Positions 1-36,600 of a stretch of 36,600 bases of DNA are shown in pieces. The position numbers and the translations under genes are program-made. Every line of letters starts with the position of its first letter. The first letter of the stretch is position 1. The stretch is taken from the NCBI GenBank assembly GCA_004297825.1, contig SCSX01000009.1, positions 1-36,600 of the forward strand, in the 5' to 3' direction. The stretch comes from Spirochaetota bacterium. GTDB lineage: Bacteria; Spirochaetota; UBA4802; UBA5368. Under the pieces are notes generated by a model, which worked only from the letters and a program-made list of their open reading frames with translations, had not been told where the DNA came from and searched no databases.

Positions 1-158
1 GCCGGGTTCAGGGGCAGGATGAGGTTGTCGAACGGGATCTTGCAGATTTTATCGTAGGGAAATATATCGCGGTAGAGGTTGGGAACCGCGACCTCCTCCA
101 CGTCGAAATGCTTATTTATCTTGGCGAAGCGAATCCGCTCTTTTCTTTCAATGGTCAT
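1..158 (-). CDS. Isopropylmalate/homocitrate synthase-like enzyme, N-terminus (partial)
   Basis: This is the first 52 codons of a gene that runs off the left edge of the window. The ATG at 158 is preceded by a good ribosome-binding site (GGAGGATC at 163-170 read on the minus strand). The visible protein starts MTIERKERIRFAKI and contains VPNLYRDIFPYDKICKIPFD. That stretch resembles the short N-terminal segment found before the TIM barrel in HMGL-like acyltransferases (2-isopropylmalate/homocitrate synthase relatives, sometimes annotated as pyruvate carboxyltransferase). The catalytic barrel lies outside the window, so no active-site residue can be checked. The family call rests on remembered similarity of this N-terminal segment and is tentative. 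Confidence 0.5.
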   Translation of the reverse strand, partial: MTIERKERIRFAKINKHFDVEEVAVPNLYRDIFPYDKICKIPFDNLILPLNP

Positions 159-328
159 ATCTGATCCTCCGTGAATACCAATCCTGCCCAAAACCCCAAA
201 CTTTCCTTTTTTTTAGACGGTCCTGTCAATACAAAATTATTTCACAGCGGCCGAAGACGGTATGGATTTTTACTTGCAGTAATACGCCTTAACATGAATG
301 TAATCGATGCCCCGGGGGAGAGCGAGAA

Positions 329-715
329 ATGCTTGGTTACTATATACTGCTGTTCGGCGTGGTCCTTATAATTACAGGGACCTCGGAGTTCATGATGCCG
401 GGGAGGTTTTTCGCGTTCTGGAAGGCGTGGGTTTCGCACCGGCTGTTTTTCCTGCACGGGGCCGGCCTGATTGCCGTGGGCTTTCCCCTCACCTGCTACG
501 GGAGCGCGCCCATGGGCACCTTCGTGCTGGGATTCGGTTTGCTGCTGGTGTTCACCGGCCCATTCATACTTCTGTACGCGAACAAGATAAGAAAGCTCTT
601 CCTGGTGACCACTGCCGATATGGACGAGGCGGCGTCCCGGCACCTGATCTACTTCGACGCCGGGGTGCGGCTTGCCGTGGGCGCCCTTTTCGTGTACAGC
701 TTCGTCATCCGCTGA
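329..715 (+). CDS. Small four-helix integral membrane protein, unknown function
   Basis: A 128-residue hydrophobic protein with four likely membrane helices, at about residues 2-20, 38-58, 64-86 and 107-126. It starts at an ATG behind a purine-rich stretch (GGGGGAGAGCGAG, 309-321). I do not recognise a family. Short basic and acidic loops (for example NKIRK after helix 3) suggest an inner-membrane protein. It is a single gene between a divergent neighbour on the left and leuS on the opposite strand, with which it is convergent (18 bases between the stops). Two overlapping frames on either strand are open here, but only this frame has the regular hydrophobic pattern of a real membrane protein. 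Confidence 0.7.
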   Translation: MLGYYILLFGVVLIITGTSEFMMPGRFFAFWKAWVSHRLFFLHGAGLIAVGFPLTCYGSAPMGTFVLGFGLLLVFTGPFILLYANKIRKLFLVTTADMDEAASRHLIYFDAGVRLAVGALFVYSFVIR

Positions 716-733
716 TCCCTGCGAAGGGGCTGG

Positions 734-3202
734 TCATCTCACCACGATATTGACGAGCTTTCCCTGCACCGCGATTATCTTGACGACCTGTTTGCCCGCG
801 GTGAATTCCTTCACGCGCTCATCGGCCAGGGCGAGCGCCTCCATCTCGGCCCGGGTAATATCGGCGCCAGCCGTCGCCCTGCCTCGGATCTTTCCGTTCA
901 CCTGGAAGACGAGCTCTACCTCGTCGCGCACGGCGAGATCCTCGCGGAAGACAGGCCATGACTGGTTCATGATCAGTGTTTTCTTGCCGAGCGCCGCCCA
1001 GAGCTCCTCGGCAGCGTGGGGTATGAACGGGGCGAGCATCCCCAGGAGCATTTCCATGGCCTCGGACACGACGGCCCTTCCGCCCGGCGTCGCGCACTCC
1101 GGCTCCGGAACCTGGTACCATGCGTTCACGAGCTCCATCATGCGCGCGATCGCGGTGTTGTACTGCATGCGCTCCTCGATGTCGTTGGTGACGATCTTCA
1201 CCGTCCGGTGGACTTCTTTGCGGAATTTCGCGATCGCGGGACCAAGCTCGAGCGTGTCCGGATTCGCGTTTTCCACGTACAGTTCCTGCTGGCGGCCCAG
1301 GAGGCGCCACACGCGCCCGATGAACCGGTAGCAGCCCTCCACACCTTTGTCCGACCAGTCCAGATCCTTGTCGGGGGGGGAGGCGAAGAGCATGAATAGG
1401 CGCACGGTATCGGCGCCGTAGTCCTTCGTGATGTCGTCGGGGTCGACCACGTTTCCCTTCGACTTGCTCATCTTCGCGCCGTCCTTTATGACCATCCCCT
1501 GAGTGAGGAGCCTGGTGAAGGGCTCCCTGCATTTCAGGAGCCCCATATCGTTCAGGACCATGGTGAAGAAACGCGCGTAGAGAAGATGCAGCACCGCGTG
1601 TTCGATTCCCCCGATGTAGAGATCGACGGGCATCCAGTGGTCCACCTCGGCCTTGTCGAACATTTCCTTCGAATGGGGGCAGGTGAACTTGTCGAAATAC
1701 CAGGAGGAATCCACGAAGGTGTCCATGGTATCGGTCTCCCGGTGGGCATCGCCGCCGCACTTGGGGCATTTGGTTTTCCTGAAGCTGTCAAGCGTGATAA
1801 GCGGCGAGCGCGAGTCCCCGTGAAAGTCCACGTCGGTGGGAAGCACCACGGGTAGGTCTTGTTCCGGGACCAGGACCGGGCCGCACGCATCGCAGTAGAT
1901 GACGGGTATGGGGCAGCCCCAGTAGCGCTGACGCGAGATGAGCCAGTCCTTGATGCGGTAATTGATCTCTCTTTTGCCTATGCGCTTCTGTTCCGCGTAG
2001 TCCGATATTTTCTCGATCGTGTCCTCGTTCCTTATCCCGTTGAAGGGGCCGGAATTCACGCACACACCCTCGTCCACGTATGCGTCGGTCATCGTCGCGG
2101 CGTCCAGGGGATCGCCCGGCCTGTCGATCACCACCTTGATCGGGATCCCGAATTTTTTCGCGAAGGCGAAGTCGCGCGTGTCGTGCGCCGGCACGGCCAT
2201 GATGGCGCCTGTCCCGTATTCCATGAGCACGAAGTTGCCTACATATAAAGGCACCTTGTCCCCGTTGAAGGGATTGATCACCTTGAGGCCGGTATCGACG
2301 CCCTCCTTCTCCTTTTCGTCGGAAAGACGGTCGATGACGGACTGTGCGCGGAACTTCGCGATGAACGCGCGCACCCCCGGGTTTTCAATCCGGTCGAGGA
2401 GCGGGTGCTCGGGGGCGATCACCATGAAGGTCACGCCGAAGATGGTATCGGGCCTGGTGGTGAAGATGGGAAAGTCCTCGCCGCTCTCAAGCTTGAAGTT
2501 GACCTGGAGGCCCGTCGAGCGGCCGATCCAGTTCTTCTGCATGGTGAGCACCCTCTCGGGCCACTTGCCCGCGAGGTCCTCGTGGCCTTTCAAGAGGTCG
2601 TCGGCGTATTTCGTGATCCTGAAAAACCATTGCTCCAGGTCCTTCTGCGTGACCACGGAATCGCAGCGCCAGCACGCGCCGTCAACCACCTGCTCGTTCG
2701 CGAGCACGGTGTTGCAGCTGGGGCACCAGTTGACGGAGGCGCGCTTCTTGTAGGCAAGGCCCTTCTCGTGCATCTTGATGAACATCCACTGGTTCCACTT
2801 GTAATAGTCCTCGTGGAAGGTGGTCACCTCGCGCGTCCAGTCGTAGGAAAATCCCATCCGGTTGAGCTGTATTTTCATGTGGCTGATATTGTCGGCCGTC
2901 CAGCGCGCGGGGGGGATGTTATTCTTGATCGCGGCGTTTTCCGCCGGAAGGCCGAATGAGTCCCATCCCATGGGATGGAAGACGTTGTAGCCCTTCATCC
3001 TTAAAAATCTCGATACGACGTCCCCGATCGTATAATTGCGTACGTGACCCATGTGGAGCCTTCCCGAGGGATAGGGGAACATCTCGAGCAGGTAGAATTT
3101 TTTCCTGGCGCTGTCGCGAGTGGCGAGAAAGACCTGGTCGTCGCTCCACCGCTTCTGCCACCTGGCCTCGATATCCTGGAAATCGTATTCGCGCTCGCTC
3201 AT
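734..3202 (-). CDS. leuS: Leucyl-tRNA synthetase
   Basis: Class I aminoacyl-tRNA synthetase of 822 aa that charges tRNA-Leu in the cytoplasm. Both class I signatures are present: HMGH at residues 50-53 and KMSKS at 577-581. A zinc-binding region with paired CxxC motifs lies at about 160-180, and a second pair near 479-482. The CP1 editing domain carries the conserved TTRPDT stretch at 248-253. Length matches the bacterial family. The frame stays open upstream to 3280, but the ATG at 3202 gives the canonical MSEREYDF start and has an AGAGGG ribosome-binding site six bases before it. A TTGACT -35-like box (3280-3275, minus) overlaps the upstream extension, though no convincing -10 was found. 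A run of eight G at 1373-1380 does not break the frame. Confidence 0.97.
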   Translation of the reverse strand: MSEREYDFQDIEARWQKRWSDDQVFLATRDSARKKFYLLEMFPYPSGRLHMGHVRNYTIGDVVSRFLRMKGYNVFHPMGWDSFGLPAENAAIKNNIPPARWTADNISHMKIQLNRMGFSYDWTREVTTFHEDYYKWNQWMFIKMHEKGLAYKKRASVNWCPSCNTVLANEQVVDGACWRCDSVVTQKDLEQWFFRITKYADDLLKGHEDLAGKWPERVLTMQKNWIGRSTGLQVNFKLESGEDFPIFTTRPDTIFGVTFMVIAPEHPLLDRIENPGVRAFIAKFRAQSVIDRLSDEKEKEGVDTGLKVINPFNGDKVPLYVGNFVLMEYGTGAIMAVPAHDTRDFAFAKKFGIPIKVVIDRPGDPLDAATMTDAYVDEGVCVNSGPFNGIRNEDTIEKISDYAEQKRIGKREINYRIKDWLISRQRYWGCPIPVIYCDACGPVLVPEQDLPVVLPTDVDFHGDSRSPLITLDSFRKTKCPKCGGDAHRETDTMDTFVDSSWYFDKFTCPHSKEMFDKAEVDHWMPVDLYIGGIEHAVLHLLYARFFTMVLNDMGLLKCREPFTRLLTQGMVIKDGAKMSKSKGNVVDPDDITKDYGADTVRLFMLFASPPDKDLDWSDKGVEGCYRFIGRVWRLLGRQQELYVENANPDTLELGPAIAKFRKEVHRTVKIVTNDIEERMQYNTAIARMMELVNAWYQVPEPECATPGGRAVVSEAMEMLLGMLAPFIPHAAEELWAALGKKTLIMNQSWPVFREDLAVRDEVELVFQVNGKIRGRATAGADITRAEMEALALADERVKEFTAGKQVVKIIAVQGKLVNIVVR

Positions 3203-3406
3203 GGGGTCCCTCTGCACGCTGGTGTTGATGAAAGTACGGTGCTTCATCTGGATATCCTTTACCCGCGCGGCAAAAGTCAAGCAAATCTCGGGCGCCGATA
3301 CAACCGGTCCTGGGGAGCACCTCCGGCCGGGATAAAAAACACTTTACAGGGGGATTCTTTACGAACTAGCCTCGTTTCAGTACGAACGCGGGAATTCATC
3401 GAAAGC

Positions 3407-4024
3407 ATGCATCTGCAAAATATCAGGGAAAAGCTCGAAACGGGGGAGGCGCTCACGATCGTCGCGCTGGGGGATTCCCTCACCCAGGGCTGGATGGCGC
3501 GCAAGGGATACCTCGACTTCCTCCAGGAGATGCTCAAGGTTAAATACCCGGGCAACAAGGCCCGGTTCGTGAACAAGGGCATTCCCGGGGATACCGCGGA
3601 GGGCGGATATTACCGGCTGATGGACGACGTGATTTCGTACAAGCCCGACTGCGTGTTCATACAGTTTGCGCTCAACGACGCGTTCAGCGGGTACCCCGTG
3701 GAGCGTTTCAAGAACAACATCCAGTTAATTGTCAACAGGATCGAAGCTGAAACGAATGCCGAGATGCTATTGGTGACCTCCGTGGCGCTTTCCAGGAAAG
3801 ACGAAAACGATCTTGCGCAAAGGTTTTATGCGGCGCTTGAGGAAATTGCCCGGGAGAACGACCTTTCCATAGCGCGGGTTCACGAACACTGGATTCATAG
3901 AATTGCCGAGGGACTTGAGTTCCGGAAGCTCGTTCAATCCGATCTCGTCCATCCCACGGTGGATGGATACCGGGTGATGGCTGAAGCGATCATGAAGGTG
4001 TTCGAACAGGAGAATCCCCTATGA
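3407..4024 (+). CDS. SGNH/GDSL-family hydrolase (lipase/esterase-like)
   Basis: A 205-residue protein of the SGNH hydrolase superfamily, which cleaves ester bonds in lipids, acylated sugars or similar compounds. The blocks are in order: block I GDSLTQG with nucleophile Ser24, a block II-like glycine (NKGIPGDTAE, near 58-61), block III ALND with Asn90, and block V DLVH with Asp179 and His182. There is no signal peptide from the chosen start, so it is probably cytoplasmic. The frame is open far upstream, opposite leuS, but that part is shadow sequence. The ATG at 3407 fits the family start although its ribosome-binding site is weak. Its stop overlaps the next start as ATGA, so the two genes are likely translationally coupled. 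Substrate unknown. Confidence 0.85.
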   Translation: MHLQNIREKLETGEALTIVALGDSLTQGWMARKGYLDFLQEMLKVKYPGNKARFVNKGIPGDTAEGGYYRLMDDVISYKPDCVFIQFALNDAFSGYPVERFKNNIQLIVNRIEAETNAEMLLVTSVALSRKDENDLAQRFYAALEEIARENDLSIARVHEHWIHRIAEGLEFRKLVQSDLVHPTVDGYRVMAEAIMKVFEQENPL

Positions 4025-4344
4025 TCTACGCGCTTAATGTCTTCAACGTGACGGACGAGGACGCATACCGGGATTATAACCTGAAAGCGGGCAAGATCAT
4101 CTATGGTCTGGGCGGCATGGTGCTCGTATCCGGCTGGAAGCCGGTCCGGCGCCTCCGTGACGACGGGATCCCGCGCTCGCGATTCATCGTGGTTGAATTT
4201 CCCGGGGAGCAGGCCTTCGACGAATTTTTCAGGCGCGCGGAGGAAACGGGGCTCCATGCGGTCAGGGAGGGTTCAACCGCGGATTACATTTGGACGCTAT
4301 GCGAACCCTGGGACCTCAAGGCCTGGGTGCGCGGGCAGGCGTAA
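4021..4344 (+). CDS. DUF1330-like small protein (dimeric alpha/beta-barrel fold)
   Basis: A 107-residue protein. The pattern of an early YALNVFNVTD strand, a Y-x-x-Y helix start, a GGMVLVSG strand, and RFIVVEFP followed by an amphipathic helix resembles the DUF1330/ABM superfamily of small ferredoxin-like dimers. No catalytic residues can be assigned. The ATG lies inside the stop of the SGNH hydrolase gene (ATGA, 4021-4024), which points to coupled translation and a shared role. Family assignment is by pattern only; a generic stress-responsive ABM protein is the main alternative. Confidence 0.65.
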   Translation: MIYALNVFNVTDEDAYRDYNLKAGKIIYGLGGMVLVSGWKPVRRLRDDGIPRSRFIVVEFPGEQAFDEFFRRAEETGLHAVREGSTADYIWTLCEPWDLKAWVRGQA

Positions 4345-4442
4345 ATCGACCCGAAATTGACCGCTGACATCGCCGGGGCGATGTGCCAGATTTTTTTCCA
4401 TGACTTCTGTGTCAACCATTTGTGGCCTGGTTGAAAAAATTC

Positions 4443-4471
4443 TTGAAATTAATCGATGTTATTCCCATAGT
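4443..4471 (+). promoter_or_regulatory. Candidate sigma70 promoter of the rimP-nusA-infB operon
   Basis: TTGAAA (4443-4448) and CATAGT (4466-4471) are separated by 17 bases. The surrounding 231-base gap between the DUF1330-like gene and rimP is clearly AT-richer than the genes. The -10 box matches consensus at four of six positions, so the assignment is tentative. It would give a leader of about 95 bases that contains the hairpin at 4525-4553. Confidence 0.4.
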
Positions 4472-4524
4472 GCTCATGGAAAAGCAATTTTCCTATTTCC
4501 TTAAGTGTTTACCTGCATGTAAGG

Positions 4525-4553
4525 AGAGAGTGGTTCAAGCCACTCTCTTTTTT
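4525..4553 (+). terminator. Terminator-like hairpin in the rimP leader (terminator or attenuator)
   Basis: A perfect 9-bp stem (AGAGAGTGG / CCACTCTCT) with a 6-base loop (TTCAAG) is followed by five T. It has the form of a Rho-independent terminator, but it ends only 22 bases before the rimP start. It could terminate the upstream SGNH pair, or act as an attenuator of the nusA operon. From memory, similar GAGAGTGG-type hairpins stand before rimP in several other phyla. Confidence 0.75.
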
Positions 4554-4575
4554 CAATACAGACAGCGGTCCGGCT

Positions 4576-5028
4576 ATGAACAATCCCGCGGTTAAGGAAC
4601 AAGTGCTTGAAATCGTGCAGGAAGTGGCACGGGATCAGGGCTATATGATATATGAGGCGAAAATGCTCCCCCGGGGGCCCAACACCCGTATCATTATAAA
4701 GCTCGACAGTTTAAAAAGCATATCCCTGTCCGATTGCGAGGCGTTCACGAAGGAGTTCACCGTGAGACTCGATGCATCGGGCGTGCTTCCCAATTATTCG
4801 ACCGAGGTTTCTTCCCCGGGGATTAACAGGGAGGTCAGGAGCATCGACGAGTTTCGCCGGTTCCAGGGATCGCCCGTCAAGGCCGTGTTCCATGAGGAGC
4901 AGGGCGCGCACATTTTTTTCAAAGGCAGAATAGACTCGGTAGAAGGCGATACTATTATATTGAAAGATGAGAGGGAAGCGCTGGCGGTCGAGTTTCGCGC
5001 GATCAAATCGGCGCATCTGGAATTCTGA
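4576..5028 (+). CDS. rimP: Ribosome maturation factor RimP
   Basis: A 150-residue protein that assists maturation of the 30S subunit. It shows the family hallmark VSSPGINREV at about residues 77-86, an N-terminal alpha/beta domain with a helix and the strand TRIIIKLD, and a C-terminal SH3-like barrel (VKAVFHE, FKGRIDSVEGDTIIL). It is the first gene of the classic rimP-nusA-infB order and is 26 bases from nusA. The region before the ATG (GCGGTCCGGCT) has no clear Shine-Dalgarno sequence, so initiation may depend on the leader structure just upstream. Confidence 0.95.
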   Translation: MNNPAVKEQVLEIVQEVARDQGYMIYEAKMLPRGPNTRIIIKLDSLKSISLSDCEAFTKEFTVRLDASGVLPNYSTEVSSPGINREVRSIDEFRRFQGSPVKAVFHEEQGAHIFFKGRIDSVEGDTIILKDEREALAVEFRAIKSAHLEF

Positions 5029-5054
5029 CACCATTCGGACGAGGATCACAGGAT

Positions 5055-6464
5055 ATGAGCATCAACTTCTTTGAAGCGCTGCACCAGATCGCAACGGAAA
5101 AGGGAATCCCTCGGGAGATGATCGAGGAGATAGTAGATTCCGCCATGATCTCAGCGTATAAGAAACAGTACGGATCGAACACCAACGTGCGCGTGATGTT
5201 CGACCGCGACCGGAACACGGTGAAAATCGTTTCCAGAAAAATGGTCGTCAACTCCCCGCGGAACAGGGCCGAAGAGGTCTACGTGGGCGATGCGAAAAGG
5301 GTCAATCCCGACGTGCGGCTGGGAGACGAGATCGAGGTCGAGGAAAACCCCCTGGAATCGTTCGGAAGAATAGCCGCGCAGACCGCCAAGCAGGTGATCA
5401 TCCAGAAAATCAAGGAAGCCGAAAAGAACATCGTCTATAACGATTTCAAGGACAAGGAAGGGGACCTCATCAACGGGTACCTGCAGCGTAAAACCAAGGA
5501 TGCAATTTTCGTTGACCTTGGAAAAACCGAGGGAATCCTTCCCGCGCGCGAACAGTCCCCGCTCGAGCATTTCAAAACCGGGGAGCGGATCAAGGCCCTG
5601 GTCCTCGCCGTGCAGAAGAATACAAAGGGGCCCGGGGTGGTCCTCTCGCGGACGAACCCGAAGTTCATCCAGCGACTTTTCGAAATGGAAATACCCGAGG
5701 TCTACGACGGCGTGGTTAAAATCGCCAACATCGTGCGGGAGCCCGGCCTGCGCACCAAGGTCGCAGTAACGAGCGAGCGGGACGACATCGACAGCGTGGG
5801 CGCGTGTGTCGGGATGAAGGGCATACGGATACAGTCGATCGTCAGGGAGCTCGAGGGCGAGAAGATCGATATCGTGGAATGGGTAGAGGACAGGAGGACG
5901 ATGGCGGCAAATTCGCTCACGCCGGCGCGGGTGCGCGAGGTCATCGAAACAAGGAGCGGCGGCGTGATCGCCGTAGTGGAAAAAGAGCAATACAAGCTCG
6001 CAATCGGCAAGCAGGGGCACAACGCACGGCTTGCGACGCGACTGTGCGGCTTCGAGATAGACATCAAGACCGAGGAACAGTACCGTGAATTCCTGAGCTC
6101 CAGCGAGTCCCGCGCGATGGTGGAACAGCTCTTCGCGCAGAAGGACGTGGAAGAGACTCCGCTCGAGGAACTGCCAGGCCTCGAGTCGCGCACGATTAAA
6201 CTGCTGGAAGCCGGGGGAATCCTCTCGGTGGAAGACCTCGTCGAAACCTCGTACGAAGACCTGATCAAGATCGACGGGATCGGCGAAAAGACAGCGAAGA
6301 AGATACTGGACATCCTGGCGGAATCCATCGACTTCGACGAGGAAGGCGAGGAGACCGAAGGAGAACCTGCCGAAGGTACCGAACCGGCAGCGGAAGAAGG
6401 GGCAACGGGCGCAGATACCCAGGAATCGAAAGATAAGGAGAAGGGAGAAGGCGCACAGGAATGA
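5055..6464 (+). CDS. nusA: Transcription termination/antitermination factor NusA
   Basis: A 469-residue RNA-polymerase-associated factor controlling pausing, termination and antitermination. Domains in order: the N-terminal polymerase-binding domain (1-125), the S1 domain (about 135-200, ending VVLSRTNPKF), KH1 (about 225-285, GMKG at 253-256), and KH2 (about 295-345, GKQG at 318-321). A helix-hairpin-helix segment follows (about 370-422, LPGLES and IDGIGEKTA), then a roughly 40-residue acidic low-complexity tail. The single helix-hairpin-helix unit plus acidic tail resembles a shortened version of the C-terminal acidic repeats of proteobacterial NusA. The ATG follows GAGGATCACAGGAT. Confidence 0.97.
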   Translation: MSINFFEALHQIATEKGIPREMIEEIVDSAMISAYKKQYGSNTNVRVMFDRDRNTVKIVSRKMVVNSPRNRAEEVYVGDAKRVNPDVRLGDEIEVEENPLESFGRIAAQTAKQVIIQKIKEAEKNIVYNDFKDKEGDLINGYLQRKTKDAIFVDLGKTEGILPAREQSPLEHFKTGERIKALVLAVQKNTKGPGVVLSRTNPKFIQRLFEMEIPEVYDGVVKIANIVREPGLRTKVAVTSERDDIDSVGACVGMKGIRIQSIVRELEGEKIDIVEWVEDRRTMAANSLTPARVREVIETRSGGVIAVVEKEQYKLAIGKQGHNARLATRLCGFEIDIKTEEQYREFLSSSESRAMVEQLFAQKDVEETPLEELPGLESRTIKLLEAGGILSVEDLVETSYEDLIKIDGIGEKTAKKILDILAESIDFDEEGEETEGEPAEGTEPAAEEGATGADTQESKDKEKGEGAQE

Positions 6465-6548
6465 TCTGTGCGGAAGGGAACCGGCCGGGTATTACCGCGG
6501 TCGCGAGTTCCCGGTGGACGCAATTAATACTGCAATTTAAGGTACTAA

Positions 6549-9137
6549 ATGAAAGCGCTTGATATCGCCAATGTAAATCATGTCTCGGTCGAGGACCTCA
6601 TTACCATTTGTCGTGACCTGGGAATCCAGTGTACCGGTCAGGACGACGACCTGGGCGAGAAGGACGTTTTTCTCGTGCAAAAAAAGATCGAGGTGATTAA
6701 GGAGCATAGGGCGAAGGCAACCCGGGAGCTTCTTGAAAAGAAGGCCGCGCAGACCGCGGATCGCTCCGGCGCGAAGATCAAGCTGAAAAGAAAGGTCCAT
6801 GTTTCAAGCGAGCTCATGAAGGAAAAGATCGGCGAGGAATCCCGCAGGCAGAAGGAAGCTCCTGTTGAGGAAAAGAAACCAGTCGAGGAAAAAAAGCCTC
6901 CGGTTCGCGAAACCAGGGAAGTACGCCCCGGCAGCACGCAGGGACACGGGCCGTCACAGGGCCAGGGACCGCGCAGGGATTCCCAGGGAAGACCGATCGG
7001 GGACAGGCGCCCCGGACAGGGACAGGGCGGAAGGCCCCAGGGCGCAGGCGGCCCCCCGCGCCCCTATGGCGGGCAGTCCCGTCCGTTTAGCGGACCGCGA
7101 CCTGCCGGCGGCAGACCCGGTCCGGGAAGGCCCGGCGGAACGACAGGCGACCGCAGGCCGGACGGCACCGGAGCCAAGCCAGCCGGTGAGAACAAGGAAG
7201 CCGAAGCCGCGGCACAGGAAAAGGATAAAAGGAAGAAGTCCAAAGAGATAACCAAGCAGCGGGACACGAAGCGCAAGGCCTTCAAGGAAAAGGAGAAGGA
7301 AAAAAGCGGGAGGGACATCTTTCAACGCCGCCGGAAGGGGCAGGGGCGACAGCCTTCCGACCTGGAGCGCGCGGCGGTCACACCGAAAAATATCGAGATC
7401 ACCGAGAGCATCACCGTCTCCGATCTTGCAAAGAAGATGAATGTCAAGGCGAGCGAGCTTATCGCGAAGCTGATGAAGCTCGGCATGATGGCGACCATCA
7501 ACCAGGTCGTCGACGCGGAAACCGCTGCCATACTCGCCTCGGAATACGGCACCGAAGTCAAGGTGGTATCGCTCTTCGAAGAAACCGTCATACGCCAGGA
7601 CGAGGTGGATAATCCCGACAGCTGGCACAAACGTCCCCCCGTCGTCACCGTGATGGGACATGTCGACCACGGCAAGACCAAGCTTCTGGATGCGATCAGG
7701 GAGACGAACGTGGTCGCCGGAGAATTCGGCGGGATCACGCAGCATATAGGCGCCTACATGGTGGACGTGCATGGGGAGAGGGTTACGTTCCTGGATACCC
7801 CCGGCCACGCGGCATTCACCACGATGCGCGCACGGGGCGCCAGCGTGACCGATATCGTGGTTCTCGTGGTCGCGGCTAACGACGGCGTAATGCCGCAGAC
7901 GATCGAAGCGATCAACCATGCGCGCGCGGCGAAGGTGCCGATAATCGTCGCGATCAACAAGATCGATCTTCCCGACAACAACCTTCCCAGGATCAAGCAG
8001 GACCTGGCCAACTACGAGCTCGTACCCGAAGAGTGGGGTGGGACCACGCTGTTTGCTGAAGTGAGCGCAAAGCAGAAAATAAAAATAAAGGAACTGCTGG
8101 AACTCATTCTCATCCAATCAGAGATGCTCGAGCTTAAGGCCAATGAAAAGCTGATGGCCAAGGGCGCCGTAATAGAATCAAGGATTGACCCGGGGCGGGG
8201 TCCGGTGGCGACCATACTCATACAAAACGGCACGCTCAAGGTGGGAGACCCCTTCGTGGTGGGGATATATTCCGGCAAGGTGCGGGCGATGTTCAACGAC
8301 CAGGGGCAGGCGGTCGAAGAAGCCGGGCCGTCGACCCCCGTCGAGGTGCTTGGCCTTTCGGGACTTCCCTCCGCGGGCGATCCGTTCCAGATGGTCGATT
8401 CCGAAAAGTACTCGAAGCAGATCTCGCAGAAGAGGCTGGACCTGAGGCGCATGGAAGCCGCGAAGAAGGTGCGTAAGGTTACCCTCGAGGACCTGAACGA
8501 AATGATCAGGGTGGGCGAGGTGCAGGAGCTTCGCGTCATCATAAAAGGCGACGTGGACGGCTCGGTGCAGGCCCTCAAGGAATCCCTGGAGAAGCTCTCC
8601 ACCAGCGAGGTGCGTGTCAAGGTGATACACGCGGGGGCCGGCGGAATCAACGATTCCGACGTCATGCTCGCGTCCGCGTCGAACGCGCTCATCATAGGCT
8701 ATCACGTGCGCCCCACGGCGAAGGTTTCCGAGCTTGCCGCGCGCGAACATGTTTCGATCAAGTTCTACAACATCATCTTCGAGGTCACCGATACGATCAA
8801 GGCCGCAATGGAAGGCATGCTCGCCCCGGAAATAAAAGAAGAGGTCACGGCCACCGGCGAGGTCAGGCAGGTGTTCAAGATATCCAAGCTGGGGGTCATC
8901 GCGGGTTCGATCGTACTCACGGGAAAGATGCAGCGTAAGAACAAGATAAGGATTATCCGTGATGGCGTGGTCATATGCGACGGCACAATGAAATCGCTCA
9001 AACGGTTCAAGGACGACGTGTCCGAGGTGGAAGCGGGCCAGGAGTGCGGTTTCGGGGTTGAAAATTTCAATGACATCAAGGAAGGGGACACCTTCGAAGC
9101 ATACAAGACTGTGGAAATCACCAAGACGCTCGATTAG
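6549..9137 (+). CDS. infB: Translation initiation factor IF-2
   Basis: An 862-residue GTPase that delivers initiator tRNA to the 30S subunit. After a short N-terminal IF2 domain (1-60) comes a disordered linker (about 100-270): first Lys/Glu-rich, then a Gly/Pro/Arg/Gln-rich stretch (131-210), then highly basic. The second IF2-N domain lies at about 280-340. The G domain has GHVDHGKT (370-377), DTPGH (416-420) and NKID (470-473). The beta-barrel and C-terminal tRNA-binding domains follow to the end. The length is normal for a long-form IF2. Only 84 bases separate it from nusA; the ylxR and L7Ae-like genes often found there are absent. Confidence 0.97.
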
Positions 9138-9146
9138 GGAAGGGAG

Positions 9147-9542
9147 ATGACCACGCACAGGAAGGAACGGCTTGAAGAGCTCATACGCCAGGTGATAGGC
9201 GATACGCTTTTGACGGGGGTGAAGGACCCGCGGATCGGATTTGCGACCGTGACGCGCGTCGAGCTGAGCAGGGATTACTCGGTCGCGAACGTGTTCATCT
9301 CGATCATGGGCACCGAGAAGGAACAGAAGCTGTCGATGGCCGGGCTTGAATCGGCGAAGAAATTCATCCAGCGCCTCGTGGGAAAGGCGATACAGTTGCG
9401 GGTACTGCCCCGCGTCAATTTCATCCAGGACAAGTCTATTGAGGAAGGGGTCCGGCTGGTGGGGCTCATAGACGAAATAAACAGGAAGCAGGACGAGCGC
9501 AAGGGCCCCGAGGGCGAGGGGCAGGATGACGAAAAGGACTAG
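9147..9542 (+). CDS. rbfA: 30S ribosome-binding factor RbfA
   Basis: A 131-residue KH-fold factor needed for late 30S maturation and cold adaptation. The N-terminus (HRKERLEELIRQVIGDTL) and the VKDPRIGFATVTRVELSRDY stretch are typical, followed by the helix and strand carrying VLPRVNFIQD. A charged disordered tail (from about residue 114) ends in DDEKD. It starts ten bases after infB with a strong ribosome-binding site (GGGAAGGGAG) and is followed 12 bases later by truB. Confidence 0.95.
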   Translation: MTTHRKERLEELIRQVIGDTLLTGVKDPRIGFATVTRVELSRDYSVANVFISIMGTEKEQKLSMAGLESAKKFIQRLVGKAIQLRVLPRVNFIQDKSIEEGVRLVGLIDEINRKQDERKGPEGEGQDDEKD

Positions 9543-9554
9543 AATATCGGCGAA

Positions 9555-10499
9555 TTGGCCTTCAAAGGTGAAGTGATAGACTGGAAGAATTCGGTACTGC
9601 TTTTCGATAAACGGAAAGGCGTTACTTCGTACAAGGCGATTGAGGAGGCCGGAAGGCTTTTAGGAACCAGGAAGATAGGGCACTCCGGCACTCTCGACAG
9701 GGCGGCCTCGGGGCTGCTTGTCATCTGCACCGGCTCCGCCACGCGGCTTACCCAGTATTTCCTTGGAAGCGACAAGCGTTATACGGCGACGATCAGGCTT
9801 GGTACGGTTACCGATACCGACGACGGCGAGGGGGCGGTCATTGAAACCCGGGACGCAGCCCATATCGACGAGCGGATGATCGGGGAGGCCCTGAAAGTAT
9901 TTTTGGGGTCGATAAAACAGCGGGCCCCCCTGTACTCGGCGCTCAAGATCCGGGGGAAAAGGGCGAGCGACCGGGCGCGGATGGGGCAGGAAGTTCCGCT
10001 TAAGGAGCGGGATATCCGGATCGATTCGATCGATATCCTGTCGATGGACGGGGAACGCAAGAGCGTCGTTTTGGACGTGCGGTGTTCGAAGGGCACCTAT
10101 ATCCGCTCCCTGGCGCGCGACCTTGGGGAAAAGCTTGGAACCGGCGCGTTCCTGGAGGATCTCCGCCGGACCGAATCGGGACGCTTCAGGGTTGAGGACG
10201 CTGCATCGATCGAGGACTTGCAGGAAATTGTCGGAAGCGGCACCGAAGCGCCGGCCTGCAGAATCGGACCCTTTGACGCCCTTGAATCGTTCGGCTTCAT
10301 CGCGGTGAGCGCCGACGCGCGCCGAAAGGTCCTGAACGGGGCCGCCTTCGACAGGAGCGAGGCCGTCGAGATCCGCGGGGGCGCGGGCACGATTTATTGC
10401 ATAGGCGATGACGGTAAAAATCTGTTTGCTATTGCCGACATGGACATCGATAATTGGACGATACGCTACTTGAATGTTTTCAATGAGCCGTTACATTGA
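9555..10499 (+). CDS. truB: tRNA pseudouridine-55 synthase TruB
   Basis: A 314-residue enzyme that makes pseudouridine 55 in the T-loop of tRNA. The segment KIGHSGTLDRAASGLL contains the catalytic Asp (in TLD). The Pro that follows Asp in most family members is replaced by Arg, a form I associate with spirochaetal enzymes. KRYTATIRLG and the RSLARDLGE motif are also typical, and a C-terminal PUA-like part follows. The longest frame begins with TTG at 9555, whose ribosome-binding site is poor. A GTG at 9573, six codons downstream and preceded by AAAGGTGA, is an equally good start. Either way a non-ATG start is needed. Confidence 0.93.
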   Translation: MAFKGEVIDWKNSVLLFDKRKGVTSYKAIEEAGRLLGTRKIGHSGTLDRAASGLLVICTGSATRLTQYFLGSDKRYTATIRLGTVTDTDDGEGAVIETRDAAHIDERMIGEALKVFLGSIKQRAPLYSALKIRGKRASDRARMGQEVPLKERDIRIDSIDILSMDGERKSVVLDVRCSKGTYIRSLARDLGEKLGTGAFLEDLRRTESGRFRVEDAASIEDLQEIVGSGTEAPACRIGPFDALESFGFIAVSADARRKVLNGAAFDRSEAVEIRGGAGTIYCIGDDGKNLFAIADMDIDNWTIRYLNVFNEPLH

Positions 10500-10529
10500 A
10501 ATTATATAATGCAGGAGGAGTTGATTCAC

Positions 10530-10790
10530 ATGATTCGCGAGAAAAAAGTCGTGATTGATCAGTACAAAAGGCATGAGACGGACACGGGATCTCCCGATGT
10601 GCAGATAGCGCTTATTACGGAGCGCATCAACCATCTCACCGAGCATTTCAAGGTCCACAAGAAGGACCACCATTCCCGCCGGGGACTTCTTAAGCTCGTC
10701 GGCCAGAGGCGCAGGCTTCTCGATTATCTCAAGAAGACCGACCTCAACAAGTACCGGAGCCTGATAGAGTCGCTTGGCCTCAGACGGTAG
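10530..10790 (+). CDS. rpsO: Small ribosomal subunit protein S15
   Basis: An 86-residue 16S rRNA-binding protein. Recognisable parts are the [22 protein letters not shown] core, the [14 protein letters not shown] motif, and the C-terminal LGLRR. The frame is open from an ATG at 10509, but the AGGAGG at 10513-10518 lies inside that extension. It sits 11 bases before the ATG at 10530, which gives the family-sized protein (usually about 88-89 residues). It lies between truB and pnp as in many bacteria, where S15 and PNPase are co-transcribed. Confidence 0.95.
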
Positions 10791-10857
10791 CGCACTGAAA
10801 CGTGTACGACGCACCCTGTCCGGATGAACGGGAATCGAATAGTGATGAGAGGAAAAA

Positions 10858-12939
10858 ATGAGTGTTGTTGATACAAGTGTAGAAATTGGAAAGGACAGGA
10901 TCGGGTTTAGTACCGGGTACCTCGCAAAACAGGCTGACGGAGCGGTCACCGTTTCGTGCGGAGATGCGGTGGTATTCGCGTCGGCGGTCGTTTCCAGGGA
11001 ATTAAGGGAAGACCAGGATTTCTTCCCCCTTACCGTGGATTACAGGGAAAAATTTTACAGCGCGGGGAAGATACCCGGCGGTTATATAAAGCGCGAGGGC
11101 AGGCCCAGCGATCGTGAAACGCTCACCAGCCGCCTCACGGACCGGCCGCTGCGGCCCCTTTTCCCCGACGATTTCGTGAACGAGGTCCAGATCATCATTT
11201 ACGTGCTTTCCGCGGATGATCAGACCCAGACGGACGTACTCGCGATCAACGCGGCGTCTGCCGCCCTGTCGGTTTCGGGCATACCCTTTCACGGGCCCGT
11301 GGGCGCGGTGCGCGTCGGAAAAGTAAACGGCACGCTCGTGGTCAATCCGACTTTCAAGGAAATGGAATCGAGCGAAATCGATCTCATGGTGGCCGGCACG
11401 AAAAAAGCCGTCACGATGATCGAGGGATCGTCGAAGAACGTGACCGAGGAAGCGCTGCTCGAGGCTATCGAATTCGCCCATAAGAATATCGAGAATATCT
11501 GCAGTGCGCAGGTAGAGCTCATGCAGAAGGTGAACAAGGCTCCCTTGCAGTACGTTCCCAAGGCGAACGACAAGGCGCTTGCACAGGAGATCCGCGATAA
11601 ATATTTTTCCGCGGTGAATGACCTCGTCTCCGTGAAGGAGAAGAAGGACCGCGAAGCCGGGTTTAAGGCCATCGTCGACGAGGCGACCGCGGAGCTCAAG
11701 GAAAAGTACCCGGAATCGATCAAGCAGGCGTACGGCATTCTTGACGGTATCGACGCGGAAATCATGCGCACGCGCATCCTGGACGAAGGGAAACGCGCCG
11801 ACGGCCGCGTGCTCACGGAAATCCGTCCCATCGACATCAAGATTGGCGTGCTTCCCCGCGCGCACGGTTCCGCTGTTTTTACCAGGGGCCAAACGCAGAG
11901 CCTGGGCATCATCACGCTGGGCAGTGTATCGGATACGCAGAGAATCGACGCGATCGAGGGCGAGCGTTACAAGAAATACATGTTCCATTACAACTTCCCG
12001 CCCTTCTCGGTGGGGGAGACCGGGCGCACCGGCGGGACCGGGCGCAGGGAGATCGGGCACGGCATGCTCGCGGAGCGCGCGCTCGAGTACGTGCTTCCCG
12101 GACAGATGGACTTCCCGTATACCATCCGGATAGTATCGGAAATACTCGAATCGAACGGTTCCTCGTCCATGGCCTCGGTCTGTTCGGGCTCGCTCTCGCT
12201 TTTTAACGCGGGGGTGCCGGTTAAATCGGCGGTGGCGGGCATCGCCATGGGTCTCATCATGGAAGGCGACAAGTACGCCATTCTTTCCGATATAATGGGC
12301 ATCGAGGATCACCTGGGCGACATGGACTTCAAGGTCGCGGGGACGGGAACGGGCATCACGGCGTTCCAGCTCGACATCAAGATCGAGGGAATCACCCCCG
12401 AGATCATGCGCAAGGCGATGCAGCAGGCGAAGGAAGGCAGGCTCCATATACTGGGAAAGATGGCCGACGTGCTCCCGGCCCCGGCAAAGGAGCTCCCGAG
12501 ACACGCGCCGCGCATCGCGATACTCACCGTTGCGCAGGACAAGATCGGCGCGGTGATCGGACCCGGCGGCAAGGTCATCAAGTCGATTCAGGAAGAAACC
12601 GGCGCGGACGTCAATATAGAAGACGACGGCGTGGTAACGGTATCGGCCCTGGGTGCGGATGCGATCGAGCGCGCCCTGGCGAAAATCCGCGCGATCGTGG
12701 AAGACGTCGAAGTCGGGAAGATATACACCGGTGTCGTCAAGAAGGTGATGGAATACGGCGCCTTCGTGGAGATCTCGCCCGGCAAGGAAGGGCTGGTCCA
12801 TATTTCCAAGCTCGACTTCAACAAGGTACAGAAGGTTACCGATGTCATTCACGAGGGCGACGAGGTCACGGTGAAGGTGATCGGTATCGACCGGCAGGGG
12901 CGCATCGATCTCAGCAGAAAAGACGCGATGAAGCGATAG
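10858..12939 (+). CDS. pnp: Polyribonucleotide nucleotidyltransferase (PNPase)
   Basis: A 693-residue phosphorolytic 3'-to-5' exoribonuclease of the RNA degradation machinery. It has two RNase PH-like domains (about 10-145 and 310-540) joined by an all-helical linker. The second holds the conserved FSVGETGRTGGTGRREIGHG region and the acidic catalytic segment (GDMDFKVAGT, then LDIKIEG near 490-508). A KH domain with IGPGG near 567 and an S1 domain from about 620 complete the canonical set. The ATG follows GAGAGG. Standard partner of rpsO. Confidence 0.97.
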   Translation: MSVVDTSVEIGKDRIGFSTGYLAKQADGAVTVSCGDAVVFASAVVSRELREDQDFFPLTVDYREKFYSAGKIPGGYIKREGRPSDRETLTSRLTDRPLRPLFPDDFVNEVQIIIYVLSADDQTQTDVLAINAASAALSVSGIPFHGPVGAVRVGKVNGTLVVNPTFKEMESSEIDLMVAGTKKAVTMIEGSSKNVTEEALLEAIEFAHKNIENICSAQVELMQKVNKAPLQYVPKANDKALAQEIRDKYFSAVNDLVSVKEKKDREAGFKAIVDEATAELKEKYPESIKQAYGILDGIDAEIMRTRILDEGKRADGRVLTEIRPIDIKIGVLPRAHGSAVFTRGQTQSLGIITLGSVSDTQRIDAIEGERYKKYMFHYNFPPFSVGETGRTGGTGRREIGHGMLAERALEYVLPGQMDFPYTIRIVSEILESNGSSSMASVCSGSLSLFNAGVPVKSAVAGIAMGLIMEGDKYAILSDIMGIEDHLGDMDFKVAGTGTGITAFQLDIKIEGITPEIMRKAMQQAKEGRLHILGKMADVLPAPAKELPRHAPRIAILTVAQDKIGAVIGPGGKVIKSIQEETGADVNIEDDGVVTVSALGADAIERALAKIRAIVEDVEVGKIYTGVVKKVMEYGAFVEISPGKEGLVHISKLDFNKVQKVTDVIHEGDEVTVKVIGIDRQGRIDLSRKDAMKR

Positions 12940-12948
12940 AGTCCGCGG

Positions 12949-14211
12949 ATGGTAAAAAAGTATACGCTGGATAACGGCATGACGGTGCTCCTGGAATCCA
13001 TTCCGGGGGTGGTGTCGGTGTCGGTTGGTCTTTGGGTGAAGACCGGTTCCCGGGATGAGCGTGCTCTCGAGGTTGGCTACGCGCACTTCATAGAGCACAT
13101 GCTGTTCAAGGGAACCGGGAATCGCACCGCCAAGGACATTGCGCGAATCGTGGACCGTGTCGGCGGGCAGCACAACGCGGCCACGAACCGCGAATATACC
13201 TGTTACTATATCAACGTCGTTTCCGATTTCCTGGACATGTCGGTGGAACTGCTCGCCGACATGTACTACAATTCCCTGTTCGATAAGGAAGAAATAGAAA
13301 AGGAAAAGAACGTGATCATCGAGGAGATCCGGATGTACGAGGATACCCCTGATGATCTTATTCACGACGTATTCATGGAATGTATGCTGTCGGAGCACCC
13401 GCTGGGCCACCCGATCCTGGGTACCGAAGAGAATATAAACGCCATTTCGCGCGGGAGCATCATCGATTTTTTTAAGGCACAGTACAACAGCGCCAATTGC
13501 GTGTTCGCGATCGCGGGCAATTTTGAAATCGAATCGGCCCGGGATTGTATCGAAAAGCATTGGTCGCGTCCCGTGCCGGCGCCAGGTCCGATAAATGCCC
13601 CCGACCTCGTCAACCCGAGCCGCGTGTACAGGCGCCACCTCCCCAGGGAGCTGGAGCAGGTGCATTTCTGCCTGGGGACCGACGGCCTTCGCCGGAACGA
13701 CGACGACCGCTTTGCCCTGTACGCCATGAGTACCATCCTGGGGGGAAGCATGTCCTCCAGGCTCTTCCAGAACATACGCGAAAGCGAAGGACTGTGCTAC
13801 TCGATCTACTCCTTTCATTCGTCCTACAGCGATGCGGGCGTCTTCGGCATCTACTGTGGGACATCGCCCGAGAGCTACGAACGCGCCCTGGACCTCATCG
13901 TCAAGGAGTGCGGGGTCATGCTCAAGACCGGCATCGGCGAGGAGGAATTGACCGATGCGAAGACCTTTATGAAGGGCAATCTCGCGCTGAGCATGGAAAG
14001 CACCGAGGTGAGAATGAGCCAGCTTGCCAAGAACGAGATGATATTCGGGCGTGATTTCGTATTCGACGAAATCGTCGCGAAGATTAACGCGATCAACCTT
14101 GAAGATTACGACCGTGTCTGTTCCGCGATCTTCGGGAATTCCAGGCTCGCGCTGGTTTCGATAGGGAAGCTCAAGAATCCCGATAAAACCATGCCCGCAA
14201 TCGGCACCTGA
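12949..14211 (+). CDS. M16 family zinc metallopeptidase (processing-peptidase-like)
   Basis: A 420-residue pitrilysin-type protease. The inverted zinc motif HFIEH is at residues 46-50, with a distal Glu ligand at about 126 in VIIEEIRMYED, the expected spacing. Both halves of the fold are present, including the second-domain stretch SMSSRLFQNIRESEGLCYSI. There is no signal peptide, so it is presumably cytoplasmic. It starts nine bases after pnp and has only a weak ribosome-binding site, so it is probably the last gene of the operon. A one-domain-pair M16B peptidase downstream of pnp is a common bacterial arrangement. Its physiological substrate is unknown. Confidence 0.92.
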   Translation: MVKKYTLDNGMTVLLESIPGVVSVSVGLWVKTGSRDERALEVGYAHFIEHMLFKGTGNRTAKDIARIVDRVGGQHNAATNREYTCYYINVVSDFLDMSVELLADMYYNSLFDKEEIEKEKNVIIEEIRMYEDTPDDLIHDVFMECMLSEHPLGHPILGTEENINAISRGSIIDFFKAQYNSANCVFAIAGNFEIESARDCIEKHWSRPVPAPGPINAPDLVNPSRVYRRHLPRELEQVHFCLGTDGLRRNDDDRFALYAMSTILGGSMSSRLFQNIRESEGLCYSIYSFHSSYSDAGVFGIYCGTSPESYERALDLIVKECGVMLKTGIGEEELTDAKTFMKGNLALSMESTEVRMSQLAKNEMIFGRDFVFDEIVAKINAINLEDYDRVCSAIFGNSRLALVSIGKLKNPDKTMPAIGT

Positions 14212-14222
14212 ATAAAAAATCC

Positions 14223-14253
14223 TTGAAATAATTTTCGGCGTGGCGAATATAAA
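14223..14253 (+). promoter_or_regulatory. Candidate promoter upstream of the bactofilin gene
   Basis: TTGAAA (14223-14228) and TATAAA (14248-14253) are 19 bases apart, slightly more than the optimum. The site lies in the AT-rich start of the 123-base gap after the M16 gene, and would begin a separate unit for the bactofilin and M23 genes. No terminator hairpin was seen before it. Confidence 0.42.
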
Positions 14254-14334
14254 ACGGCGTGCGTGGAATCCGCTCACGAATGCGGAGGGGACCGTCGGGC
14301 TGCACGTACCAACTTTCACTGCGAGGAATACATA

Positions 14335-14748
14335 ATGGCATCCAAGGGAGATCATATCAACAGCACCATAGGCGAAGGTTCGATTTTCGAGGGTAAATTT
14401 TACATTAGTGGCTCGTTGCGGATCGACGGCAAGTTCGAGGGAGAGATCAAGACCGACGAGGAGCTTGTCGTGGGTGAGACCGGCAAGGTGAAAACCAACA
14501 TCGACGCGAAATCGGTCGTGATCGCGGGCACCGTCGTGGGGAACATCAAGGCCGACGACGAGGTCAAGCTGCTCGAAACGGGACGCGTGCTCGGCGATAT
14601 CGTAACGCCCACCCTCACCATCCAGCGCGGCGTGATCGCCCAGGGACACATCACGATCACCGGCGGCCAGCGAAAGGACGTGAAGAAGATCATCGAGGAA
14701 TCCTACTCGAGCGGCGCGGACAAAATACTGGACAAGTCTGCTAAATAA
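14335..14748 (+). CDS. Bactofilin (polymer-forming cytoskeletal protein)
   Basis: A 137-residue protein with the right-handed beta-helix pattern of bactofilins. Repeated short strands rich in G, I and V are visible: SIFEGKFYISGSLRIDGKFEG, then VVGETGKVKTNIDAKSVVIAGTVVGNI and LLETGRVLGDI. Disordered tails flank the core. Bactofilins polymerise without nucleotides on the inner face of the cytoplasmic membrane and localise cell-wall enzymes. The frame is open from 14263, but the ATG at 14335 follows GCGAGGA and gives the normal family start. The next gene encodes an M23 peptidase, the usual functional partner. Confidence 0.93.
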   Translation: MASKGDHINSTIGEGSIFEGKFYISGSLRIDGKFEGEIKTDEELVVGETGKVKTNIDAKSVVIAGTVVGNIKADDEVKLLETGRVLGDIVTPTLTIQRGVIAQGHITITGGQRKDVKKIIEESYSSGADKILDKSAK

Positions 14749-14810
14749 CAGGCCCTGCCTTTCCGATATTCTGAATACAGGAGTAGAATCCATACCATCG
14801 CGATTGCCTG

Positions 14811-15821
14811 ATGAGAAGGGTACAAAGCAGTACATATCGACTCGGTAGACTCACCATATCCTCGTCCATTGACGGGGTTGTCGTTATTTACCGGGGCCGC
14901 AAGCGCGTGTATTACAATTTTTTTAAAACAAACCCGCTTTTAAAATTCCGCATTCCCGCGTTTATCCTTTCGATGCTGCTGGTCACGGGCTTTGTCATTG
15001 CCGGTGCATCCCTGTGGTCCTCGCCGGATGCCGGCCGCACTAAAGACGAGGAGCTCAAAGCGAAGCTGGTCCAATCCGATAAAACGGATTACTCGGCCCC
15101 CGACGAAAACGCGGAGGTAACTATTCGCATTCACAGGGTAAAGAAGGGCGAGACCATAGGGCAGATAGCGAAGGACTACGGGGTCTCAATGGATACGATC
15201 TGCGGCAACAATACCCTGATGTCCTACGACATGGTGTCCGAGGGGACGATCCTGAAAATCCCGAGCAGGGACGGTATCGTCTGCACGGTTAAAAAAGGAC
15301 AGAACATCCACTCGATCGCGCGGATGTACCGCATACCCGTGGAAAGAATCCTTGCGCAGAACAGCGTCAGGAACAGCGATTTTCTCGCCGTGGGGTCCGA
15401 TATATTCGTTCCCGACGCGAAGCCCATGGACATGGTGCCGGGTTTTCTCTGGCCGGCCTCGACCCGCGCGATCGCAAGCGGTTACGGCTGGCGCCACGAC
15501 CCATTCACCGCGGCGTACGATTTTCACAAGGGAATCGACATCTGCAACGGGTATGACTGGGTACGGTCAACCAAGTTCGGCAAGGTGACCTACGCCGGGT
15601 GGATGGGCGGCTATGGCTATGTGGTGATCGTCGGGCATCCGGGCGGATGGAAATCGGTGTACGGCCATCTCTCGCGCATCATCGTGAGCGAAGGGCAGTA
15701 CGTACGGCAGGGGCAATACCTGGGCAAGAGCGGCAACACGGGTTATTCATCCGGACCGCATCTTCATTTCGAGCTTATAAAAGACGGCGTCAATACCAAC
15801 CCCTTCAGCGTTCTCCAGTAA
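14811..15821 (+). CDS. Membrane-anchored LysM/M23 peptidoglycan endopeptidase
   Basis: A 336-residue type II membrane protein. A basic 46-residue cytoplasmic tail precedes one membrane helix (about 47-69). Two LysM-like peptidoglycan-binding modules follow (about 105-152 and 155-202). The C-terminal M23 lysostaphin-like domain has its zinc and catalytic residues: HKGID (His239, Asp243), YGH (His286) and HLHFE (His317, His319). It is therefore likely an active D,D- or similar endopeptidase acting on periplasmic peptidoglycan. It lies 62 bases after the bactofilin gene. In Hyphomonas, a bactofilin recruits an M23 enzyme through that enzyme's cytoplasmic N-terminal peptide. The long tail here suggests the same arrangement (inference). 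Confidence 0.92.
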   Translation: MRRVQSSTYRLGRLTISSSIDGVVVIYRGRKRVYYNFFKTNPLLKFRIPAFILSMLLVTGFVIAGASLWSSPDAGRTKDEELKAKLVQSDKTDYSAPDENAEVTIRIHRVKKGETIGQIAKDYGVSMDTICGNNTLMSYDMVSEGTILKIPSRDGIVCTVKKGQNIHSIARMYRIPVERILAQNSVRNSDFLAVGSDIFVPDAKPMDMVPGFLWPASTRAIASGYGWRHDPFTAAYDFHKGIDICNGYDWVRSTKFGKVTYAGWMGGYGYVVIVGHPGGWKSVYGHLSRIIVSEGQYVRQGQYLGKSGNTGYSSGPHLHFELIKDGVNTNPFSVLQ

Positions 15822-15867
15822 AAGCGTACGCGTCGGTAATATCTGCCCCCCCGCGCTCAAAAAGTAC

Positions 15868-15895
15868 TTGCTCAGCATCGGCGTTCGCATATACA
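15868..15895 (+). promoter_or_regulatory. Candidate promoter of glyS
   Basis: TTGCTC (15868-15873) and TATACA (15890-15895) with 16 bases between. It lies in the 105-base gap after the M23 gene and would start transcription about 25 bases before the glyS ATG. Moderate match only. Confidence 0.38.
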
Positions 15896-15926
15896 GGGGT
15901 CAACGTCCACGTGTGTGAGGAATGCA

Positions 15927-18002
15927 ATGTCAAAGGGATTCAATTTTCTCTGCGAACTGGGAACCGAGGAAATCCCCGCGGGTTACCTGCCGCCGGCAAT
16001 AGAATATATAAAAACGGAATTTGCGTCGAAACTCACGGCCGGGCGTATCGGACATGATTCTGTCGTGGTGTATGCCACCCCCAGGAGGATCGCCGTACTC
16101 GTCGAGGGAATGGCATCCGCGCAGAAAGAGGAAGAGGTGGAGGTTAAGGGCCCCTCGGTCAAGGCGGCGTACGACGGCGCAGGCAATCCCACGAAGGCGC
16201 TCGACGGGTTTCTCAAGGGAAACGCCGTGAGCCTCAAGGATTTGTATAAGGTTTCCACCGAGAAGGGCGAGTATGTCTACGCACGAAAGACGATGCCCTC
16301 GGGAAAGACGGAAGAGATCATCCCGGGGATTCTCGAACACGTGGTGAAGAGTATCCCGTTTCCCAAGAGGATGCGATGGAGCGATAAAAAGCTCGCGTTC
16401 CCCCGGCCCATATCCTATCTGCTGGTTCTTTTCAATGATATGGTACTCCCGTTTTCCCTCGAAGGGATCGCGTCGTCGAACAAGACCCGCGGCCACTACG
16501 TGCAATTCAACCGCATGGTCGAGATCAAGACCATCGCCTCCTACGAGAAGACGCTCCGGGACAACGGGGTTATCGTGAGCCAGGGGCTTCGCCGCGAGGA
16601 GATTCGCGGCGCCCTGAAGGCCGCAGCGGCCGGGCTTGGCGGCGCGCTTGTCGCCGATGAGGACCTGATCGAGACGGTCACCTTCCTCACCGAAAATCCC
16701 TGCGTGGTCGTCTGCGAGTTCCTGAAAGAGTTCCTGGTGATACCCGATATCGTGCTCATCACGGAAATGAAGGAGCACCAGAAGTATTTCGCCGTGCGCG
16801 ACAAAAAGGGAACGCTTCTTTCAAGCTTCCTCGTGGTATCGAACAATCCACCCACGGATAACGTCAGAAAGGGTAACGAGCGGGTCATAACCGCGCGCTT
16901 CAACGACGCGCGCTTCTTTTTCGACGAGGACAGGAAAACCACGCTGTTCTCCAAAGTTGAATCGCTCAAGAACGTGCTCTTCCACAAGGAGCTGGGTACG
17001 ATCTTCGACAAGGTGGAACGGGTCCGGTTCATCGCGGGGCTTATCGGCGGCCAGATGAAGATGGACGCCGCGATGAAAACGAAGCTCGACAGGGCCACGG
17101 TACTCTGCAAGGCGGACCTGAACACCGCGATGGTGTTCGAATTCACCTCGCTCCAGGGTAAGATGGGGCGGATATACGCCCTGCTGGACGGTGAGGACGA
17201 GGAGGTCGCGAACGCGATCGACGAGCATTACAAGCCGCGCTTCCAGGGGGACCCGCTTCCGGCGAGCCCCGTGGCGGCCGCGCTCTCGATCGCGGAGAAG
17301 ATCGACAATATTATTGGCTCGTACTCGGTGGGCAATATTCCCAAGGGATCGGCTGATCCGTACGCCCTCAGGCGCCAGGCGAACGCGATCGTTGAGCTCA
17401 TTATCAGGAACGGGCTGCGCCTTAACGTGAGGGATATCCTGGTGCAGTCCGCCGGCAGGTACAAAAACGGCGGCGACCTGGTCCCGAAAATACTTGAGTT
17501 CATATCGGCGCGCGCGAATACAATCTTCACCGAGGCCGGGTTCCGTTATGACGAGATCGACGCCTGCCTTTCGATACCGTGCTACGATTACCTGGACCTG
17601 TATGCCCGTGCGCGCAGCCTGCACGAATTCAGGACCAACGAGGGATTCGCGCAGATGCTGCTCAGCTTCAAGCGCATGAACAATATCGTAACCGCCTTCA
17701 GGCAGAAGAACGCCGGGTACCGGTGCGTATTCGACGCGACCAGGCTCCAGGCCGACGAGGAGAAAAAGCTCCACGGATTCTTCGATTCACGAAAGGCGGC
17801 CATCGCGGATTTCATCGCGGCAGGAAAGTATATCGACCTTTTCGCCCTCCTGATCGACGGGAAGGGAATTATCGACGCCTTTTTCGACGCGGTCATGGTC
17901 ATGACCGACGACACGGCCGTCAGGGACAACAGGATCGCGCTGCTCGAGCTCATCCTGGCGCCCTTCAACGATCTCATGGATTTCTCCAAGATCGCGGAGT
18001 GA
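15927..18002 (+). CDS. glyS: Glycyl-tRNA synthetase beta subunit
   Basis: A 691-residue beta chain of the bacterial alpha2-beta2 glycyl-tRNA synthetase. It begins with the characteristic LCELGTEEIPAGYLPPA. The central part has typical stretches such as TEMKEHQKYFAV, FNDARFFFDED and FTSLQGKMGRIYA, and SADPYALRRQAN is conserved. The C-terminal region is the helical DALR-type anticodon-binding domain. The ATG at 15927 lies behind GAGGAATGCA; the frame opens four codons earlier without a ribosome-binding site. The alpha subunit gene glyQ, normally directly upstream, is not in this window. The enzyme must therefore rely on a glyQ elsewhere in the genome. Confidence 0.96.
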   Translation: MSKGFNFLCELGTEEIPAGYLPPAIEYIKTEFASKLTAGRIGHDSVVVYATPRRIAVLVEGMASAQKEEEVEVKGPSVKAAYDGAGNPTKALDGFLKGNAVSLKDLYKVSTEKGEYVYARKTMPSGKTEEIIPGILEHVVKSIPFPKRMRWSDKKLAFPRPISYLLVLFNDMVLPFSLEGIASSNKTRGHYVQFNRMVEIKTIASYEKTLRDNGVIVSQGLRREEIRGALKAAAAGLGGALVADEDLIETVTFLTENPCVVVCEFLKEFLVIPDIVLITEMKEHQKYFAVRDKKGTLLSSFLVVSNNPPTDNVRKGNERVITARFNDARFFFDEDRKTTLFSKVESLKNVLFHKELGTIFDKVERVRFIAGLIGGQMKMDAAMKTKLDRATVLCKADLNTAMVFEFTSLQGKMGRIYALLDGEDEEVANAIDEHYKPRFQGDPLPASPVAAALSIAEKIDNIIGSYSVGNIPKGSADPYALRRQANAIVELIIRNGLRLNVRDILVQSAGRYKNGGDLVPKILEFISARANTIFTEAGFRYDEIDACLSIPCYDYLDLYARARSLHEFRTNEGFAQMLLSFKRMNNIVTAFRQKNAGYRCVFDATRLQADEEKKLHGFFDSRKAAIADFIAAGKYIDLFALLIDGKGIIDAFFDAVMVMTDDTAVRDNRIALLELILAPFNDLMDFSKIAE

Positions 18003-18053
18003 CGCATTGCCGGCCGGTACCGGGATGGAATCCGCAGCAATGGTGGTGAACGC

Positions 18054-18719
18054 ATGAAAATTGCCGAGGGCATTTACGCCTACATCTGGAAGGGCGTTTT
18101 CGAGAACAACTGCAACATGTATTATTTCGGCGAGCCCCTCAATATCCTGTTCGACCCGGGACTCGCGCGCCATCTCGACCTGCGCTTCGAGGCGATGCGC
18201 CAGGACGGTATCTCCCCCGACGACGTGCGGACGGTCGTAAGCACCCACTCACATCCGGATCACTTCGAGGGGTGCGAGTATTTCATGAAGAAGGGCCTGC
18301 CGGTCGGCATGCTGGTCGAGGAGATCGACTTTTTGAACGAGGTGGGGCCAGAATTTTTCGCGATGTTCGGGATGAAATTTCCTTCCTTCTCGTTTGATGT
18401 GCGCATGGAAGAGGGCGTGTGGAACGTGAACGGCGTAAATCTCGAAGTGTTCCAGACACCAGGTCACTCGCCCGGCTCCGCGTGCATATACTGGAAGGAG
18501 AAAAAAGCCCTCGTCTGCGGCGACCTCATTTTCAAGGAAAGCGTAGGGCGCGTCGATTTTCCGGGGGGCGATCCCGCGAAGCTGAAGGAAAGCATCGGCA
18601 GGATGGCGGGGCTCGACATCGAGTACCTGCTCCCCGGCCACATGGACATGGTCACGGGCGCGAAGTCCGTTGTGCGCAATTTCGAATTGATAAAGCAGTA
18701 CATCTTCCCGCAGATATAA
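18054..18719 (+). CDS. Metallo-beta-lactamase-fold hydrolase (glyoxalase II-like)
   Basis: A 221-residue metal-dependent hydrolase. The HSHPDH motif is at residues 65-70, with further ligands His138 (TPGHSPGS), Asp157 (CGDLIF) and His196 (PGHMD). This is the complete set of a two-metal MBL-fold enzyme, probably a hydroxyacylglutathione-hydrolase-like thioesterase. There is no signal peptide, so it is cytoplasmic. It lies 51 bases after glyS and is followed 11 bases later by ridA, so the two small genes are probably co-transcribed. Substrate cannot be fixed from sequence. Confidence 0.88.
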   Translation: MKIAEGIYAYIWKGVFENNCNMYYFGEPLNILFDPGLARHLDLRFEAMRQDGISPDDVRTVVSTHSHPDHFEGCEYFMKKGLPVGMLVEEIDFLNEVGPEFFAMFGMKFPSFSFDVRMEEGVWNVNGVNLEVFQTPGHSPGSACIYWKEKKALVCGDLIFKESVGRVDFPGGDPAKLKESIGRMAGLDIEYLLPGHMDMVTGAKSVVRNFELIKQYIFPQI

Positions 18720-18730
18720 AGGAGAGTTCC

Positions 18731-19111
18731 ATGAAAAAGATCATTACCTCGGTAACGGCGCCCCCGGCGATCGGGCCCTATTCGCAGGGCACGGAGGCGG
18801 GGGGTCTGATATTTCTGTCCGGCCAATTGGGGCTCGATCCCGCGAGCAAGGCGTTCGCCGGTTCCACGGCCGAGTCCCAGGCGGAACAGGCGCTCAAGAA
18901 TATCGGCGCGGTGCTTGAAGCGGCCGGGGTTGGGTACGCCAACGTGGTGAAGGCCACCGTATTGCTCACCGATATCGCCGATTTCCCTTCGGTGAACGCC
19001 GTCTACGCGAAATACTTTTCCGCCGATTTCCCGGCGCGCTCGACCTACGCGGTAAAGGCGCTTCCCCTGGGGGCGCTGGTCGAGATAGAGGTCGTCGCGT
19101 ACCGGGGTTAG
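18731..19111 (+). CDS. ridA: RidA family enamine/imine deaminase
   Basis: A 126-residue trimeric Rid protein that hydrolyses reactive enamine/imine intermediates released by PLP enzymes. Diagnostic residues are present: the IGPYSQ loop (14-19), Gly31 in SGQLG, the catalytic-site Arg103 in ARSTY, and Glu120 in EIEVVAY. This is the active RidA pattern, not the YjgH-like one. AGGAGAG precedes the ATG. The gene ends three bases before the stop of the convergent secernin-like gene; no terminator was seen between them. Confidence 0.95.
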   Translation: MKKIITSVTAPPAIGPYSQGTEAGGLIFLSGQLGLDPASKAFAGSTAESQAEQALKNIGAVLEAAGVGYANVVKATVLLTDIADFPSVNAVYAKYFSADFPARSTYAVKALPLGALVEIEVVAYRG

Positions 19112-19114
19112 GGC

Positions 19115-20461
19115 TCAGAGCGGGATTGCGGCCTTCCTTCCCTGGGAGGACCAGAAGTACCGGTAGCGGAGCGGTATCCCGCGATCGACGCCCGAGTTCG
19201 CAAGGCGCGCGGTCCATATCTCCCGCGCGACGTTTGCCTTGTCGAAACATTCCTTCGAAAATTTCATGAGCGCGTTTTTTCCCGCCGCGGTCGCCTTCCT
19301 GTGCTTCTTGTATGAAGGTCCTTCTTTTGAAATAAACTCAGCTTCGAGCGTGTCACGGTGCGGGGCTAATTCCCGGTGCCACGCGGAATAGCGCGACAGG
19401 GCCTGCCGGTGCAGGAGCTCGTGACGCCACCAGAGCACCCTGTTCGAGAAGGTCTTTCCGCACTCGCTGTCCAGGTACGCGATATCCCGGCCCGCAAGGT
19501 AATAGGGTACGAACGTGGAGGTGCAGGGACCTGAGGTCCCCGTCGCCCAGTAGACCGGCACGTCTTTTCTCAAATGCGCGACCATCGAAGAGGTGGACTG
19601 GCTTGCCCGCAGCGGCCCAAACGAGGCGTGCATGCACACCGTTCCCATTGACGTTTTATGGGGGGGACGTTGGAGGGGATCCGCACCGTGGTCACGCAGG
19701 AATCCCATCATGCGCGCGGGCGTGATGGCGCCCTCGTGCGCGGCGAGCATTTCGTGGGTGCGAGACTGCCGAATTTTACATTGGCTGAAATAGGTGATAA
19801 GCGTATCGGAGAAGGCGCGGCGAAAACTGAAATTTTCGTGCGGTTTGAGGTAACCCTTGCCGCGCGCATAATCTTCGAGCCCTTTGGACGAGAGATCGAA
19901 GTCTTCCTCGATCGTGATTCCGTTCGAAATGCTGCCGATCGTGCGTACCTTCTTCGCGACCCAGTGTCGTCCGGCCGTCTCGAGCACCCAGGCGGAGGTC
20001 TTGTCGGCGATGATGAACGAATTGTGGTAGAAGAGCTTGTGCTGATACCCGCAATTGCCTCCCTGTCCGTGTTCCGCGATGAGGTCGGTGATCAGGACGA
20101 GCGCGTCCTGGGCGGTCGAGGTCCGCTCGAGGGCGAGGCGCATCAGGTCCATCCCGGTGAGACCGGTCTTTGCGTAGGGCTCCCTGGTGAACACCGCCTC
20201 GTTACCGATAGCCACCCCCGACGCGTTGACGCCTATCTCGCATCCCCACATCCAGAAGGGACGGCTAATAAGCACCTCCTGGGTGATGCGCGCCTGCGGA
20301 ATGGTGAGAAACGTGCAGCGGAGCGTTTCCCCCTTCGCAAACCGTGCCGCGGGAACGCGGTACAGGAGTTGGGCCTCGTTAGGTTCACGGTCGCTGTTTT
20401 TTGCGAGTATGACCGATCCGTCAAAAGTCGCCGCGCCCACGGCTACGATTGTATCACACAT
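19115..20461 (-). CDS. Secernin-like C69 family peptidase
   Basis: A 448-residue N-terminal-nucleophile hydrolase of the C69 dipeptidase/secernin group. The protein begins MCDTIVA, so Cys2 is the expected nucleophile after removal of Met. DGSVILAKNSDREPNEAQ follows as in secernins, and NEAVFTREP and FIIADKTSAWVLET are also typical. No signal peptide is present, so it is cytoplasmic. The ATG has a good ribosome-binding site (AGAGGTGA). The gene is transcribed away from the AsmA-like gene and converges with ridA. Enzymatic activity of bacterial secernin-like proteins is poorly defined, so a dipeptidase role is only probable. Confidence 0.88.
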   Translation of the reverse strand: MCDTIVAVGAATFDGSVILAKNSDREPNEAQLLYRVPAARFAKGETLRCTFLTIPQARITQEVLISRPFWMWGCEIGVNASGVAIGNEAVFTREPYAKTGLTGMDLMRLALERTSTAQDALVLITDLIAEHGQGGNCGYQHKLFYHNSFIIADKTSAWVLETAGRHWVAKKVRTIGSISNGITIEEDFDLSSKGLEDYARGKGYLKPHENFSFRRAFSDTLITYFSQCKIRQSRTHEMLAAHEGAITPARMMGFLRDHGADPLQRPPHKTSMGTVCMHASFGPLRASQSTSSMVAHLRKDVPVYWATGTSGPCTSTFVPYYLAGRDIAYLDSECGKTFSNRVLWWRHELLHRQALSRYSAWHRELAPHRDTLEAEFISKEGPSYKKHRKATAAGKNALMKFSKECFDKANVAREIWTARLANSGVDRGIPLRYRYFWSSQGRKAAIPL

Positions 20462-20474
20462 GGTTCACCTCTGT

Positions 20475-20490
20475 ATTCCGCACGCGGAAT
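20475..20490. repeat. 7-2-7 perfect inverted repeat in the secernin-like gene leader
   Basis: ATTCCGC-AC-GCGGAAT, a perfect palindromic arrangement placed 14-29 bases before the ATG of the secernin-like gene and just upstream of its ribosome-binding site. It could be an operator or a small RNA hairpin. Confidence 0.5.
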
Positions 20491-20518
20491 TTCACACCCT
20501 CAATTATTGCGCGTGTGC

Positions 20519-20547
20519 AGTGTATTCCTTGCCGCGCGGGCGGGCAA
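20519..20547 (-). promoter_or_regulatory. Candidate promoter of the secernin-like gene
   Basis: On the minus strand, TTGCCC (20547-20542) and TACACT (20524-20519) are 17 bases apart. This places the start of transcription about 50 bases before the ATG, with the inverted repeat at 20475-20490 inside the leader. Confidence 0.4.
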
Positions 20548-20610
20548 CTTTATTTTATTTGCAGTCCCAGGGCCTCGAATTCCCTCCATTTCGCACGCTT
20601 TAAATTTTTC

Positions 20611-20638
20611 TTGCGCTTGGGATTTTGTTATCTATAAT
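20611..20638 (+). promoter_or_regulatory. Promoter of the AsmA-CHAT-FecR gene cluster
   Basis: A perfect TATAAT (20633-20638) lies 16 bases after TTGCGC (20611-20616) in an AT-rich stretch, 34 bases before the AsmA-like ATG. It is one of the strongest promoter matches seen in the window. It likely drives the cluster up to the terminator at 34509-34539, although internal promoters cannot be excluded. Confidence 0.7.
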
Positions 20639-20672
20639 CTAGGTTCCAAAATCAAGAAACAGGTGCCGCCCG

Positions 20673-23597
20673 ATGAAAAAGAAGAAACCCTCCTCGGATG
20701 CCAGGGAAGGAAAGCGTTTAAAGAAACACGTCCCCCTAGTCAAGAGCGAAGAAGGGCTGCCGGCCGGGCCACGCCCTGCCGAATCGCGTGATTCCCGGCC
20801 TCGGACGGCCGCGTCAGCGGGAAGGCGCTCGATGAAAGCGCGGGTGGCCCTGATCGCGGCAAAGGTCCTCTTTATCTGGATTCCCCTGGTGCTGGTATGC
20901 CTGGTCACCATTGTCATGATCGGTCTTAAAATATATCTGACCCCCGACCGGGTGGAAAAGCTCATAGTCTCGAATTTCAACGAGATGTCGAACGGCGAGA
21001 TTTCCCTCAACGTTAAAAGTTTCAGTCCTTACGGCGGTTTCGAGATCGACAATATCCTTATCCGCAACGGGGAGGAATTCAACAGGAGCACGTTCGTCGC
21101 GATTGAGAAACTTGTTCTCAAGTACGGCTTCTTTTCGCTGTTTGCGGGCAATGTGCATTTCGATGAAATCGGGATATATAAACCGCGCATCTACCTCGAG
21201 GAAAAAAACGGTGCCTGGAATGCCGCGCGCCTCATGAAGCCGTCCGAAAAGAAACCGGAACCCGAGAAAAAAGAGGAGAAAAAGAAGGAAGACGAAGGCC
21301 CCCCCAGCAAGGAGGTGAACCTGCCCATCTCGGTTGAATTCCTGTTTAAATTCATCCTGGACGATTTCAGGATGTATGTGAAGGGGGGCACGTTCAACGC
21401 CGCCGTCGAAGGTCTTACGTATACCATGGACATATGGGTTCCCCCGTTCAAGAAGATACCGAAATCCCTGGAAGCGGTTTCGCTCCTCGAGCGCATGAAG
21501 ATCGTGCTCAATCCCGAGGAGGAGATGCAGGTTTCGTTTTATTCGCAGGACGCCGACGTGACGCCGCCGCTTATCCTGACCTGGAAGCTTCTCTTCAGCA
21601 AGACCGAGGCGAACAAGCCCGAGTTCAAAAGCCTCCTGAAATTCGGAACGTACCGTACGCCAGTGCGCTTCAAGCAGGCGCACCTTGCCCCCCTTAACTT
21701 CATGGTCTCGTACGATATTTTTTACGATCCCACGAGCGATTTCCTGCGGGTAAACAATTTTGGCGTCACGTTCCTGAATCGCCGCTGGCTCTTCCTGGCC
21801 GGGTCGGTCAAGGACGTGACGACCGCTCCCGTGGTCGACATAAAGATGGAGGAGAGCGCCATCGTCCTGGACGATCTCTACCCGTATTTTCTCGCGCTCA
21901 CGCATGATTACGCGACAAGGTTCAGCGGCGTTATTTCCCTGTACCCGCTTTCAGTCAAGGGCACACCCGACAGGATGGACATCAACGGGGAGGTGAATTT
22001 CACCTACGTCTATTTCAAGAATCCCGCGGCCGAGGCTACTATCCCCCTTCTTAAACTGGGTTACGCGGTGAACAAGCTGAAAGACGATATGAAGATATCC
22101 TCCCGGCTCTCGATACCCTCGTTCATGTACACGCTGAACAAGAACAAATCCGGGGCGAACGGCCTCGACGTGGGGATCGACGTAATGGCGTACAGCGGCT
22201 TTCAGGCGATCGAAATCAATAATATTTCGATGCGGATGTACAACCCGCTGGACGGTACGAGCGCGCTCGATATGCGCATGACCGGCAACGTGAACCTGGC
22301 CGCCGGCACCTCCGGTGCGATCAGGATCCCGAAGTTCACGTTCATGAAAGAACCGCTCATGGCCATGTTGCCGAACAACATCAAGAAGAGCCTCAAGGGC
22401 CTGCCGTTTAAAAAGCCCGTCGACATGGCCCTGGACCTCCGTTTCGCCATGAACCAGGACGCGACGAACGCCCAACTCGGGATGCTTGTCCTGGTTCCGG
22501 ATTTCGATGTAACTGATCTAAGAATAGACGCCGATATTGCGATGCGCAACCAGAACAAGTTCGCGGCCATAAACAGATTCACCATCACGAGTCCCGAGAA
22601 AAGCCTTACCGTCTCGGCAAACGGGTGGGTGGATATAAGCGCACCCCCCATGAAGGATTCGGACATCCGGCTGGCGATACGACTGGATGCCCCGCAGGAG
22701 AAACCGGTGTTCGGGCCGTGGAAATTGTCCGGAACTGCGCAGGTGAACGCGTTCGTCAAGGGCGACCTGAAAAGCGGAAAGGCCTTCGGCTCGGTGAAAA
22801 TCGACAAGCTTTTCGTGAAGAACAATGAGGCAAAACTCACGGTAAACGACGTCAACATGGATTTTCCGTTCGAGTACTACTTCACGCCCCGCTACTCCGG
22901 AGAATCCAGGCTGCTTGTAGACAAGACGGATGTCATGGAAAGCGATTATTTCCAGGATAAGCCGAATTTCACGATTAGCTCGATCGCCGCGAAGCATCCG
23001 TCGCGCGAGCTTCCGTTTGAATACCTAAAGGATTTTTCAGCGAACATGACCTTTCGGGAAAACACCTTCCTTATCTCCAACCTCAAGGCATACGTGCTCG
23101 ACGGCTCGCTGTACGGAAGGACGATCATGTTCAACCTGGCCGATATGAAGCCCGCGAACATGGAATATAAGCTGACACTCGAGATCACCAACGTGGACCT
23201 GGGCAAGCTCGACGAGTTCGACCCGGAGAAGAAGACGCGCGACGCGGAGCTGTCCCTGAACGCGAATTTCGCAGGGAAAGTTGGAAATATTAAAAAGGAG
23301 ATACTTGCGCAGGGATCCATCAACATCTACAAAATCGGCGCAAGCTTCGCTAACAGGCTGATGAAGGGACTGAGCAGGGAAAAAGGGGAATCGAAGCTGG
23401 GGATCGCGCAATTCCCGGTCGATAATTCCATGTCGGTGAAGGGGTTCGATTTCAACCTGGGTACGGGACTGGTGTACACCACAGTGGCGTTTTCGCGGGG
23501 AGCGATAGGATATCTGTTCGGGGTGAAAGACGAGAAGGTCGAGTTCGATCGAATGCCGATCCAGGAATATATTCGCAAGGTTCGAGAGGAGAAGTGA
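20673..23597 (+). CDS. AsmA-like large envelope protein (YdbH/TamB-type theme)
   Basis: A 974-residue protein. It has a very basic cytoplasmic N-terminus (1-55), one membrane helix (about 58-88), and a long periplasmic part. The segment right after the helix (LTPDRVEKLIVSNFNE, then GFEIDNILIRNGEEF) is the typical AsmA N-terminal beta-strand start. A Lys/Glu-rich low-complexity insert lies at about 189-212. The rest is largely alternating beta strands, as expected for the hydrophobic groove proteins that bridge inner and outer membranes and move phospholipids. The next gene encodes a DUF1318/YdbL-like lipoprotein. In E. coli, the AsmA-like YdbH is encoded with the lipoprotein YnbE and with YdbL. 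AGGTG precedes the ATG. Substrate and exact subfamily are inferred. Confidence 0.85.
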   Translation: MKKKKPSSDAREGKRLKKHVPLVKSEEGLPAGPRPAESRDSRPRTAASAGRRSMKARVALIAAKVLFIWIPLVLVCLVTIVMIGLKIYLTPDRVEKLIVSNFNEMSNGEISLNVKSFSPYGGFEIDNILIRNGEEFNRSTFVAIEKLVLKYGFFSLFAGNVHFDEIGIYKPRIYLEEKNGAWNAARLMKPSEKKPEPEKKEEKKKEDEGPPSKEVNLPISVEFLFKFILDDFRMYVKGGTFNAAVEGLTYTMDIWVPPFKKIPKSLEAVSLLERMKIVLNPEEEMQVSFYSQDADVTPPLILTWKLLFSKTEANKPEFKSLLKFGTYRTPVRFKQAHLAPLNFMVSYDIFYDPTSDFLRVNNFGVTFLNRRWLFLAGSVKDVTTAPVVDIKMEESAIVLDDLYPYFLALTHDYATRFSGVISLYPLSVKGTPDRMDINGEVNFTYVYFKNPAAEATIPLLKLGYAVNKLKDDMKISSRLSIPSFMYTLNKNKSGANGLDVGIDVMAYSGFQAIEINNISMRMYNPLDGTSALDMRMTGNVNLAAGTSGAIRIPKFTFMKEPLMAMLPNNIKKSLKGLPFKKPVDMALDLRFAMNQDATNAQLGMLVLVPDFDVTDLRIDADIAMRNQNKFAAINRFTITSPEKSLTVSANGWVDISAPPMKDSDIRLAIRLDAPQEKPVFGPWKLSGTAQVNAFVKGDLKSGKAFGSVKIDKLFVKNNEAKLTVNDVNMDFPFEYYFTPRYSGESRLLVDKTDVMESDYFQDKPNFTISSIAAKHPSRELPFEYLKDFSANMTFRENTFLISNLKAYVLDGSLYGRTIMFNLADMKPANMEYKLTLEITNVDLGKLDEFDPEKKTRDAELSLNANFAGKVGNIKKEILAQGSINIYKIGASFANRLMKGLSREKGESKLGIAQFPVDNSMSVKGFDFNLGTGLVYTTVAFSRGAIGYLFGVKDEKVEFDRMPIQEYIRKVREEK

Positions 23598-23598
23598 C

Positions 23599-24201
23599 AT
23601 GAAAATGAATAAATGCTGCCTTATCATTCCGGTCGTTGTCGCGGCAATTGCGGCCGCGGGATGCTCGAGCATGCCCAGTTGCCTGGAGATTTCCCCCCCG
23701 GACATACATCTCACCGGTGAAAAAACCGTCATAGAGCGCCAGATCGTGGGCGAATACCGCGAGCTTGAGAAGGACGCCTGGATAGTCTCCTCCGTGAGAA
23801 CCAGCATCACTAAAACGAAGGGAACACCCATGGCGACCGCGGGTGGAGACGAAGAATTATTCAAGGCGCTTAAAATCCGGGAATTCAACGAGGAAAAACT
23901 CAGGATATTCAAGGACGAAGGGGCGGTTGGCGAAACGAACGCGGGTGTCGCGGCGTACATCCCCACGCAGAAGTACGAAGGCAACCAGGGCTTGAAAAAC
24001 GCCCTCATGAAGGTGCTGGAGGACGAAAACAGGGCGCGGGCGTCCATTTTCGAGCGCAGCCTTGCAAAATCCGGGACCGAGAAGCCGGCGCCCGACCAGG
24101 TGGCCGCTTTTGCGAAGAAGTTCGCGGAAGAGCAATACGCCCTCGCGAAAAAGAACGACTGGATACAGGATAAAATCGGTCAGTGGGTGAAGAAGAGATG
24201 A
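23599..24201 (+). CDS. Small lipoprotein with DUF1318 (YdbL-like) domain
   Basis: A 200-residue exported protein. It has a short basic start, a hydrophobic core, and the lipobox AAGC with Cys22 as the lipidation site. The later part (GAVGETNAGVAAYIP, then ARASIFERSLAKSG, FAKKFAEEQYA and a terminal WIQDKIGQWVKK) follows the layout of DUF1318/YdbL: a G-E-T/N-x-G-Y-like motif, a helical run, and a tail with D-x-x-G-x-W-V/M-x-K. The ATG is one base after the AsmA-like stop, with GAGGAG at good spacing. The stop overlaps the next ATG as ATGA. Because the lipobox and the YdbL-like domain are in one chain, it may combine the roles of E. coli YnbE and YdbL (inference). Confidence 0.78.
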   Translation: MKMNKCCLIIPVVVAAIAAAGCSSMPSCLEISPPDIHLTGEKTVIERQIVGEYRELEKDAWIVSSVRTSITKTKGTPMATAGGDEELFKALKIREFNEEKLRIFKDEGAVGETNAGVAAYIPTQKYEGNQGLKNALMKVLEDENRARASIFERSLAKSGTEKPAPDQVAAFAKKFAEEQYALAKKNDWIQDKIGQWVKKR

Positions 24202-27200
24202 ATACACTCGGGAAATTATTCGGCATCCTTGCGGCGCTGGGAACGGCGGCCCTGCTGTCCTGTGACGATCGCGGAAAGAAGGAAGTGTCATTCGAGTATA
24301 AGAGCATCCTGGAACAGGAATTCCAGGACACGGGAAGAAGCATCCCACTCACCTTCGAGCAATCAATCGACATTGACGGCCTGTTTACCGGTGATGGCCT
24401 TTATTTCTTCTACGCATCGGACCGCGAATCCGGGAATTTCGATATTTACCTGCGCTCCCTTACCGGTATCACCACGGTAAGACTGACAAACCATCCCTCC
24501 AAGGATACCATGCCGGCGGTTTCGCCGGATGGCAAATATCTCGCGTTCGTCTCCACGCGGGAGGATCCCGAGGGAGATATTTACGTCGCCAGGGTGAAAT
24601 CGAAAAAGCTGATCGAGGAGGCGGAGGCCTCGGTGTCCGATATCCCCGCACTTGACGAAAAAGCGAAAAATCTCACCCAGTTTCAGGATCCGCAGTCAAA
24701 AACCATTAAGATCATCAAGGATACGACGCCCGCCTGGTCACCCGACAACAAGCTCATCGCATTTTGCTCGAACAGGGACGGGCGGGAGAATGTCTGGGTG
24801 ATGAAGCGCAACGGCGGCGATTTAAGGCAGATAACGAAGGACGGCGGCACGAGCCCCCGATTCTCCGAAGACGGGAAGCTCCTCGTATTCATTACGTATC
24901 GGGACGCGGGGAACAAGGGCGACATCTACACCTATAATTTCGAAAGCGGCGAAGAGAAGCGCGTCATAGGCACGCCCGCGATCGAGCTTTCACCCTGTTT
25001 CATGCGGACGAACGACGAGATCGTGTTTGCCCGTATAGACCGGGATACGAACGGCGACGGGACGATTAATCTAAAAGACGATTCTGCCATCGTTTATAAA
25101 AACCTTGCAAGCGGGCTCGAATTCCCCCTTACCCTCCAATCGCGCTCCTCGTTCGATCCGAAGTGGAGTGCGGCACTGAACGGGGTCATCGTCTACTCGG
25201 ACCAGACCGGCCAGAATATCAACGTAAATATCATTCCCGACACGGGGGTGATTCCGAAAAAAGAAACCGCCGGCAGCCAATACGAACTTGCAGACCGCTA
25301 TCTTGTCGAATTCGAGGATGTAGAGCGCTACCTGATGTGCCTCGATAACGTGTACAATTATTTCGGCAACCAGACGGATGTCGATTCCCAGGTGTTCACC
25401 GCGAAGGCACTGGCGTCCGCGGCCCTGAAATACGCGGAGACCGGAAACGGGGCAAGGGCTCAGCGTGCGCTCCAGATTCTTGCCGCCTATTCGACCGACA
25501 GGAGCGATTACCGGAACATCACCGCGCGATGCGCGGCGGAAAAAATGAACGGCCGGGGGGGCGCCGATATTCTCACGGCGGGGCTCGGGGACGTTTCGGC
25601 GGACAAAACCAGGGAAGCCTACGTACCCTACCTGATGGAGGACTTGGCGGATGAATATGCGCGGGCCGGCAGGTACGGTGATTCGACCCTCCTCCTCCAG
25701 AGAATCATCGCAGACTACGGAAATTATTCCAGGCTGGCCAACGTGCATTACAAGAATGGCGTCGCCACCTACGCGCGGCTGGAAGACGAGCTCGCGCCCT
25801 CATATGTAGAGGTATTGAAGTCGAACAAGGGCCTGCTCGTAAACGATACGATCGTCAACCTGCTCTCGGTCTTCGATGGCGAGCGTAATGCCGCACGAAG
25901 GATCACAATCGCGACGGCCATGCTCGAAAAATACAAGGACGTACGGCTTTTATCGGGGATGCTGCGATTTGTGATCGGGAAAAGCCTCGCCGAAACGGGG
26001 GATAAATCGGCGAAAGCCACCCTGCTTGACGCGTTAAAATCCTCCGAAAAAACGGACCTCGTATATTACCGGATAAATCTCCTTATGTCCGATATTTCCG
26101 AGAAGGAAAAAGATATCGAGGAATTCGAGGAATATCTGACCGAGGCGATTACCAGTTATGACCTGCAATGGCGCCAGAAGGACATCCGCGACGTGGTGCA
26201 GCGCCTGGTCGATTATTATGAAGACAAGGGCGAGAAGGCGGAATACGACAGGAAATACAAGCGCGCCGCCTCGATTTATGGACGTTATGTGAAATTAATG
26301 AGCGCCCTGCAGTCGAAGAGAAAATTCATGGATATCGTGGGGCAGTACGGCGCGCGCGCCCACGTATTGTATATCGACGCCTATGCCCTTTGGAAGGGGA
26401 ACAAGGTGGCCCCCCTGACCGAGCTCGTGGAAAAGTATTCGGGAAAGGGACTGCAGCGTGCCCGGCGCAATTTCGACAAGGCGTACCTGTACGGGCTCGG
26501 GTATCTCTACACGCGTCTCGCCGTCGCCGCCGAAAAAAAGGCGAAGGATTCCGTCTTGGGGACGATCAGTTTCACCAACGAAGCGGTCGACCAGTTGTTA
26601 AGCAATTTCAAGCTGGCCATAGGGCACCTGGACTGGGCGCTCTTCATTGACGATTCGTATATCGACGCGTACCTGTTGAAGGGATGGATCTACCAGTACG
26701 TGGACCTGCGCAGGTCGGAGGGCCGGAAGGAAACCGAGGGCGCCAACGAGAAGCTCTTCGAGGACTTTTTCCCCAAGTACTTGTGGGAAAAAAACATCAC
26801 TATCTACGAGCGCGCGCTTGTCGCGAACAGGGAATCGGATAACCCCGAGCAGGAGGGAAACCTGCACCTCAACAGCGCAAACACCTATTTCCTTCTTAAT
26901 AATTTTCCGGCCGCGCTTCAGCATTATCTGCTCGTGAATAAATACAAGACCGCGTTTCAATCCAAAATCGAAGAGGCTCTTTTCCATTATCACTTCAGTT
27001 ACAGCTATTGGCAGGATTCGCAATATGGAAAGGCTCGCGAGGAGATGAACAAGGCCTTCAATATTTACCAGGCGCTCGCGACGGGTAAAAATTTTAAAAA
27101 ATATAAAAAACAGATACTCACGATGTATCACTACTTCGCCCTTCTGGGACGAATCGAAAATAAATATGCGGACGCCATTAACTGGTACCAGGCGATATTG

Positions 27201-30200
27201 AGCTTTGCGGGCCGGACAAAGATGAAAATCGACAAGGCGCGCTACGTACAGGAGATCGCGTACTGCTACGGGGAACTGGGTGACACCGCGAAAGCGCTGC
27301 AATATCTTGGGAAATCGCGCGCATTGCTGAAAAAATACAAGGACGATGAAAAGACCTACAAGCTGCGCTGGAAGGTATTGGGACTTGGACCGATCAGCTT
27401 TTACAACCTGGGGCCGGACGTCGCGGTGATAGGCGTGGGCGGGAACAGGATATACAAGAAGCTGGACACATTCGAGAAGAAGATTTTGAATTTCTCCATG
27501 CAGGAGGAGATTTTCTTCGAGCGGGGAGATTATAAAAAATCGATAGGCGTGTTGAAGAATAAACTTAAGCAGCTGGAGGATCGGTCCAATAAGATAGACC
27601 GGGAAACAAGGATCAAAACCCTTAACAATATCGGCTATGGATACTTCAAGCTGCGCAATTACAAGGCGGCGCTCAAATATTTCAAAGAAGCCTGGGATTA
27701 CGCCGCCGGCGACGATGTGTATGACCTGGAGGGTATTTTCGAGTCGATAATCAACATTGCGAACCTCAATGCGTTTTTAATCGATGAAAGCCCTGACACC
27801 CTCAAGAATCCCGTAAAAGAAATAGACAAGCTCGTTGGACGCATCACCGACTACAAGGACGGATATGAGGAGATGCGGTTCAAGCAGGAATACGCGCTGC
27901 TGAAGGAAGACGCCAAACTGCGCAAAAAGAAGCTTGCCCCGGAGCAGGTTACGGAGCTCAGGGAGAGGATTAAGGAAGAGGCGACATCAATTTACTATAC
28001 GATCGACATCGCGATAGGGGTGCTTACCTTCTACAAGGCGGAGATTATTTATAACGCCGAACCTCCGAAACTCAAGGGTGGAAGCGCGGAAGACAGGGCC
28101 TACGGCTATTATGCCGGCAACAGGGACCTCTTCGACCTTTATGCCGCTGCGCTGGCCAGGTTCAATGACGCGATCTCCCAGGCGGAAAAGGACGTTTCGA
28201 AGAAGACCATGGTTAAGCTCCTCCTGAACGCGAGTGCGTGCCAGCAGAAAATGGGAATGATGGACCTCGCGTATGAATCGCTGACCGCCGCGGAAAACGC
28301 CGCGAAGGCCGGGGGCCATACGGACCTGGAATGGGTCGTGTATCATGAAACGGCGCGATTTTTATCCGTGTATGGTGAATCCGTCGAGGGCAAGGACGCG
28401 GCAGGAAGGGCCGGGGAATACTTTAGAAGCGCAATCGGAATTATCGAAGAAACGCCCCCGCTGTATTCATCATACTTCAACCGGATAAAGCGCCTGTATG
28501 ACGAGTATGGCGAGCTTCTTCTGAAATCCGGAAACCGAAATACGGCGCTGATAATTTCCGAGAAAAAATATGAGACGCTTCGGACGGTAATGATATCCCT
28601 GGCAGCTCCCCAATTCCGAAGTGCAAAGGATACCGAATATTTTACCGCGTACATGGAAAAAGTATACCTGATCGATGGGCTCGCAAAGCAGATATCGGTA
28701 TTGCTCGAGGCCGGTGAACAGCCTGGAACCGGGAAATTGAAGCCCCTGGAAGACGGCCTCGCAATGCAGAAAAGGGACCTGGGTGTCTTCAAGGCGCAGC
28801 TCGCCATCCTCAATCCCCTGCTCTCATCCATGCTTTTCGGCACGGGAGGCTCCCTGGTGGTACCTGAGGGGGCTGTTGTTTACAAGATAGGCACGGCAGG
28901 CGGCAAGGCCATCGCGTGGAGGGTGACCGGGGGTCGCACGGAATTCAAGGAATTGGACGGGGCCCTGGACGATATACCGGCAATCGCGGGCGCGCTCAAG
29001 CAGTTTATGTCCGCGCCGGAAAACCGATTCGTGGTGCTGGACGCGCACTCATATTCGCTTCATACTGCTCTAGGTGAATCGGGTATCCCCTTTACCTACA
29101 TACCCTGCATCGAACGCTCCCGGTACTTCATGGATGGACCAAGGGGATCATTCACCAGCGCGTTTTACACTACGAAGGGCTTGAAAAAGCGATTGGCCGC
29201 CGGCGAGAATACAAAGGAGATTCTCGTTACGGAGGGAGACCCTGGCGAGAATTCTCTCGCGCGATTTTCAATAGTGGTTGATGATGACTATACGGAAAAT
29301 GGCCTCGATCCTGAACGGCTTTTCAAGGAAAAGCTGGGGGCCGCCCTGCTGATCAAGGACCTGGAAGAACTGGCTCCCGATGACATGAATTATTTCACCG
29401 AGGCGTCACTCTACGCGGGAACGCGCTCCCTAATATTCTGCAGCAGGGCTAAACCCAAGGGGTTGAATCTTATCATTCAGCAGGCCGCGCTTTCGACATT
29501 TGATTCGGTGGCACAAGCATCCGCGTTACAGGACTATAAGCCGCTGTGCGTGGGATTCCGGGGTGTGGATAAGGCGGAACGGGATAAGTCCTCGGCCGTT
29601 GCAAAAAATGCAGCGTATGATAATTATCAGGCGGCGTTTGCGGCGGGTAATTATAAGGAAGCGATGACCGATCTCCAAAACTGGCGGGATCTCAATGGTG
29701 ATGATCCCGAAGTGGCGATAAAGGCATCATTGCTAAGGGCGGAAGTTGAACTCGCACGCGAGCGCGGCGTCGATGCGCTCGTTCTGGCGGAATCCGCAAT
29801 GAAGGAATCCGAAAATAAATTCCCGGAGCTTTATCTCAGGGCAGCGGGGACCAGGCTTTATTGCCTGATACGAGAGGGTAATCCGGTCGCGGCAGCGGAA
29901 ATCCTGGCGTTGCAGAAAACCTCGGTTTTCGCCGAGAGCTTAGATTATTTCATGTACGCGGGAATTCTCGCGCTCATTGAAGGTGATTCCAAGACAGGCT
30001 TTGAGCTCATTGCGCGGGGGAAAGAAGCTAAATCATCGTACATGTCTTCCCTGCGGCTTGGCGTGCTTGTCATGGAATACCTGTCGCTTCTCGGGTATGA
30101 GGATGCCGCTAAAAAAATAGCCGCGGATTTAACGCCCGATTTTAAACTTTCGCAGCGGGAAATTTGCAAGATTCTTCTAATGAACGGAACGGAAAATCCG

Positions 30201-32099
30201 GCCCTGACTGATCGCCGGAGCGGAAGCGTTCTTTCTCTCAGGAAGGAGGGCTCCATAAACGCTCTTAAATCCGGGGCCCTGCTCTTGTTCGAAGAAAACG
30301 GCGAATATGATATGTTGTCCCCGTTCGCCGCGACAGTCGCAATTGACCGCATGGTGAAGGCGAGGGAATACGGTGCAATCGACGAGGTCGCCGATGGGTT
30401 GGATATTGATGACATGGCGCAGGGCGCTTTCTGGATTGATGCCGCGCAGCTTGCATTCCGGGTGTGCGGTTTTTACGAACGCCGGCAGGGATTTGAAGAT
30501 GCGCTGGAAGCCCTTACGAAGTCCGAAACGGCCTTCAAGTCCCGTGAAATTGCACCTTTGAAAAGAAGATACTTTTACGAACTTGCCTCGTTGCTTTCAA
30601 AGTTAGCGCAGCACAAGGAATCTTATGCGGCGGCCCAGAAAGGAGTCCCGTACCTGAGCGCGAAGGATTCCTCGGCATTCGCCGAATATCAATTGCTCCT
30701 TATGGATGAAGAGATATGGCTTGGAAAATATTCCGCGGCCGAGGAGCGGGCAGCTGCACTGGATCCGGAATTGCCCGATGAGTACAGCTACGTCAAGGAA
30801 CTGTTGCGTGCAAAAATGCTTCACGCGACGATAGCAGCCGAAAAGGCGCCGTCGGATGATGAATGGAGACTGCTGGAAACCAGGATATCGGGCGCGTTTT
30901 CGATCCTTGACAGATCCGCCCGGACACTGCACAAATTCAACAGGATTGAGCTGGTCCGGGAGAACCTGGATTTCCTGATATCGAGGAAAATGGATCAGGC
31001 GGATCACGCCGCTGCTTTATTGTACGCCGAAATCAAGAAACAGCTGGAAGCCCGGTCCGCGTTTTTCTCCCTGGCCGATTCCGCGGACATCCCTTCCGGG
31101 GTTCGGGACGAATTCAAGGCGCTCACAGACAGGGCGACGGGAAGCGTTCGTTTTACGGAATTGTTGAGGGAGCGCCCCATCCTGCATATCACGGCACTCG
31201 CGGGTATGATCCCTTTGGAGCAGTTCCAGCGTTCGATCCCCATAAACACCGTCGTATTCTATATGCTGCGCAACGGTTCCGATATACTCGTATGGGCGAT
31301 TTCGGGAACTTCGGTCGAAGGCATGCGCCTGCGCGGCGGATATGATCGCGCGGCGAAAATTTCCGAAAACTATAAGGCTGACCTGTCCTCATTCAACAAT
31401 GTGGTGGGGGTTTCCAAGGAGCTGGTGGAGTTGTTCAAGCCGCTTGAATCTTATATAAATGACAAGCCGGTATTGGTTTTTGTAACCGATACGGACCTGG
31501 AGGAAATACCTTTCGAGGTGCTGGGCGATAATGACGTACTGGAGACCGCACATACGGTCGCATTCCTGTCGTCTATCATGTCCGGTGTGCGCGTATATGC
31601 GCCCGCGGATAATGTCGGGCAGTATGTTGATGCTGAACGTAAATCCGTGTACCAGGAACTGGAACTGGTGGCGCTGGGACAGGGAGGGATACGCAAAAAG
31701 GCGGACAATTCACCTGCTACGGGCTTAGGCCACCTGCTTCCGCGGATCGTTCACGATCCCGAATCAGGGGACATGCTGATCGAGGCAAAATCCCTCCAGG
31801 GAGCGCTGAAGGGATATGGGGCGCTCTATCTGCCCTCGGCGGATTTTTTGGGGAACATCGGTTGCGCCGAATTCGCGCTGTACGCTTCCCTGCAGGGGAT
31901 TCGTACCGTGTTCATCAACGACGCGGAAATCCATGATGTAAACGGGGCCATTTTCGTGAGTGAATTTTACGGAAGACTGGCCATGGGTGCCGATAATAGA
32001 ATAGCCTTCAGCGAAGCGAAGCGCTCCCTGCGCTCCCGGGTGAAATACCGGTACCCGGCATATTGGGCGGGAATGAGGGTATATATCAATTCGCTCTGA
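24198..32099 (+). CDS. Giant lipoprotein: TolB-like propeller, TPR arrays, two CHAT-like domains
   Basis: A 2633-residue predicted lipoprotein, lipobox LLSC with Cys22 followed by Asp-Asp. Residues about 50-355 form PD40/TolB-like propeller blades (PAVSPDGKYLAFVS, PAWSPDNKLIAFCSNRDG) with a calcium-loop motif at 283-294. Residues about 395-1475 are helical TPR-type repeats (for example near 888, 1016 and 1139). Residues about 1546-1791 look like a first, divergent CHAT domain. Residues about 1798-2300 are more helical repeats. A second CHAT-like domain (about 2315-2633) has TDTDLEEIPFEVLG, FYGRLAMG and YPAYWAGMRVY. No HxxxHG or SxCxT/E-type catalytic motif is visible in either. The ATG overlaps the preceding stop (ATGA); a GTG five codons earlier is a less likely start. 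Function unknown; probably an envelope scaffold or sensor. Confidence 0.85.
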   Translation: MNTLGKLFGILAALGTAALLSCDDRGKKEVSFEYKSILEQEFQDTGRSIPLTFEQSIDIDGLFTGDGLYFFYASDRESGNFDIYLRSLTGITTVRLTNHPSKDTMPAVSPDGKYLAFVSTREDPEGDIYVARVKSKKLIEEAEASVSDIPALDEKAKNLTQFQDPQSKTIKIIKDTTPAWSPDNKLIAFCSNRDGRENVWVMKRNGGDLRQITKDGGTSPRFSEDGKLLVFITYRDAGNKGDIYTYNFESGEEKRVIGTPAIELSPCFMRTNDEIVFARIDRDTNGDGTINLKDDSAIVYKNLASGLEFPLTLQSRSSFDPKWSAALNGVIVYSDQTGQNINVNIIPDTGVIPKKETAGSQYELADRYLVEFEDVERYLMCLDNVYNYFGNQTDVDSQVFTAKALASAALKYAETGNGARAQRALQILAAYSTDRSDYRNITARCAAEKMNGRGGADILTAGLGDVSADKTREAYVPYLMEDLADEYARAGRYGDSTLLLQRIIADYGNYSRLANVHYKNGVATYARLEDELAPSYVEVLKSNKGLLVNDTIVNLLSVFDGERNAARRITIATAMLEKYKDVRLLSGMLRFVIGKSLAETGDKSAKATLLDALKSSEKTDLVYYRINLLMSDISEKEKDIEEFEEYLTEAITSYDLQWRQKDIRDVVQRLVDYYEDKGEKAEYDRKYKRAASIYGRYVKLMSALQSKRKFMDIVGQYGARAHVLYIDAYALWKGNKVAPLTELVEKYSGKGLQRARRNFDKAYLYGLGYLYTRLAVAAEKKAKDSVLGTISFTNEAVDQLLSNFKLAIGHLDWALFIDDSYIDAYLLKGWIYQYVDLRRSEGRKETEGANEKLFEDFFPKYLWEKNITIYERALVANRESDNPEQEGNLHLNSANTYFLLNNFPAALQHYLLVNKYKTAFQSKIEEALFHYHFSYSYWQDSQYGKAREEMNKAFNIYQALATGKNFKKYKKQILTMYHYFALLGRIENKYADAINWYQAILSFAGRTKMKIDKARYVQEIAYCYGELGDTAKALQYLGKSRALLKKYKDDEKTYKLRWKVLGLGPISFYNLGPDVAVIGVGGNRIYKKLDTFEKKILNFSMQEEIFFERGDYKKSIGVLKNKLKQLEDRSNKIDRETRIKTLNNIGYGYFKLRNYKAALKYFKEAWDYAAGDDVYDLEGIFESIINIANLNAFLIDESPDTLKNPVKEIDKLVGRITDYKDGYEEMRFKQEYALLKEDAKLRKKKLAPEQVTELRERIKEEATSIYYTIDIAIGVLTFYKAEIIYNAEPPKLKGGSAEDRAYGYYAGNRDLFDLYAAALARFNDAISQAEKDVSKKTMVKLLLNASACQQKMGMMDLAYESLTAAENAAKAGGHTDLEWVVYHETARFLSVYGESVEGKDAAGRAGEYFRSAIGIIEETPPLYSSYFNRIKRLYDEYGELLLKSGNRNTALIISEKKYETLRTVMISLAAPQFRSAKDTEYFTAYMEKVYLIDGLAKQISVLLEAGEQPGTGKLKPLEDGLAMQKRDLGVFKAQLAILNPLLSSMLFGTGGSLVVPEGAVVYKIGTAGGKAIAWRVTGGRTEFKELDGALDDIPAIAGALKQFMSAPENRFVVLDAHSYSLHTALGESGIPFTYIPCIERSRYFMDGPRGSFTSAFYTTKGLKKRLAAGENTKEILVTEGDPGENSLARFSIVVDDDYTENGLDPERLFKEKLGAALLIKDLEELAPDDMNYFTEASLYAGTRSLIFCSRAKPKGLNLIIQQAALSTFDSVAQASALQDYKPLCVGFRGVDKAERDKSSAVAKNAAYDNYQAAFAAGNYKEAMTDLQNWRDLNGDDPEVAIKASLLRAEVELARERGVDALVLAESAMKESENKFPELYLRAAGTRLYCLIREGNPVAAAEILALQKTSVFAESLDYFMYAGILALIEGDSKTGFELIARGKEAKSSYMSSLRLGVLVMEYLSLLGYEDAAKKIAADLTPDFKLSQREICKILLMNGTENPALTDRRSGSVLSLRKEGSINALKSGALLLFEENGEYDMLSPFAATVAIDRMVKAREYGAIDEVADGLDIDDMAQGAFWIDAAQLAFRVCGFYERRQGFEDALEALTKSETAFKSREIAPLKRRYFYELASLLSKLAQHKESYAAAQKGVPYLSAKDSSAFAEYQLLLMDEEIWLGKYSAAEERAAALDPELPDEYSYVKELLRAKMLHATIAAEKAPSDDEWRLLETRISGAFSILDRSARTLHKFNRIELVRENLDFLISRKMDQADHAAALLYAEIKKQLEARSAFFSLADSADIPSGVRDEFKALTDRATGSVRFTELLRERPILHITALAGMIPLEQFQRSIPINTVVFYMLRNGSDILVWAISGTSVEGMRLRGGYDRAAKISENYKADLSSFNNVVGVSKELVELFKPLESYINDKPVLVFVTDTDLEEIPFEVLGDNDVLETAHTVAFLSSIMSGVRVYAPADNVGQYVDAERKSVYQELELVALGQGGIRKKADNSPATGLGHLLPRIVHDPESGDMLIEAKSLQGALKGYGALYLPSADFLGNIGCAEFALYASLQGIRTVFINDAEIHDVNGAIFVSEFYGRLAMGADNRIAFSEAKRSLRSRVKYRYPAYWAGMRVYINSL
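25044..25079 (+). other. Dockerin/EF-hand-type calcium-binding loop within the propeller
   Basis: Codons for residues 283-294 of the giant lipoprotein read DTNGDGTINLKD. Asp, Asn, Asp, Thr, Asn and Asp fall at positions 1, 3, 5, 7, 9 and 12, with Gly at 4 and 6: the full pattern of a dockerin-type calcium loop. Confidence 0.7.
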
Positions 32100-32140
32100 G
32101 AGGCGTATGCACTGCCGCTGGGTAAGGAGATGCTTCCTGA

Positions 32141-33355
32141 ATGAATAATATCGGCGATAGGAAATTCCATATTGCGATCATCGATGATGATAAATCGGTG
32201 AATTTCCTCATCAACCGGATTCTCGAGGATGAGTACGCCGTATCGAGCTACCTGAGCGCGGAGGACGCGCTGGGCGCCATAGAGTTGAGCGCGGTGGACG
32301 TGGTGATCACCGATGTGAATCTTCCCGGCATGGACGGCCTTGAGCTCCTGCGGCATATCCAGGAAAAGGATGACAATATCCCGGTGATACTCATCACCGG
32401 TTATACGGATATCGATACCGCGATATCGGCGCTCAAGAGCGGCGCTTTCGATTTCATCCTCAAGCCGTTCAATACCGACCAGATACTGATCTCCGTTCAG
32501 AAAGCCCTTGAGAGCCGCAGGCTTGTCGTCGAGAACCGCACCCTGCTCAAGGAGCTTACGATAAAGAACAGCGAGCTCGAGAAACTCAACCTCCAGATAC
32601 AAACCCGCAACGTCGAAATCGAAAACGAGCTCGACATGGCGAGCAACCTTCAACAGTGTATTTTCCCCGTTACCTACCCGGAGATCGGGAAGTTCAGGTT
32701 CTCGGTCAAGTTCAAGCCCGTGGAGAAAATAAGCGGCGATTTCTTCGACTTCATGGTGTACGACGAAAACCATTTTTCATTTATTCTCGCCGACGTATCC
32801 GGCCATGGCCTGCCCGCGGCGTTGTATTCGGCCATGGTGAAAATGGCGATCACCTCGGTGGAGGAGCAAAACCTGAATCCCGCGGCGTTCATGGACGGGG
32901 TAAACCGGTTCCTTATCAATGCGCAGAAAAAAATGAGTTACAACTACGTGACCATATTCTATGGTTCGTTCGACCTGGACACGAAGAGGCTTCGCTACTG
33001 TAATGCGGGCATTCCTGCGCCGGTCATATTGAAATCGAGCGGCGATATCGTCATGCTTGACCCTAACGGCCCGTTTGTCGGAATTTTCGACACATCGATC
33101 TACATGGACGCGGAGGTCGCCATCGACACGGGCGATAAAATTCTTTTTTACACCGATGGCGTGTTCGAGTGTACTAATAAGGATGATAAGATCATGGGGC
33201 AGAAGATACTGTTCGAGTTGATAAAGAAGGTACAACAGTACGCAATGTCCGAAATCGTGACGTCACTTTTTGGCGAGGTGGAGAAGTTTTGCGGGGAGAA
33301 CCGGTATAACGATGACATCACCCTGGTCGGGATGAGCTATTCCGATTTTCCTTAG
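32141..33355 (+). CDS. Response regulator with SpoIIE/PP2C-type phosphatase output
   Basis: A 404-residue cytoplasmic signalling protein. The receiver domain (about 8-125) has the acidic pair Asp15-Asp16, phospho-acceptor Asp58 (ITDVNLPGMDG), Thr/Gly in LITG (85-87) and Lys108 (ILKPF). A coiled-coil linker (about 128-168) follows. The PP2C/SpoIIE domain has GDFFDF with metal-binding Asp200 and Asp203, ADVSGHG (217-223), FYTDGVFE (Asp339) and DDITLV (391-396). It resembles RsbU/RssB-type proteins that dephosphorylate an anti-sigma antagonist upon receiver phosphorylation. No histidine kinase, STAS protein or anti-sigma factor is encoded in the window. AAGGAG lies about 12 bases before the ATG, and the gene begins 41 bases after the giant lipoprotein. 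Confidence 0.93.
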   Translation: MNNIGDRKFHIAIIDDDKSVNFLINRILEDEYAVSSYLSAEDALGAIELSAVDVVITDVNLPGMDGLELLRHIQEKDDNIPVILITGYTDIDTAISALKSGAFDFILKPFNTDQILISVQKALESRRLVVENRTLLKELTIKNSELEKLNLQIQTRNVEIENELDMASNLQQCIFPVTYPEIGKFRFSVKFKPVEKISGDFFDFMVYDENHFSFILADVSGHGLPAALYSAMVKMAITSVEEQNLNPAAFMDGVNRFLINAQKKMSYNYVTIFYGSFDLDTKRLRYCNAGIPAPVILKSSGDIVMLDPNGPFVGIFDTSIYMDAEVAIDTGDKILFYTDGVFECTNKDDKIMGQKILFELIKKVQQYAMSEIVTSLFGEVEKFCGENRYNDDITLVGMSYSDFP

Positions 33356-33417
33356 GCATTCATTTATTGTATATTGAGTTGAGGGTGTTTACCGGCTTAC
33401 CGGTGGAGGAGGCTTAC

Positions 33418-34488
33418 ATGAAATATGTGCATGACAATAGTATCTGGAAGGGATTCAGGGCGCTGGTGGTTGGACTTATCGTCCTGGCGGCATGTCCCGC
33501 GATGGCGTTAGAGGTTTCATTCCTGATAGGAGAGGTTTCGGTCCTGCGTGAGGGCGTATCGGTCCCCGCGAGCCTTTCCATGCCGTTGAATCCGGGCGAC
33601 ATGATCGTGACCGGCGCAGATGGACTGGTGACCCTGCATTATGCGGACGGGAGCGAGGTCAAGATTTCGGAGGGCACGACCCTCAGGGTAGGAAGCGCCG
33701 CCACGAAGGATGCCGATTCGATCTCGGTGATTTCGGGGTCGGTACTGACCGCCTTCCAGAAAATCTCGAAGGACGCCGAAGACCGGAAGGTATATACGCC
33801 CACCACGGTATGCGCCGTACGCGGCACGAAGTTCGCGGTCACGGTGAGCAAGGGGGCGGATTCCCGCGTTGACCTGAGCGAGGGTAAACTCGATGTTCAC
33901 AATCCATACGGAAAGGTAGAAGTGAATCCCGACGAGGACGTAGAGGTGGGCGTGGGGGAGGAACCGGAAAAACAGGATCTCAAGGGCTCGACCAGGGACT
34001 GGAAAGCGGGCCGGGACCAGGAGTTCAGCAAGGATCCCAAGGAAAAGAGTTCCAAATTCAGGAAGTACGTAGGAACCCTGGGTGACAGGAGCGCGAAATC
34101 CTCCGACAATGCGGGCAAACTCAATTCAGGGATGGGGAAAGCCGGCAAGAGCAAGGCGGAACTCGAAAAAACGGGCGCTGAGATCGGCGAACTCGAGGAG
34201 AATATTAAAGACGACATGATGCTGAGCGACAACGCCACCTCGTCGATCGACGGGATCCTGAAGGATTTTCAGAGCCGGAAGGACGATATCTATTCGAATT
34301 TCCTGAAGGTCAAGGAGGAGTCGAACAAGGTGCGCGAGCAGCAGAAGAAGAACTATGAATCGATCATGGCGGTCAAGCAGGCTTACAAGAAGGCCTATGA
34401 CGAGATAATGGGCACCCACAAGGGCATGGTCGATAAGATCAAAGGCGGAATGAACAAGGATTCGGTGAAGCCTCCCATTGAAAAGTAG
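33418..34488 (+). CDS. Exported FecR-domain protein with C-terminal coiled coil
   Basis: A 356-residue secreted protein. The N-terminal hydrophobic segment (11-30) ends in LAACPAMA. Cleavage after Ala30 by signal peptidase I, or lipidation at Cys26 (lipobox LAAC), are both possible. The FecR domain (about 33-165) shows LNPGDMIVTGADGLVTLHYADG, a VISGSVL strand and TTVCAVRGTKFAVTV. The remainder is Lys/Glu-rich with a likely coiled coil at about 255-345. Unlike classical FecR, there is no anti-sigma N-terminal domain. The frame is open from 33367, but GGAGGAGG stands seven bases before the ATG at 33418. It is the last gene of the cluster, ahead of a terminator. Confidence 0.9.
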   Translation: MKYVHDNSIWKGFRALVVGLIVLAACPAMALEVSFLIGEVSVLREGVSVPASLSMPLNPGDMIVTGADGLVTLHYADGSEVKISEGTTLRVGSAATKDADSISVISGSVLTAFQKISKDAEDRKVYTPTTVCAVRGTKFAVTVSKGADSRVDLSEGKLDVHNPYGKVEVNPDEDVEVGVGEEPEKQDLKGSTRDWKAGRDQEFSKDPKEKSSKFRKYVGTLGDRSAKSSDNAGKLNSGMGKAGKSKAELEKTGAEIGELEENIKDDMMLSDNATSSIDGILKDFQSRKDDIYSNFLKVKEESNKVREQQKKNYESIMAVKQAYKKAYDEIMGTHKGMVDKIKGGMNKDSVKPPIEK

Positions 34489-34508
34489 GAACGAGGAAGA
34501 ATAGAGTG

Positions 34509-34539
34509 AAAAAGCCCGCAATCGACGCGGGCTTTTTTT
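34509..34539. terminator. Bidirectional Rho-independent terminator after the FecR gene
   Basis: The stem GCCCGC/GCGGGC (34514-34519 with 34527-34532) can be extended by A-T pairs. It has a 7-base loop, with five A before and seven T after. It lies 21 bases past the FecR stop and 14 bases before the patatin stop on the other strand, so it can serve both genes. Confidence 0.9.
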
Positions 34540-34552
34540 AATGGATGGCCCG

Positions 34553-35461
34553 TTATCGCATCAGGGAATGATAGTATTCCCTGCCCGTGGATATCCCCTG
34601 TCCGAATCCCTCGAGAATCTTTTTAGGATCGCGGGTGAGCCTGTCGACGCGAAATCCTTCAGGCGGGTATAGTACGTCGATTCCCGTAAACCTGTTCTCC
34701 AGGTCGTCCAGGAGCTTGTTGTAATGGATGAAGCGGTTCTCGATGGCCTCGATGAGAAAGCGAAATTCCCTGTTTCTGTAATACGACTCATAGAGCGCCC
34801 TGATCCATACCGATTCCTCTTTTTTTCTGTACCCGCGGACGCGGGTCAGCACGACCAGGATCTCGGATTCGCGAAAACCCATTTCGAGGGCCTTTAAATA
34901 CGGGATCGGGTCCAGTAGTCCGCCGTCCAGGAAACGGTGATTTTTGTATTCGACGAATCCCCTGTACAGGAAGGGAATAGCGGCGGTCGCCTTGAGCGCG
35001 ATTATGGGATCGTCCTTCCTGGAATCAAGATAAAGGGTTCGCGGTACATTGTCCGGCCTGCAGTCGGTCGCGGTTATGAGCACGGGGCAGGATTTTCCGA
35101 GTGCCTTCCGGTCAAGCGGTTCGCTTCCCTGTACTATCGTTTCGATCATCCAATCGAGGTTGAGCACGTGCCGGTTCTGCCTGAGAATATTGGTAAGCGT
35201 GATGAATTTTCCGGAAAGGAGCTCGCTGAAGAACGCGTCGCGGGCGATGTGTATCTGCCCCGCGGCATACGCCGCCCCGGTAAGCGCGCCCGCGGATGAG
35301 CCTATGATCAGCTTCCAGGGGAAAAAGCGCCTGTCGGTAAATGCCTGGAGCACCCCGGTGAGGAATATCCCGCGCATTCCCCCTCCCTCCAGGATGAGCA
35401 CCTTTTTCCGACTTCTGAAATAGGGCGTGCCGGTTAAGCGATTAATAAATTTTCTGAACAT
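34553..35461 (-). CDS. Patatin-like phospholipase
   Basis: A 302-residue serine lipase of the patatin/YjjU group, probably cytoplasmic or membrane-peripheral. It has the oxyanion glycine motif GGGMRG (26-31), the nucleophile elbow GSSAG with Ser56, and the dyad Asp179 in DGG. An LKATAAIPFLY stretch after the second strand is also typical. There is no signal peptide; the N-terminus is basic (FRKFINRL, RSRKK). It is likely to hydrolyse acyl chains of phospholipids or related esters. It converges with the FecR cluster at the shared terminator. A minus-strand promoter with TTGACT and CATAAT stands 37 bases ahead of the ATG. Confidence 0.93.
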   Translation of the reverse strand: MFRKFINRLTGTPYFRSRKKVLILEGGGMRGIFLTGVLQAFTDRRFFPWKLIIGSSAGALTGAAYAAGQIHIARDAFFSELLSGKFITLTNILRQNRHVLNLDWMIETIVQGSEPLDRKALGKSCPVLITATDCRPDNVPRTLYLDSRKDDPIIALKATAAIPFLYRGFVEYKNHRFLDGGLLDPIPYLKALEMGFRESEILVVLTRVRGYRKKEESVWIRALYESYYRNREFRFLIEAIENRFIHYNKLLDDLENRFTGIDVLYPPEGFRVDRLTRDPKKILEGFGQGISTGREYYHSLMR

Positions 35462-35483
35462 GGTGCCCCCGGATAAAATCGAA

Positions 35484-35512
35484 TTGAATAATATTCAGGT
35501 ATGCATTATGGT
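35484..35512 (+). promoter_or_regulatory. Candidate promoter of the SixA-like gene
   Basis: TTGAAT (35484-35489) and TATGGT (35507-35512) are 17 bases apart. The -10 element overlaps the -10 of the opposing patatin promoter (35505-35510), so the two promoters probably cannot be occupied at once. Confidence 0.45.
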
Positions 35513-35532
35513 TTATCAAACACGCTAGTCAA
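35505..35532 (-). promoter_or_regulatory. Promoter of the patatin-like gene
   Basis: On the minus strand, TTGACT (35532-35527) and CATAAT (35510-35505) are separated by 16 bases; both boxes match consensus at five of six positions. Transcription would start about 37 bases before the patatin ATG. Confidence 0.65.
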
Positions 35533-35580
35533 GCGTTCCGGAGCCTGGGGTTTCGCCGCCTGTGGCCGGGGGAGGTCGGG

Positions 35581-36036
35581 ATGAAACTTGTTCTCATTCA
35601 ACATGCCGAAGCGGTATCGGAGGACATCGACCCCCGGCGGCCGCTTTCCGAAGCGGGGAGGAAACAGGCCGCGCGCATGGAAAGCTTTCTTTCAAGGCTC
35701 GGCCTGGGGCCTTGCAGGCTCTACCACAGCGGAAAGCTCCGCGCCGCGCAAACGGCCGAGTATGCGGTGCGCGCGGCGGGCGTTGCCTCGGCTGCGGTTT
35801 ACGATTGTATCGGCCCCAACGACCAAATTTCGCCCTGTATCGGGCTGATCTCCCCGGTTGAGGACGACATCATAATCGTGGGCCACATGCCGTTTCTCGG
35901 CAAGCTCGCCTCGTTCCTTCTTGCGTCAGATGAAAAGCTTCCGATCATCGACTTTTCCAACGGTTCGCCCTGCATTCTGGAAAGGATCGGGAGCCGATAC
36001 ACCCTTCACGCATACGTGCGCAACGATTATTGCTGA
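35581..36036 (+). CDS. SixA-like histidine phosphatase
   Basis: A 151-residue member of the histidine phosphatase (phosphoglycerate-mutase-like) superfamily, SixA branch by size. The catalytic motif reads QHAEA (His8), where most members have RHG. The second catalytic His102 is in VGHMPF, and an Arg of the phosphate pocket (Arg54, in HSGKLRAAQTAE) is present. SixA dephosphorylates phosphohistidine proteins such as HPt domains, but other small phosphatases share this fold. GGGAGGT precedes the ATG. Its last ten bases overlap the end of the convergent membrane-protein gene. Confidence 0.87.
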   Translation: MKLVLIQHAEAVSEDIDPRRPLSEAGRKQAARMESFLSRLGLGPCRLYHSGKLRAAQTAEYAVRAAGVASAAVYDCIGPNDQISPCIGLISPVEDDIIIVGHMPFLGKLASFLLASDEKLPIIDFSNGSPCILERIGSRYTLHAYVRNDYC

Positions 36037-36600
36037 GCGCCTTCCTTCTTTTTCAGGAGGCCCGCATAGAAGAGGATGAGGATGCCTATGCCGGCCCACG
36101 CAAAGGTCCTTAACCGGCGGATGATCCCCACGGTGAGCCCTATCGCCGGATCGTAACCCAGGAACTTCAAGGCGAGCGAATAGGAGCCCTCGCTGGTGCC
36201 CAGGTTGGCAGGCATGAAGAATACGATGCTGGTCAACAGCATGCTGAACAGGTAGAGAAACATGGAATGCACCAGGGTGATGTCCTTGCCCGCGAAGATG
36301 ATAATGAGATAAATTTCCAGGCTGGACGCGGCCAGGCCCGACGCGTAGTGTATGAAAAGCGACAGGTAGAATTTCCTGATGTTTTCCGCGCTGCTGAAAA
36401 TGAATCCGATCTCGTAGTCGAGCGCCCGCACCTTTTCCCATCGGCCTTCGTTCATGAATCGATCGACCCATTTCCGGGGAACTTTTCCCAGGATGAACTG
36501 GGTGAAACCGTCTCGCTGCTTTTTTAGAAGATACACGAGGCTGGCGAGAATGGCGATGAATGCCGCAAACACCAGCGAGGTTACATAGATCGGGATATTG
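36027..36600 (-). CDS. Flippase-like / LPG-synthase-TM family membrane protein (C-terminal part)
   Basis: At least 190 C-terminal residues of a gene that enters from the right edge; the frame is open to base 36600. Several hydrophobic helices are visible. The segment FMPANLGTSEGSYSLALKFLG, followed by a polar-basic helix (IIRRLRTFAW), fits the UPF0104 family (the lysylphosphatidylglycerol-synthase membrane region or AglD-like flippases). In this family the sequence P-x-x-L-G-x-x-E-G is the hallmark. Members move or synthesise lipid-linked molecules in the cytoplasmic membrane. The start codon and any catalytic domain lie outside the window. Confidence 0.8.
   Translation of the reverse strand, partial: NIPIYVTSLVFAAFIAILASLVYLLKKQRDGFTQFILGKVPRKWVDRFMNEGRWEKVRALDYEIGFIFSSAENIRKFYLSLFIHYASGLAASSLEIYLIIIFAGKDITLVHSMFLYLFSMLLTSIVFFMPANLGTSEGSYSLALKFLGYDPAIGLTVGIIRRLRTFAWAGIGILILFYAGLLKKKEGAQQ

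Follow-up and report, generated by a model that had tools for sequence, protein, structure and literature searches.

The window, by which we mean the whole 36,600-nucleotide stretch of Spirochaetota DNA that was analyzed, contains a gene for a giant modular protein (here called the giant). It is preceded by genes for an AsmA-superfamily protein and a DUF1318 (YdbL-family) lipoprotein and followed by genes for a response regulator and a FecR-domain protein (Table 1). An initial annotation, made from the DNA letters without database searches, had described the giant as a single frame of almost 8 kb with a lipobox, PD40-like blades, and helical repeats. This description held: the open reading frame runs for 2,633 codons with no internal stop, carries a lipobox, and matches Pfam PD40 strongly and TPR families weakly. 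We found no published description of the gene in the literature.

Table 1. Features of the giant lipoprotein gene and its neighbors (positions within the window)
Feature	Position	Strand	Remarks
AsmA-superfamily protein	20673..23597	+	LIC_11026 family of NCBIfam; opens the conserved trio
DUF1318 (YdbL-family) lipoprotein	23599..24201	+	About 200 aa; stop overlaps the start ATG of the giant at 24198 (ATGA)
Giant lipoprotein gene	24198..32099	+	2,633 aa; PD40 propeller, TPR1, pseudo-CHAT1, TPR2, pseudo-CHAT2
Signal peptide and lipobox	24198..24263	+	LLS-C; Cys22, then Asp-Asp; hydrophobicity/lipobox heuristic
PD40/TolB-like beta-propeller	24315..25232	+	About aa 40-345; Pfam PD40 4.5e-31, 4 stretches
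Helical/TPR region 1	25233..28589	+	aa 346-1464; weak TPR matches
CHAT1	28842..29585	+	Predicted separase/CHAT fold, without catalytic dyad or Pfam match; model covers 28590-29597
Helical region 2	29598..31064	+	aa 1801-2289; conservation weak
CHAT2	31215..32096	+	Pfam CHAT; predicted TPR-CHAT fold; catalytic His and Cys lost; model covers 31065-32096
Response regulator with SpoIIE-type phosphatase domain (RR-SpoIIE)	32141..33355	+	Adjoins the giant often, not always
FecR-domain protein	33367..34488	+	Weakly LipL45/Lsa33-like; often the last gene

A bacterial lipoprotein is recognized by a signal peptide with a lipobox Cys. As judged by a heuristic only, the giant has both, with a hydrophobic stretch and the motif LLSC at Cys22. 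A relaxed lipobox pattern is present in 18 of 24 spirochaete giants; among those without it, one is truncated, and in some a near-lipobox or AXA-like end takes its place. We concluded, from this heuristically called export signal, that the giant is predicted to be exported and lipid anchored. Pfam, the structural models described below, and the lipobox heuristic agree on the unusual architecture that had been proposed, an exported, lipid-anchored TPR-CHAT protein with an N-terminal propeller. A search of spirochaete relatives, also proposed at the outset, found the same domain order in most of them, over about 2,400 to 2,700 amino acids; hence, the architecture is not due to chance. Some relatives lack TPR2-CHAT2 or stop before CHAT1, indicating that those parts are dispensable. 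Propeller aside, conservation is highest at amino acids 800 to 1100, within TPR region 1.

AlphaFold models were made for residues 1465 to 1800 (CHAT1) and 2290 to 2633 (CHAT2), and a caspase-like fold, for which the initial annotation had suggested looking, is present in each. The CHAT1 model (pLDDT, 91) gave a Foldseek match to 7y8t_B (E value, 1.3e-5) and a best structural Z score of 14.7, to separase. The CHAT2 model (pLDDT, 83) gave a Foldseek match to 8eex_B (E value, 1.6e-10) and a best Z score of 22.2, to 8d9f_A. The structures matched by the two models are Craspase TPR-CHAT and separase. CHAT2 also reaches the gathering score of the Pfam CHAT family (PF12770; 24 bits), with 29.7 bits (E value, 5.5e-7) for the whole protein and 36.1 bits (6.6e-9) for the domain alone, and the family matches CHAT2 in 14 of 19 orthologs (E ≤ 1). 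Pfam CHAT did not match CHAT1 in any of 22 orthologs. Comparison of CHAT1 with a profile of active CHAT gave a weak match (E value, 4.6e-4; probability, 33%), and we assigned CHAT1 because of its predicted fold together with this match. Searches of PDB sequences with the CHAT1 and CHAT2 profiles returned nothing beyond chance matches. On the strength of the models, we concluded that both modules are predicted to have the CHAT/separase fold. An internal duplication as the source of the two modules was not supported: when their profiles were compared, only 31 columns matched (probability, 3%), far from the full length.

Caspase-like proteases of clan CD are defined by a His-Cys dyad, which is absent from both modules. 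None of the 19 spirochaete orthologs has His (0/19) or Cys (0/19) in the corresponding CHAT2 columns in any of three alignments. In CHAT1, no alignment column exceeds about 18% His or Cys, and conserved His or Cys is absent. Hence, the CHAT hallmarks that had been reported for both modules are true of the fold but not of the active site, and the sequences do not support catalytically active CHAT effector modules. We concluded that the catalytic dyad has been lost in Spirochaetota giants. A deltaproteobacterial phylum (that of L098) has kept it: the C-terminal CHAT domain has His and Cys in 7 of 7 relatives. The giant of this phylum is a more distant relative with a PD40-TPR-CHAT layout that is co-linear with the spirochaete giant; at the place equivalent to CHAT1 it gives a weak match of 39 residues (E value, about 0.1). 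Catalytically intact, co-linear relatives are therefore present in this phylum. These relatives and the conserved operon described below are additions to the first reading of the locus.

Csx29, the TPR-CHAT protein of the type III-E CRISPR Craspase, which has Cas7-11 as its partner (PMC9729208), resembles the giant in having TPRs followed by a CHAT domain, and in the fold matched by the CHAT2 model. Csx29 has catalytic residues H585 and C627, whereas the giant has two CHAT modules, is exported, has lost the dyad, and bears an N-terminal propeller. Eukaryotic separase is similar in that a caspase-like domain closes a helical array, and it is the best structural match of CHAT1. However, separase is catalytically active and cleaves cohesin inside the cell, whereas the giant is exported and lacks the dyad.

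The AsmA neighbor scores 330 bits against NCBIfam NF047499 (LIC_11026; cutoff, 325), and its AsmA/DUF748 matches are of 31 to 32 bits; in a Leptospiraceae trio, the AsmA gene reaches 1004 bits against NF047499. This Leptospira family is listed as a "hypothetical equivalog" without an assigned function, and it covers the AsmA neighbor, not the giant. The DUF1318 neighbor matches PF07027 with 37.9 bits (cutoff, 27). The order AsmA-like protein, DUF1318 lipoprotein, giant, and usually FecR is conserved. The first three genes occur in this order at all 24 loci from the same taxonomic order for which upstream sequence was at hand, in Leptospiraceae-type genomes, and in four deltaproteobacterial-type genomes. 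In 52 of the 74 giant-bearing Spirochaetota genomes, the gene directly upstream in the same orientation is DUF1318. We concluded that the giant gene is no oddity but a member of a conserved operon. The suggestion that the giant is an envelope scaffold or sensor is compatible with these data and is narrowed by the AsmA-DUF1318-giant-FecR operon.

In E. coli, YdbH-YnbE-YdbL is an envelope lipid-bridge operon (PMC8593681), and an interaction of YdbH with YnbE is cited in PMC12977461. This operon, like the one described here, combines AsmA-superfamily and YdbL-family (DUF1318) proteins. E. coli YdbL matched the profile of the DUF1318 neighbor (E value, 2.2e-9; 84 columns); a profile match between the AsmA neighbor and the single E. 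coli YdbH sequence was not detectable (probability, 0.2%). The AsmA and DUF1318 genes are separated by 1 base, too little to hold a ynbE gene, and no YnbE-like small lipoprotein was found at this junction or in the DUF1318 profile comparison. The possibility that the DUF1318 lipoprotein is a YnbE-YdbL fusion was not supported, since its profile matches YnbE over the signal peptide only. In contrast to the E. coli system, the DUF1318 protein (about 200 amino acids) is itself a lipoprotein, and the spirochaete operon has an added PD40-TPR-CHAT giant of about 2,400 to 2,900 amino acids.

We favor the interpretation, with a probability of roughly 0.6, that the giant is a periplasm-facing scaffold subunit of an AsmA/DUF1318/giant envelope machine. 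In such a machine, the AsmA-superfamily protein would be the inner-membrane-anchored bridge, acting with the DUF1318/YdbL-family lipoprotein and with the exported, lipid-anchored giant. The propeller and TPR arrays would bind partners, and both pseudo-CHAT modules would be binding or regulatory domains rather than proteases. The ancestor of the giant may have been an active periplasmic TPR-CHAT protease serving the same AsmA/DUF1318 system. By analogy with YdbH-YnbE-YdbL, we infer that the system transports lipids between the two membranes or maintains the lipid balance between them. More tentatively, at somewhat below even odds, the trio may represent a widespread, undescribed class of envelope lipid bridge consisting of an AsmA-like bridge, a DUF1318 lipoprotein, and a giant exported separase-like protein. 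The last would be a functional CHAT protease of the periplasm in one deltaproteobacterial phylum and would have been converted to a double pseudo-protease scaffold in Spirochaetota. The question of which factors cooperate with AsmA-superfamily lipid bridges has been raised as an open one (PMC12977461), and outer-membrane supply in spirochaetes is poorly known (PMC11784454). A giant with a dead separase fold and live-looking protease relatives would be a named candidate partner for AsmA-type bridges. If the interpretation is true, CHAT/separase-type domains would have a periplasmic role, and one in housekeeping, not in defense.

The CHAT fold of both modules, and the architecture and operon shared with dyad-bearing relatives, would also fit an active envelope protease, an effector that resembles Craspase or separase and cuts a partner in response to a signal. 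The catalytic columns of CHAT2, devoid of His and Cys in all 19 spirochaete orthologs, and the low His and Cys content of CHAT1 columns make this very improbable. We give equally little credence to a divergent TolB acting with Tol-Pal. The giant shares a PD40-type propeller with TolB, and TIGR02800 matches it, but the score of 119.5 bits is far under the equivalog cutoff of 343, and the propeller makes up only about 12% of a protein that is about six times longer than TolB and has another genomic context. Pfam annotation of the window's proteins turned up no tolQRA or pal family.

The giant could instead be an envelope sensor that signals to the neighboring SpoIIE-type response regulator and FecR protein by partner switching, in which case AsmA-DUF1318 would be only a co-regulated output. 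RR-SpoIIE and FecR follow the giant at many loci, and Turneriella-type paralogs adjoin GAF-SpoIIE and MinD/ParA-like proteins. However, RR-SpoIIE is missing between the giant and FecR at six loci (L028, L029, L031, L032, L034, and L037) and was not found beside giants of the deltaproteobacterial phylum, whereas DUF1318-AsmA stays; no signaling domain was recognized in the giant. We regard the sensor as unlikely. Less likely still, the giant is a general-purpose scaffold or surface lipoprotein that just shares a transcript with the AsmA-DUF1318 pair. Neither propellers nor TPR arrays are specific, and the giant lies away from DUF1318 in Turneriella-type genomes, some other families, and some paralogs, indicating that it can work elsewhere. 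Against this stand conservation of the trio across two phyla and its joint absence: where the giant is missing from a genome of the same taxonomic order, so are the AsmA ortholog and DUF1318 (10 of 10 genomes). G196 looked like an exception, but it carries all three genes, a run of N having hidden its giant. Among 247 Spirochaetota genomes, 70 have giant and DUF1318, 4 the giant only, 34 DUF1318 only, and 139 neither (Fisher P = 3e-30, uncorrected for relatedness). Of 247 genomes sampled from the L098 phylum, exactly 5 have a full-length DUF1318 of this type, and all 5 have the giant.

The gene for the giant is an open frame of 2,633 codons whose ATG shares the sequence ATGA with the stop codon of the preceding gene, an overlap that points to translational coupling. 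A hydrophobic stretch is evident at the N-terminus (MNTLGKLFGILAALGTAALLSC-DD), which by heuristic prediction also contains a lipobox Cys at position 22; the same heuristic predicts a lipobox in the majority of orthologs and, in a few, a signal peptide lacking it. Comparison with Pfam identified PD40 (4.5e-31), weak TPR matches, and a single CHAT match (residues 2527-2626; 5.5e-7); the host genome yielded no other.

Locations of features in the window and in related loci
Feature	Sequence	Position	Strand
DUF1318 (YdbL-family) lipoprotein gene	window	23599-24201	
Giant lipoprotein gene	window	24198-32099	+
Patatin-like phospholipase gene	window	34553-35461	-
Locus with paralogous giant	L086	6793-18353	
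SH3_3-domain protein gene	L098	16188-16697	

We modeled both CHAT regions from ortholog alignments (22 sequences for CHAT1, residues 1465-1800; 19 for the C-terminal CHAT2, residues 2290-2633), with pLDDT values of 91 and 83, respectively. For CHAT1, the only Foldseek matches below 0.001 were Craspase TPR-CHAT chains (best, 1.3e-5), and separases ranked first with VIA-align (7nj1_A; Z 14.7, 262 residues, 4.3 A), the first unrelated rows scoring ~7.7, far under the separases. CHAT2 matched Csx29 (E 1.6e-10) and 8d9f_A (Z 22.2, 280 residues, 3.3 A). Pfam detected CHAT in 14 of 19 CHAT2 orthologs and in 0 of 22 for CHAT1. We conclude from the models that both modules are predicted CHAT folds. The initial annotation was right about the frame, the lipobox (heuristic), and the PD40, TPR, and CHAT regions, and about an exported protein of this architecture.

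The “CHAT hallmarks” reported in that annotation hold for the fold of both modules but not in the catalytic sense. We checked the His-Cys dyad of CHAT2 in three alignments of 19 spirochaete domains and 7 relatives from a deltaproteobacterial phylum. None of the 19 spirochaete domains had His in the His column or Cys in the Cys column, in contrast to the TPR-CHAT protein Csx29, whose catalytic pair is H585 and C627 (PMC9729208). For CHAT1, His or Cys reached at most ~18% in every alignment column. Judging from these residues, neither CHAT module of the spirochaete giant has an active site.

A search of relatives for the same protein, also suggested initially, was productive: of the 39 genomes sampled first, which included the window's own besides relatives, 34 had a match, 30 of them strong, mostly single frames of 2,400 to 2,700 aa. 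Named relatives were uncultured Spirochaetota, Leptospiraceae, and Turneriella; the C-terminus of Leptospiraceae-type giants is related to CHAT2 (E 4.4e-8, 298 columns). Since the ortholog ends after CHAT1 in G010, G019, and G023 of one family (L022, L023, and L024; ~1,790 aa) and before CHAT1 in G036 and G022 (L036 and L044; ~1,430 to 1,450 aa), TPR2-CHAT2 is an extension that not all relatives carry.

DUF1318 and an AsmA-superfamily gene (NCBIfam LIC_11026 family) lie directly 5′ of the giant at all 24 loci with upstream DNA, counting L030, whose DUF1318 was found by a separate search. FecR is usual 3′ of the giant, and a response regulator carrying a SpoIIE phosphatase domain is frequent. 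Leptospiraceae-type loci have the same trio (L092 AsmA versus LIC_11026, 1004 bits). Ten same-order genomes without the giant lacked DUF1318 and an AsmA ortholog (no or only weak AsmA-family matches). G196, where the giant was apparently missing, was rejected as an exception; all three genes are present, the giant being masked by a run of N. Among 247 Spirochaetota genomes, 70 had both giant and DUF1318, 4 the giant only, 34 DUF1318 only, and 139 neither (Fisher P = 3e-30, not corrected for relatedness); the two genes were adjacent in 52. In some Spirochaetota the giant is apart from DUF1318, in some cases beside MinD/ParA-like, DUF2914, and GAF-SpoIIE genes. A paralogous giant of ~2,500 aa occurs in a different operon of Turneriella/Leptospirales-type genomes (L083-L088 and L135), comprising a MinD/ParA-like ATPase, a DUF2914 protein, the giant, and a GAF-SpoIIE protein. 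In family f15 (including G058, G069, and G090), many members have DUF1318 and only two have the giant at the threshold used; L138 of this family encodes a diverged 2,252-aa giant apart from DUF1318.

The deltaproteobacterial locus L098 (JAIPDZ010000048, contig titled Deltaproteobacteria) encodes an AsmA/YhdP-like protein, DUF1318, and a giant of 2,866 aa. This giant carries PD40, TPR, and a strong CHAT match (1.4e-58), in which the HxASHG and SACQTG motifs are intact. In this phylum we found long giants in G289, G493, G312, G275, and G310 and fragments in G345 and G373; the dyad was intact in 7 of 7 sequences. Of the five loci whose upstream sequence was available, four had the trio (L098, L123, L125, and L126; absent at L127), and at these four an SH3_3-domain protein directly 3′ takes the place of FecR. 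Giants of the two phyla share a co-linear layout, with matches for the propeller (E 2.8e-45), for parts of TPR1 (1e-7 to 4e-16), and for CHAT2 (1.4e-16). Exactly 5 of 247 sampled genomes of the phylum had full-length DUF1318 of the same type, all 5 with the giant. The intact dyad residues suggest protease activity for these giants: their CHAT would be an active protease, the spirochaete CHAT domains would be pseudo-proteases, and by parsimony the active form was probably ancestral. The stronger finding is that both phyla conserve the trio, one with an apparently live protease and the other with an apparently dead one; our literature search found no publication on the trio or the giant.

E. coli YdbL matched the window-type DUF1318 profile (E 2.2e-9). 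The window protein (~200 aa, predicted lipoprotein) is twice as long as YdbL and has a conserved additional N-terminal half. E. coli ydbL is encoded together with YdbH and YnbE. YhdP, TamB, and YdbH are redundant yet essential for outer-membrane lipid balance, and supplying the YdbH-YnbE-YdbL locus on a plasmid suppresses the tamB yhdP mutant defect (PMC8593681); YdbH binds the lipoprotein YnbE (PMC12977461). From the YdbL match and this lipid-balance role, we propose that the giant is a scaffold, facing the periplasm, in an envelope bridge of the AsmA/DUF1318 type. Because the window AsmA protein had no detectable match to YdbH by profile comparison, no YnbE counterpart was found in the window operon, and the giant is sometimes apart from DUF1318, we infer only tentatively that the giant is physically tied to AsmA/DUF1318 and acts in lipid balance. 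A patatin-like phospholipase gene adjoins the operon, a position retained in many relatives (L027, L033, L040, L043, L047, and L049-L051).
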